DNA of 64,000 nucleotides from positions 62,001 to 126,000 of the forward strand of contig PCBK01000003.1 in the NCBI GenBank assembly GCA_002731275.1, read 5' to 3'. Shown here piece after piece: positions 1 through 64,000 of the stretch. Numbering within the stretch: position 1 is the stretch's first letter; the number at the start of each line of letters is the position of its first letter. The translations under genes and the position numbers were made by a program. The notes under the pieces are model-generated. The model saw only the letters and a program-made list of their open reading frames with translations. It had not been told where the DNA came from and searched no databases. Source of the DNA: Deltaproteobacteria bacterium. Its GTDB lineage: Bacteria; Myxococcota_C; UBA6777.

Positions 1-1268
1 GAACCCTCGATGAGCAAGCACTTGAGACCGAAGCCAAACAATTCGCGACGTTGATGACAGAGACGGGTCTCTCCTCTCCCCATCACGCGGTCCTGCTTCG
101 GCATCTCAGAAGACACGCGAAACATCTCTTCCCGACAGCGCTCGGACTCAACGATATCGGGCTGGCCGAGCTCACACAAAATGAAGAGTTGATCCTCAAG
201 ATCTTCAAAGTTTCGATTTTGCCGAGCACATCATCCTCTATCTACGGTTTGGCACGGATGATCGAGAGAGGTCTATTCTCTCGTAACGAGATTCAGGTTG
301 GCCTACAAAATCTCATCACGATCGACCTACAAAGTCACGTTCGTAAGAATCTGCTTCAACATCGGACCAAGAAAGACGGCGCAACAGCAAACTCACTGCT
401 GCTCGCAGGCCTGCTCTCTGTTCTCGGCCACCCACTCGGCGTCGGTCAAGGAAAGACGCCGACGTGTCAGGCAGCTCGCGGGATCAGCCTGTGGGCCCAA
501 CACGCACCGGGATATCTGATCAAGTTACTCATCTCGGCGGCCAGAGATGGATTTGTCCAAATGAACCTGGAAGACACGACGTATCGCTCAAGTGAGATCC
601 CCTCCAAACATTACGAAGCGTTGGATCTCACACTCGACGCAGTGTCTCTCGTGCTCGTCCCCCATCTCGACTACATTTACCACCACATGATGATCAAGGT
701 CGCCTTGCGCTCGGAAGATGGACACAAATGGATCAACCCCGCGCTGTACGGGAGATGGGTCCAACGTGGTTTTGCATCGGTCTTCCCGGATCGAGCACAG
801 ACTGTCGTCACCAATTACGAGGACTTTGTCAGGCGCTTTTTTGCGACACATCACCCCGCGTACAACGACGCACAGCCCTTGATGTATCCCAACCCTGTCG
901 GGATCTGTGTGACCAATGGTCACGGTGATTACCTCGGCCCACATGCAATTTCGCTGCAACGTGTGCAGGAAGATACAACAGGTCAACTGCGGGCCTACTT
1001 CTACAACCCAAACAACGAAGGTAGACAAGATTGGGGGATGGGTGTCAAACCCTCCATCAAAGGAAAAGGCGAAGAACCTGGAGAGTCGTCGCTCCCCTTC
1101 GAACAGTTTGCGTCACGACTATACGCCTTCCACTACAACCCTTATGAAGAAGGTGATGCGTACGCGGTCCCCGACAAGATCGTAAAAGACGTCGAAGAGG
1201 CTGCACGCAAAACATGGGGCCGCACCTTCCAATGGCAAAACTGGACCCAAGACGAAGAAGAAGAATAG
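1..1268 (+). CDS. Papain-like cysteine-peptidase-fold protein, 5' end outside the window
   Basis: The reading frame is open back to base 3 with no stop, so the TTG/ATG at 51/54 is probably internal and the N-terminus lies outside the window. I do not recognise the family by name. The visible pattern fits a papain-like fold. A Gln sits six residues before a Cys in a 'QGKTPTCQAARG' stretch (Cys codon 465-467), the same Gln-to-Cys spacing as papain Q19-C25. A His follows in 'GPHAISL' (codon 942-944), and an Asn with 'DWG' follows in 'YNPNNEGRQDWG'. These would be the oxyanion Gln and the Cys-His-Asn triad. The C-terminus is acidic (DEEEE). The peptidase assignment is inference from motif order only. 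It could be an inactive relative or a transglutaminase-like protein. Confidence 0.75.
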   Translation, partial: TLDEQALETEAKQFATLMTETGLSSPHHAVLLRHLRRHAKHLFPTALGLNDIGLAELTQNEELILKIFKVSILPSTSSSIYGLARMIERGLFSRNEIQVGLQNLITIDLQSHVRKNLLQHRTKKDGATANSLLLAGLLSVLGHPLGVGQGKTPTCQAARGISLWAQHAPGYLIKLLISAARDGFVQMNLEDTTYRSSEIPSKHYEALDLTLDAVSLVLVPHLDYIYHHMMIKVALRSEDGHKWINPALYGRWVQRGFASVFPDRAQTVVTNYEDFVRRFFATHHPAYNDAQPLMYPNPVGICVTNGHGDYLGPHAISLQRVQEDTTGQLRAYFYNPNNEGRQDWGMGVKPSIKGKGEEPGESSLPFEQFASRLYAFHYNPYEEGDAYAVPDKIVKDVEEAARKTWGRTFQWQNWTQDEEEE

Positions 1269-1444
1269 CGCACACTCCCCCCACGCCAATCGCTCTCCTC
1301 CCAAGACTGCCGAGCACAAAACCAACCAGAAACATCGACGGAAATGAAGCAGAACATCCCTTGCCGGGTTGCGTTCTTTTCCACAAATCCGCATGTTCAT
1401 CAGAGACATTGTTTGACTTAGCACAAAGCACAAAGAGGCACGAG

Positions 1445-2626
1445 ATGAGTACACCCTCCATACAACGCACAATACAATCATATATCCCCGACTTGATCGC
1501 ATTTCGGCACGACCTCCACAAACACCCAGAGGTATCCAACGAAGAAGCGAACACAGCGCAACGGGTGAAAGACTTCCTCGCTCCCTATCAACCCTCCCGT
1601 GTACTTGAAGGGCTTGGCGGACACGGCCTCGCCTATTGCTATGAAGGCAAAGAACCTGGCCCCACCATCATGCTGCGCTGCGAACTTGACGCGCTCCCGA
1701 TCACTGAGATCAACACTTTCGCGCACCGCTCCACAAACGATGACGTCTCCCACAAGTGCGGACATGATGGACACATGAGTATCCTCGCGGGCGTCGCACG
1801 ATTGCTCCATGAGCATCCAGTCGAAAAAGGGCAGGTTATTCTTCTGTTTCAACCTGCGGAGGAGACCGGAGAAGGCGCACGACGAGTGCTACAAGACGAG
1901 GCCTTCCTCAACATCAAACCAGACTTCGCTTTCGCGCTCCACAACCTGCCCAACTACCCAGAAGGTCATATCATCTTTCGCCCTGGCCCCATGGCCTGTG
2001 CGTCGCGAGGTTTGCGCATCAAAATCCACGGAAAGACCTCACACGCAGCTTGGCCCGAAGACGGGAAAAACCCCGCGCTCCCCATGTGCAGGATCATCGA
2101 AGGATTAACCTTACTGCCAGCCGCTCCCTCTCTACAACATTGCTACAACAACGTCAGCGTCGTCAAAGCACGGCTCGGCTGCGAAGGCTTTGGTACCATC
2201 CCAGGAGAAGCCGAAGTCGCCGCAACGCTTCGCTCTGATAGCGAAGAAGCCATCCTCTTTCTCATCGACCAAAGCACCCTGCTGATCGATCAATGGCTCG
2301 CGATTCACGGATTCGAATACCAGGTGACGTGGAGTGATATCTTCGCGCTCAGTGAAAATGCCCCCGAAGCCTGCGATATCCTGACAAACGCAGCAGAGAG
2401 AGCTGGACTTCCCACTCATATTATGGAGGAACCACTCCGCGCATCCGAAGACTTTGGTGTCTTCACACAGCAATTTCCTGGTGCGCTTTTTGGATTAGGT
2501 AATGGTTTTCAAAAACCCCAACTTCACAATCCTGACTACGATTTCCCCGATCAACTCATCGAAAAAGGCATCACCATCTTCTGGTCCATCCTCCAAGAAT
2601 GCCTTGACGTCGACCCCCTCGAATAA
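1445..2626 (+). CDS. M20-family amidohydrolase (hippurate hydrolase / aminoacylase type)
   Basis: 393 aa, typical length for M20D peptidases, which hydrolyse N-acyl amino acids or similar amides using a di-metal centre in the cytoplasm. Visible motifs in order: 'LRCELDALPI' (metal-ligand Asp region), 'HKCGHDGHMS' (Cys and His ligands), 'QPAEETGEGAR' (catalytic Glu pair), 'GKTSHAAWPEDGKNP' (dimerisation lid His) and a late 'LHNPDYDF' (final metal-ligand His). The ATG at 1445 is chosen because AAGAGG lies six bases upstream. The frame stays open further upstream, but that stretch has no family similarity. It stands alone between unrelated genes and converges on the next gene. The exact substrate cannot be told from sequence. 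Confidence 0.92.
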   Translation: MSTPSIQRTIQSYIPDLIAFRHDLHKHPEVSNEEANTAQRVKDFLAPYQPSRVLEGLGGHGLAYCYEGKEPGPTIMLRCELDALPITEINTFAHRSTNDDVSHKCGHDGHMSILAGVARLLHEHPVEKGQVILLFQPAEETGEGARRVLQDEAFLNIKPDFAFALHNLPNYPEGHIIFRPGPMACASRGLRIKIHGKTSHAAWPEDGKNPALPMCRIIEGLTLLPAAPSLQHCYNNVSVVKARLGCEGFGTIPGEAEVAATLRSDSEEAILFLIDQSTLLIDQWLAIHGFEYQVTWSDIFALSENAPEACDILTNAAERAGLPTHIMEEPLRASEDFGVFTQQFPGALFGLGNGFQKPQLHNPDYDFPDQLIEKGITIFWSILQECLDVDPLE

Positions 2627-2658
2627 ACACCGACGAAGAAACACCGACAAAGCGTCTC

Positions 2659-3804
2659 CTATGGATGAAATGTCAGTGGGTATCGAACCTTTACACTGCG
2701 GCCTGCTGGAGGCTGTGGAAAACGCAATGTTGAGAAGGCTTTTTGCAAACAGGTCTCGACCTTTTGGTTCTTAAGCGTCGAAGAAGCCACCTTTGGGTCG
2801 TGTACATGACCTTGCTTACCGATCGAAAAAGACATCACAACGCGCCCCTTCAGCTTGGGATGTGCGATGAGTTGACGCTCATAACAAAACTTAAATCGCT
2901 TCACATTTCCACGGATCACCCGACGAATCACATTTTTTCCCCAGCTCCCAGCGACAGGCACCGTTTGATTGACTCTCGAGACAACCACACCCGAAGGCGC
3001 AGGCGTCACACGGGCGACGAGCAAGAATTGCTCGCCAGCCCCCCCTACACCTTTCAAAAGCGTGTCACCGAGCAAAGTGTACTGTCCAAGTTTCGTAAAG
3101 ACCCGCGTGTCAATCTGGATCGAAGAGATAAATTGAACATTGGTTCCGTGGGAGCTCGCTGAGGAAAATTTCTCATGGTGAAAGACTTGCACTTTCAATG
3201 ACACAGTCGAAGAGGTACGATCACTTTGATCAACACGCACACGGAACAATGGATCAAATGTCGTGTGACCGGCAACTTTTAACGTCGCACGGTGGTGATT
3301 ACTGAGGCGTCTGTAAAGGTAATGTCTAACGCGAAAGTGACGACGCAAAGGATACTGCGCTCGAATGCCTTTGTAGACGTCCAAAAACTCACTCTCCTCT
3401 CCGTGTTTTTTGGTGGAGTTTTCCACAATGTACAGATGCAACACAAATTGAGGTGGGAGAATATCGAGTTGCCGTGCGGCTTTCTTCAGCTTTACAAGGA
3501 CAGCAGCGGGTGCCTGAATCATCAACTTGTGTAGCTCTGGGCTGTAGCGAAACGAGACATATCGATCCATGTGGACGGGGACAAAAGACTTGAGCAGCCT
3601 GATCAACTGATTTCCCGGCAGATAACGAACGGGGATGATCGAGGTTTGAAGGTTTCTGAAGATCACATCAGGTCTTTCTACTGCGACTCTCTTTTTTTTC
3701 GCTTTTTTGTTCTGCTTTGTTGTCTTCTTCGCAAAAGCAGGCGCTGTCACGAACCAAATGGCCAAACAAGTCACCACACAAGTACGGAAAGTTCGAAGAT
3801 TCAT
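2659..3804 (-). CDS. Exported protein with AgmX/PglI-type (TonB-like) C-terminal domain
   Basis: 381 aa with a clear signal peptide (hydrophobic residues about 8-24 ending APAFA). It is followed by a Lys-rich stretch and a central domain with 'NQLIRLLKSFVPVHMDRYVSFRYSPELHKLMIQ'-like alternation, then about 90 C-terminal residues of AgmX/PglI type: 'FKFCYERQL..HPKLKGRVVMSFSIGKQGHV', a Cys in 'VETCLQKAF', and 'RFPQPP'. In Myxococcota this domain is TonB-like and occurs in gliding or secretion-related envelope proteins. The two Cys residues of the domain (FCYERQ and ETCLQK) are the family's conserved pair. It is downstream of the sigma/anti-sigma pair with a 105-bp gap on the same strand, so it may be transcribed with them. 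Specific role unknown. Confidence 0.85.
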   Translation of the reverse strand: MNLRTFRTCVVTCLAIWFVTAPAFAKKTTKQNKKAKKKRVAVERPDVIFRNLQTSIIPVRYLPGNQLIRLLKSFVPVHMDRYVSFRYSPELHKLMIQAPAAVLVKLKKAARQLDILPPQFVLHLYIVENSTKKHGEESEFLDVYKGIRAQYPLRRHFRVRHYLYRRLSNHHRATLKVAGHTTFDPLFRVRVDQSDRTSSTVSLKVQVFHHEKFSSASSHGTNVQFISSIQIDTRVFTKLGQYTLLGDTLLKGVGGAGEQFLLVARVTPAPSGVVVSRVNQTVPVAGSWGKNVIRRVIRGNVKRFKFCYERQLIAHPKLKGRVVMSFSIGKQGHVHDPKVASSTLKNQKVETCLQKAFSTLRFPQPPAGRSVKVRYPLTFHP

Positions 3805-3909
3805 GGGTTCTCCTTTTTTTCTGAGAGTAGACGAGGTCGAGACGCAACACGACCTTGTGCAGCATACCCCGCCAGTTTGAGTTTCTGTAAAGGAATAAAA
3901 GAACGTATC

Positions 3910-4761
3910 TCACAAACAAGCGAGCAAAATTCGCTTTGTGCTGTTTGCGTCATCAACAATAGAGTGTGTGATCAGACTTCCAGTCTTTGCGAGCTCTTTG
4001 AAGTCTGAAACCTGTACAAAACGTCCGTAGGATTGTCTTCTTCGGCGATTTGCACGAATATTCATAGATGTCTTTTGTTGGCCCTGCTCCATCGCCAAAA
4101 AGATGTCCTTTGAGTAGGTAATCTGCAACGTCTCCTCGGGTTCCTTTGGCTGCCTGTCTTTTGCTGAGATAGACAGGTCAGCAAACACCAGCGGCTCTCT
4201 CCTCTCGACCTTCTGTGGTGGCTGTGTAAAATCCAACACGATAGGAACGCTTGGCACCACAGGTGCTTTGTTGGCAGTGATCACGATCTCTTTCATCCGC
4301 AACACAGGGCGGCTCTTTGGAGCGGCAGCCGAGGAGCGCGCGGTCTGCTTTTTGATGGCATTGCGATGAGGATGGGTTGGTGTAAAGAGTAACAAAAACA
4401 ACATACACCCGGCTGCCAACGCAGGCATCGCAAACGAGCGCACAGACCATCGCTCCCACAACGTCTCCCACCAGGAATGTGGAGCCTCATGAGAAACAGA
4501 ATGCTCATCTCCATCACAAACATCCTCTTCATCGAGAGTGAAGAGTTGTTGTAGCAAAAAGAGATGTTCATCTTCGCTGACTTGTGCTTCTGCGGCTTGG
4601 AGTTGTTGTGGGGGCTCAAATACAGCGAGCTCGGAGATGGCATTTTGACAATCAGGGCATGAAGCGAGGTGTGACTGAAAATCAGCCTCCTGCTGCTCAT
4701 CCATCATCCCAAAGAGATAATCCTGTTGTCGTTCTTCACAAGAAGTTTGTCGTGGCGTCAT
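3910..4761 (-). CDS. Membrane anti-sigma factor with zinc-binding (ZAS/HC2) N-terminus
   Basis: 283 aa. The N-terminus carries a ZAS-type motif, His31-x3-Cys35-x2-Cys38 ('HLASCPDC'), plus Cys8. This is the fold by which anti-sigma factors bind ECF sigma factors. A single membrane segment follows at about residues 125-145 ('AMPALAAGCMLFLLLF'), and the remainder is predicted periplasmic, with no recognisable sensor domain. The start ATG at 4761-4759 overlaps the TGA stop of the sigma gene in an ATGA arrangement, which strongly implies translational coupling and a 1:1 sigma/anti-sigma pair. A longer frame starting upstream at 4791 is rejected because of this overlap. The inducing signal cannot be seen. 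Confidence 0.9.
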   Translation of the reverse strand: MTPRQTSCEERQQDYLFGMMDEQQEADFQSHLASCPDCQNAISELAVFEPPQQLQAAEAQVSEDEHLFLLQQLFTLDEEDVCDGDEHSVSHEAPHSWWETLWERWSVRSFAMPALAAGCMLFLLLFTPTHPHRNAIKKQTARSSAAAPKSRPVLRMKEIVITANKAPVVPSVPIVLDFTQPPQKVERREPLVFADLSISAKDRQPKEPEETLQITYSKDIFLAMEQGQQKTSMNIRANRRRRQSYGRFVQVSDFKELAKTGSLITHSIVDDANSTKRILLACL

Positions 4762-5441
4762 GCTGCACCTCCACCAATCACAGAGAGCCATTCGGCTCCA
4801 ACAAGGCGAATATGTTTCGCCAATTTCTTACGGGCAGCGAAGTAGTAACCTCGCGCCGTCACAGGCTGACATCCCATCACGTCCGCGATCTCTTTTCCTG
4901 GGAGTTGTTCGAGGTCCCGGAGCACAAAGGCGACACGCTCTTGTTCGGAGAGGATCTCCATCGCCCCCTTTAAGAAGGACTGAAATTGCTGTGTGCGAAG
5001 CTCGCCCTCTTGCCGGGCTTCCTCGACAAACAGGTCTTCAAACGCGCTCATATCACCATGTGTTGAGGTTTTTGCGTGTTTGCGCAGCCAGCGATAGCAT
5101 TCGTTCACCGTTACACGATAAATCCAACCTTCGATATTGTTGGATGTATCGAGTTCCTGGAAGGAGCGATACATAATGAAAGAGACCTCCTGCAGGATAT
5201 CAAACGCGTCTGTGCGGTTTCGCAAAATATGCAGCGCGGTTCGTAGGATCCGATCCTGGTGCCGCTTTAAGAGCGACGAAAACGCCTGTTTCTCCACTCT
5301 ATTCGTTTGCTCAACAATCTGCACTGCTCTGCTCGTTTCTGCGCTCGGTTTGGTCTCTCTGGTGCTTTTTTGTCCAATATCTCTTTGGGCAAATATGGAC
5401 CACATCGGAGAACTCATCACACATGCTTCGCCTTCGTTCAT
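4758..5441 (-). CDS. ECF-family RNA polymerase sigma factor
   Basis: 227 aa. Region 2 runs from about residue 65 ('RILRTALHILRNRTDAFDILQEVSFIMYRSF...GWIYRVTVNECYRWLRK') and contains the DA-DILQEV core-binding segment typical of ECF sigma factors. Region 4 is near residues 165-212 ('LSEQERVAFVLRDLEQLPGKEIADVMGC...VTARGYYFAARKKL') with a helix-turn-helix. The first 50 residues are extra compared with minimal ECF sigma factors, so a slightly later start is possible. It is followed by its anti-sigma factor with an ATGA overlap. Upstream is an inverted repeat TGTAC-caaa-GTACA (5453-5466), close to the start codon, and CTCAC-N9-GTGAG (5486-5504), either of which may regulate it. Confidence 0.92.
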   Translation of the reverse strand: MNEGEACVMSSPMWSIFAQRDIGQKSTRETKPSAETSRAVQIVEQTNRVEKQAFSSLLKRHQDRILRTALHILRNRTDAFDILQEVSFIMYRSFQELDTSNNIEGWIYRVTVNECYRWLRKHAKTSTHGDMSAFEDLFVEEARQEGELRTQQFQSFLKGAMEILSEQERVAFVLRDLEQLPGKEIADVMGCQPVTARGYYFAARKKLAKHIRLVGAEWLSVIGGGAA

Positions 5442-5485
5442 GACTTGTAACCTGTACCAAAGTACAACAACATTATCTTCGACGT

Positions 5486-5504
5486 CTCACTGTGTATATG
5501 TGAG
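5486..5504. promoter_or_regulatory. Inverted repeat upstream of the ECF sigma gene
   Basis: CTCAC-N9-GTGAG, perfect 5-bp arms, about 45 bp upstream of the sigma start codon. The spacer contains ACATATACACA on the minus strand, giving a TATACA -10-like hexamer at 5493-5498. The same TGTGTATATGT string recurs at the promoter of the small membrane gene at 7895-7900. No convincing -35 is visible at 16-18 bp. Function inferred only. Confidence 0.3.
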
Positions 5505-5641
5505 CAGCGACAAAAACGTTGGGGCGCAGACAAACTTTTTTTTGCAAAAACAATTTTATGCTTGATATCAAGTCATTACATCCAGACACAAAGCGAGAAA
5601 AAAGTCCCACGCACATAACAGAGAAAAGAAGGATGGCAGCT

Positions 5642-5945
5642 TCAGGAGGCGACCAATGGACAACAAGCCCCGAACAAATCGAAGAGTCGACACATGCCGA
5701 AATCCTCGAATTGATGGAGCCTGGGTTGGGTGGCTTCCAATTGCTGGAGCAGCTCAGAAACCATCCAAACCCAAAACCCAGAAAGATACCGGTGGTGGTT
5801 TACACTGTGAAGGAGTTGACAGGAGAGGAGCGTGAGCGTTTGCGGCAGCAAACACAAGGGAGGGGATATCGAAGAAGCAGAGGACGTGATCACACAGTTA
5901 TGTTGTGCGCTCAAATCCTCTCAAAGCTCACTGACGGGAGAGTGA
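5642..5945 (+). pseudogene. Decayed response-regulator receiver fragment
   Basis: A translated stretch near 5700-5855 reads 'EILELMEPGLGGFQLLEQLRNH..' and then 'KIPVVVYTVKELTGEERERLRQQTQG'. This is the second half of a CheY-like receiver ('DLMMPGMDGFELLEQLR ... IPVVVYTAKELTEEE'). The phospho-acceptor Asp position is Glu, and the N-terminal half with the acidic pocket is missing. After 'QTQG' the frame turns to nonsense. Skipping one G in the run at 5858-5865 gives 'GDIEEAEDVITQLCCALKSS..' ending at the TGA 5943-5945, so a single-base frameshift is likely. It overlaps the 3' end of the convergent gene. Either a degraded gene or a sequencing error in a small degenerate receiver protein. Confidence 0.45.
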
Positions 5946-6914
5946 GAGTCTCCACTTCACCTTCGCAGGCAAGCGCCCTCCCCCAAGCAAACCACTCACC
6001 TTGCGCGCTGACGTTTTATCCAAAAAGCTGATACGCATAGACGCCCCTTTGATCGTATCTTTGATGACAGGTGCGCTCAAGACTTCATCATCAACGCGCA
6101 ACAACATGCGCTTTCCAACCCATCTTCCAGTTGCACGCTCCAAGGCTTTCGCGTCGCTTTTTTGCAAAGACACAAAAAGCTCTGGTCCAAACGTCCAGGT
6201 AGAGAGTTTTAAAGAACGAATACCACGAAGCTGCAAGACCTGACGTTCGTTGGAGAGGAGTGCTTTGTAACCCTTCTTCAGCGTCTCGACATACCATCGA
6301 AGTGGTCCTCGCGATTTCACCTGAGAAAACAATCGCATCAACGCCTTTTTGCGCTTATGTAACAATGTCCACGTCGTATGGGTCACGCCAGCATGACGCC
6401 AGCGCTCCATTTGCAAAGAGCGGCTCGACGGCCAACCTTGAACACCAGCCTTTAACCTTTTGCGCAACGGCGCAAACGCTCGAGCCCCTTCGACGACAGG
6501 TGAGAGTGAGAGAATCCCTCGCTTCAACAGCCACCCATCACGTAATGAGGCTTTTTGTTCTGTTGTGAGATTCGCGAACACAAAGCGCAATGTTTTGCCT
6601 TTGTGTGTGGAGCGCTTCACAACAAACCCTGCTCGTCGAAGACGGTGAAGGAGGACTTTGTGGGTTTGTGAGATGACACTTGCAGGTGGCACGACCTTGC
6701 CAAAGGGCGCAACCTTTAGCACGTGGATCGTAGACACGATCATTCCAGTCTGACTGTGTTTCTCGGCCAACGCGCGAGTCGGTTGCACACACACTCCCCA
6801 TCCCACAAGGGTGAGAAAGAGAGCAAGTAACACACCGGAAAAATGAGAGAATGTTGTCTTTTGCTTACACGCAGAGAGAGAGGATACAATACGGCGTTTT
6901 GTCTGTATGGACAT
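5928..6914 (-). CDS. Exported SecD P1-head-like protein (orphan)
   Basis: 328 aa with an N-terminal signal or anchor segment (about residues 22-50, 'FSGVLLALFLTLVGWGVCVQPTRALA'). The C-terminal 90 residues closely follow the P1 head subdomain of SecD: 'ELFVSLQKSDAKALERATGRWVGKRMLLRVDDEVLSAPVI', then an 'ISF...SARKVSGLLGGGRLPAKVKW' ending. The middle ('LLHRLRRAGFVVKRS.. RFVFANL') resembles the SecD P1 base. The six transmembrane helices of SecD/SecF are absent, so it cannot be a translocon subunit by itself. Comparable short exported proteins with this domain occur in Myxococcota-type genomes, but I know of no assigned function. It stands alone. Confidence 0.8.
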   Translation of the reverse strand: MSIQTKRRIVSSLSACKQKTTFSHFSGVLLALFLTLVGWGVCVQPTRALAEKHSQTGMIVSTIHVLKVAPFGKVVPPASVISQTHKVLLHRLRRAGFVVKRSTHKGKTLRFVFANLTTEQKASLRDGWLLKRGILSLSPVVEGARAFAPLRKRLKAGVQGWPSSRSLQMERWRHAGVTHTTWTLLHKRKKALMRLFSQVKSRGPLRWYVETLKKGYKALLSNERQVLQLRGIRSLKLSTWTFGPELFVSLQKSDAKALERATGRWVGKRMLLRVDDEVLSAPVIKDTIKGASMRISFLDKTSARKVSGLLGGGRLPAKVKWRLSLSRQ

Positions 6915-7000
6915 CTTTTCTTCCTAGAGGTCGACAACGACCAACTCATGGCATTGTTCGACCTAGTTTGAGTCATTATGAAAATGGGATGATCAAGGGC

Positions 7001-7312
7001 TCAAACAGAAGGAGGTCCACGAATAGGTAGGAGATGTCGAATGTATCGAACAAACGGATGTAAGACAGATACGAACAAGGACGCATGTCGTCCGGCAGTA
7101 TGGTCTATAGGTCTAGAAAAGATCCCCATACTTCCGGGAAAGATCGATTCGACGTCTTGATCCATCAATGAAGCGTGGTCAACCTGCTGATCATCTGCAT
7201 GATCGAGCACGTAGATACGACACTCCGATGGTTGATTGGAAAGTGTGGCAGCATAGACGTCAGCCTGTGCACCCAACCAAATCCCAAGAAAAAAGACGAT
7301 GAATAACGACAA
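7001..7312 (-). CDS. Small exported protein, unknown
   Basis: 103 aa starting from TTG at 7312-7310, with AAGGAG six bases upstream; no ATG fits the frame near this site. Residues 1-21 form a good signal peptide ('LFIVFFLGIWLGAQADVYA'). The mature part has one Cys and several His/Asp residues and no recognised domain. The strong ribosome-binding site and signal peptide argue for a real gene; lack of recognisable homology keeps confidence moderate. It is followed by the SecD-like gene on the same strand with an 86-bp gap. Confidence 0.5.
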   Translation of the reverse strand: MSLFIVFFLGIWLGAQADVYAATLSNQPSECRIYVLDHADDQQVDHASLMDQDVESIFPGSMGIFSRPIDHTAGRHASLFVSVLHPFVRYIRHLLPIRGPPSV

Positions 7313-7479
7313 GACACACTCCTTGTGTGGTGATCATGTTTTGTGTTCTTTTTCCATCCAATGACTTGAGACGCAAGGTAATGCTCCCTGGCACATTGTC
7401 AAAGAAAAAGATGTGATTGGAATTTCAAAGGTGTCGAAGGGGGAAAATGCGATGAATCAGCAGGAGGGGAGAAGTAGGG

Positions 7480-7848
7480 TTACTGATTGGGGGTTGAGTT
7501 GGAGTTACGGTAGTTTTGATTGGTCAGGGTGAAAATACCAGACAACAATGTCCAGGTCCCCCAAACAAACCCGACAGCACCAAGAACGACGAGGCCGGCT
7601 TGTAAGGATGGGATAAAGGGAAGGATCCCAACACCGATCAGGCTCACGCCACGACGGAGGTCTCTCTTTCCTTTTTGTCGATGTTGTACGCGAATCTCGT
7701 CGCGGATTTCGTCTCGGATGGTCTGGATCTGCTCTTTCTCCAATCCACTGACAAAGAGCATGTACTCGATATCTTCGAGTGGGTGTCCCCAGTTCATCTT
7801 CACGCGGGCTTCTTTGCGGACTTCTTCAAAATGCCTAATCTCATCCAT
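7480..7848 (-). CDS. Small membrane protein with two helices, 2TM-domain type
   Basis: 122 aa. The start ATG at 7848 follows AAAAGGAGAATCGAT. Residues 1-60 are soluble and acidic or basic with the repeat 'IRDEIRDEIR'. Then come two membrane segments (about residues 72-88 'GVSLIGVGILPFIPSLQAG' and 90-112 'LVVLGAVGFVWGTWTLLSGIF'). The N-terminal 'EVRKEARVKMNW..HL.IY' style resembles small 2TM-domain proteins often found next to histidine kinases, but that is weak. A good sigma70-type promoter lies about 50 bp upstream (7895-7923). Function unknown. Confidence 0.7.
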   Translation of the reverse strand: MDEIRHFEEVRKEARVKMNWGHPLEDIEYMLFVSGLEKEQIQTIRDEIRDEIRVQHRQKGKRDLRRGVSLIGVGILPFIPSLQAGLVVLGAVGFVWGTWTLLSGIFTLTNQNYRNSNSTPNQ

Positions 7849-7894
7849 ATCGATTCTCCTTTTCGATAAAGACACCCAGCTGATGTTTGTGTTG

Positions 7895-7923
7895 TGTATA
7901 TGTAGTACGCAGCACAAACCCAA
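7895..7923 (-). promoter_or_regulatory. Sigma70-type promoter for the small membrane gene
   Basis: Minus strand: -35 TTGGGT (7923-7918), 17-bp spacer, -10 TATACA (7900-7895). Transcription would start near 7888, leaving a leader of about 40 nt with an AAAAGGAG ribosome-binding site. Confidence 0.45.
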
Positions 7924-8335
7924 AAGTTTCACCTGGATCGCAAAAAAGTCCTCGCCCCTCCCCTCCTAAACAACAAGACTCCCCGGCATGTTCGGCGCTA
8001 TCTACTCAGTAAAAACATCGAGTTTTTAACCTCATGCCCTCTCGCCACAGCATCTAAACTGTGATACAGATCACACTTCTTAGACAAATGATCTGCTCGA
8101 TCTGATCTTCTTCTTGTGTTTTTCAGCGACAGGTTATACTGCTTTGGTGGAAAAAGCAATATAAAAAATGCCAAGTCAGCACAAAAATGTTCGACACAAG
8201 TAGACCAACAACAGAACGCCCCGGCTTGATGAAGAAATGCCCCCTTCATACATTTTCTTCACACACCTCATACAAAAAGAATTTTATAGATGCAAAAAGC
8301 CTCTCTCTTTCACAAAAGATTCGACTCTGTAGCCT
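7924..8335. other. Intergenic region with a CRP-like palindrome and no convincing gene
   Basis: The stretch separates the small membrane gene from the 3' end of the monooxygenase gene. It holds the CRP-like site at 8060-8075, a weak A/T stem AAAAAC-atcga-GTTTTT near 8021-8037 and a TATACT hexamer at 8135-8140 on the plus strand. A plus-strand open frame at 8187-8378 has no ribosome-binding site and no family similarity, so I do not call it a gene. A small RNA transcribed rightward is possible. Confidence 0.4.
8060..8075. promoter_or_regulatory. CRP/FNR-family-like binding palindrome
   Basis: TGTGATACAGATCACA: perfect 6-bp arms and an exact match to the TGTGA-N6-TCACA consensus known for CRP. 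It lies 137 bp upstream of the promoter of the small membrane gene (minus strand) and about 60 bp upstream of a TATACT hexamer on the plus strand. Whether this organism has a CRP/Vfr homologue cannot be seen here. Confidence 0.5.
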
Positions 8336-9514
8336 TTACGAAGGCAAAGAGTACAGCGTCTTGATTTGCTTGAGATAGACAGATTTGGGGGTCATGCGCA
8401 GGAAGATGTTGCGCAACCAACAAAGCAATGGATTGCGCAATTGTGCGACCTTCCCGAAGCTGTATGAGTTGTTGACGACCATCATCGCTTTGGGTCGCCT
8501 CATCTGCTCGTAGGCTTCCAGTGCTTGAGACAACGTCGCCTCACGTTGGACACAAAGTTGCAAAGCCCAGGCATCTTCGACAGCCTGACATCCTCCCTGG
8601 CCCATGTTCGGTGTCGTCGCGTGCGCCGCATCCCCGACCAACGCAATATGTCCTTTGTACCATTTGTCAATCGGGACAAAATCAAACAAGTCACGCCGAA
8701 TGATCGACTCTTCAGGTGTTGCTTCGAGGATCGCAGCGGCTGGTCCACCGAAATCCTTAAAGCGCTCCACCAACATCCTCTTGGCAGACGCTGCGTCCAC
8801 GTCCGCTCCTCCTGACGCAGCCGTCTCCGTACTAAACCAATAACACTGTGTGTCGTTGATTGGAAATAGCCCAAGACGCACTCCACCTCCCCACATTTCG
8901 ACACCTTCACCTCCCCATTCCTCACCAGCAGCAAACTCCGCGACACCACGCCAACACGTCTCACCACCGTAGCGTAGAGGGACTTCGGAGAACAAACTTC
9001 TCCGAACTGCCGAATGAATTCCGTCCGCACCCAATAACAAATCGGAGGTATACGTGCTACCATCTTCACAGTGCAAAGTCACGCGCTCACCGTCTTGTTC
9101 GACGTGTTTGCATGGTTTACCTGTGAGGACATGCTCCTCTCCAAGCACCTCCAACAACACCTGCTGCAATATCCCCCGGTGGATCGCAACAGAAGTCTCC
9201 CCTGCGATCGCACGTTCCTCTGGACCTCCCATCTGTTGGATCGTCCGACGTTGTGCATTCGTGACCCTCAGCCCACGTGTCAGGACATGACCTCTCTCTT
9301 TCACAGTCTCAGCAAATCCCAATCGCCCAAAGACCTTCATCGCGTTGGGTGCCATCAAGATCCCAGCACCAACAGGTTTTAAAACCGGTGCGGCTTCAAA
9401 GACCTTCACGTCACAGCCGATCTGCTTGAGCGCAATCGCGGTCGTCAAACCACCAATGCCACAACCAACAATATGAACCGTATATGCCTTCTGGCTGGAT
9501 GTATTTTCACTCAT
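8336..9514 (-). CDS. FAD-dependent monooxygenase (aromatic hydroxylase family)
   Basis: 392 aa single-component flavoprotein hydroxylase of the p-hydroxybenzoate hydroxylase superfamily. Motifs: Rossmann 'VGCGIGGLTTAIALKQIG' near residue 15, the DG motif 'LLGADGIHSAVRRS' near 160, and the FAD-ribityl motif 'ALVGDAAHATTPNMGQGGCQAVEDAW' near 290. These enzymes use NAD(P)H and O2 to hydroxylate or epoxidise an aromatic or polyene substrate in the cytosol; the substrate is not evident. Of two adjacent ATGs I take the second (9514), six bases after GGAG. The start overlaps the 3' end of the upstream tetR gene by 8 bp, so they form an operon and the enzyme is probably controlled by that repressor. 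Confidence 0.9.
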   Translation of the reverse strand: MSENTSSQKAYTVHIVGCGIGGLTTAIALKQIGCDVKVFEAAPVLKPVGAGILMAPNAMKVFGRLGFAETVKERGHVLTRGLRVTNAQRRTIQQMGGPEERAIAGETSVAIHRGILQQVLLEVLGEEHVLTGKPCKHVEQDGERVTLHCEDGSTYTSDLLLGADGIHSAVRRSLFSEVPLRYGGETCWRGVAEFAAGEEWGGEGVEMWGGGVRLGLFPINDTQCYWFSTETAASGGADVDAASAKRMLVERFKDFGGPAAAILEATPEESIIRRDLFDFVPIDKWYKGHIALVGDAAHATTPNMGQGGCQAVEDAWALQLCVQREATLSQALEAYEQMRRPKAMMVVNNSYSFGKVAQLRNPLLCWLRNIFLRMTPKSVYLKQIKTLYSLPS

Positions 9515-10151
9515 CATGGGCTCCTTTCTCTCCAATGGGAAACTCCATCGGCTCCAAAGGTAAACGTAGCTGAAAGCGCGTCGCGCGCTCTAGCATCTTC
9601 ATGTGAAAAGAAAGCGGCGTCTCAGGCTCCATCACAACACCCAACAGCGCCGTAAAGTACGAAGAAAAAAATCCCAAAGCCGCCATAAAAGAATCCAAAT
9701 CAGGAGCTAACTCTCCCTGCGTCTTCGCTTCTTCAATAAGCCCCGCGAGACGCATCACAAACACTTCGGAGAGACTGCGAAAACGGCCTCCCCACTCCCC
9801 TCCCAAAAACAACCCCTCCTTCAAGAGGTGCTTTGAAAGCTCTGCATCCTGTCGATACCAAGAATACAAACACTCCGCAAAGTGCAACAAAGACTCGACG
9901 ACATCGCCCTGTTGAGGCAACGTATCAAACGCCTCCTCAACAACACGCTCAATGCTCTCATGCAGTGACGCCGCCAACAACGATGACTTGTCAGGAAAGT
10001 GCACAAACACTGTCCCCACAGCCACGCCCGCTCGCTCTGCGACCTGCTTCACTGTCGTCTTACGAAAACCACGCTCCTCAAACAACAAGCGCGCAGCCTC
10101 CAATAACGCATCTCTCGTCTCCTGCTTCTGCTTCTCTCTCACCTTTGCCAT
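9507..10151 (-). CDS. TetR/AcrR-family transcriptional regulator
   Basis: 214 aa. N-terminal helix-turn-helix at about residues 12-58: 'TRDALLEAARLLFEERGFRKTTVKQVAERAGVAVGTVFVHFPDKSSLLAA'. A variable ligand-binding domain follows, as in the family. The 3' end overlaps the downstream FAD monooxygenase gene, so repressor and enzyme are co-transcribed. The upstream region contains a perfect GTTCACT-c-AGTGAAC palindrome and a second partial copy (10187-10213), the natural candidate for an autoregulatory operator. The ligand is probably the substrate of the monooxygenase or a related compound; this is inference. Confidence 0.93.
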   Translation of the reverse strand: MAKVREKQKQETRDALLEAARLLFEERGFRKTTVKQVAERAGVAVGTVFVHFPDKSSLLAASLHESIERVVEEAFDTLPQQGDVVESLLHFAECLYSWYRQDAELSKHLLKEGLFLGGEWGGRFRSLSEVFVMRLAGLIEEAKTQGELAPDLDSFMAALGFFSSYFTALLGVVMEPETPLSFHMKMLERATRFQLRLPLEPMEFPIGEKGAHDE

Positions 10152-10186
10152 CTTTTTCCTCTCTGTTGAACAAACTCAATGAATGA

Positions 10187-10213
10187 GTTCACTCAGTGAA
10201 CACACTCAGTGAA
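10187..10213. promoter_or_regulatory. Putative TetR operator upstream of the regulator/monooxygenase operon
   Basis: 10187-10201 is GTTCACT-c-AGTGAAC, a perfect 7-bp inverted repeat with one central base. A second CACTCAGTGAA copy follows at 10203-10213 with 1-bp spacing, and an imperfect TGAA..TTCA precedes it. The cluster lies about 36 bp upstream of the tetR start codon, as expected for an autoregulated TetR repressor. Confidence 0.6.
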
Positions 10214-10419
10214 ATACGAAGTTCGTGTGCCTTTGTCAAGATAAAAATGGGACTGTGCAGGTCTTTCTTCGTAAAACCGCCCCAGAGACAGGAGAGTACC
10301 ATCGCCAACAATGGAGTTGACTCGGAAAAGTCAGGAGTCTTTGTTTTGCTTGGGTGAGGTGATGTCGAACACAGAACGTCGCAAAGGAGGGAAGAAAAAG
10401 AAGTTTTTGAAAGCGGTGG

Positions 10420-11343
10420 TTATCGTTCTCTGTACACGAGTTGTACAGCGTCGATCTCGTTCCACCCGGTGACTTTTTTGGTGTCGAGGATAATGCGGAC
10501 ACGATTTGTATCGACAGGCTCCTGAAAACGCACGGCAAAGACAGCAGGACAAACACCCTTTGCAGGATCTTTTCCACGCCAGACTGTCACCCATCCCGCT
10601 CCAGTCTTCGCCTGAACAGCAACGACTGCACCGGGTTTCCAGTTCTCATGGATCAACACACCGATCGCTCGGACGTTTTGTTTGTAAGTGAGCGACAGCC
10701 ACTCACGCCCCTTATCAGCGGTCTTGGACGCCCAAGCTCTCGAATTATCCTGACATTTTTTTGCGTTGGGTGCACCTGTTAATTGACTCGCCTGATACGA
10801 AGTTGTCGACCACTCAGAGCTCGCCTTTGCAGAGCTGGCCGACATGATCTTGAGCTGTTTATCTCGCGTCAAGCTGACATCACCGACAACAGCGATCGGA
10901 GGAAACACCACAACACGCGGGTTGCGTTTGTGAAGTGTCCCCTTGCGAATCACAAAACGATCCCACACAGCCAATGGAAGCGACTGTCTTCCCACCTCCA
11001 AACGACATTGTCCTATTGGATAGCGTCTCGCGCGAAAATGGATGACACCATCGGCAACAATGTGACCTTTGACGTGTGCCTTCTTGCATTGTATCCGCCA
11101 TGTATACGCCACGCCATCTTTATTCTCCAACAACACACTCCGTTGTCTCCGACGATACGGGAGAAGCCTCTGACTCTCCTCGGCTCGACTTTGTGTGCGA
11201 GCATAGGACGGAGATGCCCTACGAAGAACGCGCGTTGTGCGTTTCTTTGCCTGCTTCGTGGAAGTTAGCTTGGGCTTCTCCGCCCACACAGCACCAACCC
11301 ATAAACCCGTCAACAACAATCCCAAAACATATTTGCGGTACAT
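10420..11343 (-). CDS. Exported protein with C-terminal discoidin/galactose-binding-like domain
   Basis: 307 aa starting at ATG 11343 after GAGGAGAGG. A signal peptide covers residues 1-22 ('YVLGLLLTGLWVGAVWA'). A basic, Arg/Lys-rich linker and a small beta-rich central domain with two Cys follow. The last 140 residues look like an F5/8-type or NADase-type discoidin domain: 'SQLTGAPNAKKCQDNSRAWASK', 'WLSLTYKQNVRAIGVLIHENWKPGAV', and a terminal 'TGWNEIDAVQLV' strand. Such domains bind sugars or lipids outside the cell. It is transcribed in the same direction as the LRR gene upstream (37-bp gap). Specific role unknown. Confidence 0.8.
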   Translation of the reverse strand: MYRKYVLGLLLTGLWVGAVWAEKPKLTSTKQAKKRTTRVLRRASPSYARTQSRAEESQRLLPYRRRQRSVLLENKDGVAYTWRIQCKKAHVKGHIVADGVIHFRARRYPIGQCRLEVGRQSLPLAVWDRFVIRKGTLHKRNPRVVVFPPIAVVGDVSLTRDKQLKIMSASSAKASSEWSTTSYQASQLTGAPNAKKCQDNSRAWASKTADKGREWLSLTYKQNVRAIGVLIHENWKPGAVVAVQAKTGAGWVTVWRGKDPAKGVCPAVFAVRFQEPVDTNRVRIILDTKKVTGWNEIDAVQLVYRER

Positions 11344-11380
11344 GTAACCTCTCCTCGTAAACAGTGAGTACTTCATATCG

Positions 11381-13057
11381 TCAGGTATACACGTTGATCG
11401 CCGCGCGAAGTTTCAAACCCTCAACCATTTCTTTTGCACCTTTGACTCTTTGAAGCGAAAGTGTCTCCAGTTTTGGGAGACTTGCGAGAGATGCTGGCAG
11501 CTTCGTCAACTTTGTTCCAGAGAGATCAAGCCACGTCAACTCTTCCAATTCACCTATTGAATCTGGAAGCTCTTTGATCGGATTCTCTCCCAAGTACAAC
11601 GTATCAAGTTGACGGAGCTGCCCCACTTCTTCAGGGATGTACTCGATCTGATTGTCCGACAAGTTGAGGGATTGCAATGTTGTATTTTGGAACAATGATG
11701 TGGGGAGTGTTTTGATTTGATTACTACCAAAGCTGAGGGATTTGAGTTGATGAAAGACGGATAGCTCCTCAGGGATAGAGGTCAAGGCGTTACTATGCAA
11801 GCCCAGCGTTTTAAGCAAGGGGAGTCGAAAAAGCGCTGCAGGGATTTGCTTCAAGGAGAGACTCACAAGTTCGAGTTCCTCAAGCAAAGGATAATGTGCA
11901 AAGGGCCACTCCATAAGCTGCTCATCGATCCCTTTGAGGCTGGAGAGATTGAGAGAGACCAACCCAGAGAGGTCTTGTAACACCTTGGGGAGCGGGACGA
12001 GTTGTGTTCCCTGTATATTGAGCTCACGCAATTGTGTCAGCGCGCCAAACGACTCGGGAAGTGTGCTGATCTTCGTCGAGCTGAGATCGAGCTTTCGGAG
12101 CGCTTGCAACGCTCCCATCGACTCAGGAAGTCTCCGAAACGAATAACTGTGGCCAATGTCAAGGCTGCGAAGTGAGGAGAGCTTCCCAAAGTCCTCGGGG
12201 AGTTCTTCTAGTGGATTTCCACCCAAATGAAGCTCTTCTAGCGCAGAAAGTCCACAAAATGCATCGGGCAGCTCAGAGACTGCGTTATCCCACATCCACA
12301 ACGTGCGGAGTTTTTGGAGTGTCCCAATCTCCGCAGGAAGCTCGTAAAGGTGTTGCTCATAGATATAGAGTTCTTCGGCATATTGGGGGAAACGAAGGGC
12401 TTTTCCTAAAGTGGTGAACTCCCTCCCTGGAGTCTCCAAAGAGCGGCCACCTTTTGGATCGAGGGGAGATTTTCCTGCGCGGAATTTTTTGCACATAGGA
12501 CAAGGACATTCCGGTGTATCAACGGCTTTGCGGACTCTTCGCTTCTGTGCACTTGAGAGTTCGGCGTATGAGAGCACGTCGGAATCATCGTCCGTCCAGA
12601 TCTCGTATCCATCCTCTTGGGCTGCTGCGTAGTACAACTTCTTATTCACCACGACAAGTGGATATTCAGGACATGAGGAGAGCAGATCTTCAAATGGAAT
12701 GTCATCGACCTTTTCGAGGGTATAGCCAAACTTCTTTGCGACGAGTTGCAAGGAGTCGAACATCGCCGCAAAGCTCAATCGGAACCAGTGTTGACAAGCC
12801 ACAGACGACATCCCGCAGCATCCTGCTGCGTCCGAAAACATAAAGGCCAGTGAGGGTTCTGGATGTTCCCAAGGACCGCCATCCCCCGCGACCTCGCCGA
12901 GATAGTACCAAAGGACCTGATTGTAAGCCTTCCCCTTTACCATATGGCGGATATTTTGTTCGATCCAATACCATATCTCTTCGTATAACTCGTCGAGTCC
13001 AAGCTGAACCGCGCCATCGTTCGGAACAACACCAACAGTATATCCAGATGCACCCAT
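11381..13057 (-). CDS. Leucine-rich-repeat protein with a Cys-containing N-terminal domain
   Basis: 558 aa. Residues about 225-540 hold roughly thirteen 22-24-residue leucine-rich repeats of the plant/bacterial type ('LPAEIGTLQKLRTLWMWDNAV', 'LPESFGALTQLRELNIQGTQL', 'IPEEVGQLRQLDTLYLGENPI'). The first 220 residues are not repeats. They are rich in Trp/Tyr, include 'AAGCCGMSS' and end in a compact 'PECPCPMCKKF' (CxCxxC), which could bind zinc or an iron-sulphur cluster. There is no signal peptide, so it is probably cytoplasmic and mediates protein interactions. Function not known. Confidence 0.88.
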   Translation of the reverse strand: MGASGYTVGVVPNDGAVQLGLDELYEEIWYWIEQNIRHMVKGKAYNQVLWYYLGEVAGDGGPWEHPEPSLAFMFSDAAGCCGMSSVACQHWFRLSFAAMFDSLQLVAKKFGYTLEKVDDIPFEDLLSSCPEYPLVVVNKKLYYAAAQEDGYEIWTDDDSDVLSYAELSSAQKRRVRKAVDTPECPCPMCKKFRAGKSPLDPKGGRSLETPGREFTTLGKALRFPQYAEELYIYEQHLYELPAEIGTLQKLRTLWMWDNAVSELPDAFCGLSALEELHLGGNPLEELPEDFGKLSSLRSLDIGHSYSFRRLPESMGALQALRKLDLSSTKISTLPESFGALTQLRELNIQGTQLVPLPKVLQDLSGLVSLNLSSLKGIDEQLMEWPFAHYPLLEELELVSLSLKQIPAALFRLPLLKTLGLHSNALTSIPEELSVFHQLKSLSFGSNQIKTLPTSLFQNTTLQSLNLSDNQIEYIPEEVGQLRQLDTLYLGENPIKELPDSIGELEELTWLDLSGTKLTKLPASLASLPKLETLSLQRVKGAKEMVEGLKLRAAINVYT

Positions 13058-13154
13058 ACCTTCATACTCCTACCACCAAGGCCCAAAGAAACACTCATGG
13101 AAATCAGTGGTGGAGTATACACGATCCAGACACAGAAACGTGACAGAGGTGGAA

Positions 13155-14096
13155 TCAGGACGTCACTGGGGACATGATAGAGGACCAGGAGAAGGCGTCA
13201 CCAAGATCTTCGACGGAGGCTCGCCACTTTGAAGGGATCGCATCTCTTCCCAAGCGCGCTGCGACGATCCCTCCAACAATCGCGCATGTGGTGTCTCGAT
13301 CGCCCAAACCAGAGACTGTCAACCACATCGCCTCCTCAAAGTCTTCCATGTATTTGGCCGCACACCATAACGTGAAGGGGACCGTGTCAAGAGCGATGAT
13401 CTGACTGCCATTTCCCAGCGCAGCGGTCGCCGTGCGTACATCGACATTGGGTGAAAGAGCCTGCGCTTTCGCGATCCGGACCTTCAAATCACAGTCAGGC
13501 ATGTGGGTCAACACATAAGTGAATAGATCTTGCTGTGGTGTCGCCCTTCGAGCCTGTACAGCCCAAGAAGCCGCAAGAGCAATTGCGATCGCGCCGGCCT
13601 GTCCTTCTGGATGCCAATGGGTCACACGTGCAGATTTTCTCGCTTCAGAGACAACACGTGCAGGCTCATCGAAGAAATAGGCACCGAGTGGGGCCGCTCT
13701 CATCGCACCACCATTGCCCATTGAGCCTGTCCCTGAAAAAGGTTCAGAGGCGGCCTCTTGCCAAGACTGCCCAAGACAGATGTTGCGCAAGATCGAGTGC
13801 GCTGTCCCACCATAACCACGGTACATATCAGTGGAATAATTGAGCGCATAGGTTTGGGCCAGTTCATCTTCGACGATCTCACCGTGGGAGAGCAGACAGG
13901 CCGCGATCCCACACGCCATCACCGTGTCATCCGTCACGCCCCACGGCGCAGCAGGCAACGCACGCTCCGCAACGAGCTGTTCAACAACGCCTGGATCCAC
14001 GAAGAAACGCTCACCAAATCCATCTCCAACAGCGACCCCCCAAAGGGCATCCTGTAACAATGACATTCTCTCTTTGTGATCATGTTGTTGATGCAT
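13155..14096 (-). CDS. ADP-ribosylglycohydrolase family protein (DraG-like)
   Basis: 313 aa, normal family length. It carries the metal-binding motifs of ADP-ribosyl hydrolases: 'DALWGVAVGDGFGERF' at the N-terminus, 'GVTDDTVMACGIAACLL' (the TDDT motif), 'GTGSMGNGGAMRAAPLGAYF' and the C-terminal 'GDRDTTCAIVGGIVAARLG' with the paired Asp/Thr ligands. Members remove ADP-ribose from modified proteins or small molecules using two Mg ions. No ADP-ribosyltransferase is visible nearby, so the target is unknown. ATG 14096 follows AGGAAAGAACG. Confidence 0.92.
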   Translation of the reverse strand: MHQQHDHKERMSLLQDALWGVAVGDGFGERFFVDPGVVEQLVAERALPAAPWGVTDDTVMACGIAACLLSHGEIVEDELAQTYALNYSTDMYRGYGGTAHSILRNICLGQSWQEAASEPFSGTGSMGNGGAMRAAPLGAYFFDEPARVVSEARKSARVTHWHPEGQAGAIAIALAASWAVQARRATPQQDLFTYVLTHMPDCDLKVRIAKAQALSPNVDVRTATAALGNGSQIIALDTVPFTLWCAAKYMEDFEEAMWLTVSGLGDRDTTCAIVGGIVAARLGRDAIPSKWRASVEDLGDAFSWSSIMSPVTS

Positions 14097-14453
14097 CGTT
14101 CTTTCCTTTCTTGCTTGATCAACATCGCCAAGTTATATTCACAATACATCAAAGTACGCACAGGACCAAGAAAAGGTTTGAATAATTGTTTTTTCGCGCT
14201 CGTTCCTCCAGGAGGACAAGGGGACCAACATCCTGTAGGGTCCAGGATGTATCATATGTTCATGGACCACTATCCACCAACAAACAAATGTACAAGAGAG
14301 TCGATACAACGATACGAAAGCAAACCTCATCCCTCACTGACATCAAGCCCCATTCATCCCAATCCTTTGGCCTACAAACAATGTGAAATGCACGACATAC
14401 TCACACAAATGCAAGGAGCACCTCTGCTGGTATCCAACAGCATTTTCCTCCGC
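14097..14453. other. Intergenic region without a gene; hairpin inside
   Basis: Separates a minus-strand lipoprotein gene from the DraG-like gene. It contains a perfect stem ACATCCTG-N7-CAGGATGT (14228-14250), lacking a T-run, and a TCCTCC-a-GGAGGA palindrome just before it. No reading frame here has a ribosome-binding site or family similarity. Confidence 0.35.
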
Positions 14454-15254
14454 TCAGTCACACCCCTCATCGATTGTACCATCACAATCATCATCTTTCT
14501 TGTTTCCACAAAGCTCCTCGGCAGGCGTAATCTCCCCAATACATGGCCCCCAAGCGCCGTTTTTGCACGTACGAGTCCCACTCTTGCAATTACCAACCCC
14601 CATCGTACCTGGGGAGCCAGAGTAACAAGGCTCCGTCGCTCCAACGCTACAACCCTCTGGTATCGTCTCTGTCGTGGGTTCGCCAGCATCGGCGCGAACA
14701 GGTTCTTCATGTATAGGTTCCTTGGCTTGCTCGGTCCTCTTTTCATCAGAAGGCTCCAAGCTGGCCTCTGTTTTTGGCTCCGGATTCGGCTCAGCAGCAG
14801 GTTCAACACCAGGCTCTTGTGATGGTTCAGGAGCTTTCTCAGCACTGGGCTCGTCGGCTTTCTCAGCACTGGGCTCGTCCGCTTTCTCAGCGATCTTTTC
14901 AGCGGTCACTTTGGATTTACAGTCTCCAAAGACAAGCGAGTACAGTCCTTTATCCTGACAAATGCGTTGTCCTGTTTCCCCACTCAAGCGGTTTGTGCAT
15001 GGCTCGACATCCCCAGCATTTTCGCAAGAGTTACGCGCCTTTGAAATGCAGACATTCGCGGGTTTGTTGCAGACCCCTTCGTATCCTTGGTTATTGCAAT
15101 CGCAGATCGTCTCACAGGGAGCGCCGTTTGGATTGACTTTCGTCTCTTTGATATCATTGGTGCACTTATAGTCGGGAGGTGAACAGGCGAGATAACCACC
15201 CAAAAACACGACACAACACAGCACACTTAAACGTACAACGGAAAATATATTCAT
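14454..15254 (-). CDS. Lipoprotein with Glu-Pro-rich stalk and MopE-type metal-binding module
   Basis: 266 aa. The start at ATG 15254 follows GGAGTGATTGG. A signal peptide ends in a lipobox 'LACS', so the mature protein is lipid-anchored. A Cys-rich domain with about eight Cys comes next, then a low-complexity stalk built from 'AEKADEPS' and 'EPxPEP' units. The C-terminal module is 'ATEPCYSGSPGTMGVGNCKSGTRTCKNGAWGPC' ending in 'DDDCDGTIDEGCD'. The same module occurs five times in the large lipoprotein at 44099, so both belong to the MopE/myxobacterial cell-surface family proposed to bind metals (copper in MopE). Substrate and partner unknown. Confidence 0.85.
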   Translation of the reverse strand: MNIFSVVRLSVLCCVVFLGGYLACSPPDYKCTNDIKETKVNPNGAPCETICDCNNQGYEGVCNKPANVCISKARNSCENAGDVEPCTNRLSGETGQRICQDKGLYSLVFGDCKSKVTAEKIAEKADEPSAEKADEPSAEKAPEPSQEPGVEPAAEPNPEPKTEASLEPSDEKRTEQAKEPIHEEPVRADAGEPTTETIPEGCSVGATEPCYSGSPGTMGVGNCKSGTRTCKNGAWGPCIGEITPAEELCGNKKDDDCDGTIDEGCD

Positions 15255-15266
15255 CCAATCACTCCA
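15252..15266. repeat. 15-bp direct repeat, copy 1
   Basis: CATCCAATCACTCCA, identical to 15502-15516 exactly 250 bp further on. Here it covers the start codon and ribosome-binding site of the lipoprotein gene (read on the minus strand). Confidence 0.6.
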
Positions 15267-15389
15267 TGATTTCGTATCACGTGACCTCTCCACGTGTCAC
15301 AAGCAGGATAGGCATTTGATATGTCTATCTGCAAGGTGCCTCAAAATACACAAAAAAGAACGAGCTTTCAAAAAGATATCATTTTTTTC

Positions 15390-15420
15390 TTGACCCTCAC
15401 GTTACGTAAGACCCTACAAT
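15390..15420 (+). promoter_or_regulatory. MerR/TipA-type promoter with 19-bp spacer
   Basis: -35 TTGACC (15390-15395), 19-bp spacer, -10 TACAAT (15415-15420). The spacer carries CTCACGT-t-ACGTAAG, an almost perfect dyad with TTACGTAA at its centre. A 19-bp spacer with a central dyad is the hallmark of promoters activated by MerR-family proteins through DNA untwisting. The regulator gene starts 117 bp downstream, implying autoactivation. Confidence 0.75.
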
Positions 15421-15472
15421 ACCGAATATCTTGTGCGCACAAGTCATTTCATACAACAAAAGTAACGTATAT

Positions 15473-15518
15473 CCTGGAGTGACCGGAGTATACATCGTAT
15501 ACATCCAATCACTCCAGG
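15473..15518 (+). promoter_or_regulatory. Leader hairpin with perfect 10-bp arms ahead of the MerR gene
   Basis: CCTGGAGTGA (15473-15482) pairs with TCACTCCAGG (15509-15518). The 26-nt loop contains GTATAC-atc-GTATAC, which can form a second small stem. The right arm runs into the GGGGGAAAG ribosome-binding region of the MerR gene, so folding could limit its translation. The right arm includes copy 2 of the 15-bp repeat (15502-15516). Confidence 0.5.
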
Positions 15519-15536
15519 GGGAAAGATTGTCCGAAA

Positions 15537-16274
15537 ATGTCTAATATCAGAATTGGCGAACTCGCAAAACAAACAGGACTTACAGTCAGAACGCTTCATC
15601 ACTATGACGACATCGGCTTACTCCATCCATCCTACCGGACAACTTCTGGATATAGGATGTATGGTCCTGATGAGTTGTTGAAACTGTCCCAAATCGTCAT
15701 GCTCCGTCAGTTGGGGTTGAGCCTTGAAGAGATCAAACAACATATCTCACAACAAGGTGACAGCTTGGAACATTTCATCCAAAAACAGATCCATCAACTC
15801 AAAGCACAAATAGACGGACAAAAGCGCTTGCTTTCTCGTTTACAGACAGTGGCAAAACAGCTCCAAGAGAAACATGACATCTCAATGGACGCCCTCGCAC
15901 AACTTATGGAGGCCATCAAGATGGTAGAAAAGTATTACACCTCCGAACAACTCGAACAACTCAAACAGCGCTATGAAGACATTGGCGAAGAAAAAATCCA
16001 ACAGGTCCAAGAAGAATGGAAGCAGGTCTTCCAAGGGTTCCAACAAGCGCTCGAACAAAAACGTCCAGTAGAGAGCACTGAGACCCAGACCCTCGTGCAA
16101 CAATACAACGCATTGATCGCTGCATTCACAGGCGGCGATCAATGTATCCATCAGTCACTTCAGAACATGTACCAGCAAGGAGATGGAGCACAAATGCTCG
16201 AACAACACGGCTACGGGACTTCACCGGCGCTGTTTGCCTACATACAACAGGCACAACAGGCCGCAAAGGGCTGA
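15537..16274 (+). CDS. MerR-family regulator with TipAS-type ligand-binding domain
   Basis: 245 aa. Winged helix of MerR type at residues 4-72: 'IRIGELAKQTGLTVRTLHHYDDIGLLHPSYRTTSGYRMYGPDELLKLSQIVMLRQLGLSLEEIK'. Then a coiled-coil dimerisation helix (about 75-115). The C-terminal domain of about 125 residues has the TipAS arrangement: 'YYTSEQLEQLKQRYEDIGEEKIQQVQEEWKQVF' and later 'MLEQHGYGTSPALFAYIQQA'. TipA-type proteins bind antibiotics or other toxic compounds and activate efflux or binding genes, including their own. The promoter at 15390-15420 fits this. Ribosome-binding site spacing is long (GGGGGAAAG, about 10 bases). Confidence 0.92.
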   Translation: MSNIRIGELAKQTGLTVRTLHHYDDIGLLHPSYRTTSGYRMYGPDELLKLSQIVMLRQLGLSLEEIKQHISQQGDSLEHFIQKQIHQLKAQIDGQKRLLSRLQTVAKQLQEKHDISMDALAQLMEAIKMVEKYYTSEQLEQLKQRYEDIGEEKIQQVQEEWKQVFQGFQQALEQKRPVESTETQTLVQQYNALIAAFTGGDQCIHQSLQNMYQQGDGAQMLEQHGYGTSPALFAYIQQAQQAAKG

Positions 16275-16291
16275 CTGCGCTTTCGCCTGCC

Positions 16292-17290
16292 TCACCACAC
16301 CCCGAAGGTGACTTTGGTGAGTTGGACGCCCTGAATGTTTCGGCCATGATGGGAGGATAAAAGGGAGTCTTCTTCTTTTCGCATGTAAAACGCCTTCAAA
16401 AATCGATCAAATGACAAAAAGACAGGTTTCACGAGCTCTTTTGTCGAGGGCTTGCCGAGCACTCCCCAAGCGATCGCAATCACACCGAGAGCCAAGACAG
16501 GTGTATAGCGATAGGCTCCAAGTATCCCCAAATCTGTTTGGTGTTGACGCTCAACAACCGACATCTGTTCCTTTCTGGCATCGGCATCAGAGAGCGCAGC
16601 AGCAGACAACAGTGTGCCAATCCCTCCCATGATCGTGACGCTGACCCCAAACTTCCACAACACCCCCATGAACTGTTCTTTGTGCAAAGTCTCTTTTGCT
16701 AGCTGTTGATAACGCAGCTCTCGTTTCTCCATCAATCTTGCGATCATCAGGAGCTTCTTTTTCAAGGCCTTAGAGGTCTTGGGTTTCGGCTTTGAGGTCG
16801 TCTTTTTTGCCGTGAGCAACGCAGTACGGAGATCCTGTACACGCTCACGCAGCCTCGACTCCTCTCGCGTCAAAAGTTGCATAGAGAGCGCATTTTTTTG
16901 CTTCGCCTCGTCCATCAGCTGCGCAAAACCGCGAATAAAGAACTTAAGCGCTCCGATCGCACGTTTCGTCGCTTTTAGTTGTCGATTTAGAATGCCTTGA
17001 TCTGGCTGCTTGGTGCTCTGGAACCTTACGGCGTCGAGCATATGAAAAAGGTACCGAGAGAAATCGAGCGAGAGCCGTGTATTGTAAGCCCAAGATGTCC
17101 CTTTTTGACGCTTTTTTTTGCGATACGATGTTTCGAGTTCACCGATAAGCAACGCCCACTGCTTCCATTGTCCCCTTTGGATCGCCTCATGAACAGACGC
17201 AGTCCTCGCCGCCCACCCCAACGAACTATACAACAAACAAAGGGTCGCCAAACAAACACCCACACAACGCTTTACGTGTATCGCAAACAT
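16292..17290 (-). CDS. Exported/membrane protein of unknown function
   Basis: 332 aa starting at ATG 17290 after GGAGAGGTCTAGC. Signal peptide at residues 1-27 ('VGVCLATLCLLYSSLGWA'). A long, strongly basic alpha-helical region follows (Lys/Arg-rich, including 'SKPKPKTSKALKKKLL'), then two C-terminal membrane segments ('FGVSVTIMGGIGTLLSAAAL' and 'YTPVLALGVIAIAWGVLG') separated by a short loop. No recognised domain. It converges on the MerR gene with an 18-bp gap and is divergent from the lipoprotein gene at 17428, with 137 bp between start codons for two promoters. Confidence 0.75.
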   Translation of the reverse strand: MFAIHVKRCVGVCLATLCLLYSSLGWAARTASVHEAIQRGQWKQWALLIGELETSYRKKKRQKGTSWAYNTRLSLDFSRYLFHMLDAVRFQSTKQPDQGILNRQLKATKRAIGALKFFIRGFAQLMDEAKQKNALSMQLLTREESRLRERVQDLRTALLTAKKTTSKPKPKTSKALKKKLLMIARLMEKRELRYQQLAKETLHKEQFMGVLWKFGVSVTIMGGIGTLLSAAALSDADARKEQMSVVERQHQTDLGILGAYRYTPVLALGVIAIAWGVLGKPSTKELVKPVFLSFDRFLKAFYMRKEEDSLLSSHHGRNIQGVQLTKVTFGVW

Positions 17291-17427
17291 GCTAGACCTC
17301 TCCAAACATGATGAATGATGAGTGCAGAAGGTACTACAAACGCCATCAAATTGAAAGACGGCAGAAGGTCGTTGACACCCAAAGCACACTCTTCTATCCT
17401 CTTGCGCTCTACCCAGGAGAAAAGTTC

Positions 17428-18105
17428 ATGCGAAACCGCCAAAAGCAAAGATATATCGTCTACGTTCTTATGTTTTTTGCGCTCTTAAGCGTACAAGGTT
17501 GCATCAGCTCAACATCACATACGACTGCGACCCCGATAGGTAAAGGCAACTACGAATTAACCGCAGCCCCCTCCGCCAGTTACCCAGGCATCGCAGCCTT
17601 TTGGATCTTTCCAGACATGGAGGTGTTGTACTTTACGGGCTTTGCTCTGCGTTACGGCGCAACAGAGAACTTGGACGTTGGTCTACGGCTCAACGGCTTT
17701 GGTCAACTCGTGGTAGACACGAAGTTCGCGCTCCTCAACAACAAACACATGGCGCTGAGTCTCATGCCCTCTCTAGGATTTGTATGGGATGAAGGCTTAC
17801 TCGCCACACTTCACGTACTACTCGACATCAAATTTTCGGCCTATCACAAGCTCACTTTCGGCGCAAAGACAGGTGGAATTGCTGGTATCGGTGGGATTCA
17901 TGGGTTTCATCCACCCATTTTTCACGGCGGAGTTGGAGGAGAGCTGGCCTTCGAATTTCGTGTCGCCCCTCGATTTTATCTCCAGCCTTACGTTTCCATG
18001 GCCTTTCTGGGATCTTCTCAGGCAAACACCAACGGCCCAAGCTCACTCTCGGTCCCACCGCTACGCGTAAACGCAGGTATCGCGATAAAGTATCGTATTG
18101 AATAA
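17428..18105 (+). CDS. Outer-membrane beta-barrel-like lipoprotein
   Basis: 225 aa. The start at ATG 17428 is supported by AGGAGAAAAGTTC; the frame stays open upstream but without a signal peptide. Residues 1-25 end in a lipobox ('SVQGC'). The mature part alternates polar and hydrophobic residues with many Gly/aromatic pairs ('FALRYGATENLDVGLRLNGFG', 'KLTFGAKTGGIAGIGG', 'LRVNAGIAIKYRIE'), as in 8- to 10-stranded outer-membrane barrels. The last residues do not end in the classic Phe. Function unknown. Confidence 0.75.
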   Translation: MRNRQKQRYIVYVLMFFALLSVQGCISSTSHTTATPIGKGNYELTAAPSASYPGIAAFWIFPDMEVLYFTGFALRYGATENLDVGLRLNGFGQLVVDTKFALLNNKHMALSLMPSLGFVWDEGLLATLHVLLDIKFSAYHKLTFGAKTGGIAGIGGIHGFHPPIFHGGVGGELAFEFRVAPRFYLQPYVSMAFLGSSQANTNGPSSLSVPPLRVNAGIAIKYRIE

Positions 18106-18250
18106 CCTCCACGACATCAAAGTTTCGCAAAACCCTGTGCAAAAAGAAGCAGCGAGCCTCCAACACACACAAAGAGTCGCTCCCACCTTGACGAATCCTT
18201 CAAAGACGCTTATGGAATCCTCGTGACGAACCCACACAGGAGACACAAAA

Positions 18251-18778
18251 GTGTACCAATCGGCTGTGATCCAAGGCATCAAAGAAGAAGATCGTCCCAA
18301 ACTCTCCCAATGGCTTCCCCGTGACTGGGGCAGCACAGAGATCATCCACAGAGGCATCAAATACGAAGCGGACAAGCTCCCTGGATTCATCGCCTGGAGA
18401 GGAAGTGAACCCCTCGGCTACATCTTGCTCTCAGGTTCACAGCAAGAGTGGCAGGTTGTCGTCTTACGTGCCTTTGTCTCAGGACACGGGATCGGTTCGC
18501 GCCTCCTCTCGATGGCCGAGAAGCTCTTGATCCAACAAGGTGGGGGACGGCTGTGGATGATCACAACCAACGACAATCTCGACGCGCTGCGCTTTTACCA
18601 ACGCAAAGGATTCCATCTGTGTCAATTGCACCGTGAAGCGGCTGAGTTTTCCCGCACACTCAAGCCCTCCATCCCAAAATTTGGACTCTACGGTATTCCC
18701 ATCCGTGACGAGCTAGAGCTTGAAAAATACATCGAACCTCCGCAAGGCACCCCACCCCCTGCAACCCACGCCCCTTGA
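18251..18778 (+). CDS. GNAT-family N-acetyltransferase
   Basis: 175 aa from a GTG start at 18251 with GGAGACACAAAA upstream. The GNAT core is visible: strand 4 'WQVVVLRAFVSGHGIGSRLLSMAEKLL' with the acetyl-CoA pyrophosphate loop 'GHGIGSRL' (Q/RxxGxG/A type), then 'LWMITTNDNLDALRFYQRKGFHL' (the typical N-A-L-F-Y-K-G-F end). It transfers an acetyl group from acetyl-CoA to an unknown amine. It converges on the SDR gene with a 5-bp gap. Confidence 0.92.
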   Translation: MYQSAVIQGIKEEDRPKLSQWLPRDWGSTEIIHRGIKYEADKLPGFIAWRGSEPLGYILLSGSQQEWQVVVLRAFVSGHGIGSRLLSMAEKLLIQQGGGRLWMITTNDNLDALRFYQRKGFHLCQLHREAAEFSRTLKPSIPKFGLYGIPIRDELELEKYIEPPQGTPPPATHAP

Positions 18779-18783
18779 ATCAC

Positions 18784-19494
18784 TCACCAGTCGATCTTTT
18801 CGCCATCTCGAAAAAATCCCCCGCTTGGTCCATCCTCGTCGAGTGTCGCAGCCCAGACAATCCCAAAGACCCCTTCATCGAGGCTCCTCGTCGCGTGCTC
18901 ACCACCCATCTCTGTCCGAACCCATCCGGGACATACAGAGTTGATCTTCACGCCCCCCTTCAGCTCATTGTCAAATAGACATGTCAACGCATTGAGCGCG
19001 GTCTTGGACAATCGGTAGCCTGGATGACCTGTGCCCATCTCATGCAGACCTCCCATCCCCGAAGAGACATTCACAATCCGCCCAAAGCCAGCCTCATTCA
19101 TCATGGGCACAGCGTGCTGAAGCATCCTGTAAGCGCCGAGTGTGTTGTTATCAAACGTCCGCGCAAGAACCTCCGCAGGGACATCAAACACACCCACTCC
19201 CGCACCATCTTTTCCTTCGAAGATCGCCCCAGCGTTGTTGACCAAAACATCCAGACGACCATGTGAAGCTCGCAAGAAAGAAAAGAATTGCTGCACACTT
19301 TGCTCAGAGGCAACGTCGAGGACGGCAGCTTCAACTTCCAACGAAGCCGCAGCCAAACGCTCACATGCTTGCTTCGCTTTTTGCAGTGAACGCGCAGTCA
19401 AGATAACATGGTATCCGCGCTCCGCGAGCGCCTGACAGACACCAAATCCCAAGCCGCGGTTTCCACCTGTCACAACAGCAATCTTCTTACTCAT
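18784..19494 (-). CDS. Short-chain dehydrogenase/reductase
   Basis: 236 aa classical SDR. 'VVTGGNRGLGFGVCQALAERGYHVILTAR' is the TGxxxGxG cofactor motif. 'DVLVNNAGAIFEG' is the NNAG motif. The active site is Ser in 'IVNVSSGMGG' with 'YRLSKTALNAL' (YxxxK), followed by 'VCPGWVRTEMGG'. The protein resembles plant-type carbonyl/salutaridine reductase-like SDRs and probably uses NADPH. Its ATG overlaps the TGA of the preceding oxidoreductase gene (ATGA at 19491-19494), so the two are translated together. Substrate unknown. Confidence 0.93.
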   Translation of the reverse strand: MSKKIAVVTGGNRGLGFGVCQALAERGYHVILTARSLQKAKQACERLAAASLEVEAAVLDVASEQSVQQFFSFLRASHGRLDVLVNNAGAIFEGKDGAGVGVFDVPAEVLARTFDNNTLGAYRMLQHAVPMMNEAGFGRIVNVSSGMGGLHEMGTGHPGYRLSKTALNALTCLFDNELKGGVKINSVCPGWVRTEMGGEHATRSLDEGVFGIVWAATLDEDGPSGGFFRDGEKIDW

Positions 19495-20156
19495 GTCGAC
19501 TCCTTCTCTCGTTTCACGATCTTGATGTTAAAATCCGATGTCCCCAACACACCCCACAGACGCGTCCACAGCAACAAGTACGCCTCTGTACCACGTGCTG
19601 TTGTAATATCCCCCAGATCAATGATGCTCTGCCAACCAAAGCCCTCACGTAGTAGTTTGCACACTTCGGCTTTCGCCTCCACGTCGTTTCCGCTGATAAA
19701 CAAGTCATGCTCGCCAGGTACGCGACCAGGATCAATCATCACCTCGTGGCTAAGCGTGTTGAACGTCTTGACGACTTTTGTCTCAGGGTACGCTTCCTGA
19801 ATTTGCTCCGCCAAAGAGGTCGTGTTGCACACTGACAGCGAAGGTGGGAAACCATTTGAGAAGTCGAGCGGATTGCTCACATCCAACAAAATCTTCCCCT
19901 TCAACGATGATGCTCCGGCAGCTTCGAGGACCGCCAATGAATGAAGTCCAGACGTGCAATTGATCAACAACTCACCAAAAGCTGTTGTGTCCGCAAAGTC
20001 GCCTTGATGTGCCCGCTCACCCATCGAAGACACCCACTCCGCGCCCTTCTCGTTATCTTTCGTCCTCGAACCCATCATCACTTCGTGTCCAAGAGAGACC
20101 AATTTACTCGCGAGCGAATGACCGACCACGCCTGTACCCAATACACCAACTTTCAT
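19491..20156 (-). CDS. NADPH-dependent F420 reductase-like oxidoreductase
   Basis: 221 aa from ATG 20156 (AGAGGAGTACAAG upstream). The Rossmann N-terminus 'MKVGVLGTGVVGHSLASKLVSLGHEVMMGSRT' and 'VVKTFNTLSHEVMIDPGRVPGEHDLFISGND..AK' match the NADP-binding family that includes archaeal F420H2:NADP oxidoreductase and many bacterial relatives that do not use F420. It precedes the SDR with an ATGA overlap, and both lie divergent from a LysR regulator that probably controls them. Probably a stress- or drug-related reductase pair; the substrate cannot be inferred. Confidence 0.88.
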   Translation of the reverse strand: MKVGVLGTGVVGHSLASKLVSLGHEVMMGSRTKDNEKGAEWVSSMGERAHQGDFADTTAFGELLINCTSGLHSLAVLEAAGASSLKGKILLDVSNPLDFSNGFPPSLSVCNTTSLAEQIQEAYPETKVVKTFNTLSHEVMIDPGRVPGEHDLFISGNDVEAKAEVCKLLREGFGWQSIIDLGDITTARGTEAYLLLWTRLWGVLGTSDFNIKIVKREKEST

Positions 20157-20231
20157 CTTGTACTCCTCTGTAAAGTAAAAGAACCCACTCCTGCACGAGC
20201 TCTCATGTGCAGGACAGATAATTATTTGTGC

Positions 20232-20256
20232 TTGACACACATCAGTCTATTGTCAA
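20232..20256. promoter_or_regulatory. Inverted repeat in the divergent LysR intergenic region
   Basis: TTGACA-N13-TGTCAA, perfect 6-bp arms, centred between the LysR gene and the divergent oxidoreductase operon. A second stem CTGCAC-N10-GTGCAG lies about 35 bp to the left. LysR-type proteins commonly bind such dyads between divergent genes; the assignment is inferred from position. Confidence 0.45.
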
Positions 20257-20318
20257 ACATGAATGATGTCTATGTGTCTTTTTTTACAACATTATGTCCC
20301 TCAGGTTAACAATACACC

Positions 20319-21212
20319 ATGCACAATCTCTTTGATGACTTGCTACCGTTTGTTTACGTTGCTGAGAATGAGAGTTTTCGGAAGGCAGCCGCAAAACTCG
20401 GCTTGACCCCTGCCGCAGTGAGCAAGAGCGTCCAACGGCTGGAGAAGCGCTTGGGTGTGCAGTTACTTCACCGAACCACCCGACAGGTCGCACTCAGCCA
20501 CGAGGGCAGTCTTTTCCTTGCGCGATGCAAAAACGCGATGTCAGAGCTACAGATGGGCCACGACGAGGTCAGCCAATACCAGGAAATCGTCCAGGGTACA
20601 TTGACCGTCTCACTCCCCATGATACTGGGTCGCTTTGTCGTCCAAAAACTCGGAGGATTCCGTCAGAGATATCCCAAATTGACTTTGCACTTGCGCTTCA
20701 CAGATCAGTACAGCAATCTCATCGATGAACAGGTTGATATTGCCATCAGGATCGGAGCGCTTGAAGATTCGACATTGATCTCCCGCGCGCTCATGAAGAC
20801 ACGTTGGGTTACTGTCGCATCCCCTGGATACATCGCCACACATGGACTTCCAGAGCATCCATCGACGCTTCAATCACATCAATGTCTCAAATTCCACTCC
20901 ACCCGTGGTGTGCCTGTCGAGTGGATCTTCCTCGATCCACAGTCCAAACAGACAGAGATCTACCCAACACCTCTTTCATTTTCATCCGATCAGGGTGATA
21001 TCCTCCTCGAAGCCGCACTATCAGGTCAGGGCATATGTCAGGCTTTTTCCTTCATGACACAGCACCTGCTTCAAAAAGGCCACTTGCTCGAAGTCTGTAA
21101 AGATTACGCAGCCGACGGCCCTCCGATCCATGCCCTCACGACTGCCGGACGCCAACATTCTCCACGTATTCGCGTTTTCATCGATTACCTTCTCACAATC
21201 TTTGATGAGTAA
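20319..21212 (+). CDS. LysR-family transcriptional regulator
   Basis: 297 aa, normal length. N-terminal winged helix: 'LLPFVYVAENESFRKAAAKLGLTPAAVSKSVQRLEKRLGVQLLHRTTRQVALSHEG'. The periplasmic-binding-protein-like effector domain starts about residue 90 ('GTLTVSLPMILGRFVVQKLGGFRQRYPKLTL' ... 'VDIAIRIGALEDSTLISRAL'), which resembles the CrgA/DsdC-like subgroup. It is divergent from the NADP-oxidoreductase/SDR pair with 162 bp between start codons, so that pair is its likely target. Confidence 0.95.
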   Translation: MHNLFDDLLPFVYVAENESFRKAAAKLGLTPAAVSKSVQRLEKRLGVQLLHRTTRQVALSHEGSLFLARCKNAMSELQMGHDEVSQYQEIVQGTLTVSLPMILGRFVVQKLGGFRQRYPKLTLHLRFTDQYSNLIDEQVDIAIRIGALEDSTLISRALMKTRWVTVASPGYIATHGLPEHPSTLQSHQCLKFHSTRGVPVEWIFLDPQSKQTEIYPTPLSFSSDQGDILLEAALSGQGICQAFSFMTQHLLQKGHLLEVCKDYAADGPPIHALTTAGRQHSPRIRVFIDYLLTIFDE

Positions 21213-21346
21213 TCGATCCGTCAATCATTTCAAATCATTCGTTCATACGATAAGAAAAAACGTATCGCCACAGAGAGAAGGATTATGATACACTCCTCCC
21301 ATGTGCTGTGTACCATTGGCCAAAGTGAGAAAAACGCGAAAGACGT

Positions 21347-22771
21347 ATGGAAGAACAGAAACACGATCCACAATTATCGGCGAGTTGGGTTGACTGGTTT
21401 GTTTCCGAGACACTCAAACAACAAGGTCACGAGACATACCGACGCGCACGTCTGTTAGCGGGGAGCTGCTTTATCTTCTTCTTTTCGGCACTTGCCGGGA
21501 TCGTTTTGGCGCTCACCAACAGACCCTTCACAAGCCCAGTCGTTCAGGTCTCGCTGCTCACCATGTCGGGGCTGCTCGGCTGTTTGCTCTTGTTACGTAA
21601 GACTGGAAAACTTGACTACGCGGGCGTGTTGTTTACCTTCTCTCTCGCGCTCGGCATCATCGTTGTCTCGATATTTACAGGTGGGATACGCTCCAACATC
21701 GTCCCGTGGGGGGGATTGATTATCCTGCTCACTTTCTTCTTCAGCCGTATGCGCTGGGGACTCATGATGACTGTCAGCCTTGGCCTCTTTGTCCTCACGC
21801 TGTACACGTATCAGGAGCTGGGCTACCCCCTCCCCGCAACCCCTCCGATGGACTTCAAGCGCAGAGCGACGGGACTCGTCATTCTCATCGCCTTCTTTAT
21901 CAGCAACTGCGCATTGAGTTGGCTCTACGAATCCTCACGCAGAAAAGCCATCAGGCTGATGGAAAAGACCTTCACACAAAACAAACAACTCGCGAAGGAC
22001 AGAGATCTCGCCCGCGCCATGGATCAGGCGAAGAGCCAATTTTTGACCAACATCAGCCACGAACTACGGACACCACTCAACGCGATCATCGGCTACACAG
22101 AGCTTTTGCAAGAGACCCTCGAAGACGATGGGCAGCAAGAATACAACGACGATCTACAAAAAATCCATCGCTCCGGGAAACATCTCCTGTCCCTGATCAA
22201 CGACCTGCTCGACCTCGCGAAGATCGAATCCGGCAAGATGTTCGTCCAAAAGGAGATCTTCTCAACTGCAGTTCTATGTAACGATCTTCACCACAGTATC
22301 GAGTGGATGCTCAAGGCCAACAACAACACCTTCGCGCTGGAAAACCACCTCGAAGACGTCGAATGTTGTAGCGATGAAAAAAAGCTCCGCCAGATCCTGC
22401 TCAACCTGCTCTCAAACGCCTGTAAATTCACAGAGAATGGACATATATCGCTCACCTGTACAGAGTCCAACGTCGACAAACAACGTTGGCTCTCCTTTGC
22501 GATCAAAGACACAGGCACAGGCATCCCAGAGGACAAGCAATCCAAGCTGTTTCAATCCTTCTCACAACTCGGTGAGTTAGATAACCCGATCCAAAAGGGC
22601 ACGGGACTTGGGTTGATGCTGACAAAGGATTTTTGTGAGTTGATGGGAGGTTCGATTGAGGTCATAAGCGCTGAGGGGCAAGGCTCCACGTTCACAGTCC
22701 ACCTCCCTGATATGATCGAATGTGATCCCCCTTCCACAGCCCCGACTCCCTCGCCAAGTGAGACAACTTAG
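21347..22771 (+). CDS. Orphan membrane sensor histidine kinase
   Basis: 474 aa. Six membrane helices occupy residues about 30-195 with no sizeable periplasmic sensor domain. A linker helix leads to the dimerisation/phosphoacceptor domain with His238 in 'FLTNISHELRTPLNAIIGYTELL'. A complete ATPase domain follows: N box 'LRQILLNLLSNACKFTENG', G1 'IKDTGTGIPEDKQSKLFQSF', G2 'GTGLGLMLTKDFCELMGGSIEV'. No receiver domain is fused and no response regulator gene is adjacent, so its partner is elsewhere. The stop overlaps the stop of the convergent HEAT gene by 4 bp. Confidence 0.95.
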   Translation: MEEQKHDPQLSASWVDWFVSETLKQQGHETYRRARLLAGSCFIFFFSALAGIVLALTNRPFTSPVVQVSLLTMSGLLGCLLLLRKTGKLDYAGVLFTFSLALGIIVVSIFTGGIRSNIVPWGGLIILLTFFFSRMRWGLMMTVSLGLFVLTLYTYQELGYPLPATPPMDFKRRATGLVILIAFFISNCALSWLYESSRRKAIRLMEKTFTQNKQLAKDRDLARAMDQAKSQFLTNISHELRTPLNAIIGYTELLQETLEDDGQQEYNDDLQKIHRSGKHLLSLINDLLDLAKIESGKMFVQKEIFSTAVLCNDLHHSIEWMLKANNNTFALENHLEDVECCSDEKKLRQILLNLLSNACKFTENGHISLTCTESNVDKQRWLSFAIKDTGTGIPEDKQSKLFQSFSQLGELDNPIQKGTGLGLMLTKDFCELMGGSIEVISAEGQGSTFTVHLPDMIECDPPSTAPTPSPSETT

Positions 22772-25700
22772 TCGAGCTCTGCCAGCATGTCGTCGAGTTC
22801 TTTGAGATCTTTGTCGAGTTTTGCGTCGAGAAGTTCTTTGTGTACTTTGCGCATCATGCGCTTCACTCTCGCCTCCTGCTCTAGAACAAGGGCAAGATCA
22901 AGAAGATCGACATGTTCGACAAGTGCGAGTGTCGAGAACGCGCGCACTATTTCTTTTCGCACATCAGGGTGATGCTCCTCCAAGAGCGCCTGTGCAAGCT
23001 CAGCGTTTGCTTCGGGGTCGTTGAACTCGACAAGTGTTTTGACGAGCACCTGACGCGCCTGAGGAGATGGATCATTCTTTAGTTGTTGGCAAAGGAGCGG
23101 TAACACCGAATCGACCTGCCACTCACCAAGTGTTTCGTAAGCCTCCCCACGAATCCATTCATCTTCATCGTGCAACATTGCGTCTTGTAACGCAGGGATC
23201 GCACTGTGGTCTTCGAGCTGCTTGAGTGACATCACCGCGGCGAGACGTGTCCAGTCTACCGGATCTTTTCGCAGAGTATGCGCGAGCGCCTCTACAACTT
23301 GGGGATTTCGAATGTGGGCGAGTCCTTCTGCGGCTGCCGTCCTCACCTCCGCCTCCTGTACCTGAAGCGCTTCGAGCAATGCAGACACGACCTCTTGTGC
23401 TTCTGGATCTTGGGGATCTTTGCCTGTGTTGCGCAAACCAAGCGCTTCTGCAGCAGCGACGCATACGGGTGTTTCGCGGTCTTGCAGCGCATCGAGGAGC
23501 GTCTTTTGCGCAGCAGGTGCTTTGATCTGTGCGAGCGCGAACGCTGCTTGCTTGCGAACCTCCAACTCTTCGTCCTTCATCGCGGCGATCAAAGGCTCAA
23601 TGGCCTGTGGAATATCTCGCTTCTCTGCGTGCTCAGCAAGCGCTTCAGCCGCAGCGGCCCGTACACGAAAAGCCTCATCCTTCAACGCCGCCACCAAAGC
23701 ATACACGGCTTGCGGTTCATCGAGAAAGCTCATCGCAGTCGCAGCCGCTTTGCGGATATCGCTGACATCATTTTGCAAGAGGAGGTTCAACTCTCGTGTC
23801 GCACCTTCGTAACCAATCATACCAATGGAAGAGACGACCTCCTCACGCAAAACGAGGTCGTCTTCTTTCATGAGTGCGCCAAACAAAGGTCGCACACGTG
23901 CTTCTACACTCGCCCAATCTTCGAGATTGTAATGTGAAAAGGCTTCGATCGCGGCTTTGCGCACATCCCTGTCTTCATCCTGGTCAGCGAGGATGTCCAG
24001 GAGCGCTGGCATAAAGACCTCTTCGATGGGCGAATGGAGTGCAAAGATCGCCTCAATACGCACAGCGGCGTGTGGATCTTCGAGTCCTCTTAACAGCGCT
24101 GGATCTTTCCCATCCGTAAGCATCGCGAGCGCTTCAACAGCCACCTTGCGGACTTCTTCATCTGTGTCTGTGAGCGCCTGTACCAGCGCAGCAAGAACCT
24201 CTTGTTTTCGCACACCAAGCTCGCCAAGTGTCGTCACGACCTGCTTGCGCACATCGCGATCCCCATCGTTGATGAGCGTGAGCAAGTCGCCAATTTTATT
24301 CTTCGCTCTCAGATCACCGAGCGCCTCGATCACCTGACATCGCACCTGGTAGTGAGGATCGTGTAAGGCTGCAAACAAAGGCTCAACAGCTTGCTTGCTC
24401 TCCATGTATCCAAGCACACTGGCAGCTTCTTTGCGAACAGCGCTGCTGACGTCGTGTAAGAGCGTCTCCCCAACAGCCGGGATCACCTGCGTGCTTTGAT
24501 TCCAACGCAACACAGAGAGGGCTTCGAGTCTTATCGCTTCTTCGCTGTCTTTGAGAGCTCCGAGCATCAACGAGTCGACCTTGTCGGGCTCTTTTTCTTG
24601 TAGCTCGGCGATCGCCTTCAACGCCTGCATGCGGACATCTTTGTGTGGATCGTGGAGCATCGGCGCGAGCGAAGAGAAGATCTCATCTTCGTACCGCGCG
24701 ACAGCAGCGACGACAGCGCGTCTAACATGCCCCTCTTTGTCCTGTAAGGCTTCGAGCAAAAACGGACGAGAGGAAGGTGCAGCCAACTTTTGGAGTGCGA
24801 TCGCAGCCTTCTCACGCACGATTCCCATAGGGTCCTGTAAGGCTTTGTGCAACAGCGGCGTGACCTCCTCGACAAACGCAGGCATCGCAAGCCCTTCGGC
24901 TGCACATGCGCGCACCTCAGGCACTACATCGACCAACACCTTACGCAAACCAGAGAGCGCAGCCTTCGAGCCTTCAGTCCCAAGTAGTCGGGCAGCCTCC
25001 TGACGGACCTGCTCTTCTTTGCTTTGTAAGGCGAGCAAAAACAGCGTCTCGCGCTCTGCGTATCCAATCTCCTGTAAGAGTTGCAAGGCCGCGACCTTGA
25101 CCTCGACTTTGTTGCTCGTCTCAAAGGCTTGCAACAGCGGCGCTGTCGCGTACTTGCGGCAGCGTCGCAAAGTCTCCTGGGCCTTCTTGCGCGTCTCTGC
25201 ATGTGCCAAGGCCTCTATCGCCTCTAGCGCGAGCGCCCTCTTCGACCACCAGTCGCGTATCTTCGCCAACAACAACAGATCAAAAATGGCCTTGAACACA
25301 AAGACCAAAAAGGACGCGACAAACCCCTTGTGAAAGACCGTCCCAACGGTCAAATGAAAGGTCGCAAAGGTGTCGAAGATATCGAGCGCACGGAAGACAC
25401 TCAGGAGCGTGTAAAGCGTCCAAGTCCACAGCGTGGGCTGTGGTCCATGTACGATGTACCAGCTTTGCAGGCCAATATCGTAAAGACCTTGGACCATAAA
25501 GAGAAAACCAATCATCATCCCAACACAGGCCACCCCCAACGTCGGCAGCGCGACCAACCCTTCGAAAGCCAGAAAGCGCGCAAGTGGCACCTCGCTGTAA
25601 CGACTCCGTGTCCTGCCGAGCAAACCACTCGCGATCGCATCTTGCTCCTTCTCGACGAGAAAGTGGACAAAGGCGATCGATAATCCCGCGCCCAAGATCG

Positions 25701-25947
25701 CCATCGACCAAAAGATCTGCACAAAAGCAGCCACGCGCAGAGAGAGCGGACGCAATAAATACGGAAGAAAACCCGCGCACAAAAATAACGTCAACAGCGC
25801 GAGATGCCTCACTGCCGGCGATGAAAAACGTCGCGTCCAACGCAGCAAAGGGCGAGCAACAAGCAACGCCCATTGGGATGCTCGTTGATACACACGATAC
25901 CCCTGGTACCGCGCGCGTCTCCAAAATGTCTTCCAGTGTGTTTCCAT
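22768..25947 (-). CDS. Large membrane-anchored HEAT-repeat protein
   Basis: 1059 aa. Residues about 30-230 hold four or five membrane segments ('LALLTLFLCAGFLPYLL', 'FWSMAILGAGLSIAFVHFLV', 'LVALPTLGVACVGMMIGFLFMV', 'GFVASFLVFVFKAIFDLLLLA'). From about residue 245 to the end there are some 25 HEAT/PBS-lyase-type repeats of about 31 residues with the recurring 'VRxxAAxALG / DxDxxVRxxA' pattern. Such a solenoid forms a large protein-binding surface, here facing the cytoplasm if the anchors are N-terminal. No catalytic motif seen. It stands alone between convergent and divergent neighbours. Confidence 0.9.
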   Translation of the reverse strand: METHWKTFWRRARYQGYRVYQRASQWALLVARPLLRWTRRFSSPAVRHLALLTLFLCAGFLPYLLRPLSLRVAAFVQIFWSMAILGAGLSIAFVHFLVEKEQDAIASGLLGRTRSRYSEVPLARFLAFEGLVALPTLGVACVGMMIGFLFMVQGLYDIGLQSWYIVHGPQPTLWTWTLYTLLSVFRALDIFDTFATFHLTVGTVFHKGFVASFLVFVFKAIFDLLLLAKIRDWWSKRALALEAIEALAHAETRKKAQETLRRCRKYATAPLLQAFETSNKVEVKVAALQLLQEIGYAERETLFLLALQSKEEQVRQEAARLLGTEGSKAALSGLRKVLVDVVPEVRACAAEGLAMPAFVEEVTPLLHKALQDPMGIVREKAAIALQKLAAPSSRPFLLEALQDKEGHVRRAVVAAVARYEDEIFSSLAPMLHDPHKDVRMQALKAIAELQEKEPDKVDSLMLGALKDSEEAIRLEALSVLRWNQSTQVIPAVGETLLHDVSSAVRKEAASVLGYMESKQAVEPLFAALHDPHYQVRCQVIEALGDLRAKNKIGDLLTLINDGDRDVRKQVVTTLGELGVRKQEVLAALVQALTDTDEEVRKVAVEALAMLTDGKDPALLRGLEDPHAAVRIEAIFALHSPIEEVFMPALLDILADQDEDRDVRKAAIEAFSHYNLEDWASVEARVRPLFGALMKEDDLVLREEVVSSIGMIGYEGATRELNLLLQNDVSDIRKAAATAMSFLDEPQAVYALVAALKDEAFRVRAAAAEALAEHAEKRDIPQAIEPLIAAMKDEELEVRKQAAFALAQIKAPAAQKTLLDALQDRETPVCVAAAEALGLRNTGKDPQDPEAQEVVSALLEALQVQEAEVRTAAAEGLAHIRNPQVVEALAHTLRKDPVDWTRLAAVMSLKQLEDHSAIPALQDAMLHDEDEWIRGEAYETLGEWQVDSVLPLLCQQLKNDPSPQARQVLVKTLVEFNDPEANAELAQALLEEHHPDVRKEIVRAFSTLALVEHVDLLDLALVLEQEARVKRMMRKVHKELLDAKLDKDLKELDDMLAELD

Positions 25948-26200
25948 CGATTCTCTGTTCCTGGTGGTTGGTGGTTTCCAATCGAGAAGGAGCGCTCACT
26001 CCATCAGCATGTACGTACCATATCAGCACACAGCGACAAAGGGTTCTATTCCCCCGATGCAAATTGCAAGCACACCAAGAAGGATGTATATTCGCCACGA
26101 GCTTGTGTCTTTGTCACTCACAAGGCTCTCTTCCATCCATCTCACCGTCACATGGCCCCACATATGGTGGTCGCCTTGACCCTGTGAAAGGTATAGCCCG

Positions 26201-27142
26201 ATGCGCTCCACATTCTTCCCTAGCTTACTCTGCATACTCCTTCTCGCCGGATGCCAAAAAAACAACGCTCCACAGAGCAAGACCAAGCAAACACAAGGAT
26301 ATCCGGTCACAGTCAAGGACAACCGTGGACTCCCCATCACAATCAAACAGCGCCCCAAACGAATCGTCGTCGCAGGAACCCCTCTCTACACACAGATCAT
26401 CGAAGATCTAAAGGCCCAAACTCGTATTGTCGGCGTAACAGACTCCCCCAACAACCCACCTCAATTCAAAAAACTCGAAAATATCGGACGTCCTTGGCCT
26501 CTCAACCTCGAAAAAGTCCTCATCCTCAAACCCGACCTGATCCTGGGGACCATGGGGCCCTATCGCGCCAAGTTACAAAAAATCAGCAACATTCCCGTAT
26601 TCACAGGCGGCAAATCACAAGGAGGGATCGAATCCCTCACACAAATTGAGGCGCTTGTTCGTACACTCGATCGAATGCTGTATGGGCACACCAAACGCTC
26701 CACAAACCTGATCAAAAAACGAAGGGGAAAACTTGAGTCACTTCGCCGAAGGTTACCCAAACACAAAACGAAGACGGTCGCGATCGCATACCTCCCCAAG
26801 GCACAAGGATCGAGATTGTATATCGTCTCAGAGCGCTCCCCTGCACACGAACTCTTAACGATGGCGGGTGGAAAAAATATATTTGCAAAGACAAGGGGAT
26901 TTGCAGCAAATGTAGAGCTGCTGATCAGGCGAGATCCAGATGTGATTATCACGGACCCAAGATACATCAAACACTTCAAAGAACACCGCGCGCTCAAGAC
27001 GCTCAAAGCGATCAAACACAACCAAGTGTATGGAATCCAGGCTGCGAGCTATACATCATCGCGCTATCACCTCGCGTTTCGCAAACTCGTCCATGTCCTC
27101 TACCCCAAACTTTCTGTTCAGGGCGCGGGTACGACACAATAA
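26201..27142 (+). CDS. ABC-transporter substrate-binding lipoprotein (cobalamin/iron-siderophore type)
   Basis: 313 aa. Signal peptide with lipobox ('LLLAGC'). The BtuF/FhuD-like fold is indicated by 'VTVKDNRGLPITIKQRPKRIVVAGTP', 'VGVTDSPNNPPQFKKLENIG', 'LEKVLILKPDLILG', and 'HELLTMAGGKNIFAKTRGFAANVELLIRRDPDVIIT', the standard order of this class III binding-protein family. The ligand could be cobalamin, haem or a ferric siderophore. Cobalamin would suit the B12-dependent mutase at 33707, but no permease or ATPase is adjacent, so this is open. The 3' end overlaps the convergent lipoprotein gene by 25 bp. Confidence 0.9.
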   Translation: MRSTFFPSLLCILLLAGCQKNNAPQSKTKQTQGYPVTVKDNRGLPITIKQRPKRIVVAGTPLYTQIIEDLKAQTRIVGVTDSPNNPPQFKKLENIGRPWPLNLEKVLILKPDLILGTMGPYRAKLQKISNIPVFTGGKSQGGIESLTQIEALVRTLDRMLYGHTKRSTNLIKKRRGKLESLRRRLPKHKTKTVAIAYLPKAQGSRLYIVSERSPAHELLTMAGGKNIFAKTRGFAANVELLIRRDPDVIITDPRYIKHFKEHRALKTLKAIKHNQVYGIQAASYTSSRYHLAFRKLVHVLYPKLSVQGAGTTQ

Positions 27143-28125
27143 AAACGTGCGCTCGTCACCGCTCCCGCCTCGATCGGGACACGTGCCGTCCCAGCCGCCG
27201 CATCTTTCCATCCAACGTCCACCTGACAATTCGTGTTTGTCGGGTGTGTCACAGTCACCTTGATCGTCCCTGGGTTGATATTCATCGCCACCCCCAAACC
27301 TGATTTACCTGTCGCCGTCGCGGTTTTGCTCGGCAAATTGGTATCATCCGTGTAAAAAGGCCCCTCTCCGGACTTTGGATCGAGCGTAATCGCTGCACCT
27401 TTCAACGCCGTACCACCGCTCTGCTTGGCGACGTAGCCAACGACAAAGCCTTTCGTCGAGTCAGGCGTCGCGCCGACAAACGCACCCAAAACGGACAACA
27501 ACGATGTAGGGATCATTTGCAGCTCAACGTCTAACTTGATATCCGCTTCTGCCGTTTTCAGCGTGTAAATGAACTTCAGGTTTCCAGACTTTTCAGCGAT
27601 CAGCGCGACCTCTGTGTTCTTGGGCACACCTTGCAACAAGAACTCGCCATTTTGACCACTCAACACACAAGGAACCGTTGGCATCTGATAAACACAGACC
27701 TTCGCGCCGGCGACCTTTCCGCCAGCACCTGCGCCCTGGGTCGAAAACTCAGAGACCACTCCGTCAATTTTGACACCGTTGGGTGGGATGGGAATATCCG
27801 GCAACCCTGTTCCATCTGGTCCTGCATCAGCGACAGGCTCCGGCGTAGGCTCTGGTGCAGGCTCCGGTGCGGGCTCTGGCTTGGGCTCTGGCGTCGGTTC
27901 TGGTGCCGGCTCTGGCGTGGGCTCTGGACCCGCCTCTGTGACTTTTTCGACGATCTCTTCTTTGGTGGGTTCCGCAGCTTGCTCTGTTTTGGCTTCTGTT
28001 GCGGCGTTCTCTGTTGTTTTCTCTGTTCCCGTTTCAGGAGGTGAACAAGCTGGTGTTTGCAACAAACACCAGCCTCCCAACACCAACCAAAACGGAACAG
28101 CCATCCACATACTTCGATTCTTCAT
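27118..28125 (-). CDS. Lipoprotein with Glu-Pro-rich stalk and carboxypeptidase-regulatory-like domain
   Basis: 335 aa from ATG 28125 (GGGAGTTTTGTC upstream). Signal peptide with lipobox-like 'TPAC'. A low-complexity stalk of 'EPxPEP' repeats runs from about residue 35 to 100. Then there is a beta-sandwich region: 'VVSEFSTQGAGAGGKVAGAKVCVYQMP..CVLSGQNGEFLLQGVPKNTEVALIAEKSGN', which is the usual carboxypeptidase-regulatory/PEGA-like pattern, and a further beta-rich part with 'VTVTHPTNTNCQVDV'. Probably a surface-exposed anchored protein. Function unknown. Confidence 0.82.
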   Translation of the reverse strand: MKNRSMWMAVPFWLVLGGWCLLQTPACSPPETGTEKTTENAATEAKTEQAAEPTKEEIVEKVTEAGPEPTPEPAPEPTPEPKPEPAPEPAPEPTPEPVADAGPDGTGLPDIPIPPNGVKIDGVVSEFSTQGAGAGGKVAGAKVCVYQMPTVPCVLSGQNGEFLLQGVPKNTEVALIAEKSGNLKFIYTLKTAEADIKLDVELQMIPTSLLSVLGAFVGATPDSTKGFVVGYVAKQSGGTALKGAAITLDPKSGEGPFYTDDTNLPSKTATATGKSGLGVAMNINPGTIKVTVTHPTNTNCQVDVGWKDAAAGTARVPIEAGAVTSARFYCVVPAP

Positions 28126-28314
28126 GACAAAACTCCCTGTGTACAATCAATTAAGAGACTCTATTGACGCACATACACAACAGGAATACAAGTGGGAAGA
28201 GGATGGTATCTATCGCAAAAATCACGCAATGGAGGAGTGGAACGAAGTGTCCAAAACATTGACTGTGGAGAGAAACATAGAGGAGGATTTGGCCGACTTA
28301 CTCTGACAAGACGA

Positions 28315-29481
28315 TCAGTTCTTGTGAAGCTCGGCGTTAAGCTCGATGGTTTTGGGGTTGGGTTTGCAGATCACGTGTCCAGTACGGGAGTCTCGAATGA
28401 AGAGCATACGATCGCGGCCGTTGAGTTCGATGGCTTTGACAGTGTTTTTGCCAGCTTCGACGACATTGCCGTCGATATCAACAGGTTGTTTCTCTGTATT
28501 ATAGAGGTAGACCTTCATGCCACCGGTAATGTAGAGACCTGCTTCGATGGTGCAACCAAAGCCCAGAGAGATCCCTGTTCCGGCGTTTGCGCCAAGGAGA
28601 CACTTTTCGCCGATGGAGATGACGTTCTTGTTCCCACCAGAGAGCGTTCCCATCACAGAAGCGCCACCACCGAGATCGGAATCATTTCCAACGACAACAC
28701 CGCCGGAGATACGTCCTTCGACCATAGCGTGTCCGAGTGTACCGGCGTTGAAGTTGATATAACCAGCGGGCATGACGGTTGTGCCTTCGCCGAGGTGAGC
28801 ACCCAGACGGACTTGGGAGTTGGACGTGATACGACAGCCGCTTGGCAAGTGGTAGTCGACAAGATAAGGGAATTTGTCGACGTGACTGACCTGAAGAGGC
28901 CGTTCACTGAAGAGATATTTGAGTCTGATGTCGTTGATATCCTCGGGGAAGATGGGGCCGTAGTTGGTCCATGCGACGTTGTTGAGCGCGCCAAAGGCAC
29001 CGTTGACGTTCCACTCGTGTGGTTTGACGAGACGTTGGGAGAGACTTTGGAGTTTAAAGTAGGCCTCTTCGGGATCTTGGACAGGTTGACTGCCGTCAAA
29101 CAAGAAGTAAACGATGACATCGACATCCGCGTATCCCTCACCATCGCGAGCGACTTCGGAGAGGGTCTTGAGCACTTTCATATTGAAGTGCCCTTCTGTC
29201 TCGTGGTGGTAAGGAGCAAATGTCTCATATGCCTGTGCGAGTTGGGCACGATCAAGTGTTGCGAAACCGTTGCTGCCACCAGTAAAGCCCGAAATACTCG
29301 CGAGGATTGCGGCGCTTCCGTAGTTGGATTCTTTGTTGAGGTGGGGAAAGGTGACATCGAGGGTCTTCCCGCCCTTACTGCGCCTGACGCCGACACCAAA
29401 TGCCAGAGGACGTGCATATCCCTCAGCTTCTTGCAAACTCTTCACGTGCGCTTTGAAATCTTCCAACGTTTTGACCTGCAT
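28315..29481 (-). CDS. dapD: 2,3,4,5-tetrahydropyridine-2,6-dicarboxylate N-succinyltransferase
   Basis: 388 aa. Catalyses the succinyl-CoA-dependent step of lysine/diaminopimelate synthesis in the cytosol. It belongs to the longer DapD class (as in Pseudomonas, Mycobacterium), not the short enterobacterial class. The left-handed beta-helix hallmark reads 'VMPAGYINFNAGTLGHAMVEGRISGGVVVGNDSDLGGGASVMGTLSGGN' then 'VISIGEKCLLGANAGTGISLG..CTIEAGLYITGG', with the catalytic Glu/Gly region 'MVEGRIS'. The N-terminal part is the domain typical of that class. ATG 29481 is preceded by AGAAGGAGAACCT. No other dap genes are close. Confidence 0.95.
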   Translation of the reverse strand: MQVKTLEDFKAHVKSLQEAEGYARPLAFGVGVRRSKGGKTLDVTFPHLNKESNYGSAAILASISGFTGGSNGFATLDRAQLAQAYETFAPYHHETEGHFNMKVLKTLSEVARDGEGYADVDVIVYFLFDGSQPVQDPEEAYFKLQSLSQRLVKPHEWNVNGAFGALNNVAWTNYGPIFPEDINDIRLKYLFSERPLQVSHVDKFPYLVDYHLPSGCRITSNSQVRLGAHLGEGTTVMPAGYINFNAGTLGHAMVEGRISGGVVVGNDSDLGGGASVMGTLSGGNKNVISIGEKCLLGANAGTGISLGFGCTIEAGLYITGGMKVYLYNTEKQPVDIDGNVVEAGKNTVKAIELNGRDRMLFIRDSRTGHVICKPNPKTIELNAELHKN

Positions 29482-29711
29482 AGGTTCTCCTTCTATTCCT
29501 CAAACATTTCTGTTTATCGACAACTTACAATCCACACAGAGGTGTAGATGAACTTTCAAAATCCGCCGCATCATAACGAAGTTACGAGCGGGCTTCAAGC
29601 CTCGCAAAGTGAAGGGTGTTCTTTTTTTGTCCGGTGTGGTAGATCAGCAAACGAAATCCGGCCACAGTACATGCCCCCATGTACACTTTTGACAACCAAA
29701 AGAAGGGACAC

Positions 29712-30758
29712 ATGAACGAGATCAAACATCCATACATATGCAAAGTCTACCAGACTGGACAGACACCTGTTGAGATCGATGAACCTCAAGCCGCCGACCT
29801 CCACTTTTTGCTCCATGCTCCTCACAGCGCGGTCCAAAAAGCGCAGTGGGCTGACTTTTTATATACACTTGGCATCCCCGAAGATGCATGTCCTCCCTAC
29901 TTTGAATGTTTTTGCCACACAAATGGCGATCAAGGGACTGAGGAATACACACAACGCGCTGCTGCGCTCCTGACAGACCCCTCAACCCACCAAGCATTCG
30001 TCGAACAGGGACTCCTCAGAGCAGAGGCGCTGGCACAAGCCACACCGCTGCTCGAAGAGTTGAAGATCGGTGTACTTCTTGGACAATGCCACCGCTCGAT
30101 CCTCGACCTCAACCGCGACTTTCAGCACAACCCAACACAGAAGGGAGAGCTGACACCTCCCATGCCTACGTTCATCAGAGAACACTTCCCAGAGAGCGTT
30201 GAGCGCGCTCATGCACTTCATCAACTCGCGATGCAGTGGGAAGATACTCTCTACCCAATGGTCTGCCAGGATGGACGCTATGGCGTACTGAATGCCCACA
30301 CTTACATGCCATTCAGTCCCCAAATCCAAAGCCTTGAGACGATGTTCGAGGATGTCTACAAGATCTACTCCACACCTTCGCTGTACACACAACACATGAA
30401 GGAACACAAACGCCCAGACATCGAGCTCTTGACGGCAGACAAAGAAGGCGACGTGCTCGCCCCGGCTTCTTATGTAGAGGCGCTCACAGAGACCTTCCAA
30501 AAGGCTGGCTACCCCAACATCAAAGAGAACGATCCGTTTTATCATGTCAACGCCGCAATGGGCTCACAGCGAGCGAGAAGACACCGTGGTTATGTCACGA
30601 TTCTCGAAGTCTCAAGAGATCTCTTTCTCCCCCAACGAGAAGACTACCAACAAGCCATCACACAACATGGCGTGATCACAGTCGATCCCCAGCAAGTAGA
30701 ACGTATCGCCGTAGCCATCGCTAGCGCAACCATTCAATACATCCTCACCAAACACTAA
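29712..30758 (+). CDS. N-formylglutamate amidohydrolase-like protein
   Basis: 348 aa from ATG 29712 (AGAAGGGACAC upstream). Motifs resemble the FGase/HutG zinc-hydrolase family: 'LHFLLHAPHSA' (family 'VPHGG' position), 'GTEEYTQRAAALL' and 'SILDLNRDFQHNP' (family 'DLNR' motif). Later comes 'VLNAHTYMPFS' (family 'HSMP' position), and the C-terminus has 'VNAAMGSQRARRHRGYVTILEVSRDL'. All expected metal/substrate motifs seem present but diverged, so it may hydrolyse a different N-formyl or N-acyl amino acid. Not in a histidine-utilisation cluster. Confidence 0.65.
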   Translation: MNEIKHPYICKVYQTGQTPVEIDEPQAADLHFLLHAPHSAVQKAQWADFLYTLGIPEDACPPYFECFCHTNGDQGTEEYTQRAAALLTDPSTHQAFVEQGLLRAEALAQATPLLEELKIGVLLGQCHRSILDLNRDFQHNPTQKGELTPPMPTFIREHFPESVERAHALHQLAMQWEDTLYPMVCQDGRYGVLNAHTYMPFSPQIQSLETMFEDVYKIYSTPSLYTQHMKEHKRPDIELLTADKEGDVLAPASYVEALTETFQKAGYPNIKENDPFYHVNAAMGSQRARRHRGYVTILEVSRDLFLPQREDYQQAITQHGVITVDPQQVERIAVAIASATIQYILTKH

Positions 30759-30767
30759 GTGGTCCTC

Positions 30768-31568
30768 TCATCCACCTGCTAACGCGGTCCCGCCGACAAT
30801 ACAACCAAGCGCGAGCAGGATCCCCCCCATCACCTTCATAAACATCGATGTGTCATGTGAACGCCCCATCCTCGCACCCGAGTAATTGGTCGCGAAGTAC
30901 AACACAAAGATAATCGCCGATATCTTCCAGTCGATATTTCCACGACTCTGGTACTCGATCACTGCACCAATACTGACAGGAGGAAGCAAAACTGCGAGTG
31001 AAAGAGAGCGTGCGTCGTCTTTATGGACACCAAACAGTGAGATCAAGATCGGCACCATCAACACACCTGCCCCAATGCCAAAGAGCCCCCCAAAGACACC
31101 TATCAAACAACTCAAGACCGCGACGTTCCAAAGGTTGAACGCCAGCAAAGCTGACGGTTTGACCGTCGGCTTTGCTGGATCGAGCTTTGCGGCGTGCCCC
31201 TTCGTCGCGTTGCGATTGAGATAACTAAAACCCAAACCGATGAGCAGTACGCCAAAACACACCTCCAAAATGTGCGTTGGCATCGCATACGCCAATCGAG
31301 CCCCAAGGTTGGAACAGATCGCATAAGCCAAGACACCGATGATGATCTCAGTCAACAACAATTTGACCCGATCCCACATCACCATCACCCCAGTGAGTGA
31401 CATGGGTCCTAACATCACAGCGAGGATCGTCCCTTGGGCAGTGTGTTGGTCAACTCCAGCGACGAGCACCAATCCTGCGACGAGAAAAGGCGCACCACCA
31501 ATGCCAGCATAACCGCCAGTGAAACCAATAAAACTTCCGAGCAAGACCAACACGACAATGTCAAACAT
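30768..31568 (-). CDS. TauE/SafE-family sulfite/organosulfonate exporter
   Basis: 266 aa, nearly all hydrophobic, with about eight membrane helices in two halves. The family signature appears in both: 'LGSFIGFTGGYAGIGGAPFLVAGLVLVAGVDQHTAQGTILAVML' and 'LSCLIGVFGGLFGIGAGVLMVPILISLFGVHKDDARSLSLAVLLPPVSIGA'. Members move small sulfur- or carbon-containing anions across the inner membrane; the substrate here is unknown. Convergent with the FGase-like gene (9-bp gap). Confidence 0.93.
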   Translation of the reverse strand: MFDIVVLVLLGSFIGFTGGYAGIGGAPFLVAGLVLVAGVDQHTAQGTILAVMLGPMSLTGVMVMWDRVKLLLTEIIIGVLAYAICSNLGARLAYAMPTHILEVCFGVLLIGLGFSYLNRNATKGHAAKLDPAKPTVKPSALLAFNLWNVAVLSCLIGVFGGLFGIGAGVLMVPILISLFGVHKDDARSLSLAVLLPPVSIGAVIEYQSRGNIDWKISAIIFVLYFATNYSGARMGRSHDTSMFMKVMGGILLALGCIVGGTALAGG

Positions 31569-31841
31569 AAACGAATACTCACCTTTTACAGTGCTTCAAA
31601 ACCAACCAACTTCAGGGACATATCGTCCCCTCTTGAAGCGCCAAGGGAACGCAATTCCCTACGCAGAGACACCAACACCGCAAAAGGTGCAAAAAAAGAA
31701 ACAAAACAATACACATTCAACTTTCCAAGAAATCGACCGAATACATATGGATAAGGATTGCTTCTTTTGTGTTTTCACTGTAGGCTCGAAGAGTTTTGGC
31801 GATCATCACAACCACACACATCAACACGAAGGTGACTGCTC

Positions 31842-32702
31842 ATGCCAACGTGGCATTATTTCATAGGCGATATTCACGGTTGCTACGAAGAATACATCAC
31901 ACTTGAAGCCAAAATGAAGAGACACGCCAAACGCAATGATGTCACCCCGCATTTCGTCTCCGTTGGAGATCTCGTCGATCGCGGTCCAGATTCCGCCAAA
32001 GTCGTTCAACACTTCCGAAGAGGCCAAGAGGCAGGGACTCATTCCGCTGTATTGGGGAACCATGAAGCGTTTTTTATCTCTCAGCTGTGGGAGTTTGCGC
32101 CTTGGGAAGAAGATGTAGGTCCCTACCCTCACACCCTCCATAGCCTAGAAGAGCGCCACGCCCTTAAGCTCGGAAACGCAGAAAGTCTAGACTGGGAAGA
32201 GTATCGCCTCTTCTCCATGCTGATGTGGTTGACACAAGGCGGACACGAAACCCTCACAAGTTTTGACTGTAACCCCCACCAACCAGGAACCTGGTCCCTC
32301 GAACCAGAAGACATCACCTACCTCATCCAGATGCCGATCATGTGGGAAAATGAAGAATTTGTCGTCACACATGCCCTCGCAACCAACGAAGAACTCGAAG
32401 CCATCAGGACATTTTCCCCACAAGGCGAAGACGAAGAGGAGAGCGAATGGCAAAAACGACTCCTCGACCACAAAGAACGATGTTACCACCTCCTCTGGAG
32501 ACGAAGCTACCCCAAGCAGCCTCCCCACGAGACCTCAATGCATATCTCTGGGCACACACCCGTGAAAAGAGTCAAACGCAAAAAGAAACTCAACATCCTC
32601 CAAATCGATACAGGCTGTGTCTATGGAAAACGACTGACTGCATGGTGTGGAGAGACACAGACCTTCTTTCGGACCCCCTCTCAACAGCCCAGAAGGCGAT
32701 GA
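31842..32702 (+). CDS. PP2A/PrpE-like serine/threonine metallophosphatase
   Basis: 286 aa. Calcineurin-like phosphoesterase motifs in order: 'YFIGDIHGCYEEY' (Asp8, His10 metal ligands), 'FVSVGDLVDRGPDSAKVV' (bridging Asp and Arg), 'AVLGNHEAFF' (Asn-His), then 'VVTHALA' and 'MHISGHTPV' (later His ligands). The 'HGCYEEY...LVDRGPDS' combination is typical of PPP-family phosphatases or ApaH-like enzymes. Ribosome-binding site AAGGTGA six bases before ATG. Its 3' end converges on meaB. Confidence 0.92.
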   Translation: MPTWHYFIGDIHGCYEEYITLEAKMKRHAKRNDVTPHFVSVGDLVDRGPDSAKVVQHFRRGQEAGTHSAVLGNHEAFFISQLWEFAPWEEDVGPYPHTLHSLEERHALKLGNAESLDWEEYRLFSMLMWLTQGGHETLTSFDCNPHQPGTWSLEPEDITYLIQMPIMWENEEFVVTHALATNEELEAIRTFSPQGEDEEESEWQKRLLDHKERCYHLLWRRSYPKQPPHETSMHISGHTPVKRVKRKKKLNILQIDTGCVYGKRLTAWCGETQTFFRTPSQQPRRR

Positions 32703-32729
32703 GTTCATCCTTTGATGATGTCTTACAAC

Positions 32730-33701
32730 TTACATAGATGTATGTCCCTGCGCGAGGATCCAGTCAAAGAAGAGGCGCTGAAATACACACTGACTGTCTT
32801 CGAAGTCGCTAGATTGTACAGTGAACACATCCTCCGCTTCGAGTTGTCCCAAACAGCTCATTCCAAGAGCACCAAACGCCTCTTGGACCCATACACGAAA
32901 AGCATGTTCGTGTTGCCGCTCCATACAGCGCGCAGGCTGCGCGTAAGCCTCTAGGACATCCTCCGCCAGCTCTTGACTCCCTTCACCAGTATGTGCGCTT
33001 GTTTGCAAGATCTTTCTGCGCATGGGATCGATCTTAGAAAACAGTCGTAGTGACGATCGCAGTGTGTACAGACTCTTCTTCGCGATGTCTTCTTGATCGC
33101 ACTTGTTCAGCACAAAGACATCCGGAATCTCCATAATCCCCGACTTGATAAACTGAACCTGATCACCAGCGAGAGGTTGCATCACCAAGTACAATCGATC
33201 GACGAGTTGACGCACATCCATCTCACTCTGTCCAATCCCCACAGTCTCAATACAGACGATATCAAACAGTCGCCCCAACACACGACACAACTGAAAAGTA
33301 TGACGTCCCACTCCACCCAAACGACAGTCAGAAGGTTGGCTGCGAAAAAAGAATCGCTCACTGTGTGCGTCGACGCGTACCCTCACACGATCCCCCAACA
33401 AAGTCCCTCCAGAGAGTGGACTTGATGGGTCGATCGCGAGGACTGCGACCTTAAGCTCTGCCCTCATCGCGAGCAGTTTGTTGGCTAAGACACCGAGCAA
33501 AGAAGACTTTCCAGAACCCGGTGTCCCAGTCACACCGATAAACAATGCCCGCTGAACGCAACCAGCTTCGTCCAGCCTCCGGATCACCTCCTGCCGTGTC
33601 GCGACAGCCTCAGCACGTGTATCCTCAAAGACACGAAGGAGTCGTCCCAAGGGCCATTTCTTCAGTTGTATACTTTGTGCAACAAGGGTCTCTATGTCCA
33701 T
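32730..33701 (-). CDS. meaB: Methylmalonyl-CoA mutase-associated GTPase (B12-mutase chaperone)
   Basis: 323 aa SIMIBI-class GTPase that protects and reactivates adenosylcobalamin mutases. Motifs: P-loop 'GVTGTPGSGKSSLL', switch 'IDPSSPLSGGTLLGDRVRV', 'ETVGIGQSEMDV' and 'NKCD'. N-terminal helical bundle and C-terminal dimerisation arm are present, so the length is normal. It is the last gene of the ethylmalonyl-CoA operon, five bases after the mutase stop codon, which matches its job as chaperone for that mutase. Confidence 0.96.
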   Translation of the reverse strand: MDIETLVAQSIQLKKWPLGRLLRVFEDTRAEAVATRQEVIRRLDEAGCVQRALFIGVTGTPGSGKSSLLGVLANKLLAMRAELKVAVLAIDPSSPLSGGTLLGDRVRVRVDAHSERFFFRSQPSDCRLGGVGRHTFQLCRVLGRLFDIVCIETVGIGQSEMDVRQLVDRLYLVMQPLAGDQVQFIKSGIMEIPDVFVLNKCDQEDIAKKSLYTLRSSLRLFSKIDPMRRKILQTSAHTGEGSQELAEDVLEAYAQPARCMERQHEHAFRVWVQEAFGALGMSCLGQLEAEDVFTVQSSDFEDSQCVFQRLFFDWILAQGHTSM

Positions 33702-33706
33702 CTCGC

Positions 33707-35731
33707 TTATGTCATCTCAAGAATATTGAGGATACGTCCGAATATATCGGACAGTGACGCATCTCTTGGTGTAAAAACGTCCTTCACGCCCATCGATAAC
33801 AACGTCCCAAAATCATCCATAGGGATGATACCACCGATGACAACAGGAAGATGCTCATCTGCACCAGCCTCTTGTAGTGCGTCGATGAGCTGTTTGGCCA
33901 ACGCAAGGTGGGAACCACTGAGCAGGGAGACTCCGATGATGTCAGCGCCCTCTTCGAGCGCGCTGCGAACAATCTCATCAGGTGTCAGACGAATTCCAGC
34001 GTACACCACCTCAAAGCCCAGTTCACGCGCTGTCACAGCGATCATCTCGGCGCCATTGGAGTGTCCATCGAGACCAGGCTTCCCGACGACGATCCTCGGT
34101 CGATGTCCCCGCTTTGTCGCCCACGATTCGACGCGCCCGCGAAGCTGCTCCATCGCCTCTTTCTCAAGCTCGATACGTTGCCCCTCGATCCCCGTTGTGG
34201 GGCGATACTCTCCAAAGACCTCTCGCAACACATCTGTCCATTCACCTGTCGTGACACGCGCGTGCGCACATGCAATCGACGCAGGCATCATATTTTCGCC
34301 CTCTTCGGCTGCCTTGCGAAGCGCCGCAAGAGCCTCTTCCACTTGCTGTGCGTCACGTGTTTGGCGTGTCTTGGCCAACATATCGAGGACAGCTTGCGTC
34401 TGTGACGCATCGACCTTGAAGATCCCACCATCTTCGTCGCCGAGCAATGGCGACGGCAATCCCTCCTCCCAGCGGTTGATCCCGACAACTGTCAATTCAC
34501 CATTGTTGATCTGACTGATCCGCGACGACATCGAGCGCACAAGACTCGACTTCATGTACCCAGACTCGATCGCCTTGCGGACCCCTCCCATCCCCTCAAT
34601 ACGCGCCATCTCTTCGCGGACATCGGCTTTGAGCGCTTCGACCTTCGACTCGATCACTGGACTTCCATCAAAGAGGTCGGGATATTCGAGCAGATCCGTC
34701 TCGTGTGCGAGGATCTGTTGCAGCCGTAGAGACCACTGTTGATCCCAGGGCCTTGGGAGTGAGAGCGCTTCATTCCAGGCAGGCAACTGGAGTGCGCGGC
34801 AACGTGCTTTGCGACTGAGTGTCACCCCCAGCGTCTCGATCAAGATCCGCCACGCGTTGTTCTCTGGCTGCTGCGCCGTGAGACCAAGTGAGTTGACTTG
34901 CACCCCGTAACGAAAGCGGCGATAGCGAGGGTTTTGTACATCATATCGCTGTGAGGTAATCTCATCCCACAGCTCCGCAAAAGCCCTCATCTTGCACATC
35001 TCTTCGACAAAGCGGATACCTGCGTTGACAAAGAAGCTGATTCGCCCGACGACCTTCTCGAATTGCTCTTTTGTGAAGCGCCCTCGTTCTTTGAGATAGT
35101 CGAGGATACCAACGGCTGTAGAGAGCGCAAAGGAGATCTCTTGGACAGGTGTCGCCCCTGCCTCCTGGAGGTGGTAGGAGCAGATATTCGAAGCGTTCCA
35201 CCGCGGAAGCCGCTCTAACGAGTACTCGTACATCTCGGCGATCATCCGAAAATGTGCGTCAGGTGGAAAAATGTACGTCCCACGTGCCAGGTATTCTTTG
35301 ATGATATCGTTCTGTGTTGTGCCCCGGAGAGCAGACAACGCGAAGTCTTCTTCCTCTGCGAGCGCGATGTACAACGCGAGCAGCCACATCGACGTCCCGT
35401 TGATGGTCATCGAGGTGTTCATTTCGGAGAGCGGGATCTGGTCGAAGAGCAGACGGAAGTCATCGATACTGTTGACAGGGACACCAACTTTACCGACTTC
35501 GGGGAGCGCGAGGGGATGATCAGAAGAGTAGCCACACTGCGTTGGCAGATCAAAAGCGATAGAGAGACCATTTTGTCCACGCGAGAGATTCTCACGAAAG
35601 AGCTCGTTCGAGGCTTTCGCGTTGGTGTGGCCAGCGTAGGTTCTCATGATCCAGGGACGGTCTTGGCTCACCTCCCCTTCATCGTTGTAGATATGGTAAG
35701 GTGCTTTTTTCGACAAATCCGTCCCAGACAT
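33707..35731 (-). CDS. ecm: Ethylmalonyl-CoA mutase (B12-dependent)
   Basis: 674 aa single-chain mutase: TIM-barrel domain first, B12-binding domain last. It interconverts (2R)-ethylmalonyl-CoA and methylsuccinyl-CoA. Diagnostic Ecm/MeaA strings, distinct from methylmalonyl-CoA mutase: 'WNASNICSYHLQEAGATPVQE' and 'LPAWNEALSLPRPWDQQWSLRLQQILAHETDLLEYPDLFDGS'. The barrel start is 'RTYAGHTNAKASNELFRENLSRGQNGLSIAFDLPTQCGY'. The B12 domain shows 'GLDGHSNGAE' (DxHxxG), 'GVSLLSGSH' (SxL) and 'VVIGGIIP' (GG). ATG 35731 follows AGGAGG by six bases. It sits between mesaconyl-CoA hydratase and meaB in the operon. Confidence 0.93.
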   Translation of the reverse strand: MSGTDLSKKAPYHIYNDEGEVSQDRPWIMRTYAGHTNAKASNELFRENLSRGQNGLSIAFDLPTQCGYSSDHPLALPEVGKVGVPVNSIDDFRLLFDQIPLSEMNTSMTINGTSMWLLALYIALAEEEDFALSALRGTTQNDIIKEYLARGTYIFPPDAHFRMIAEMYEYSLERLPRWNASNICSYHLQEAGATPVQEISFALSTAVGILDYLKERGRFTKEQFEKVVGRISFFVNAGIRFVEEMCKMRAFAELWDEITSQRYDVQNPRYRRFRYGVQVNSLGLTAQQPENNAWRILIETLGVTLSRKARCRALQLPAWNEALSLPRPWDQQWSLRLQQILAHETDLLEYPDLFDGSPVIESKVEALKADVREEMARIEGMGGVRKAIESGYMKSSLVRSMSSRISQINNGELTVVGINRWEEGLPSPLLGDEDGGIFKVDASQTQAVLDMLAKTRQTRDAQQVEEALAALRKAAEEGENMMPASIACAHARVTTGEWTDVLREVFGEYRPTTGIEGQRIELEKEAMEQLRGRVESWATKRGHRPRIVVGKPGLDGHSNGAEMIAVTARELGFEVVYAGIRLTPDEIVRSALEEGADIIGVSLLSGSHLALAKQLIDALQEAGADEHLPVVIGGIIPMDDFGTLLSMGVKDVFTPRDASLSDIFGRILNILEMT

Positions 35732-35806
35732 CACATGCCTCCTCGTGCGTTGGGGTCTCTGTTATCAGCTCAAGACGATCGGGAAGGGGTGCTTTTTGAA
35801 GTCGCT

Positions 35807-36865
35807 TCAGTCAGAGAGTGTATCCTTGGTGGGGATCAAATCCCAAATGTCGAGGTCCAAAATCACACTCGGCAAATGTCTCATTCGTCCGGGCTTTTTC
35901 GGGTGCTCTTCCTGAATGGCGCGCATTGGATCATCCCATTTCGTGGGATCTTCGTTTTTCACACACACGAGTCGCAAGCGGACAGTTCCCACACCTTTCC
36001 CTTCGAGCGCGACCTTATCGAGCACATCTGTAAACGCGTAGATCGTGTCGCCAGCGTACAAGGGGTTGGCGTGTGTGCCACCGTTGAGACCACACAGGCC
36101 AAGGCGATTCTCCAAACCGTTGAACGCCATCGCGTAGCCGAGGCTGATCGGTAAGCCTCCATATACAAGTGGTCGTCCGTCCGTCAGGATCGCGTCAAAG
36201 TGGACCTTTGCGCTGTTCTGAAACAGTCTCGTAAAGCTCATATGGTCGGAGTGATTGATGGTCATCCCATCGTAGTGGAAGATGCGCTCCCCAACCTCGT
36301 AATCCTCAAAGGACCACGTCGCGCCCGTTGCGGAGGTCGACATAGGTGTGGCTTCGGGAAGCTGCAATTCGCTTGCATCGAGCTGTTTGGGCAGTGTCGG
36401 GATCACAGGAGACGCGAGATAGGGTGTTTCGTCCTCGCCGCGTTTTTTGATCATCGCCCACCGCCAAAAGGTCATCACCTCCTCGCCGCGTTGGTTTTTT
36501 GCGACGTTGTGGACGTATACGATCCCTGTCGTCTTGGAGGAGTTCTCTTTGAGACCGACGATCTCGATCTCCACGGAGAGCGTGTCACCAACCTTCACAG
36601 GTTGCAGCCAGCGCATCCCAGCGTAGCCCAGATTGGCGCGCGCGTTGAGGGAGATGAGACGGACTGTTTGTGCCAACACGCTGTGGAAGGTCAGCAGTGG
36701 ATGGATCCACCCTTCAGGACCACAAAACAACGGTGAACGATCACCAGTATACGCGATGTATTGAGAGACATCACCTGCAGTAATGGTACGAGGTGTTGGG
36801 CACTGGATACGTTGCCCAATGGAAAAGTCCTCGAAGAAGTTTCCCTTCCAACCCTTATTTTGCAT
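35807..36865 (-). CDS. mch: Mesaconyl-C1-CoA hydratase (2-methylfumaryl-CoA hydratase)
   Basis: 352 aa with two tandem MaoC/hot-dog domains. N-terminal: 'FFEDFSIGQRIQCPTPRTITAGDVSQYIAYTGDRSPLFC' and 'ISLNARANLGYAGMRWLQPVKVGDTLSVEIEIVGLKENSSKTTGIVYV'. C-terminal: 'FEDYEVGERIFHYDGMTINHSDHM', 'YGGLPISLGYAMAFNGLEN' and 'THANPLYAGDTIYAFTDVLDK'. This matches, motif by motif, the hydratase of the ethylmalonyl-CoA pathway (mesaconyl-CoA to beta-methylmalyl-CoA). The start at 36865 has AGGAGGCCGCG upstream, inside the 3' end of the dehydrogenase gene, with which it overlaps by 11 bp. Confidence 0.9.
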   Translation of the reverse strand: MQNKGWKGNFFEDFSIGQRIQCPTPRTITAGDVSQYIAYTGDRSPLFCGPEGWIHPLLTFHSVLAQTVRLISLNARANLGYAGMRWLQPVKVGDTLSVEIEIVGLKENSSKTTGIVYVHNVAKNQRGEEVMTFWRWAMIKKRGEDETPYLASPVIPTLPKQLDASELQLPEATPMSTSATGATWSFEDYEVGERIFHYDGMTINHSDHMSFTRLFQNSAKVHFDAILTDGRPLVYGGLPISLGYAMAFNGLENRLGLCGLNGGTHANPLYAGDTIYAFTDVLDKVALEGKGVGTVRLRLVCVKNEDPTKWDDPMRAIQEEHPKKPGRMRHLPSVILDLDIWDLIPTKDTLSD

Positions 36866-38504
36866 CGCGGCCTCCTGACTTGAGATACCCTTTGAGAGCT
36901 TGTCTTGCGACGACGTAGAGGGCGAGGACTTCCTCTGCACCTTCGAAGATACTCAGGACCCGCGCGTCGATCCAATAACGACTCACACTGTACTCCTCAG
37001 AGTATCCCATCCCACCGTGCATTTGCATCGCTTCGCGGGTCAACCACTCCGCGTCCTTGCAGGACAGGAGTTTGACGAGGGAAGCTTCCATCTCACCGCC
37101 ACCCTCATCCATCAGCTGCGCGACGTGATAGCTCAATTGACGACTGGCCATCAACATCGCGGCCATCTGGACGATCTTGTACTGTGTCATTGAATAAGCG
37201 GACAGTGGTTGGTCGAAGACCTTGCGCTCTTTTGTGTACGTCACGGCCGAACGAAGCGCCGCCTCCATCACACCAACCGCCCGAGACGCAGTCTGAATAC
37301 GACCGCCAGCGAAACCTTGCATCTGCAAGATGAAGCCTTGTCCTTCTTCGCCTACGCGGTTGCTCTCGGGTACAAAGTAATCCTCGAAGGTCACACTGAA
37401 GGAGTGCATTCCTCTGTAACCAATCGTCGGAATGGCACGCCCTTCACAGAGACCACCTTCAGGCTGTTTGTAGGAGAATTGGTGGTGGTCATCAGCCGAT
37501 ATCTTCGCAGGTTTTTCGACGAGAAAGAGCGTCAGGCCTTTGTATCCGTCTTCAACGGCACCTGTCCGCGCAAGCAGGATAAAAACGTCAGCACGTCCGG
37601 CGAGGGTACACCACGTCTTTTCACCGTTGATCTTGTACCCACCTTCGACCTTCTCAGCGCTCACACGCAAGCTCGCGACATCGGAGCCTGCATTCGGTTC
37701 CGTCACTGCGACGCTCACGATCTTTTGGCCAGTCGCCAGTTTGGGCAGCCACTCGTTCTTTTGAGCGTCAGTGCCCCCTTTGAGTAAGGCCTTGGCACAG
37801 ATCTCTGGGCGCGTGATCATACTTCCGCCTGCGCCGAGTGAACCACGACTGAGTTCTTCGGTCGCGAGACACATCGTGAGGTGGTCGAGAAAAGAGCCAC
37901 CAAAATCTTCGGGGATGGAGATCCCAAAGACCCCCATTTCAGCGTACTCTTGAAGAAGATCTTCGGGAACAATTTGGTCGTCGCGGTGGATATGTTCAGC
38001 GAGTGGAGCGAGGCGTTCATCAGCAAAGCGAGAGAAGAGCATCCGCATCTCTTCGTGGTCTCCACTGATGCCGTAGCGTCCGCTCCAGTAAGCATCTTTT
38101 TCAAAGAGTTGTGTGGCGACTTCACCCATGTGTGCAGTGGAGAGTTGTGCTGCGATCCAGGCCTCTTCCTCACGAAGAGGTTGGAGCTGCTCAGTAGACA
38201 ACCCAAAGCTCGCCTCGCGAAAGACGATCGTCTGGAGCATGTTGCGGGCCACCATCGCTGTGTAGACACAGGCAAGCGACGATTCGTAAGGTTGGTCGAG
38301 CGTTTCAGCGTACATCAACGTCGCAGATGCAGCAGTATGCTCGGAGAGACAACGCGCGAATGCAAACGCTTCGGGTTGAAGAGTGTCCAACTTTTGACGT
38401 GAGAAGCGGTCATTTTCAACCGTCAGCGCAGCGAGCCCTTGGCCCATCGCGTCGAGAACATGTTGTGTTTTCTCTAGGACTACTTTGGCCTTATCCAATT
38501 GCAC
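36855..38504 (-). CDS. mcd: (2S)-Methylsuccinyl-CoA dehydrogenase
   Basis: 549 aa FAD-dependent acyl-CoA dehydrogenase with an extra N-terminal helical domain of about 150 residues, as in characterised methylsuccinyl-CoA dehydrogenases (usual ACADs are about 380 aa). Core motifs: 'MGVFGISIPEDFGGSFLDHLTMCLATEELSRGSLGAGGSM', 'SVAVTEPNAGSDVASL' and 'GEKTWCTLAGRADVFILLAR'. The C-terminal motifs are 'IQTASRAVGVMEAAL', 'MQMHGGMGYSEEYSVSRYWIDARVLSIFEGAEEV'. It oxidises methylsuccinyl-CoA to mesaconyl-CoA. GTG start at 38504 with AGGAGGGCAAA upstream. Its 3' end contains the ribosome-binding site of mch. Confidence 0.9.
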   Translation of the reverse strand: MQLDKAKVVLEKTQHVLDAMGQGLAALTVENDRFSRQKLDTLQPEAFAFARCLSEHTAASATLMYAETLDQPYESSLACVYTAMVARNMLQTIVFREASFGLSTEQLQPLREEEAWIAAQLSTAHMGEVATQLFEKDAYWSGRYGISGDHEEMRMLFSRFADERLAPLAEHIHRDDQIVPEDLLQEYAEMGVFGISIPEDFGGSFLDHLTMCLATEELSRGSLGAGGSMITRPEICAKALLKGGTDAQKNEWLPKLATGQKIVSVAVTEPNAGSDVASLRVSAEKVEGGYKINGEKTWCTLAGRADVFILLARTGAVEDGYKGLTLFLVEKPAKISADDHHQFSYKQPEGGLCEGRAIPTIGYRGMHSFSVTFEDYFVPESNRVGEEGQGFILQMQGFAGGRIQTASRAVGVMEAALRSAVTYTKERKVFDQPLSAYSMTQYKIVQMAAMLMASRQLSYHVAQLMDEGGGEMEASLVKLLSCKDAEWLTREAMQMHGGMGYSEEYSVSRYWIDARVLSIFEGAEEVLALYVVARQALKGYLKSGGRDAK

Positions 38505-38540
38505 TTTGCCCTCCTGTGCAACAAATGGGTGGAACGAGAG

Positions 38541-38569
38541 AGTGACCTCTGACCTTGCCTGAGGTCACT
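38541..38569. repeat. Intercistronic hairpin between lyase and dehydrogenase genes
   Basis: Perfect 9-bp inverted repeat AGTGACCTC-N11-GAGGTCACT. No T-run follows on the minus (coding) strand, so it is more likely an mRNA processing or stabilising stem, or a partial attenuator, than a terminator. Confidence 0.5.
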
Positions 38570-38592
38570 CCCAACATCGACATAAACGACGA

Positions 38593-39840
38593 CTACTCTT
38601 GCAGGTGAATGTGTTCGTCGTGGTTCACGACAGCACGCAACAACTCCTGGAATGTCAAACCTGTCGCCTTGATATCCTCGTCAGTAAGGATCTCGGAGCG
38701 TATCCCGGCTTGGACAATCCACCAATCGGTCCCAACGACAGCCTTGTCAGCGAGGCGATCGTCATCGACTTCGGCACCAGAGCCAGAGCGCGCGGCCTTT
38801 GCGTAGCTTGCAGCGAGGTCGAGTGCTGCGAGTGCTTCTTGGCGTGAGGGGGTCCATGCAGAGTGGACAGGCTCGATCTGATCGGGGTGGAGGATCCACT
38901 TCGCCGCAAAACCAATCGCGCGTGCGTTCATCGCGTCGCGACGCACGAGCTCTAGGGCGCGCTCTTTCTTCTTCATGGAGGCGATGAAGTCCTCCCCAAA
39001 GACGGCGGTATCAATTTGGTCAGAGGACAACGCGAGCGCAGCCTTGTACTCTTCGACAGAGACACTCTCGGGCTTTTTGGGGCGCAGGGGCAAGGTCGCA
39101 GTGACCGCATCTACAGCATCTTTTCCGTACGCAGCCGCGACGATCGGTAGGATCTGACGTGCCCAGGCTTGGTCCTCTAACCATCCCTCAGCGGTCACTT
39201 TTCCACCGATCGTACGGGCAAAGTCCCATGAGCCAAAGATCAACGATGCGACATCATCGAGAGCCGCGATCTTTTCGACTTCGAGAAAGGCGCGCGGTGA
39301 TTCAAACAAGATCTCCATCCAGATCTTGTTGGTGTGGCCACTGAGACGTTGAACGTCTTTGACGATTTTGATGATGTCCGCGACTTCTTCGGCGTACTCT
39401 GTCTTGGGAATCACCATCGCGTCGAGTTTGTCACCAACGGCCGAGACTACCTCGACGATGTCGTCTTCAAAGTAAGGTGTGCGGATGTTGTTGGGGCGAA
39501 AAGCCACGATGCGTTTGCCGTAATCATTTGTGTTCAACGCTTCGACGATAAACTTGCGCGCAAATTGCTTGTACTCGGGATTATCAGGCGCAGCATCTTC
39601 GAGATCGTAAAAGAAAAAGTCGATGGGCATCTGTGCAGCCTTGTTCATCACCTTCAGGCTTTGGGCACGACCATCTGTCTCGACATCTCCACCGGCTTTC
39701 ATTCGGAACGCCGGAATCGCCATCTCTCCGCGACGATAATAAGGGAGCTTCACCCCATGCATCATCTCCGGTCGAGCGCGATGTTTCTTTTGGATGTCAG
39801 CGATATCAGCACGAATAGCATCAAATTTACTCATCTGCAT
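38593..39840 (-). CDS. HpcH/HpaI-family lyase, probable beta-methylmalyl-CoA / malyl-CoA lyase
   Basis: 415 aa. CitE-like TIM-barrel motifs: 'FFFYDLEDAAPDNPEYK' (family 'DLEDAV'), 'IVAFRPNNIRTPYFEDDI' (catalytic Arg region), 'KIWMEILFESPRAFLEVEKIAA' (Glu ligand), and 'SLIFGSWDFARTIGG' (Asp ligand). In the ethylmalonyl-CoA pathway this enzyme cleaves beta-methylmalyl-CoA to glyoxylate and propionyl-CoA. It is about 80-100 residues longer than typical malyl-CoA lyases, with an extra C-terminal segment ('GLTFQELLRAVVNHDEH'). ATG 39840 follows AAAGGTCTTA; a second ATG lies two codons later. Role rests on operon context and motifs. Confidence 0.8.
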   Translation of the reverse strand: MQMSKFDAIRADIADIQKKHRARPEMMHGVKLPYYRRGEMAIPAFRMKAGGDVETDGRAQSLKVMNKAAQMPIDFFFYDLEDAAPDNPEYKQFARKFIVEALNTNDYGKRIVAFRPNNIRTPYFEDDIVEVVSAVGDKLDAMVIPKTEYAEEVADIIKIVKDVQRLSGHTNKIWMEILFESPRAFLEVEKIAALDDVASLIFGSWDFARTIGGKVTAEGWLEDQAWARQILPIVAAAYGKDAVDAVTATLPLRPKKPESVSVEEYKAALALSSDQIDTAVFGEDFIASMKKKERALELVRRDAMNARAIGFAAKWILHPDQIEPVHSAWTPSRQEALAALDLAASYAKAARSGSGAEVDDDRLADKAVVGTDWWIVQAGIRSEILTDEDIKATGLTFQELLRAVVNHDEHIHLQE

Positions 39841-39911
39841 TAAGACCTTTCGTTTAGAGAAGAACACAAACCCAAGACACATCTTGGGACAATATGTTTG
39901 GACCGCTTGGC

Positions 39912-41066
39912 TTACTCTTCATTCACCTTAAAGCAGGGGAAGTAGGTGAACTTTCCGCTGCCATAATCCTCGGCAAGCTGGGGCACCTCATCGTAGCTGT
40001 AGACGTGACTGTCGACGATCGGCAACCACTCATTTGCCAAGGCAAACTGTACGGCCTGTACACCTTCGGAGTAACGAGCGTAGTGTGTGTGGATATGTTG
40101 ATGACGATCGATACACTCAATCGCACGAATGAACCAAGAAGACATGCCATCTTTCCAACCAGCAGTCGCGATGATTCCCTGCCGAGCCATGGCTTTCAAC
40201 GTCGCACGCAAGACAGGTGAACCGACATAGTCGAGGAAGATATTGACACCACGCCCTTGTGTCAAAGAGTCGACGATATCGAGAAAACGCCGTTCGCTTT
40301 CAAGGTATTGTTTTTTGTAGTCTTTGTCTGTCTTGTAACGATCTTCATCGAAGTTGAGATTGGCGAACTCATTGCGATCGATAGGTGTAATTCCCAGTCG
40401 CTCCGCTGTGTCCTGACGATCTTTTCGCGAAGACACCTGAAATGTCCGACACCCTCGCAGTCGCGCGAGGTGCAACTCTGCCAACGAGACGCCACCTCCC
40501 CAACCCCAGACCACTGGAACAGGGAGTTCCTTCTCACTCATCTGCAAACGCAGCATTCCATACGCCAAACGAAAGTTGGACCACGCAGTCACATAGCGCA
40601 GACTAAACGCCGCCCAGCGCACCAAGTCGAACTTGTTCTCTGCTGGGATTGGGATGACTTGTTTCTGGTGGAGTTTGGTCTTCTTGGCGAGCATCCCAAT
40701 CGTACCGGGAGTGTCAAAACCAAAAATCTTCATGGGATAACCGTAATGATCCCATTGTCCGTTACAAAAAAGAATCGCTTTATCACCCGGTCTAACCGTT
40801 GTGACCTCTGAGCCAACATCCAGGATTTCAACCACACCGGCGTTACCGATCACAACCTTGTCCTCACCACGGAGATGGCAGATGTCGACAGGCTTGCGCT
40901 CAAGCGCATGGCCCATGTTCCCCTCCCAGCAACCGTAGAGGGGCCTCACCAAGACCTCCTCGCTTGAGATCGCATCAAACGTGATGCTCTCATGCTTTAA
41001 CTCAGTGGGTTGGGGATTTCCCTTCTCTCCAGCGTACAAAACCCAAGCTTCGACTTCGTGTTGCAT
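39912..41066 (-). CDS. Crotonyl-CoA carboxylase/reductase-like MDR oxidoreductase
   Basis: 384 aa medium-chain dehydrogenase/reductase, first gene of the ethylmalonyl-CoA operon, where Ccr is expected. It shares with Ccr the layout 'VRPGDKAILFCN', 'IFGFDTPG', 'VRWAAFSLRYVTAWSNF', and a long insertion after the Rossmann core ('YKKQYLESERRFLDIVDSLTQGRGVNIFLD'). But it is shorter at the N-terminus (Ccr about 430 aa), the NADPH loop is GWGGGVSLAE (residues 188-197) in place of GASGGLG, and the Ccr CO2-site 'FEHPG' is FLDYVG (277-282). So it may be a divergent Ccr, a non-carboxylating enoyl-CoA reductase, or a relative with another substrate. ATG 41066 follows AAAGGATGAGCT. Confidence 0.72.
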   Translation of the reverse strand: MQHEVEAWVLYAGEKGNPQPTELKHESITFDAISSEEVLVRPLYGCWEGNMGHALERKPVDICHLRGEDKVVIGNAGVVEILDVGSEVTTVRPGDKAILFCNGQWDHYGYPMKIFGFDTPGTIGMLAKKTKLHQKQVIPIPAENKFDLVRWAAFSLRYVTAWSNFRLAYGMLRLQMSEKELPVPVVWGWGGGVSLAELHLARLRGCRTFQVSSRKDRQDTAERLGITPIDRNEFANLNFDEDRYKTDKDYKKQYLESERRFLDIVDSLTQGRGVNIFLDYVGSPVLRATLKAMARQGIIATAGWKDGMSSWFIRAIECIDRHQHIHTHYARYSEGVQAVQFALANEWLPIVDSHVYSYDEVPQLAEDYGSGKFTYFPCFKVNEE

Positions 41067-41270
41067 AGCTCATCCTTTCACTGTGTCTACGTCGTAAGAA
41101 ATGGCCCTTCACAGACAACCTCCACATCGTCACCTGCATACCAAAACAACCACTCCTTGCGAGAACCGATTTTTGAAAGCGTCTCCACCTACCACAACCC
41201 ATAGGGTATCGTAGCGTCTCTTTTTGCATCGCAACAATATAATTGCAATCCAGCGAAAAATCGACAATCC

Positions 41271-41299
41271 TTTATACCGCACTGCAAAAATAATGTCAC
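41271..41299 (-). promoter_or_regulatory. Promoter of the ethylmalonyl-CoA operon
   Basis: Minus strand -35 GTGACA (41299-41294), 17-bp spacer, -10 TATAAA (41276-41271); each hexamer matches consensus at five of six positions. Start predicted near 41264. Confidence 0.55.
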
Positions 41300-41349
41300 A
41301 CAACGAGGCTTCCCTTTTGCGCATCTGACATCAAATCACAGCGCTATAT

Positions 41350-41360
41350 ACCTGTCAGGT
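41350..41360. promoter_or_regulatory. Palindrome upstream of the ethylmalonyl-CoA operon promoter
   Basis: ACCTG-t-CAGGT, perfect 5-bp arms with one central base, about 90 bp upstream of the predicted start and next to a TTGACC. A candidate regulator site; no local regulator gene is present. Confidence 0.35.
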
Positions 41361-41572
41361 CAACAAAAAATGAACCGTGACTCAGTTTCATTTTTTGCCA
41401 CCCAAACAAGGGCCGCCGTCGCACCAAAGATCATAATCCAAGGTGGGAAAAAATGTGTGATGTGTGTCAAAAAGCAGAAAAGAGCCGGTCAGATTCTATC
41501 GAATCGTCCTCAAGCTGTAGGAGAGGAAAGACGAAAAGAGTCGATGGACCATTGGAGGGAGCGCGCCGAGAC

Positions 41573-42892
41573 TCACTGCTGTTCGTAGGCTTCGAACTTT
41601 TCAAGCAGCACCTTGAAGGATTGCACCGCGACATGATCGCGAAATTGCAGCGAAAGAAACCAATCATTAAGCTCTAAAAAGCGCTCCTTTGGTGTCATCC
41701 CCTCACTATCTTTTTGTGTTGTGTCGACGCCCAGATCGAGCAGCCAGGAGATCACGCCAGCCTCCGCACGCCGCTCAACAGCGTGATGGAGGAAGTTTTT
41801 CTCAGGTAACCACCTCATTGACTGTCGGATGTCAAAGCCACACATCATACAAAAAGTCAGCAGCGTCAAATCAGGTTTTTCGATGCTGTACTCTACAAAT
41901 CCGTGCCACTCAACGGCATCTTGCTGGCACAAGAGCGTAAGGATTCTGTATATCGCCTCCGAACGCTCTTGTGTATGTCGCAACCCCTCTAGCAACGCTC
42001 TTGACGCATCCTCCCCGTAGACATTGGTCAATGTAGGGTCGGCTCCCTGCTCAAGTAAAAACAAACCAAGCTCCCACTTCCCTGCTCGCATCGCAATATT
42101 TAGGAGCGCAGGCATGGTCTCCTGGTAAGGATCCTGTTCGGAAGGAGAGACTTTTCCGCTTAAAACCAAGGTCCGTAACTTGTCACGCTCGTCTGCACGA
42201 ATGGATGCAACGGCGTCGTGAAAGTGAGGGTTGGGTGGAGCTTCTTTTTTGCGGTATCTCCAGAGTTCAACATTCTTTGGATACCCAGGAGAGATCGATG
42301 TAAGGAGGCTATCTTTGGTGTCCCAAACACCACTACCAAAGCGCTCGTAGAGATCATCCTCTTCGCCTTCGACATAGGAGATCCAGCCCTGTTTTCGATA
42401 GACGATCATACACCGTAACCAGTCCTCAAAAGATGGATGTCGGATCGCTCGATCGCTCGCGGATTTGTAATCAAATGCAATGATCTGACCAGGCTTCCCA
42501 CCATAGCTGCCAAATGTATCGATGACAACGACAAACCAGGAGTCGATCTCCATAAAAGGCACCCAGCCAAGATGCCACCACCCTCCAGGTTCCCAGGTGT
42601 CAAATGAGCCCTCTCGTTCGTTGACGTCAAAGGCCTCCTTTGAGCCCAAAATCCCCTCAAGGGACAGTAAATGTTCCCCGTCAAACAACGGACGATGAAA
42701 GTACCCATCGAGGTATGAGCCGTTATGCCACCGGTACAGATCGTAAAAACACGCAGGCAGCTCAAGCCCCAAAGCAACACGAAAGGCTTCCAACTCTTCT
42801 TCAGTCGCAGGTGGCGCAAAGAGTGCACGCTCATCCTCAGGGGAATCAATGAATGCCTCGGCAAATTCGCGAACAAGAGGGTGCAACGTCAA
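41573..42892 (-). CDS. SUKH (SMI1/KNR4)-domain protein with C-terminal ankyrin repeats
   Basis: 439 aa. Residues 1-165 are SMI1/KNR4 type: 'ATEEELEAFRVALGLELPACFYDLYRWHNGSYLDGYF', 'GWVPFMEIDSWFVVVIDTFGSYGGKPGQIIAFDYKS' and 'SFEDWLRCMI'. The rest carries about four ankyrin-like repeats ('LLNIAMRAGKWELGLFLLEQGADPTLTN', 'FLHHAVERRAEAGVISWLLDLGVDTTQKDSEGMTPKE'). SUKH domains are common immunity proteins in polymorphic-toxin systems. The start is a TTG (42892) sharing bases with the stop of the upstream gene (TTGA), preceded by GAGGGAGA, implying translational coupling. Confidence 0.85.
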   Translation of the reverse strand: MTLHPLVREFAEAFIDSPEDERALFAPPATEEELEAFRVALGLELPACFYDLYRWHNGSYLDGYFHRPLFDGEHLLSLEGILGSKEAFDVNEREGSFDTWEPGGWWHLGWVPFMEIDSWFVVVIDTFGSYGGKPGQIIAFDYKSASDRAIRHPSFEDWLRCMIVYRKQGWISYVEGEEDDLYERFGSGVWDTKDSLLTSISPGYPKNVELWRYRKKEAPPNPHFHDAVASIRADERDKLRTLVLSGKVSPSEQDPYQETMPALLNIAMRAGKWELGLFLLEQGADPTLTNVYGEDASRALLEGLRHTQERSEAIYRILTLLCQQDAVEWHGFVEYSIEKPDLTLLTFCMMCGFDIRQSMRWLPEKNFLHHAVERRAEAGVISWLLDLGVDTTQKDSEGMTPKERFLELNDWFLSLQFRDHVAVQSFKVLLEKFEAYEQQ

Positions 42893-43425
42893 TCTCCCTC
42901 GGTGATGGTGAGTTGAAAAGAGAGTCGCGCTTCCTTCGGGATCTCAATGGGGCATTCATCGGTGTAAGCGAGCCATAGACGCTCTGTCAACAGTGACAGT
43001 TCGTGTAAAAAAGACAGTCTATGTTGAAGCCATGAGAGCTCATATTGTTGTGGTTCACCGGCCTGGGCGATGAGATGTGTCGAGATCATCTTGGCACGTG
43101 TGGACCAATGTGCCTTGTTTGCGAGCCACAAAATGGCCATCTCCGAATGCCACAAAGGACTGAGCGCTTCACTTTGAATTTCGCCCCACAAAAAAGGTGA
43201 CTCGACCTCTTCACTTTGCCCATTGAGATAGAAACGTTTATTGCGTTGAAACCATTGTAACGATGCTGTCTGCTTTTGGCTTTGTTGAGACTGAAGGCGC
43301 AAGAGAGAACGTTGCACACAGTCAAGTGACAACCATTGCAATGCAGACGCGAAAGTCTCGTCGATAAAGAGCGCTTCCAGCCCATGTTTTGTAATGTTCG
43401 GGGTATTGAGTTCGGTCGGGAGCAT
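42889..43425 (-). CDS. Unknown cytoplasmic protein coupled to the SUKH-ankyrin protein
   Basis: 178 aa, no signal peptide or membrane segment, Gln-, Leu- and Trp-rich ('SLLRLQSQQSQKQTASLQWFQRNKRFYLNGQ', 'SEMAILWLANKAHWSTRAKM'). I do not recognise the family. Its stop codon overlaps the TTG start of the SUKH-ankyrin gene, so the two are made together, as for two immunity proteins or an effector/immunity-like pair. No toxin domain is visible. Confidence 0.7.
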   Translation of the reverse strand: MLPTELNTPNITKHGLEALFIDETFASALQWLSLDCVQRSLLRLQSQQSQKQTASLQWFQRNKRFYLNGQSEEVESPFLWGEIQSEALSPLWHSEMAILWLANKAHWSTRAKMISTHLIAQAGEPQQYELSWLQHRLSFLHELSLLTERLWLAYTDECPIEIPKEARLSFQLTITEGD

Positions 43426-43504
43426 GATGGGATTCCCAGGCCATCGCAGTGGCCTTATCCGTAGAGGGGAGTAGAGAAAAGCACAGCAAACAACAAGGGC
43501 GGTC

Positions 43505-43696
43505 TTACACGTGCTTCTTCAGGAGAAACGTTTGACCTGATGCATCGAGTGTCCCAAGTGTCTCGGGTTTTTCGTCTTTTTTCTCCTCAGTGGGCTTGGG
43601 ACCAGAACCCCCACCACAGTTGCAACCAAAAGGCGCAACATCAGCCCAAGAGAACGTCAAAAACACCACCGCAACCAATGTATAAAAACGCACCAT
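43505..43696 (-). CDS. Small exported Cys/Gly-containing protein
   Basis: 63 aa. ATG 43696 follows GGAGGTTCGAT, an excellent ribosome-binding site. Residues 1-22 are a signal peptide ('FYTLVAVVFLTFSWADVAPFG'), with the mature start 'CNCGGGSG' then a charged Lys/Glu/Pro tail. The position of the first Cys suggests a lipoprotein, although the preceding residues (PFG) are not a canonical lipobox. Function unknown. Confidence 0.6.
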   Translation of the reverse strand: MVRFYTLVAVVFLTFSWADVAPFGCNCGGGSGPKPTEEKKDEKPETLGTLDASGQTFLLKKHV

Positions 43697-44098
43697 ATCG
43701 AACCTCCAAACAGCACACTCATGTAAGCTTCTACAGACGAAACTTTCGAGGGTAAACAGGTTTTTTTGTCTATTTTCAACACATCATACACAATCCACAC
43801 ACAAACGCAAGCCATCCCATCGTGGAACAAATGACACCTTCGAACAATCAAGTACGCTATGCTGTACAGGACAGAACGACACAAAGGACAGAAAAAGTCG
43901 TCTCCCAACACTTGACCTCTGTGGAACATTCGATTATCAAAGAAGAAAAGAAAAAGATTGCTCAAAAAAGCAGCCGACAACCGTCTGGTTTGTACAGACC
44001 ATCATCGATTCTATCAACCGACTCTACCAGGAGTACGTTGTACGAAGCCGGCACCATGCCACCCACAAAAGAAGACTGGCAACAGTAGGAGTTTACTG
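43697..44098. other. Divergent intergenic region
   Basis: Separates the small exported gene (minus) from the large MopE/VWA lipoprotein gene (plus). It is A-rich. An open frame at 43822-44088 has no ribosome-binding site or recognisable similarity, so it is not called. No strong promoter hexamers seen. Confidence 0.3.
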
Positions 44099-46753
44099 AT
44101 GAATTCACTTTTCCAGCGTTTCACACGTGCCTTGATGCTATTGGCTGTATTCAGCCTTGGCGGCGGGTCTTTGTCTGGTTGTGCAGGCGATCCGCCGCCA
44201 GTCTGTAGCAAAGACGCCGACTGCAAAGGGGATCGCATCTGCGAAAACCAAAAATGTGTCTCCCCAACGACCACAACAGATGGTGGTGGTAACAAAGAAG
44301 CCACCCCCACAGAGAAGGTCGACCCCAAAGACGACAACTCCAAAACAGAAGACACCACACCCGACGCAGGACCAGAGCCGACAACGCCCGATGTTGGTCC
44401 CGAACCCACAAAGCCCGATGTTGGTCCCGAACCCACACAAGAGCCCACAACACCAGATGTCGGACCAGAGCCAACACAAGAACCGACAACGCCCGATGTT
44501 GGTCCCGAGCCCACACAAGAACCTACCGTCCCAGAGGTCGGTCCAGAGCCTTCAGGTCCAGAACCCCAACCCGATACACCTGCAGGCTGTACAAATGGCG
44601 CGACCAAAGCCTGCTACACTGGACCTGCAGGAACGTCCGGCAAAGGTATTTGTAAGGCTGGTACACAGACCTGTACAAACGGCGCATGGAGCCCATGTAC
44701 CGGTCAAGTTATACCAGCCACAGAAGTATGTGATGGAAAAGACAACGACTGCGATGGCAGAATCGACATGGATCCTGCAACAACTTCAAACCTCTCCCAA
44801 CCATGCTACACAGGCCCAGTGGGTACTGTACGTGTGGGGATTTGCCAAGAGGGAATGCAGTTTTGTATCAACGGCGCGTGGCAAGCGTGCTCCGGCGAAG
44901 TCACCCCCGCAGCCAAAGACATCTGCACGAACAACAAAGATGATAACTGTGATGGCAAAATAAACGATGGATGTTCTGCTCCAGTGTGCACCAATGGAGA
45001 CCAACAAGTTTGCTACACAGGTCCTCTTGCAACACTCAACAAGGGTGCCTGTCGCTCCGGCTTGAAGAACTGTGTGAATGGCCAATGGACTGCATGCGCA
45101 GGCGAAACAACTCCTACAACAGAGACGTGTGATGGGAAAGACAACGACTGTGACGGCATGGTCGACGAGAGCCTCGTCAAAACCTGTTACACCGGTCCTC
45201 CTGGAACACAACTAAAAGGTATCTGCAAATCAGGAACACAATCCTGTACAGGCGGCACATGGACGTCCTGTCTTGGCCAAGTCACCCCACAAGTTGAGAG
45301 CTGCAACAACAAAGATGACGACTGTGATGGACAGGTAGACAACAACATCCCTGCAGCGAACTGTACTTTGGGTAGCAAACGTGGTGCATGTCGTACAGGG
45401 AAACAGTCCTGTATCAACGGCGCATACGCTTGTGTCCAGGTCAACCAACCCACTGCAGAGACCTGTAACCGTATCGATGATGACTGCGACGGACAAACAG
45501 ATGAAGGCCTCACTTGCGCCCCCACTTGCATCTACTTCTCACCAACTTCCTACGACTTCGGCGCTTCACAGCAAACTTGTGCAACACCAACATACAGATT
45601 TGCCTTGCGAAATACATGCTCATCTCCACAGGCTGGCATGACAGTGTATGATGCCAAATTTAGCTCAAATCCGTCCCAATTCATCTTTCCAGTCATCGGA
45701 ACGGATTCTAGCGGAAATCCTATAACAGGAAACCCTGTTGCAAAAAGAAATGCGGTAATTCCTCGCTTTGGGTACATGTACTTTGATGTACAATTCAAAC
45801 CCAATAGAACAGGAAAAGCCAATGAAGATTTGGTTGTTCGCTTGACAAGCAATACCGGCCCCACAATATCAGTAAAATTGTCAGGTGAAGGCACAACCAA
45901 AAACAGCACAACGCAAACGGAATCCTTTACAGCACCTGTTGCCAAGAAGGTCGATCTCTTGTTTGTGATCGACAACTCCTGCTCCATGAGTGATGAACAA
46001 AACGCGCTGGGAACTGCTTTCAAGGCATTCTCGGCCCGCGCAAAAACACTCCAAGCGGACTATCAAATCGGTGTTATCACAACAGACACGTCAACAAACA
46101 AAGGCTACGCAACAGGTGAGCTGAGAGGCAATCCCAAGATTATCGTCCCCACAACCCCCAACCTCGACGCAACCTTTGCCAATAATATCAAACAAGGCAC
46201 CTCAGGTAGCCCCCAAGAGAAAGGTTTGGAGTCCTCCAAAGCAGCTCTCACGGCACCTCTCATCACGACAGGTGCCAACAAAGGCTTCTTGCGCCAGAAC
46301 GCACAACTCTCCATCGTCTTTATCTCCGATGAAGACGACAATGGAAACGACCTCATCGCGCCTTACATCACGTTCTTTAAAAGCGTCAAAGGTAACGACA
46401 GCAGCCTGATCAAAGCATCTGCGCTCGGTCCTATCAGCGGTACACGTTACAAACAAGTTGTCCAGGCACTTAACGGCCTTTACACACAATTGCCACAACC
46501 TGTGCAGGTGACGATCCTCGAAACCTTCATGAAAAACCTAGCCGATCTGACCATGAACCGTGCGCTGTTCACATTGAAAGGTGCCGCAGATCCAGCGACC
46601 ATCTCCGTGAAAGTCAACAACGTCGCCGTCGCGAAAAGTACAACCAATGGCTGGTCCTACAATACAACAACACGCAGCATCACCTTCCATGGAACGGCCA
46701 TCCCCGCAGCCAACGCCAAAATAGACGTCAGCTACAAAACAGGTTGCCCCTGA
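44099..46753 (+). CDS. Large lipoprotein with five MopE-type modules and a VWA domain
   Basis: 884 aa from ATG 44099 (TAGGAGTTTACTG upstream). Signal peptide with lipobox ('LSGC'), then a Cys-rich 'VCSKDADCKGDRICENQKCV' motif and a long Thr/Pro/Glu stalk of 'GPEPTQEPTTPDV' repeats. Five tandem Cys-rich modules come next, each ending in an acidic calcium-loop-like motif: DNDCDGRID, DDNCDGKIND, DNDCDGMVDE, DDDCDGQVDN, DDDCDGQTDE. Then an Ig-like 'FSPTSYDFGASQ...VKLSGEGT' domain and a von Willebrand A domain with the MIDAS-like 'VDLLFVIDNSCSMSDEQ'. Probably a surface adhesin or matrix-binding protein. Ends 40 bp before a strong terminator. Confidence 0.92.
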   Translation: MNSLFQRFTRALMLLAVFSLGGGSLSGCAGDPPPVCSKDADCKGDRICENQKCVSPTTTTDGGGNKEATPTEKVDPKDDNSKTEDTTPDAGPEPTTPDVGPEPTKPDVGPEPTQEPTTPDVGPEPTQEPTTPDVGPEPTQEPTVPEVGPEPSGPEPQPDTPAGCTNGATKACYTGPAGTSGKGICKAGTQTCTNGAWSPCTGQVIPATEVCDGKDNDCDGRIDMDPATTSNLSQPCYTGPVGTVRVGICQEGMQFCINGAWQACSGEVTPAAKDICTNNKDDNCDGKINDGCSAPVCTNGDQQVCYTGPLATLNKGACRSGLKNCVNGQWTACAGETTPTTETCDGKDNDCDGMVDESLVKTCYTGPPGTQLKGICKSGTQSCTGGTWTSCLGQVTPQVESCNNKDDDCDGQVDNNIPAANCTLGSKRGACRTGKQSCINGAYACVQVNQPTAETCNRIDDDCDGQTDEGLTCAPTCIYFSPTSYDFGASQQTCATPTYRFALRNTCSSPQAGMTVYDAKFSSNPSQFIFPVIGTDSSGNPITGNPVAKRNAVIPRFGYMYFDVQFKPNRTGKANEDLVVRLTSNTGPTISVKLSGEGTTKNSTTQTESFTAPVAKKVDLLFVIDNSCSMSDEQNALGTAFKAFSARAKTLQADYQIGVITTDTSTNKGYATGELRGNPKIIVPTTPNLDATFANNIKQGTSGSPQEKGLESSKAALTAPLITTGANKGFLRQNAQLSIVFISDEDDNGNDLIAPYITFFKSVKGNDSSLIKASALGPISGTRYKQVVQALNGLYTQLPQPVQVTILETFMKNLADLTMNRALFTLKGAADPATISVKVNNVAVAKSTTNGWSYNTTTRSITFHGTAIPAANAKIDVSYKTGCP

Positions 46754-46793
46754 TCCTCCCTCAAACCTTCCCTTTTCTCACTCCCATATACGC

Positions 46794-46825
46794 AAAAAGC
46801 CACGGCATGACTGCCGTGGCTTTTT
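46794..46825. terminator. Bidirectional intrinsic terminator
   Basis: AAAAAGCCACGGCA-TGAC-TGCCGTGGCTTTTT: a perfect 14-bp stem with a 4-nt loop, A5 upstream and T5 downstream, so it can stop transcription from both the plus-strand MopE/VWA gene and the minus-strand selenoprotein gene. Confidence 0.95.
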
Positions 46826-46874
46826 GTTGTCTATCGCATGTCAAACAACAAGCGACTTTTTACTTGGAAAAGCC

Positions 46875-47222
46875 TTACTCAAACAGAGACTCATAAAGCG
46901 CCTGATTGAATCCCACAACGAGGGTCTCGCCGAGGACAAGCGTAGGCGCCCGAAGGTTCCCGGTCCGTCCGAGCATGTGGGAGAGTAATGTCTCCTCATC
47001 GGGAGGCTCTTCTTGCATCGAGAAATCGACGCGCTTTTTGCCTTTGGCCACAATGATATGCTCAGCAGCAGAGGCGAGCTCAAGGGCCTTTTCTTTGCCC
47101 AACTTGAGCCGGGCGTTCACTTGTTCTTTGACGTCTGCGTTGGCTTGCGACAGGAACTCCTGCGCTTTTTTACAAGATGTTCAACCATTACGGTGGTAGT
47201 ACCACTCTACAGTCTGTGACAT
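46875..47222 (-). CDS. ArsC-like thioredoxin-fold selenoprotein (in-frame UGA read as selenocysteine)
   Basis: 115 aa if the TGA at 47183-47181 is read as Sec. From ATG 47222, seven bases after GGAG, the frame gives 'MSQTVEWYYHRNG-U-TSCKKAQEFL' and runs on without another stop to TAA 46877-46875. The Sec lies at residue 14 in a UxxC motif (U14-T-S-C17), exactly where ArsC/Spx-like thioredoxin-fold proteins carry their redox CxxC after the first beta strand. The C-terminus 'KGKKRVDFSMQEEPPDEETLL..MLGRTGNLRAPTLVLGETLVVGFNQALYESLF' is the family's cis-Pro part. A bSECIS-like stem-loop lies directly downstream of the TGA. An open frame beginning only at 47120 would lack the whole active site. Substrate unknown; probably a thiol-dependent redox enzyme. 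Confidence 0.9.
47147..47165 (-). promoter_or_regulatory. bSECIS-like stem-loop for selenocysteine insertion
   Basis: mRNA GCG-CAGG-AGUU-CCUG-u-CGC: seven paired bases, one bulged U on the 3' side, tetraloop AGUU with G at loop position 2. The loop begins 22 nt after the UGA, within the usual spacing of bacterial SECIS elements. It lies inside the coding sequence, as bacterial SECIS elements must. Confidence 0.75.
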
Positions 47223-47255
47223 GTCATGACTCCTTTTGGTTCTAAAAGATGAATC

Positions 47256-47276
47256 GGACGGGCAATTGACCCGCCC
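47256..47276 (-). repeat. GC-rich leader hairpin ahead of the selenoprotein gene
   Basis: On the minus strand GGGCGGG-N7-CCCGTCC (one G-U pair), followed by a T-poor stretch. It lies between the predicted promoter and the ribosome-binding site, so it could attenuate selenoprotein expression or end transcripts of the upstream acetyltransferase gene. Confidence 0.4.
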
Positions 47277-47291
47277 ACACAAAGGTCAGAC

Positions 47292-47320
47292 ATTTTACAT
47301 CGATCGATGGCTCAGGACAA
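47292..47320 (-). promoter_or_regulatory. Putative promoter of the selenoprotein gene
   Basis: Minus strand -35 TTGTCC (47320-47315), 17-bp spacer, -10 TAAAAT (47297-47292). Leader of about 60 nt containing the GC-rich hairpin. Confidence 0.45.
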
Positions 47321-47355
47321 CACATTGTGGGGAAAAATGAAGCAGGAGGCACAGC

Positions 47356-48015
47356 TCAGGCACCAAAAGTGGGCTGGGGAAGTGGGATCTCATTGCCCAT
47401 CACATCATAAGCTTCAACAGGATTCTCATGGATAGGTAAATTGCGATACTCTTTGGGCAACATCGTCCAGATGTGCGCGTTGACGTATTCACCATCACGC
47501 ATCTGCAGAAACTCACGTCGAATCCCTTCCTGGAAAAAGCCCAACTTTTTGGGCACACCAAGACTTGGAATGTTCCCATCAGCGATGATGATCTCAGCAC
47601 GACGAGCTTTGTCAATCTCAAACGCGACACGGGTCAAGGCAGCGACAGCCTCTGTCGCGTAACCCTTGCGCACATGATCGCGATGCACCCAGTACCCAAT
47701 CTCCCGGATATCCTCGCCAGCACGCAGGTGAAGCCCTGTCCCACCAAGGACCACAGTCTCCTCCTTGTTGAAGATCCCGTAAGCGTAATCTTCATCGAGG
47801 TCAAACTTCGCACGGAACAAACGCATGAGCTTAACTTTGGCAGAGAGAGGTTCACTTTCCTCCGTTACCCACGGCATCCACGGCAATAAGTGCTCACGAC
47901 TTTCGTCAATGGCCGTTTTGAGCAAGGGGGCGTCTTGTGGTGACCAACATCGAATCACCAGTCGCGGTGTCACAATTTTGTACGCAGGCCCAAGCCTGTC
48001 TTCTTGTACTGACAT
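47356..48015 (-). CDS. RimJ/RimL-type GNAT acetyltransferase
   Basis: 219 aa from ATG 48015 (GGAAGTCGTC upstream). 'YKIVTPRLVIRCWSPQDAPLLKTAIDESREHLLPWMPW' is the ribosomal-protein N-acetyltransferase start. 'IGYWVHRDHVRKGYATEAVAALTRVAFE' holds the acetyl-CoA loop, and 'AEIIIADGNIPSLGVPKKLGFFQEGIRRE' the end of the core. These enzymes acetylate N-termini or small amines. The C-terminus has about 35 extra residues beyond the core. Confidence 0.93.
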   Translation of the reverse strand: MSVQEDRLGPAYKIVTPRLVIRCWSPQDAPLLKTAIDESREHLLPWMPWVTEESEPLSAKVKLMRLFRAKFDLDEDYAYGIFNKEETVVLGGTGLHLRAGEDIREIGYWVHRDHVRKGYATEAVAALTRVAFEIDKARRAEIIIADGNIPSLGVPKKLGFFQEGIRREFLQMRDGEYVNAHIWTMLPKEYRNLPIHENPVEAYDVMGNEIPLPQPTFGA

Positions 48016-48233
48016 GACGACTTCCACAAAACGCGCCGGGCGCGAAAAAACCAACAATCAAACACAAATACGCATTCATTACATACGTAGTTCTCCAAGG
48101 GTAACATAGCACATCAACCCCCAAGAGGAAACGTCACAAGGATCTTTTTTCCAAAAAGATTCATATGATAGGTGCATTTTTTGTCAAAAAAGAGGAGCGG
48201 GTTGTCTTCGCGGAATTGTGAAAAAAAGGTGGG

Positions 48234-48830
48234 TTAAAGTGGGATGTGAACAAAAGTTATAGGGTGTGTATTTTGGCTTGAAGCTTGCTTGGGAAGATCG
48301 CTTTCGTTGTTTTTGGGTTGGTCCGCCAAAAGCCAAATCGTGCCAATCACGAGCGCAGCAGCTCCCACCCCCATCGTGATACTCCCTACAGTCAGTAACA
48401 TGATCCCAGAGTCTTCCAACTCCTTGGCCTCTCGGGCGCTGCCTTTAACACAGCCACCAAATGATGTCCCAAAAAAGTCGATACCAGCGTCTTCTTGACC
48501 GACACAGGCGAGCTGATTACGCAGACCAATATTGGTCCGCCCCACAGCGAAGATAATCGCGCCAATCCCTGCGACTGTCACGCCAACACCTTCGAGGATG
48601 AGCGCGCCTTGTGGAAGTCGATATGCAGGCGCAGATGACGTCGGCGTGATCGCTTGTGAGACCTGGGTCGTGGTCACCTTCCTTGGGGTGTGTTTGGACC
48701 ACTGCAAGAGTTTATGTGTCGATGTCTTCTGTGGAAGCGCCCACACCATCGGAGAAGAAAAAAGCAAGACAGCCGCGAGAAGAGAGCCAATCACTCTCGT
48801 CCATCGCGTGCGTTCTTCATATCGTTTCAT
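48234..48830 (-). CDS. Exported membrane protein of unknown function
   Basis: 198 aa from ATG 48830. Signal-like hydrophobic segment (residues about 12-32, ending 'WALPQ'), a Ser/Thr-rich stretch, then two membrane helices ('GALILEGVGVTVAGIGAIIFAVG' and 'GIMLLTVGSITMGVGAAALVIGTIWLLA') with a two-Cys loop between. No known domain. It follows the lipoprotein gene by 26 bp on the same strand, at the end of the tolC-tetR gene string. Confidence 0.75.
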   Translation of the reverse strand: MKRYEERTRWTRVIGSLLAAVLLFSSPMVWALPQKTSTHKLLQWSKHTPRKVTTTQVSQAITPTSSAPAYRLPQGALILEGVGVTVAGIGAIIFAVGRTNIGLRNQLACVGQEDAGIDFFGTSFGGCVKGSAREAKELEDSGIMLLTVGSITMGVGAAALVIGTIWLLADQPKNNESDLPKQASSQNTHPITFVHIPL

Positions 48831-48856
48831 CGTCCAAAATCCCTTTCTCTTCGTCG

Positions 48857-49492
48857 TTAGGGCGCACACTGGATCGCGCAAATTTTGAAGGCTGTACAAC
48901 ACTGCAAACCTTTGGGACAGTCCGTGTCCTGTGCACAGGGCCCGCAAATCTTGGTCCCTTGGGGCACACGAGGATCATTGATCTCCATACACGTCGTCCC
49001 AGGGCAACAGTCACTGTCCTGGCTACAAAAACCAGTCTTTGGATCGACATTTCCTGTACATTGACCGGCTGGCTGGTCGGCCACCTTTTCGACGACTGGC
49101 TCTGGCTGCGTTTCAGCGACCTTCTCAGGCACAGTCTCGACCTGTGACTCACCAGTGACCTTTTCAGATGGCTTCTTCTCTGTCGGAGTAGGCTCAGGTT
49201 TGGGCTCTGGGCGAGGTTCCGGCTTGGGCTCAGGCTTTGCCTCAGCACCACCATCTTCTCCGAAACCATCAGGTGCACTACAGACCTCCTTCACACAAGG
49301 AAGATTGTCCCAACAATCATCGCTTTTTTCACACGTCATCCCGTTGGAGGTCTCAAGACGATCCACACAAGAAGCCGCCAACATCACAGTACAACACAAC
49401 ACACCTGAGAGCGCGAAGACACGCGCGGTCAAAAGATGTGTCCTGGCAAAACTCCAAAAAGAACGAATATATCGCGTAGATGATATGTTCAT
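48857..49492 (-). CDS. Cys-rich lipoprotein with Glu-Pro-rich stalk
   Basis: 211 aa from ATG 49492 (AAGGAGCGTCTG upstream). Signal peptide ending in lipobox 'LAASC'. Then 'MTCEKSDDCWDNLPCVKEVC', a stalk of 'KPEPRPEPKPEP' repeats and a C-terminal ten-Cys domain ('FCSQDSDCCPGTTCMEI..CGPCAQDTDCPKGLQCC'). This 'CxxDxDC' Cys pattern is typical of myxobacterial surface proteins. It lies 10 bp after the tetR stop codon, so it may be co-expressed with the efflux genes. Confidence 0.85.
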   Translation of the reverse strand: MNISSTRYIRSFWSFARTHLLTARVFALSGVLCCTVMLAASCVDRLETSNGMTCEKSDDCWDNLPCVKEVCSAPDGFGEDGGAEAKPEPKPEPRPEPKPEPTPTEKKPSEKVTGESQVETVPEKVAETQPEPVVEKVADQPAGQCTGNVDPKTGFCSQDSDCCPGTTCMEINDPRVPQGTKICGPCAQDTDCPKGLQCCTAFKICAIQCAP

Positions 49493-49502
49493 CAGACGCT
49501 CC

Positions 49503-50204
49503 TTAAGGCAAATCTGAAGGGGCGAGCTTCAGAGAAGGAAAACGTTTATAAAAATTGGCAAAGATGGCGTCACGAATGCGATCGAGTAAATCGTCGTCTT
49601 CTCGGATGATCCCGACACGCAATTGAATACCCAATCCATCGCGCATCGCGAGCATCATGTGGGCTGCGACATCAAGCTCAACACCTTCAAAGATCTCACT
49701 GCCGACCTGTTCAAAGAGGCTCTTCACGGACTCGATGATTTGCTGTTGGTAGCGACGCAACCGCTCAAAGAAGTCTTTCTCTTTGCCATTGCGTTTGGCG
49801 TACAGCCAAAACTCCATCAACACATAGTGGAATCCCAAAAACCCCTCTTCAGCGATCTGAGGGGCATCAAGTGGGCTCTCTGCGTCATCCATGCCAAGGC
49901 CGGCCTCTGGGAAGTGATAAAACAACAAACGCAACATCGTCAGCAACCGCTCCGCAGGGTCTTCAACGGAGATCAATCGCTCGATGAACTTTGCGCTGAT
50001 ATCGGCCATCATCTGCTCGTAAACCCCCCAAAACAACTCGTCTTTGGAGGGAAAGTAGTAGTAGAGCGTCCCTTGGCCCATCCCTGCGGCCTTTGCAATG
50101 CTACTCAGTGTAGCTTTGTGGTATCCATGCTCGACAAAGATGCGAAAGGCCGCGCGTAGGATCTCTTCATTGCGCTTCTCTCGGTCGACAATTTTGGGGC
50201 TCAT
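49503..50204 (-). CDS. TetR/AcrR-family repressor of the efflux operon
   Basis: 233 aa. HTH: 'NEEILRAAFRIFVEHGYHKATLSSIAKAAGMGQGTLYYYFPSKDELFWGVYEQMM'. The effector domain is of the AcrR/TetR_C type. It is the second gene after tolC (43-bp gap), so it is transcribed from the promoter at 52081-52109. The paired operators (52046-52067, 52179-52200) directly downstream of both divergent promoters fit it as repressor of tolC-tetR and mfp-rnd. Confidence 0.93.
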   Translation of the reverse strand: MSPKIVDREKRNEEILRAAFRIFVEHGYHKATLSSIAKAAGMGQGTLYYYFPSKDELFWGVYEQMMADISAKFIERLISVEDPAERLLTMLRLLFYHFPEAGLGMDDAESPLDAPQIAEEGFLGFHYVLMEFWLYAKRNGKEKDFFERLRRYQQQIIESVKSLFEQVGSEIFEGVELDVAAHMMLAMRDGLGIQLRVGIIREDDDLLDRIRDAIFANFYKRFPSLKLAPSDLP

Positions 50205-50247
50205 CTTTCTTCACCTGCTCTTCTCTTGCACAACACAAATAACGAAC

Positions 50248-51942
50248 TCATGGATTATACGCACCAATCGCACGCTGTAGCGCCACGATCGCGACGTCGT
50301 AATTGAGCTCTTTCTGCAACACGGAGATCAACGCAGTGCGATACAGATTGAGCGCGTCGGAAACTTCGACAGCAGTCGAGACGCCCGCTTTGTATTGCGC
50401 TTGTGTCAACGCGTAGCTACGTCGTGCCAAAAGACTCTGTCCACGTGCGATCAAAACGGCTGTCTTCGCGTTCTTCAGATCGATATCCGCCTTCGCGATG
50501 TCGTTGCGGATCTGTCGAAGTGATTTGGCCAGCTTGAGTCTCGCTTGAAAGAGTTTTGAGCGCGCCTCTTTCACCTCGATAAAACGCGTCCCACCAGAAT
50601 ACACATCGATCTGCATGGCCAGCCCAGCGCTCCAGGTAAAGTTACGCCCGACAAACCCCTCAGCGTTTTGTCCTTGGAGAGTACCAATCGCCGCAACCGT
50701 CGGTACAAACTTCAGCATACTCTGTGTCACTTGAGCCTCTGCCATCTGCACTGCGATACGAGCTGACTTGACCTCCTGGCGCTTTTGCAACGCTTGGCGA
50801 ATCCAAATCTTGCGATTACCTGTCGGTGGTGTAGGTGTTTGTGGACGTTTTGTGCGGAACTTAAAATTGGAGCGATTGAGCAACAAGGACAGCGCCAACT
50901 TTGCGTTGCGAAGAGCGTTCTCTGCCTCAGTCCATTGTTGATACGCTTTGGCCTGATCGAGCAGCGCCCGTGTCACGAGCAGCTGTGGTCCCAAACCTGC
51001 CTGAAAACGAGCACGTGCGATCTTCAGGTGCTTCTTCGAGTTGTCCCAAGTGCGGCGCGCGATATCGAGCAGCCCCTCTGTCAAAAGGACTCCGTAGTAA
51101 GCTCTCGTCAACCCAAACATCACTTCGCGTTTCGCCTGCTTTGCCGCATGTGCGACCTGAAGCGTTCCAAGATTCGCCATATTTAACAGAGGGATCGCTT
51201 GGACGTTGAAGAACGCCCACTGCAACTGCACACGCATACCAAGCTGATCTCTCGGTGTCAACACACTTTCGAGCAGCTTGGTCTCGTTGTCGTTACGTGT
51301 GTATGACAAGGAGACACTCAAACGAGGCTTCAAGATCGCCCAGGCTTTGGCTCTCGCAAGCTCAGCCTGCACGGCTTGTTGACGCAAAATACGAAGATCC
51401 AGGTTGCTCCTCTTCACGATCGTAAAGAGCTCCTGCAATGTCCGAACTTTGTGGTCTTCATCATACCGAACAGGAAGATCTTTGGGCAGCGCCATCCCCA
51501 TCTGCTTGTTCAAGCGGGCTGCAGCGTCTGTCTCGCTCGTGTTGGCCGCGCGCAAACGAGGCTTCAAATCCATCGTTCGTTTGGTTGGCGCGCTCAACAC
51601 CTTACTTGGTGGAGCGCTCTTTGTGGAGACACCTTTCTTCTTTACAGCCACACGTCGCCAATGCAAACGATGCCAGCGCTTCACTCGAACGCCAAGGCGT
51701 TTCAAACAACGACGTCTTCGTTTCTTTGAGGACATCTTCTGACAACGAAGTGACAGGCGTCTTCGTGTTCTCTTCCACCTTTTGCCTCTCACTCGCCTTG
51801 TGCGCGTGTGCTTCACCATCGCGACACGACGACTTTTGACGCGGCGTCCCCGCTCTTTGTCATCTCGACGAGCCGAAGCCTCGCCTGCTACACCGACAAT
51901 CATATATGCCAGGAGCAACAATCCGATCCACCACTTGCTCAC
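50248..51942 (-). CDS. TolC-like outer-membrane efflux protein with Arg-rich N-terminal extension
   Basis: 564 aa if started at GTG 51942 (AGAGAGG nine bases upstream), which gives a signal peptide 'WWIGLLLLAYMIVGVAGEASA'. An ATG at 52038 is possible but lacks a ribosome-binding site. Residues about 25-105 are extraordinarily basic ('RRVRGKRWKRTRRRLSLRCQ', 'KKRRRRCLKRLGVRVKRWHR'). From about residue 160 the TolC repeats are clear ('LRILRQQAVQAELARAKAWAILKPRLSVSLSY' and 'YALTQAQYKAGVSTAVEVSDALNLYRTALISVLQKELNYDVAIVALQRAIG'). It would form the exit duct for the RND pump encoded divergently. Confidence 0.88.
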   Translation of the reverse strand: MSKWWIGLLLLAYMIVGVAGEASARRDDKERGRRVKSRRVAMVKHTRTRRVRGKRWKRTRRRLSLRCQKMSSKKRRRRCLKRLGVRVKRWHRLHWRRVAVKKKGVSTKSAPPSKVLSAPTKRTMDLKPRLRAANTSETDAAARLNKQMGMALPKDLPVRYDEDHKVRTLQELFTIVKRSNLDLRILRQQAVQAELARAKAWAILKPRLSVSLSYTRNDNETKLLESVLTPRDQLGMRVQLQWAFFNVQAIPLLNMANLGTLQVAHAAKQAKREVMFGLTRAYYGVLLTEGLLDIARRTWDNSKKHLKIARARFQAGLGPQLLVTRALLDQAKAYQQWTEAENALRNAKLALSLLLNRSNFKFRTKRPQTPTPPTGNRKIWIRQALQKRQEVKSARIAVQMAEAQVTQSMLKFVPTVAAIGTLQGQNAEGFVGRNFTWSAGLAMQIDVYSGGTRFIEVKEARSKLFQARLKLAKSLRQIRNDIAKADIDLKNAKTAVLIARGQSLLARRSYALTQAQYKAGVSTAVEVSDALNLYRTALISVLQKELNYDVAIVALQRAIGAYNP

Positions 51943-52045
51943 AACATCATTCCTCTCTCGCTTACAACCACAACACAACCCAAAAAAGATCTGTCGATGG
52001 TCAGCCTGGTCATTCTTGTGTTCAAAATGTTCACTCATTTTTTTT

Positions 52046-52067
52046 AATTCGGTCCGTCGACCTAAAA
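52046..52067. promoter_or_regulatory. Operator copy 1 in the efflux intergenic region
   Basis: Core GGTCCGTCGACC (52051-52062). Read on the minus strand it matches copy 2 at 17 of 22 positions: TTTTnGGTCGnnnGACCGAAnT. It starts about 7 bp after the predicted tolC transcription start. Confidence 0.65.
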
Positions 52068-52080
52068 AACGCTGCTTCTG

Positions 52081-52109
52081 TAAATATGCACCGAAAACAC
52101 TGATGTCAA
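52081..52109 (-). promoter_or_regulatory. Promoter of tolC-tetR
   Basis: Minus strand -35 TTGACA (52109-52104), 17-bp spacer, -10 TATTTA (52086-52081). Start near 52074. Confidence 0.7.
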
Positions 52110-52137
52110 GCACTTTGTTTTTATTTGTCCAGGAGGC

Positions 52138-52165
52138 TTGACACTCCCTTTTGGGTTCTTATACT
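52138..52165 (+). promoter_or_regulatory. Promoter of mfp-rnd
   Basis: -35 TTGACA (52138-52143), 16-bp spacer, -10 TATACT (52160-52165). Start near 52172. Confidence 0.75.
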
Positions 52166-52178
52166 TCCAGTTGATTTT

Positions 52179-52200
52179 TTTTGGGTCGTTTGACCGAAAT
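52179..52200. promoter_or_regulatory. Operator copy 2 in the efflux intergenic region
   Basis: Core GGTCGTTTGACC (52184-52195) with conserved flanks shared with copy 1. It begins about 7 bp after the predicted mfp-rnd start, the mirror image of copy 1, so a bound repressor would block both promoters. Confidence 0.65.
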
Positions 52201-52248
52201 AAAAAAGAACACAGGATCTCATTGGAGATCATCAACGAAAAACACCAG

Positions 52249-52283
52249 GGCCGTTTTAAGACCTTCCTTTTCTTAAAACGGCC
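52249..52283 (+). promoter_or_regulatory. Leader hairpin before the membrane-fusion protein gene
   Basis: Perfect 12-bp stem GGCCGTTTTAAG-N11-CTTAAAACGGCC in the 5' leader, ending 25 nt before the ATG. No T-run, so not a simple terminator; it may stabilise the mRNA or gate translation. Confidence 0.55.
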
Positions 52284-52307
52284 TTCATACAAGCGGAGCC
52301 GAGGAAA

Positions 52308-53654
52308 ATGAAGTCGGTGTGGAAAAAGAGTTTGTGGATCCCTGCGGTGATGTTGCTCATAACGATGCAATGGGGTTGCCAAAAAACCAAACAAGAAAAG
52401 AAAGAGGTCTTTGTCCCTGTAGAGATCGGCATTGTTCAGAGAGGAACGATTCGTGAATCCTTGAGCTTTACAGGTGACATTGAAGGCCAGGCGCAGGTGC
52501 AGATCTTCAGCACAATCCCGGCTCGCATCCAAAAGATGAATGTCGATGACGGCTCAATTGTACAAAAAGGTGATGTCCTGACGATCGTCAAGTACACAAG
52601 CCTCGCACAAAGACTCGCACAGGCACGCGCACAGCTCGCCTCGACACAATCAAACCTCGCAGGTGCACAGGTTGGGCTCGCTGGCGCTGTTGTGGGAATG
52701 GACTCAGCCAAACGCGAGTACAAACGACTCAAAAAACTCTTGCGCAGTGGAGCGATCGGCAAACAACAAGTCGATATGTCGAAAGCCCAGTACGACGGCG
52801 CGGTCACAAAAGTCGCCGCCGCGAAAGCCCAGATCCGTGCGCTCCGCGCACAAGTCAGGGCGCTGCGAGCAGGTGTCGCGCAGGCGCGCTCGGCGCAATA
52901 TGACGCGATGATCAAGGCTCCCATCTCTGGCGTCGTCGCTGAACGTTCTCGTCAGGTTGGTGATATGGCGATGCCCTCTCTTCCGTTGATGTCAATCGTC
53001 CAGATGGACAAGCTCAAGGTCCGCATCCAACTCACAGAGCAAGATATGAGCAAGGTGAAGATCGGAAAACGCACAGAGCTCAAAGTCATCGCACACCCCA
53101 ATCGCACATTCATCGGGGTCGTCAAAAAGATCGCCCCCACACTCTCAATGGCCACAAGAACAGTCGCTGTGGAGATCCACTTGCCAAACATTTTCCCTGT
53201 AAAGCCCAAGCGTAGCTGTAGAAAAGACGAAGACTGCAAGGATATCGAGCGTGGCATGTGTCGCAAACAAAAACGCAAGCGCAAAGGGATCTGTATCGAA
53301 CAACATCCACTCAAGCCTGGTATGATCGCACAGGTCGAGATCTTCATCCGCTCCTATGACAACGTCCTGCTTGTTCCTGAAGACGCGATCCTCAATACAT
53401 CTTATAACGCCAAAGGTACCCAGGGAAATAGCCGAGAAGTGTACGTCCTTGTGGATGGAAAGACACCCATCAAGCGCAAGATCCGCGTCGGCGTCAAGTC
53501 GAGCAAAGGGATGCTTCAAGTCATCTCAGGGCTCCGTGAAGGTGAGAAGATCATCACAAACGGTCATAACCTTTACAAACCAGGACTCAAAATCAAAATC
53601 GTCAACACACCCTCTACAAACAAAGACACAAAAACCACACCAAGCACAAACTAA
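52308..53654 (+). CDS. RND efflux periplasmic adaptor (membrane-fusion lipoprotein)
   Basis: 448 aa. Lipobox 'MQWGC' anchors it to the inner membrane. The lipoyl/barrel-sandwich halves are 'SIVQKGDVLTIVKY' and 'IKAPISGVVAERSRQVGDMAMPSLPLMSIVQMDKLKV', separated by a long Ala-rich coiled coil ('ARAQLASTQSNLAGAQVGLAGA'). Beta-barrel and membrane-proximal domains follow. An unusual insertion at about residues 302-330 reads 'SCRKDEDCKDIERGMCRKQK' and then 'GIC', with four Cys. It is the adaptor between the RND pump (next gene) and the TolC-like protein. Confidence 0.95.
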   Translation: MKSVWKKSLWIPAVMLLITMQWGCQKTKQEKKEVFVPVEIGIVQRGTIRESLSFTGDIEGQAQVQIFSTIPARIQKMNVDDGSIVQKGDVLTIVKYTSLAQRLAQARAQLASTQSNLAGAQVGLAGAVVGMDSAKREYKRLKKLLRSGAIGKQQVDMSKAQYDGAVTKVAAAKAQIRALRAQVRALRAGVAQARSAQYDAMIKAPISGVVAERSRQVGDMAMPSLPLMSIVQMDKLKVRIQLTEQDMSKVKIGKRTELKVIAHPNRTFIGVVKKIAPTLSMATRTVAVEIHLPNIFPVKPKRSCRKDEDCKDIERGMCRKQKRKRKGICIEQHPLKPGMIAQVEIFIRSYDNVLLVPEDAILNTSYNAKGTQGNSREVYVLVDGKTPIKRKIRVGVKSSKGMLQVISGLREGEKIITNGHNLYKPGLKIKIVNTPSTNKDTKTTPSTN

Positions 53655-53734
53655 CCCCTTTGACAAAAACAAGGTCTGTGCTTTGGGCAGTCGGTTTTTG
53701 AATTGTAGAATTGAAAGAGAGGAGTTCTTGCTTT

Positions 53735-56700
53735 ATGGGCATCTCTAGTTTGGCAGTCCGTCGCGGTGTGACATTCGCGATGTTGTACATTATCATTGTA
53801 GGTTTCGGGGGCTTCTCGCTGTTACAGCTCAAGCTCGACCTCTTCCCCGATATCAAATTCCCGATCATCGCCATCATCAACTCCTACTCCGGCGTCTCTC
53901 CAGAAGAGATGGAGACGCTCGTGACACGTCCGATGGAGATGGCGATCTCTTCTGTGAAGAACGTCAAAAAAATCAGCAGCACATCGAAGTTTGGTAACGC
54001 CGTCGTCATGGTTGAATTGGAGTGGGGAACAGACATCGACAAGGCGATGCTCGATATTCGAGAGAAGCTCGATCTGTTCAAAAAGAGGCTCCCAGAGGAG
54101 GCAAGGCAACCGCTGCTCTTTGCCTTTGACCCGTCCCTTCAGCCGATCCTGATCCTCTCCGTCACAGGGAGCGGTAACCCCATCAAGCTACGCGAGTATA
54201 TCGAACAACGTATTACACCGATGTTTGAGCGTGTTGAGGGGGTCGCTTCAGCGCGTATCGATGGTGGGAAAAAACGGGACATCCAGATCCTCGTCGATCC
54301 ACTCAAACTGCAGCTACTAGGGATCCCACTCGGCAACATCGTAAAGGCACTTCAGGCCGACAACGTACAGGTCGCCTCGGGGTCGATCAGGCAAACCAGA
54401 AAAGAGTTCGCGATCCGTACAGTAGGGATGTTTAAGACGATCGATCAGATTGGAAAGGTCGTCATCGGCTTCAAGGGACGTCCTGTCCCTCAACCGATTT
54501 ACCTCTCACAAGTCGCCAAAATCAAAGACACCCATGAAGACCCTAGCCGTCTCATTCGCGCAGATGGTAAAGAGGGGATGCTCTTGCTCGTGCAAAAGCG
54601 TTCGGGTGCGAACACCGTCCAAACGGCCAACAGGCTGCTCAAGAAGCTACCAGAGATCCAACGGCAGCTTCCACAAGGCTCACAATTTGGGATCTTATTT
54701 AACCAGAGTGACTTCATCAAAAGTTCGCTCAACAACCTCACAAACTCAGCCGGGCAGGCATTCTTCCTCGCGGTCCTTGTGTTGTTGTTCTTCCTACGCT
54801 CTGTTAGGGGCTCACTGATCATCGCGATGTCCATTCCGGTCTCTGTCATTTCGACCTTTGCGACGATGTACTTTGCGGACGTCAGCCTCAACATCATCTC
54901 GATGGCAGGACTTGCGCTCGCGGTCGGGATGCTCGTCGACAACTCGATCGTCGTCTTGGAGAACATCTTCAGGCACTTCGAAGAGAAGGACTCGGCGTGG
55001 GAGGCAGCCATCCAGGGGAGCCAGGAGGTTGTCCTGGCCATTACAGCCTCAACCCTCACAACACTCGCGGTCTTCGTGCCGATCTTGTTTGTTCCTGGGC
55101 TCGCAGGGATGTTGTTCCGGGACATGGTCATCACCATCTGCTTCTCGCTCACAGCGTCTCTTGTCGTCGCGGTCACGCTCATTCCGTTGCTCGCTTCGAG
55201 GATGCTCAAGATCAAGCCAAAAGATCCGGACAGCGTCAACAAATCACACGATGAAATCCTCGATGAATCCGTGATGAAAGGTTGGGTCGGGAGGACATAC
55301 GCGACGACGCTCGACTGGACGCTGCAAAACCGCAAGAAGACATTGGCTTTTGCGATCTTGATGTTCTTTGCATCGCTGGGACTCGGACAATTTGTGAAGG
55401 CCGAGTTTATCCCCAAATCGGATGATGGTCAGGTGATGATTCAGTACGAGTTGGCACCTGGGACGTCGCTCACAAAAACCATCAAGACAGCCGCCCAGAT
55501 CGAGAATATCCTCAAGACAAAGTTCAACCACACGATCAGAACAGTCGTAGGTGAAGCCGGTTCTGGCGAAGGTTTTAGTGGATTGTTCGGCAAAGGCTCA
55601 CACGCAGGGATGGTTCGTGTCCGCTTGAAGGAGCCTTCGAAACGACCGCTCAACAAAACGGACTTCCAGGAGGCTTTGCGTGGAGAGCTTCAAAAGATAC
55701 CAGGTCTCAAGTTCTCCTTTATGGGCGGTGGCGCAGTCTTTGCGAGCGGTGGGGACATCGACATCCAGCTTTACGGTCATGACCTCGTCAAGGCACGCGA
55801 GTTAGCAGAAGCCATCAAACAAAAGGTCCGCAAAATCAAGGGGACATCAGACGTCACGACGTCACTTGAAGAGGGACAGCCTGAACTTCAGGTCCACTTC
55901 CGCCGTGAACGCCTGCGGGTCCTCGGTCTTAACGCCTACACAGTAGGTAGCACGATCTCGACGGCGTTCAAGGGGACAATCGCCTCTCTTTACAGACAAG
56001 GTGACAATGAGTATCCGATTACAGTCCGTCTACAAGGAAGATACAGACAACGTGCGAACCAGCTCAAGCGATTGTCCATCTTTACACCCCAAGGCAAGGC
56101 CATCCCACTCAACAGCATCGCGACCATTCGATATGCTCTCAGCCCCGTCAAAATTGAACGCCTCAACCAACAGCGTATGGCGACTGTTTCGATTACAGTG
56201 CCACGTAGTAACCTCAGCGGTGTGACCGCCCGTGTTCGCAAGATGATGGAGAAAGAGACCATGCCCGAAGGCTTTAGCTATAAGATTACGGGTGCAGCCG
56301 AGGACCTCGCGTCTTCGTTTATGTACTTGGGGATCGCCTTCCTCATCTCGATTATCCTCGTGTACATGGTCATGGCTTCACAATTTGAATCGTTGTTTGA
56401 GCCATTCGTTATCTTGTTCTCCATCCCTCTGTCGATCATTGGTGTCATGCTCGCGCTTGTGTTGACAGGAACATCACTGAGCGTCATGGGGCTTATCGGG
56501 ATCGTGATGCTCGTGGGGATCGTCGTCAACAACGCGATCGTCCTCGTGGACTTTATCAAGCAGACACGTGACGACAACCAAACACCTGTTATCGATGCGT
56601 GTGCGCGTGCAGGCCGTGTCCGTTTGCGTCCGATCTTGATGACCGCTGCGACGACGATCTTCGGGATGGTCCCCCTCGCACTTGGTATCGGTGAAGGTGC

Positions 56701-56878
56701 AGAGAACTGGGTCGCCCTTGGCCGCGTTGTCATCGGTGGACTGATCACCTCGACATTCCTCACACTCTACGTCGTCCCCGTGCTCTTCGCCTCCTTTACG
56801 CTCTTCTTCGAGAAACGAGCTGCCAAAAAAGCCGCACGCCTCGCCGCCAAAGAAGAAGCCCTCGCCGCCGCAGAATAA
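53735..56878 (+). CDS. RND-family efflux permease (AcrB/MdtB type)
   Basis: 1047 aa, full length, 12 membrane helices and two large periplasmic loops. Start: 'SLAVRRGVTFAMLYIIIVGFGGFSLLQLKLDLFPDIKFPIIAIINSYSGVSPEEMETLV', the HAE1-family N-terminus. The proton-relay region is 'MAGLALAVGMLVDNSIVVLENIFRHFEEK', with Asp in TM4, and 'TGTSLSVMGLIGIVMLVGIVVNNAIVLVDF' mirrors it in the second half. Exports drugs or lipophilic compounds using proton motive force. ATG 53735 follows AGAGGAG; a TTG at 53711 lies before the ribosome-binding site. 80 bp after the adaptor gene. Confidence 0.97.
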   Translation: MGISSLAVRRGVTFAMLYIIIVGFGGFSLLQLKLDLFPDIKFPIIAIINSYSGVSPEEMETLVTRPMEMAISSVKNVKKISSTSKFGNAVVMVELEWGTDIDKAMLDIREKLDLFKKRLPEEARQPLLFAFDPSLQPILILSVTGSGNPIKLREYIEQRITPMFERVEGVASARIDGGKKRDIQILVDPLKLQLLGIPLGNIVKALQADNVQVASGSIRQTRKEFAIRTVGMFKTIDQIGKVVIGFKGRPVPQPIYLSQVAKIKDTHEDPSRLIRADGKEGMLLLVQKRSGANTVQTANRLLKKLPEIQRQLPQGSQFGILFNQSDFIKSSLNNLTNSAGQAFFLAVLVLLFFLRSVRGSLIIAMSIPVSVISTFATMYFADVSLNIISMAGLALAVGMLVDNSIVVLENIFRHFEEKDSAWEAAIQGSQEVVLAITASTLTTLAVFVPILFVPGLAGMLFRDMVITICFSLTASLVVAVTLIPLLASRMLKIKPKDPDSVNKSHDEILDESVMKGWVGRTYATTLDWTLQNRKKTLAFAILMFFASLGLGQFVKAEFIPKSDDGQVMIQYELAPGTSLTKTIKTAAQIENILKTKFNHTIRTVVGEAGSGEGFSGLFGKGSHAGMVRVRLKEPSKRPLNKTDFQEALRGELQKIPGLKFSFMGGGAVFASGGDIDIQLYGHDLVKARELAEAIKQKVRKIKGTSDVTTSLEEGQPELQVHFRRERLRVLGLNAYTVGSTISTAFKGTIASLYRQGDNEYPITVRLQGRYRQRANQLKRLSIFTPQGKAIPLNSIATIRYALSPVKIERLNQQRMATVSITVPRSNLSGVTARVRKMMEKETMPEGFSYKITGAAEDLASSFMYLGIAFLISIILVYMVMASQFESLFEPFVILFSIPLSIIGVMLALVLTGTSLSVMGLIGIVMLVGIVVNNAIVLVDFIKQTRDDNQTPVIDACARAGRVRLRPILMTAATTIFGMVPLALGIGEGAENWVALGRVVIGGLITSTFLTLYVVPVLFASFTLFFEKRAAKKAARLAAKEEALAAAE

Positions 56879-56945
56879 TCCTCAAAAACAAAAAACCAAT
56901 GCCCCTCTCAACAAAAAATACACCAAAGGTGTCAACTGTTGGGGA

Positions 56946-56987
56946 AGCCAAAGCCGAAGGCTGCGGCAGGGGGATTCTAAATCCCCC
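56946..56987. terminator. Structured intergenic region after the RND gene
   Basis: Two adjacent stems: an imperfect GCC/AGCC-gaa-GGCT/GGC stem (about 56947-56966) and a perfect GGGGGATT-cta-AATCCCCC stem (56969-56987). No T-run follows on either strand, so termination would be Rho-assisted or the stems protect the mRNA end. It lies between convergent genes. Confidence 0.4.
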
Positions 56988-57005
56988 AATAGCCAAAAAC
57001 CCCCA

Positions 57006-57452
57006 TCACCCAAAACTCCCCCAAAAAACCCTCTGTCCTCGGATTCGCTCACGTTCCAGACGAGCGAGAAAACGCACAGAGAGCAACGTCGAAGCGACAA
57101 TCCCCACCATCGACACCACCAAGAACCACGTTGGGTGAGGAATCATCGCGACATTCATGACGCTCGCAACCAACACAAAACCCCCAACAATCCAGGCGTA
57201 TCGTTTGACGTTTTCTTTGGCGATCACAGCCGCAAGAACACTACCAAACAATATAGCCAACCACCACGACACCATCACAAACACAAACGCCCCAACAGGC
57301 AACGTTTTGATAAATGCTTGCAATTGTTTCATGTCGTTGAGGTCGAGCTTCGCCGGTGGGGGATAGATGAAATGACTGATCGCCTCTATCACAGCCACCG
57401 TCGAAAATGCCATCACAACACCCAACACACCTGCCAAAATACGACGCCACAT
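57006..57452 (-). CDS. Small integral membrane protein, four helices
   Basis: 148 aa from ATG 57452 (AGGAG seven bases upstream). Helices: 'ILAGVLGVVMAFSTVAVIEAISHF', 'VGAFVFVMVSWWLAILFGSVLAAVIA', 'YAWIVGGFVLVASVMNVAMI', and 'WFLVVSMVGIVASTLLSVRFLA'. No known domain, but the spacing of Gly/Ala-rich helices resembles small DUF-type membrane proteins. It follows the acyltransferase gene by 66 bp on the same strand. Confidence 0.8.
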   Translation of the reverse strand: MWRRILAGVLGVVMAFSTVAVIEAISHFIYPPPAKLDLNDMKQLQAFIKTLPVGAFVFVMVSWWLAILFGSVLAAVIAKENVKRYAWIVGGFVLVASVMNVAMIPHPTWFLVVSMVGIVASTLLSVRFLARLERERIRGQRVFWGSFG

Positions 57453-57518
57453 CACCTCTCTCCTCCATCTCTTTTCAACAACATCTTTCCCAAGTCTACC
57501 AACAACAAAAGACTCACA

Positions 57519-59486
57519 TCAAACTGTCTCAATCGCGCTCGTCGGGAGCGCAGAAGGTGTGTGCTCAGTCGCCTCCTCCAACACCTGTTGAAAGTGACGA
57601 AACAACGCGAGAGTCTGTTCTTTGGTCGCCGCAGAGGTCTTGTAATTGACGTTGAAGATGATCTTGCCATTGTAATGAATGAGTGTGATCAAGATCCCAA
57701 TACGTGGGGTGATCGGTGTGGTAATCAGCACCTCGTCGACCTTCCAACCTGGCCCTTCCATCGTCGGGAAGGGCAACGATATCAAATTGGAGAGGCTAAA
57801 GTTGTGCATCGCCTTTTTGGACTGAAAGACGATCTTTCGCAACGCATCCATCGGCAAAATGGAGACCAGTTGGTGTTCACAAAGAAGACGCTTTTTGACT
57901 TGCTCGTTGGCCCTCTTCTCTTTGACCTGCCGCTGGATCTCGGGGACCATCTGCGCAAGTGAGTCCATCTTGTGAAGTGGAAGGATCACTTCGAGGGTCC
58001 CAATATGGTTGGCAAATGAACGACATGAACCATCTCTCGGTCGCATCTCCATCGGCAGGTTGGCCGCGATTCGCCCAAGTTTGCGCCCCATCTCTTTGTG
58101 CCATCGCCTGTTCGCTTCGTATACAGCGCCGACCAAAATCGAATTCAGACTCCCATTCATCTTGCCCTGCGCGCCCTTCCAAGGCGTCAACACATCATCG
58201 GAAAGCACCCAGTGCATCGTCCTGTTCTCTCCGGTATAATCGTTTGAATCGTTTTGCAAGAAGTGAGAAAGAGGCGCGAAGATCTTGGCCAACTGTGCGC
58301 CCACAAACCACTTGTATCCTTCGCGTCTGTATGCCTTCTTTTGTGTCTCAGAGAGCTGAAGTGCATCCGCTTCGGGGATCTTGGGGATAGGTGTGAGGAG
58401 CGCGTCATCGACCTCTTTGCCTGCACGTACGGTGTTCAGATAGGTCGCAAAATCCGTCAACAACTCGATAAAAGCACGACCATCGGCCATCCCGTGATGT
58501 TGACGACACATCAACCACCAGTTGTCATCAGTGACCTGAACGAGTGTCATCGTCACCATCGGCTCGCGGAATTGATCGGTGAAGCGATTCAAGACCTCTG
58601 TGTAGATCTCAGTCAGCCGCTCCTCTTCGCCTCGTGCGTCGATATAGGTAAAGATGTCATCGACAGAGAAGCCAGGCATCTGCGCATATCGAAAGTCCTT
58701 CGCGTATTCGGGATGCCCATCAAGTGCTTGTACGACAGTCGTGATCTGTGGATAGCGTTGGAGTAGATATGTAAGGGCTTCCTCAACCTGTTCAGGTTTG
58801 AGGTCACCAGTACCGACGAGTTTCCAGGTTGGTGTTCCCGAACATCCATGCTCTTGACTTGTGACCGCGACGCCCCCCTTGTCGACATAATCGAATGGAA
58901 AGGTCACGACCCCTTCAGGTGTGTCTTCGATAGGACACCAACGTTCATCGTCGTGTGGCTTGGGTGCGGATTGTGCGCCAATGTAGGCGACAAGGATCGC
59001 CGTCCCACCACCGACAACTGCCGAGTAGATCGCCTTGTAAAAGATAAACACCCAGGTCGACATCCCGCTCTCTTTGAAGAGGGGGGTCAAAAAGACGATC
59101 GCTCCGATCCCGAGGAAGATCGAGGAGAGGAAAGCGAAGATCAGAGAGCTGATAAAGGAGTGGCGTTCGACAAACTTGAACAGCCCCCCACGCCCACCTC
59201 CAGGGATACGACCGGCGAGCGCTTCAGCCCGTCCAGATGGTGTCGCAAAGATCATCGTAAAGAAGCCAATAAAGAACGCTCCAACGACCGTGTCATTGGT
59301 CACACTTTTGTCGCCGACAAAGGGGATGACATCCATCCCACCGAAGATAACCAGTCCAAAGATAAAGTTAATCACGAAGTTGATGACGAGCGCGCCCGGG
59401 ACGAGTTTGGCCATCGCATACCGTAGGATCGGCCACTTTCCAAAATCTCTCTGTTTCAACTGTTCCTCCCACATATCCGCATACAT
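57519..59486 (-). CDS. Membrane-anchored WS/DGAT-like acyltransferase
   Basis: 655 aa. Residues about 20-195 carry four membrane segments ('LVPGALVINFVINFIFGLVIFGG', 'TVVGAFFIGFFTMIFA', 'FISSLIFAFLSSIFLGIGAIVFLTPLF', and 'VFIFYKAIYSAVVGGGTAILVAYIGA'). The rest is a condensation/WS-DGAT domain with the catalytic 'QHHGMADGRAF' (HHxxxDG) near residue 339. The C-terminal half has 'LPMEMRP' and 'NHIGTLEVILPL', close to the WSD1-type 'N-V-P-G' region. Members transfer acyl groups from acyl-CoA to alcohols or diacylglycerol, making wax esters or other neutral lipids. The N-terminal membrane domain is not usual for WS/DGAT. Confidence 0.82.
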   Translation of the reverse strand: MYADMWEEQLKQRDFGKWPILRYAMAKLVPGALVINFVINFIFGLVIFGGMDVIPFVGDKSVTNDTVVGAFFIGFFTMIFATPSGRAEALAGRIPGGGRGGLFKFVERHSFISSLIFAFLSSIFLGIGAIVFLTPLFKESGMSTWVFIFYKAIYSAVVGGGTAILVAYIGAQSAPKPHDDERWCPIEDTPEGVVTFPFDYVDKGGVAVTSQEHGCSGTPTWKLVGTGDLKPEQVEEALTYLLQRYPQITTVVQALDGHPEYAKDFRYAQMPGFSVDDIFTYIDARGEEERLTEIYTEVLNRFTDQFREPMVTMTLVQVTDDNWWLMCRQHHGMADGRAFIELLTDFATYLNTVRAGKEVDDALLTPIPKIPEADALQLSETQKKAYRREGYKWFVGAQLAKIFAPLSHFLQNDSNDYTGENRTMHWVLSDDVLTPWKGAQGKMNGSLNSILVGAVYEANRRWHKEMGRKLGRIAANLPMEMRPRDGSCRSFANHIGTLEVILPLHKMDSLAQMVPEIQRQVKEKRANEQVKKRLLCEHQLVSILPMDALRKIVFQSKKAMHNFSLSNLISLPFPTMEGPGWKVDEVLITTPITPRIGILITLIHYNGKIIFNVNYKTSAATKEQTLALFRHFQQVLEEATEHTPSALPTSAIETV

Positions 59487-59647
59487 ACATTTCCAAAATG
59501 GACATGGGAAGATACCACGATTTGCAAGCGAACCAAAGAGGATTCAAACGCCCCACAGAAAAAAGTCCCCCAAGACACAGAAGAAGACCAGACATACCGG
59601 GCATCTGGTGCGCCCTCCTCATTTCCTGTTCGTTCTGTCAGCTCTCA

Positions 59648-60496
59648 TCACGACAACCCGGTCTGCTGAAGGCTGATGTCCCACAATCTCTTTGCGGCGT
59701 CCATGTCCTTTGCATATGATTTGAGTTCTCTCCTCTTGCAATCGGCCCAATATCCGACCTCCTGCCCCTCTATGTCAGGAGACGTACACAAATAAACAGA
59801 GGTTTTGGCTCCATTCTCCGGCTTCTTGAGAAAAGGCCCTATCAACTTGTACAAGATCTTCAAAAACGGCGCGTGGTTATGTTGCCCCAGTCCTGTCCTG
59901 ACGCCACCAGGGTGGAGTGTCTGCACGATCATATCAGTGTCTTCCAATTGTCGCGCCAACTCAAACGTAAACAGAATGTTGGCGAGCTTGGAGTGCGCGT
60001 ACACTTTGAACGATTTGTATCCATGTTCAAATTGCAGGTCATCCCACTGTAACCCCTTGATAAACGAATAGGCATCTGAGGAGACATTGATAATACGTGC
60101 TTTTGGACGCTCCTTGAGACGAGGAAGCAGGAGCTGTGTAAGCAAGAAGTAACCCAGATGATTCACAGCCCACGTCTCCTCAAATCCATCGACCGTCACA
60201 CGCCGTTCGAGATTCATCACACCAGCGTTGTTAAGCAAAATATCGATAGGTTTTTGTGTGTCGAGATATGTGGCGGCAGCTTTTCGGATACTCTCTTGAG
60301 AAGACAAGTCACACAGAAGGAAATCAACACGCTCATGGCCAGCGTACTGTTTGATCTCTTCGACACAATGCAGTCCCTTTTCGGGATTTCTCCCGAGGAT
60401 CGTAACCGTCACACCAGAGCTCGCAAGCTCCTTTGCAGAGGCGAGGCCAATCCCATTGGTCCCACCGGTGATGAGACATACTTTATCATCAGTCAT
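59648..60496 (-). CDS. Short-chain dehydrogenase/reductase (retinol dehydrogenase-like)
   Basis: 282 aa from ATG 60496. 'VCLITGGTNGIGLASAKELASSGVTVTILGRN' cofactor motif, 'DILLNNAGVMN' (NNAG), 'RIINVSSDAYSF' catalytic Ser, and 'YAHSKLANILF' (YxxxK), followed by 'LHPGGVRTGL'. This pattern is that of RDH/WWOX-like SDRs acting on lipophilic alcohols or ketones. Its ATG overlaps the TGA of the FAD monooxygenase gene (ATGA 60493-60496), so it is probably the next step in the same conversion. Confidence 0.94.
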   Translation of the reverse strand: MTDDKVCLITGGTNGIGLASAKELASSGVTVTILGRNPEKGLHCVEEIKQYAGHERVDFLLCDLSSQESIRKAAATYLDTQKPIDILLNNAGVMNLERRVTVDGFEETWAVNHLGYFLLTQLLLPRLKERPKARIINVSSDAYSFIKGLQWDDLQFEHGYKSFKVYAHSKLANILFTFELARQLEDTDMIVQTLHPGGVRTGLGQHNHAPFLKILYKLIGPFLKKPENGAKTSVYLCTSPDIEGQEVGYWADCKRRELKSYAKDMDAAKRLWDISLQQTGLS

Positions 60497-61758
60497 GATG
60501 TTCTCCTTTGTGTATCGATAAGCCCTCTCACCTTCACCCGTCTGACACCGATTCCAAAGAGTCTGACAGGGAGCCATTGGACGATGGAGAGCTGTGATAT
60601 CTTGTTCTGTATCCACTTGACCCAGCGAGGTGGCGAAGAGGTCTTCTTTTCGGCACGCAGAGAGGCCCTTTGGATCATCACCTGCACCATCTGAATGAGC
60701 CGTGTGTCGAGCATCCGCTTCTTTTGGATATTGTGCAACGTGCGGACATCGACGTGACCTTTGGCCAGCCCTTTTGCGAGCATCATTCCGGCAACAGCCG
60801 CATCCTGAATGGCCAGATTAATTCCAACACCTCCAACAGGCGACATCACGTGAGCAGCATCCCCGATCAGCAAAAGTCCTTCGCGATACCACGTCTCGGC
60901 GCGTTCAATTTTGACGGAGAGCAAAGAGAGGTCTTTCCAATCATCGAGCGCACGGAGTCTCTCTGCGAAGACTGGTTCTTGCCTCCCCACATCCTCGAAG
61001 TATGCGTATGGTGGTGCTTCTTTGAGCTGCTGGTATGAACCTTTGGGAATCACACAGCCGATCTGCCATTCACTTGGACGCTGGAAGAGCACGAGGAATT
61101 TGTCTCCTACAGGGAGATTGATCATACCTTCTTGGGGATCGCCTTCGAGATAAGGGAGGGAAAACCAGAGGATGTCATAGGGGACATCGGCGAGTGTGTG
61201 GACAGGCAGACCGGAGAGTTTACGGATCATCGAGAAGCGTCCATCCGCTCCCACGACGAGACTTGCGTGGACTTCGATGTCTCCATCAGCAGAGCGAGCG
61301 CGGACACCTTTGACGATGTTGTCCTGTTCGATGAGCTCTTTGGCGCGTGTTCCCCGTAGGAGACGGAAGTGGGGAAAGACTTCACAGGCTTTCGCGACAC
61401 ATTCGAGGAAGAGAGGCTGGGAGACGACCGCAACATATGGGAAATCAGAGCGCAAGACGTCGTAATTGAGGACCTGTTCACCATCATCTGTTGGCGTGAC
61501 AATCTCGCGAATCTTTTTGTGTGGGAGAGCAAGTACATCATCGGACAGTCCAATATCCCGCAGGATCTCCAAGGCAGAAGGCTGCAATGTGTCACCGCGA
61601 AACTTTCGATGAAAATCTTGATGGGCTTCGAGCACTGTGACCTCGATCCCCTGCAAGGCCAGGATATATCCCAACACCATACCACCGGGTCCACCCCCAA
61701 CAATCACACAATCAGTTTTCAAGACTTCCAAGGCTGGACTGGGTGTATTCTCCGTCAC
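60493..61758 (-). CDS. FAD-dependent monooxygenase (UbiH/PHBH family)
   Basis: 421 aa from GTG 61758, eight bases after AAAGGAG; longer upstream frames lack a start signal. 'CVIVGGGPGGMVLGYILALQGIEVTVLEAH' dinucleotide fold, 'VVGADGRFSMIRKLSG' DG motif, and 'LLIGDAAHVMSPVGGVGINLAIQDAAVAG' FAD motif. The C-terminal 70 residues are basic and may touch the membrane. Hydroxylates an aromatic or lipid-like substrate with NAD(P)H and O2. Coupled to the SDR gene by ATGA overlap. Confidence 0.92.
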   Translation of the reverse strand: MTENTPSPALEVLKTDCVIVGGGPGGMVLGYILALQGIEVTVLEAHQDFHRKFRGDTLQPSALEILRDIGLSDDVLALPHKKIREIVTPTDDGEQVLNYDVLRSDFPYVAVVSQPLFLECVAKACEVFPHFRLLRGTRAKELIEQDNIVKGVRARSADGDIEVHASLVVGADGRFSMIRKLSGLPVHTLADVPYDILWFSLPYLEGDPQEGMINLPVGDKFLVLFQRPSEWQIGCVIPKGSYQQLKEAPPYAYFEDVGRQEPVFAERLRALDDWKDLSLLSVKIERAETWYREGLLLIGDAAHVMSPVGGVGINLAIQDAAVAGMMLAKGLAKGHVDVRTLHNIQKKRMLDTRLIQMVQVMIQRASLRAEKKTSSPPRWVKWIQNKISQLSIVQWLPVRLFGIGVRRVKVRGLIDTQRRTS

Positions 61759-61856
61759 AACGAGCGCTCCTTTCGCAATGTATAGGCAGTTTTGACAAGC
61801 TCTGCATCTATATTGGTAGGAGGGCACACAAAAAGAAAGTCCTGCACACAAGTCAA

Positions 61857-62810
61857 TCAGATATTCCGCAAGATCCTGTCTCTTGTGTCGCCATCGTATA
61901 CGCCTGTTAAAGGCGCAACTTTCTCGTGGTAAGGACTCTGAACTCCCATACAATCAGCAATATCCTCAAGCATTGCTCCCAAGTAGGGCAAAGAGAGTCC
62001 AGCTCCAAGTAGTTGCTGCCAATTATTTTGGGTTAAGTGGCGAAGAGCTTTGACACCAGCTTTTGTTTCCTTGTACTTGGATTTACGTTTCTTTTGGGGA
62101 TTACACAGGTATTCGAGATACTTTTTGGGGTGAAACTCCAGGGAAAAAGGCTGGCTATCACGTCGCGCAAGATCTTGGGCAAACATGCGCTCTGCGTAAG
62201 CGGGCTGCTCCACAGTTCCTTCAGAAGGAATCACCTGAAATGATTCAAGATCCGGATGTTGGGGACAGATCATGGGGACTCTTGGAGGATCAAAAGGTCG
62301 CAGCCCCTCCGAAGGCGGAAATGACATCTGAACTCCCGCTGCAGCAAGTGCCGAAAACGACGCAAAGAAATAGCTCTCCATCATAGGAGACAAAAGATGG
62401 AAGGAGCACTGTTCCCGAACACGTCGAATTCTTTCATCCATTTTTCTTTGATTCATGGAGCTTTCGGCCTCATCAAATAAAACATACCGAACAGCATCAT
62501 GGAGCAAACGAGTGATATCTTCGGGGGTGTCCATATGATCAAGCTCAATATCCTCGACAAGGATCGCCATATCTGCCGAAATGGGACGAGAACTATGTCT
62601 CTCAGGGAATACGGCTGCGACAAGCGCCTTCGCGACCTTGTGTACACGTGAGTTCTGCTGGAAAGGGAAACGGATGGGATTTGAAGTGAAGCCATCAACA
62701 TATTGAGGTGGGAGAAAATTGGCGTTTGGAAACAACAAAGCAAGAGCATCTGAGAGACCTTTTTCTTCGAGCTTGCCTGTTACGATCAGCTTGATGTTCT
62801 TTTTGGACAT
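61857..62810 (-). CDS. TOPRIM-like (DUF4276-like) partner of the AAA ATPase
   Basis: 317 aa from ATG 62810 (AAGGAG seven bases upstream). N-terminus 'IKLIVTGKLEEKGLSDALALLFPNANF' resembles the TOPRIM/DUF4276 'LIVEGKTEE..L' start, though the usual first catalytic Glu is Thr. 'ADMAILVEDIELDHM' could supply the acidic pair, and 'LLSPMMESYFFASFSALAAAGV' resembles the DUF4276 'ESW-LAD--AL' motif. The remainder is unrecognised. It starts two bases after the ATPase stop, so the two act together. Nuclease activity is inference. Confidence 0.72.
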   Translation of the reverse strand: MSKKNIKLIVTGKLEEKGLSDALALLFPNANFLPPQYVDGFTSNPIRFPFQQNSRVHKVAKALVAAVFPERHSSRPISADMAILVEDIELDHMDTPEDITRLLHDAVRYVLFDEAESSMNQRKMDERIRRVREQCSFHLLSPMMESYFFASFSALAAAGVQMSFPPSEGLRPFDPPRVPMICPQHPDLESFQVIPSEGTVEQPAYAERMFAQDLARRDSQPFSLEFHPKKYLEYLCNPQKKRKSKYKETKAGVKALRHLTQNNWQQLLGAGLSLPYLGAMLEDIADCMGVQSPYHEKVAPLTGVYDGDTRDRILRNI

Positions 62811-62812
62811 CC

Positions 62813-63970
62813 TCACTCTCCTTCAGGCTCTTGCTTGCCAAAGTCCCTTCCATACAAGTCACCAAGCATGAACTGTTGTAGCCACTCTTTATCCAGAATC
62901 TCAGAAAGTGGTGTGAGGAGACTCTCACGGGTAGGATCCGCAACAAACACACGCTCCTCTTTTTTGTGGAATGAATTGAGTATATAAGGAGAGTGAGTCG
63001 CCAACAACACAGTGATTTGTTTCTCCTTCGCCCACTCTTCTATCGCCTCAAGAAGAACATGGATCGCGTGGGGGTGCAGCCCGTTCTCAGGCTCATCAAT
63101 ACTTATCACGCCTCCTTCAGGGGCAGAACACACAGCCATAAGATGAAGCAATCCAACCAAAAGACCATTTGATACATTGTATGGATAGACCCCAATATCC
63201 GACTTTTTTGTGTAAAATCGAGCAAAGACCGATTGTCCAGCGCTGTCAAAATCAAGGTCGTCGAACATTGTGGGAAATGCTTCTTGTAACACCTCAATCA
63301 CAAATTCGTACTTCTCTTTGTGCTCACGTGTAGTTGACCATTGTCGCAATGTCGCAAACGCATTCTCTCCACGAGAACGCAATCGAAAATCTCGAACATC
63401 ACGTGAACCAAACATTCGGAGTTGCATTAAATCATAATCACCATAAGCCTCAAACTGCCCCAAATGCAACACAAACGATTCAAGTTGTTTGTGGATGTTA
63501 TTGTCAAGTTCAGTAGCTCGCCGTAGAACAGTCCATCCAGATGATGGAACCAACTCGCCATTCAACACGAAGTGCTCCTGACCTGGATGTTGCTCAGCAA
63601 TTTTATCATCTCCCAAAAAAAGACTCTCAACCACAGGTAACTGTAAACCCCCTCCCCCTCCCAAAGCCGGTCTCAAACACCAACGAACACCATCCATTTC
63701 AACTTTCAAAGAAAAAGTGACACGACGAGATGCAAGCGAACCGACCATTCTTTCGGCCTTGCTGTGCAAGAGCATTTCAACACCACCATCTTCTTCCAAA
63801 GCATTTCCTGGAGTGTACACAAGAGAGTTTTTGAGGAACCTCAGAGCACGCAAACAGGTTGTTTTGCCAGCACCATTGGGTCCGATAATCGCATGGAGTC
63901 CAGCGTCAGTAAATTGGACATCCAAATGATGGATTGCTCTGTAGTTTTGAACCTGCAACTGAATACCCAT
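62813..63970 (-). CDS. AAA/ABC-type ATPase (AAA_21/OLD-like)
   Basis: 385 aa from ATG 63970 (AAGGAG five bases before; GTG/ATG codons directly upstream are too close). SMC-like ATPase: 'LQVQNYRAIHHLDVQF' and Walker A 'AIIGPNGAGKTTCLRALRF' at residues about 28-46. Middle insertion of about 200 residues. Then 'YPYNVSNGLLVGLLHLMAV' (signature-like), Walker B 'GGVISIDEPENGLHPHAI', and H-loop 'TVLLATHSPYIL'. Such ATPases pair with TOPRIM or other nucleases in anti-phage systems (OLD, PARIS and relatives). Its partner is the next gene. The start region is near the window end, so further genes could lie upstream. Confidence 0.88.
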   Translation of the reverse strand: MGIQLQVQNYRAIHHLDVQFTDAGLHAIIGPNGAGKTTCLRALRFLKNSLVYTPGNALEEDGGVEMLLHSKAERMVGSLASRRVTFSLKVEMDGVRWCLRPALGGGGGLQLPVVESLFLGDDKIAEQHPGQEHFVLNGELVPSSGWTVLRRATELDNNIHKQLESFVLHLGQFEAYGDYDLMQLRMFGSRDVRDFRLRSRGENAFATLRQWSTTREHKEKYEFVIEVLQEAFPTMFDDLDFDSAGQSVFARFYTKKSDIGVYPYNVSNGLLVGLLHLMAVCSAPEGGVISIDEPENGLHPHAIHVLLEAIEEWAKEKQITVLLATHSPYILNSFHKKEERVFVADPTRESLLTPLSEILDKEWLQQFMLGDLYGRDFGKQEPEGE

Positions 63971-64000
63971 CATCACTCCTTCTCTTCATGGGACATACAA

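Follow-up and report, generated by a model that had tools for sequence, protein, structure and literature searches.

The question raised by this locus is how an ethylmalonyl-CoA (EMC) pathway, a route for growth on acetate, might operate when the operon that resembles it is headed by a gene other than a canonical crotonyl-CoA carboxylase/reductase (CCR). The window, that is, the whole stretch of 64,000 nucleotides analysed, belongs to a genome (G000) of 10.75 Mb in 200 contigs, 94.65% complete, and has a GC content of about 46-55% in 2-kb steps. We consider it quite probable that its six-gene operon represents the distinctive middle of the EMC pathway, and that the first gene product, here called CcrL, does the job of CCR.

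Organization of the operon

According to the ORF list, the six genes follow one another in tandem on the minus strand, from 41066 to 32730 of the window, with intergenic gaps of 29, 88, 72 and 5 bases and with mcd and mch overlapping, and the coordinates confirm the compact arrangement on one strand described in the initial annotation. The mcd/mch overlap amounts to 86 bases as called, and to about 11 with translation of Mch beginning at an ATG inside the frame, at 36865, which is the likely start because this ATG aligns with the starts of homologues. The lyase, also judged from homologue starts, probably begins near 39834. The parts of the operon are as follows:

39912..41066, minus strand: CcrL, 384 aa, divergent enoyl-CoA carboxylase/reductase-like protein of the medium-chain dehydrogenase/reductase (MDR) fold, proposed CCR replacement
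40917..40919, minus strand: codon of CcrL Asn50, aligned with CO2-pocket Asn81 of KsCcr
40713..40718, minus strand: codons of CcrL Phe117-Asp118, aligned with CO2-pocket Phe170-Glu171 of KsCcr
40083..40085, minus strand: codon of CcrL His328, aligned with CO2-pocket His365 of KsCcr
38593..39882, minus strand: HpcH/HpaI-type C-C lyase, 429 aa, probable beta-methylmalyl-CoA/malyl-CoA lyase with an insertion
36855..38504, minus strand: Mcd, (2S)-methylsuccinyl-CoA dehydrogenase, 549 aa
35807..36940, minus strand: Mch, mesaconyl-CoA hydratase, likely start 36865
33707..35734, minus strand: Ecm, ethylmalonyl-CoA mutase with B12-binding domain, assigned by homology and tree
32730..33701, minus strand: MeaB-type GTPase, mutase chaperone, above the Pfam cut-off and below the NCBIfam equivalog cut-offs

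The gene immediately preceding the operon, at 41573-42892, encodes an SMI1/KNR4 (SUKH) protein with weak ankyrin similarity.

Pathway enzymes encoded after CcrL

The proposal of an EMC operon stands for the five genes that follow CcrL (lyase, Mcd, Mch, Ecm and MeaB), all of which match, and has to be modified for the first, which is no canonical CCR. Solved proteins are named here as their depositors named them. The operon lies far beyond chance. Mcd reaches 455.7 bits in an almost end-to-end match to a solved (2S)-methylsuccinyl-CoA dehydrogenase. Mch scores 260.3 bits against a solved beta-methylmalyl-CoA dehydratase and 254.7 against a MaoC-domain dehydratase. The lyase shows only distant homology to solved malyl-CoA lyases, both conserved blocks being aligned.

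The pathway-specific character that had been claimed for the mutase is borne out by the Ecm tree, which places the window Ecm within the Ecm/MeaA clade, whose members include Ruegeria meaA and CCR-linked Ecms (support 100/99), separated from the methylmalonyl-CoA mutases (support 100/100). The Ruegeria gene is located one gene away from ccrA. Among matches in the plasmid collection, the best 13 are 56-65% identical to Ecm, two of them annotated meaA, and the following rows drop to about 36-41%; identity to alphaproteobacterial and Streptomyces relatives, two of these annotated meaA, is 56-60%. On the same tree, the mutases of five out of seven CcrL operons (G005, G006, G100, G149 and G268) form a clade outside the Ecm/MeaA clade, and therefore their substrate may differ in those genomes. 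The tree also groups the window Ecm with an Ecm-type mutase of Leptospira interrogans (L208:6013-8025), which is 65% identical to it and whose annotation goes no further than methylmalonyl-CoA mutase family; the gene that follows it, annotated as a protein kinase, may be a MeaB candidate.

CcrL and its relationship to CCR

The earlier description of the first gene as ccr-like understates its divergence. Against the CCR model TIGR01751, CcrL obtains 78.8 bits, the cut-off being 378.55, and none of the 23 matches to this model in G000 exceeds the cut-off. A profile-profile alignment of CcrL with CCR spans 365 columns with a probability of 99, an E value of 2.3e-18 and about 21% identity. The hhalign scores are 142.8 for CcrL with CCR, 192.4 for CcrL with MDRs and 416.2 for CCR with MDRs, and single ordinary MDRs reach profile scores of 132-247 against CCR. 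Likewise, the window CcrL gains 71 bits (HMM) against the CCR profile built here, within the MDR range of 57-142. Measured by sequence, CcrL thus stands no closer to CCR than other MDRs do, and the tree, being unrooted, does not decide the matter; because ordinary MDRs resemble CCR more than CcrL does, sequence comparison does not support an exclusive kinship of CcrL and CCR.

The predicted fold points to CCR, with ordinary MDR enzymes close behind. An AlphaFold2 model of CcrL, built from 28 sequences and with a mean pLDDT of 91.7, matches CCR-type structures first both by Foldseek and by VIA-align, where the best nine rows are CCR-type (Z 38.0-34.8) and the next row, another MDR, scores 34.0. 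The closest folds are thus those of the CCRs (TIGR01751; KsCcr 6OWE/6NA3, AntE 4Y0K, CinF 4A0S). Common descent of CcrL with CCR as a carboxylase is likely.

In KsCcr, the CO2 molecule is held by four residues, Asn81, Phe170, Glu171 and His365, as described in PMC10966969. In the profile-profile alignment, Asn50, Phe117, Asp118 and His328 of CcrL fall at these four places. Across 30 CcrL sequences, the pocket consists of Asn (30/30), Phe or Tyr (30/30), Asp (29/30, with Glu in the remaining one) and His (30/30), and across 33 CCRs of Asn, Phe or Tyr, Glu and His (all 33/33). The set is absent from 15 ordinary MDR rows of the same genomes, among which L054, a duplicate of L052, is counted; this duplicate was dropped from the hhalign comparison and from the column count that follows. 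There are 38 columns that are conserved in CCR and rare in other MDRs, and CcrL keeps five of them at >=90%; the pocket Asn and His are two of these five (P = 0.014). CcrL differs from CCR in the Asp that takes the place of Glu, after which the loop is two residues longer, and in its length of 384 aa, as opposed to mostly 413-436 in canonical CCRs without extension. The four pocket positions apart from this Asp, the place in an EMC operon and, elsewhere, adjacency to polyketide synthase (PKS) genes are common to both.

CcrL in place of CCR within the window family

The window phylum is represented by five genomes, all in one family, in the collection searched. The host is not a myxobacterium, and the CcrL-bearing Myxococcota belong to a different phylum; at the level of phylum, the initial annotation of the genome as myxobacterium-like was in error. 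A canonical CCR (571.7-592.2 bits) is present in three of the four other family genomes (G001, G003 and G004), and none of the four contains CcrL at E<=1e-30. G002, 86% complete, has neither a CCR over the cut-off nor CcrL. Since no CCR passes the cut-off in G000 and three relatives carry the canonical enzyme, the window genome possesses CcrL instead of the CCR that these relatives use. The CcrL tree is compatible either with a gain in the window lineage or with a loss in the sister genera.

The remainder of the operon is retained in the family. In G001 and G002, lyase, Mcd and Mch follow the window order with 71/67/57-58% identity, and no reductase gene adjoins the lyase; the CCR of G001 stands alone elsewhere in the genome. 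In G002, Ecm and MeaB (67/46% identity) are located on a second contig that begins with the end of Mch, seemingly the continuation of the operon. Hence the gene order after CcrL, whose disruption in close relatives had been named as an argument against the operon, is kept in two same-family relatives as far as their contigs extend. A block transfer of the front four genes from an L010-like myxobacterium was first considered, because Ecm is 43% identical to that of L010 and the other front genes 60-71%. This idea was dropped, as the lyase and Mcd are at least as near to G001/G002 (71/67%) and Mch nearly as near (57-58%); only the CcrL slot clearly differs.

The metabolism of the host was also surveyed for some of the enzymes that the initial annotation had suggested looking for. 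Isocitrate lyase (PF00463) gives no match in G000-G006, with a profile that detects the enzyme in 8 of 14 control genomes, and an epimerase is found in G000 over the cut-off of TIGR03081 (160.3 bits). There is also a malate-synthase-like protein, with a PF01274 barrel of 65.9 bits in a 706-aa frame. Lacking an isocitrate lyase match and possessing an epimerase and a malate synthase-like frame, the host fits dependence on the EMC pathway. The epimerase gene is located directly after a gene for a methylmalonyl-CoA-mutase-type large subunit (L046:10075-12249, contig C3) that has no B12 domain of its own in the matched range. On another contig of G000 (C187, L198:6918-8339), a hydratase and lyase pair resembles the itaconate-degradation proteins RipB/RipC; such pairs are matched also in G001 and G002, and parts of them in G003 and G004.

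Distribution of CcrL in Myxococcota

The wider sample comprises 377 genomes of the phylum to which G005 belongs, labelled Myxococcota at the named loci L010-L011, with CcrL counted at E<=1e-60 and CCR over the TIGR01751 cut-off. CcrL occurs in 20 genomes, CCR in 54 and both in none, an exclusion that is weak by itself (P = 0.04 when all 20 are taken, 0.11 with the 14 EMC-linked ones). When the comparison is confined to 19 genomes with an Mcd hit of >=490 bits, a threshold chosen from a gap in the list, 11 possess CcrL, five CCR and none both (P = 0.005, or 0.001 if a CCR fragment at a contig end of G135 is counted); this set leans towards CcrL types because the Mcd query was taken from a CcrL operon. 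The remaining three Mcd genomes are G280, whose Mcd is truncated where the contig begins, G135 with its fragment, and G286.

EMC linkage is seen in 14 of the 20 CcrL genomes, so the adjacency of CcrL and mcd recurs in another phylum than that of the window. In 12 of these 14, CcrL is followed by an Mcd in the same orientation, and in the other two (G055 and G192) CcrL or its neighbour reaches the contig end. Ecm follows in seven (G005, G224, G006, G100, G268, G062 and G149) and is nearby on the opposite strand in G133; the contig ends before any Ecm in G275, G055, G290 and G192, and within the stretches examined no Ecm lies near CcrL in G211 and G082. Four genomes (G100, G268, G149 and G062) have the operon reduced to CcrL-Mcd-Ecm. 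A lyase like that of the window (P0005) is not found at E<=1e-10 in half of the 14 (G211, G100, G268, G082, G062, G149 and G290), and an Mch-family match exists elsewhere in the genome for six of those seven, G268 being the one where it was not found. The CcrL family appears to take the place of CCR in several bacterial groups.

CcrL beside polyketide synthase genes

On the CcrL tree, the EMC-linked proteins do not form one clade; PKS-linked ones are interspersed among them, and the root falls on a saturated branch. Relatives with 44-53% identity come from Myxococcus, a Schekmanbacteria MAG, Rhizohabitans, Embleya and Phytohabitans, and are adjoined by polyketide or peptide synthetase-like genes, as are several of the six CcrL genes without EMC linkage in Myxococcota (both judged partly by eye). 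Pfam searches detect ketoacyl synthase domains in five of eight tested CcrL neighbours (L016, L018, L019, L152 and L153), a KAS III and an AMP ligase as two neighbours in L014, and a CoA-transferase next to a Burkholderia CcrL. This pair of settings parallels the dual use of CCR homologues, which likewise serve both pathways according to PMC4606968 and PMC10176493.

Proposed function and competing explanations

Judged from sequence and model, CcrL is most likely a divergent reductive carboxylase that replaces CCR. The reaction order and the chemistry of the EMC pathway are textbook knowledge. In this scheme, CcrL would reduce crotonyl-CoA with a reduced nicotinamide cofactor, and the resulting enolate would be trapped by CO2 held in the Asn-Phe/Tyr-Asp-His pocket to give ethylmalonyl-CoA. 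After epimerisation, Ecm, serviced by MeaB, would form methylsuccinyl-CoA, which Mcd would oxidise to mesaconyl-CoA and Mch hydrate to beta-methylmalyl-CoA, so that the lyase could split the latter into propionyl-CoA and glyoxylate. The carboxylation, its substrate and cofactor, and the flux through the operon are proposed here from gene identities and order, the CcrL-for-CCR swap, residue conservation and fold similarity. AllR of Streptomyces tsukubaensis, although 61% identical to Ccr1, restored no acetate growth in the emc operon (as reported in PMC4606968); therefore similarity and position are no proof of CcrL function.

CcrL might instead be a plain enoyl-CoA reductase that yields butyryl-CoA, with ethylmalonyl-CoA produced by a biotin-dependent acyl-CoA carboxylase, e.g., propionyl-CoA carboxylase. 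The Asp found for Glu171 in 29 of 30 CcrLs would agree with this, as would the sequence comparisons, in which other MDR reductases are at least as close to CCR as CcrL is, and the several homologues adjoining PKS genes, a setting equally suited to a trans-acting enoyl reductase. However, such an enzyme has no evident need for an Asn and a His that are invariant in 30/30 when only 5 of the 38 CCR-specific columns are kept, and the mutual exclusion of CcrL and CCR in the sample also argues against it; we regard it as unlikely. Another explanation would be that the canonical CCR is merely missing from incomplete assemblies and that CcrL has another role in the operon. G000 is indeed incomplete and fragmented, and G002 is without both enzymes, but chance would have had to remove CCR from the window genome and from all 14 EMC-linked CcrL genomes, which makes this very improbable. 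An equally slim chance is left for an operon that acts on some similar compound other than crotonyl-CoA, with a longer or branched enoyl chain, perhaps to supply an unusual extender unit: relatives beside polyketide or peptide synthetase genes and the separate clade of some CcrL-linked mutases would suit it, but the window Ecm sits within the Ecm/MeaA clade, and its Mcd and Mch match solved enzymes of the EMC type.

Overall, the sequences point to a genuine EMC operon, from a small phylum of which little has been sampled, with CCR replaced by a divergent reductive carboxylase-like enzyme, and to a modest chance of more. A more far-reaching and rather doubtful idea is that CcrL could be a second, independently evolved CO2-fixing MDR reductase whose pocket, with Asp, would have its own origin, or else a branch that predates the split of CCR and other MDRs; it would then work alongside CCR in both polyketide assembly and central metabolism. 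The CCR-type enzymes are described in PMC10176493 as the fastest known natural carboxylases and as the core of several artificial CO2-fixation cycles. If CcrL carboxylates, it would offer a new natural starting point at about 21% identity and a direct test of the requirements of the CO2 pocket, and searches for EMC pathways by CCR homology would miss whole lineages. The open-access literature searched yielded no description of the CcrL family.

Comparison with canonical EMC operons

The Streptomyces emc operon (ccr1, ecm, mml, mch and mcd), as presented in PMC4606968, gathers the same five activities in one operon; it differs from that of the window in having Ccr rather than CcrL, in lacking the added meaB and in gene order. 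The same source also places Streptomyces ccr homologues in secondary-metabolite clusters. Closer to the window, the sister genera G003 and G004 (L043 and L042) have an operon that begins with a canonical CCR and also contains a lyase-slot protein, Mcd, Mch and Ecm. Their Mcd is 48-52% and their Ecm 55% identical to those of the window, whereas the CCR has 591-595 aa, the lyase-slot protein 486-510 aa, and Mch is only about 29% identical.

In the sister genera, the canonical CCR ends in two CBS domains (by Pfam in L043:4067-5842 and L058:9731-11518, also in L042, and in L106 by length only), a C-terminal pair that is not seen in CcrL and suggests that adenine nucleotides control CCR. In L043, a DUF6986 protein (L043:5989-7449, 590.9 bits) occupies the lyase slot of the canonical EMC operon and shares 25% identity with the window-type lyase of L195, and a 510-aa counterpart fills this slot at L042:13829-15361; DUF6986 may thus represent a beta-methylmalyl-CoA lyase.

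Follow-up and report, generated by a model that had tools for sequence, protein, structure and literature searches.

Selenoproteins of the ArsC family are already on record. A 2026 review (PMC13188914) lists an 'Arsenate reductase-like protein, UxxC', and NCBIfam models exactly such proteins as NF041106, 'ArsC family (seleno)protein' (model name ArsC_rel_Se_1). The 'ArsC-like' selenoproteins of Desulfotalea and Desulfuromonas (PMC1794560) resemble the protein described here in their ArsC-family name and in the use of Sec by deltaproteobacteria; likened by description alone, they may belong to the same subfamily or to a different one. The fold is also common to Spx of Bacillus subtilis (PDB 6ghb, 1z3e), whose CTSC motif aligns on the UTSC motif of our protein; in Spx, however, Cys takes the place of Sec and RRP that of the RAP seen in the NF041106 family, and the protein works as a regulator that binds RNA polymerase.

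In the window, by which we mean the whole 64,000-nucleotide stretch of a Deltaproteobacteria contig analyzed here, a sequence-only reading had proposed a hidden, ArsC-like selenoprotein gene with a TGA inside its redox motif. The proposed frame was recovered exactly: from an ATG with a well-placed Shine-Dalgarno sequence it runs for 13 codons to the TGA, continues for 101 more codons and ends at a TAA (46877-46875), giving MSQTVEWYYHRNG-U-TSCKKAQEFL..., whose single TGA opens a UxxC motif (Table 1). As had also been predicted, an ORF listing made by standard rules contains only an 81-aa fragment with a GTG start (47120-46875). When compared with NF041106, the read-through protein scores 129.8 bits (5.8e-38, cut-off 85) and covers model positions 1-107 of 107, while the 81-aa fragment, at 78.2 bits, stays under the cut-off. 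This is the one NF041106-type gene in the genome, and it shows no substantive difference from the family, with Sec at the same column, the UxxC motif and a TGA common to other members. Because NF041106 models exactly such proteins and the review lists a UxxC selenoprotein, the gene is a further member of a selenoprotein family already in databases and is not new; the word "hidden" therefore holds for standard gene calling but not for the family. A motif screen of the open-frame TGAs in the window let 15 of 236 through crude filters, and by eye only the TGA studied here looks redox-protein-like, the other 14 appearing chance-like on motif alone.

Table 1. Coordinates of the features at the selenoprotein locus (positions in the window).
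Feature	Position	Strand	Basis
Shine-Dalgarno AGGAG	47234-47230	minus	7 nt upstream of ATG 47222
Read-through CDS, 115 residues including Sec14, NF041106 family	47222-46875	minus	frame and profile match
In-frame TGA, predicted to be read as Sec14 of UTSC motif	47183-47181	minus	frame and cross-genome conservation
Bacterial SECIS-type hairpin GCG-CAGG-[AGTT]-CCTG-T-CGC	47165-47147	minus	folding, covariation, published rules
Terminator-like symmetric hairpin, AAAAAGCCACGGCA GTCA TGCCGTGGCTTTTT	46825-46794		read directly from sequence

The simplest alternative is that the TGA is a true stop, in a pseudogene or through a sequencing error, so that only the 81-aa fragment or nothing is made, and the presence of a GTG-started frame downstream is what such a reading would expect. 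The distribution of the TGA in other genomes bears directly on this point. A family-model search of 386 genomes, with the genome of the window counted in, returned 19 NF041106 members over the cut-off, and 18 of these, the window's included, have one in-frame TGA at the same alignment column; two of them (L022 and L023) come from the window organism's own family, and the sole exception, L025, has Cys at that column. In a second collection, of named genome contigs, a scan with two peptide patterns, built from a six-sequence alignment and leaving out the Sec position, yielded at least 564 confirmed relatives (a scan of the same contigs with patterns from a single protein found no relatives, the patterns being too specific). 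Among the best 80 of these relatives, which are mainly from Planctomycetota but also from Krumholzibacteriia, Acidobacteria, KSB1, Myxococcota and others, 73 are UxxC, five are UxxS and two (L103 and L107) are Cys forms, so that 78 have TGA at the first motif position. Two pattern-scan relatives, L059 and L083, are apparently contigs G004 and G003, to whose family the window organism belongs. The same TGA is thus found in dozens of independently assembled genomes from several phyla, with protein conserved on both sides of it, so chance and a base-calling error can be discounted. Cys homologues aligning through the TGA exist as L025, L103 and L107. Given also that the fragment falls under the family cut-off and that the genome holds the whole Sec machinery (see below), a true stop is extremely improbable.

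Some relatives depart from the common pattern. The five UxxS forms (L060, L061, L084, L096 and L112, from Krumholzibacteriia, Planctomycetota and Acidobacteria) keep the Sec codon and the hairpin. One MAG copy, L127, has an in-frame TAG five codons past the Sec TGA (UTSCI*AQEFLA), which probably reflects gene decay or an error in the sequence. Three ArsC/Spx-like genes that fall under the NF041106 cut-off (L041, L048 and L049) each have one in-frame TGA, and in L049, on the minus strand, it lies at the same motif (FTUTSCRNA); a second Sec-bearing ArsC-like subfamily may therefore exist.

The genome to which the window belongs (10.75 Mb in 200 contigs, completeness 94.65%) contains the full set of selA, selB, selC and selD that the sequence-only reading had proposed to look for. 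The scores for selA (550.5 bits, cut-off 268), selB (379.7, cut-off 242) and selD (364.9, cut-off 125) are all over the curated cut-offs, as is that of the tRNA-Sec (71.5 bits, gathering score 47), for which ARAGORN gives the anticodon tca (UCA). In four genomes of the same family the tRNA-Sec also exceeds the gathering score, in G002 only just (48.1 vs 47). The selD gene (L018, + strand) has an in-frame TGA of its own, CAG-U-AAK, where Sec-containing SelD proteins usually carry their Sec; the selenium supply of this cell therefore already needs UGA decoding.

Published rules for bacterial SECIS elements (PMC13188914) call for an apical loop of 3-9 nt with a G within its first two positions, a stem of 4-16 bp, a distance of 16-37 nt from the UGA and an MFE of at most -7.5. 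The window hairpin, whose stem has one bulged base, lies within these limits, with the apical loop AGUU at 22 nt from the UGA and an MFE of -10.3 for the enclosing 30 nt. Relatives have a hairpin at the same place, mostly with stems of 6-10 bp and a conserved GU in the loop, and between them the stem changes on both sides (for example GCGCAGG/CTTGCGC vs GTCTCCA/TGGAGAC). In two register groups 84.5% and 90.5% of the pairing cells are paired, well over the values for slid versions, and both sides have changed in four of seven pairs in one set and three of seven in the other; the covariation score was reached by 0 and 2 of 500 shuffles, counts that do not remove relatedness. In a synonymous-shuffle test of the energies, z was above -1 in 7 of the 18 Sec members tested. 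Cys forms have a weak hairpin or none: the stem scores of the three are 12, 5 and 8, whereas the 73 UxxC forms average 18.3. On the same ungapped measure the bulged stem of the window scores 12, which only equals the highest-scoring Cys form, and its energy is a modest gain over synonymous shuffles, 3.4% of which are as low (it is lower than 96.6%); for these reasons the cross-genome evidence for the hairpin is stronger than the window's own.

Taken with the frame, the conservation and the Sec genes, these observations support the selenoprotein interpretation, and the locus is almost certainly an NF041106-group selenoprotein gene whose TGA is read as Sec. None of the three refuting outcomes named beforehand in the sequence-only reading was observed. 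We infer that UGA codon 14 would be decoded by SelB with tRNA-Sec(UCA), and that the hairpin directly downstream of it would direct the insertion.

A structure model of the product (pLDDT 93, pTM 0.85) has a thioredoxin fold, with Sec14 directly ahead of helix 15-26. The nearest solved structures found by Foldseek are Spx, YffB and ArsC-family proteins (E 2e-4 to 7e-3); a VIA structure comparison gave Z 8.0-8.7 and rmsd 2.6-5.0 over 87-94 residues, a Z that can reflect a common arrangement. The profile search concurs with the Spx/YffB match (E 1e-9), and in its alignment Sec14 and Cys17 fall on the first and second Cys, respectively, of the Spx CTSC switch, in agreement with the CxxC-type position that had been assigned to the TGA. 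The residues invariant among the 19 members include Y9, R11, Sec/Cys14, C17, G85, G88, R91, P93 and G104; C17 becomes Ser in five of the wider relatives.

This resemblance raises the question of whether the protein is a selenium-using arsenate reductase, that is, ArsC proper. The Pfam ArsC family PF03960 does match, weakly yet over its cut-off (28.5 bits, cut-off 24), and a selenoprotein family from the Sargasso Sea was given that name (PMC1088965). The closest profiles and folds, however, are those of Spx and YffB and not of catalytic arsenate reductases, and the invariant Arg stands two residues ahead of the conserved Pro, in LRAP, where Spx has RRP. Catalytic ArsC has RP at this position. 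By Pfam, the window neighbors comprise a GNAT acetyltransferase, a MopE-motif protein, TetR, OEP and SUKH proteins, with no evident arsenic or thiol-redox role among the adjoining genes; at the loci of eight relatives, where the starts of the ORFs were inspected, no evident common neighbor and no arsenic genes were noticed. Arsenate reduction is therefore without positive support, the name 'arsenate reductase' is unsupported beyond that of the superfamily, and we consider this function unlikely. The description "ArsC-like" stands for the fold, which is nearest to Spx/YffB, but is not evidence for the reaction.

The MopE-motif protein is encoded by the convergent + strand ORF 43958-46753, which is 931 aa long and combines a repeated TTPDVGPEPTQEP region with several putative metal-binding motifs of the MopE type (PF11617). 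The terminator-like hairpin lies between this gene and the selenoprotein gene; it is absent from the output of the consensus scan, probably because its A/T runs pair within the stem. A consensus promoter match at 47320-47292 was no better than shuffles, and an Rfam scan of the window at gathering thresholds gave no matches.

The exact alignment of Sec14-T-S-Cys17 on the Spx redox switch, and the fact that the best solved structural match is Spx, could also point to a selenium-based redox sensor that binds RNA polymerase. Nevertheless, the Spx/MgsR model TIGR01617 scores 26.2, far under its cut-off of 75.05, nothing points to binding of the RNA polymerase alpha subunit, and Sec is usually catalytic. 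Such a sensor is quite improbable, and so is the wider reading in which the family is an Spx-like Sec-Cys switch instead of a housekeeping oxidoreductase and its UxxS members may use a one-selenol mechanism.

From motif and fold, the product is probably a selenol-based thiol/disulfide oxidoreductase: a small thioredoxin-fold (Spx/YffB/ArsC-like) protein whose helix 1 is predicted to carry Sec14-x-x-Cys17 at its N-terminal end. It speaks against this role that Spx, the closest relative with a solved structure, regulates transcription and is not an enzyme. Toward its substrate, Sec14 would most likely act as the attacking selenolate and Cys17 as the resolving thiol, in a putative thiol/disulfide (or selenenyl-sulfide) exchange; the UxxS sequences imply that the resolving thiol may come from elsewhere.

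These results confirm that a genuine selenoprotein gene, truncated by ordinary gene calling, can be recognized by reading the raw sequence. For the biology of selenium the gene leaves existing knowledge unchanged, adding one genome to a functionally uncharacterised family. That Cys forms are so rare in the sample (TGA in 18 of 19 members and in 78 of the best 80 relatives) hints at a selenium requirement that is difficult to bypass in this family, which is a small point, but a testable one.
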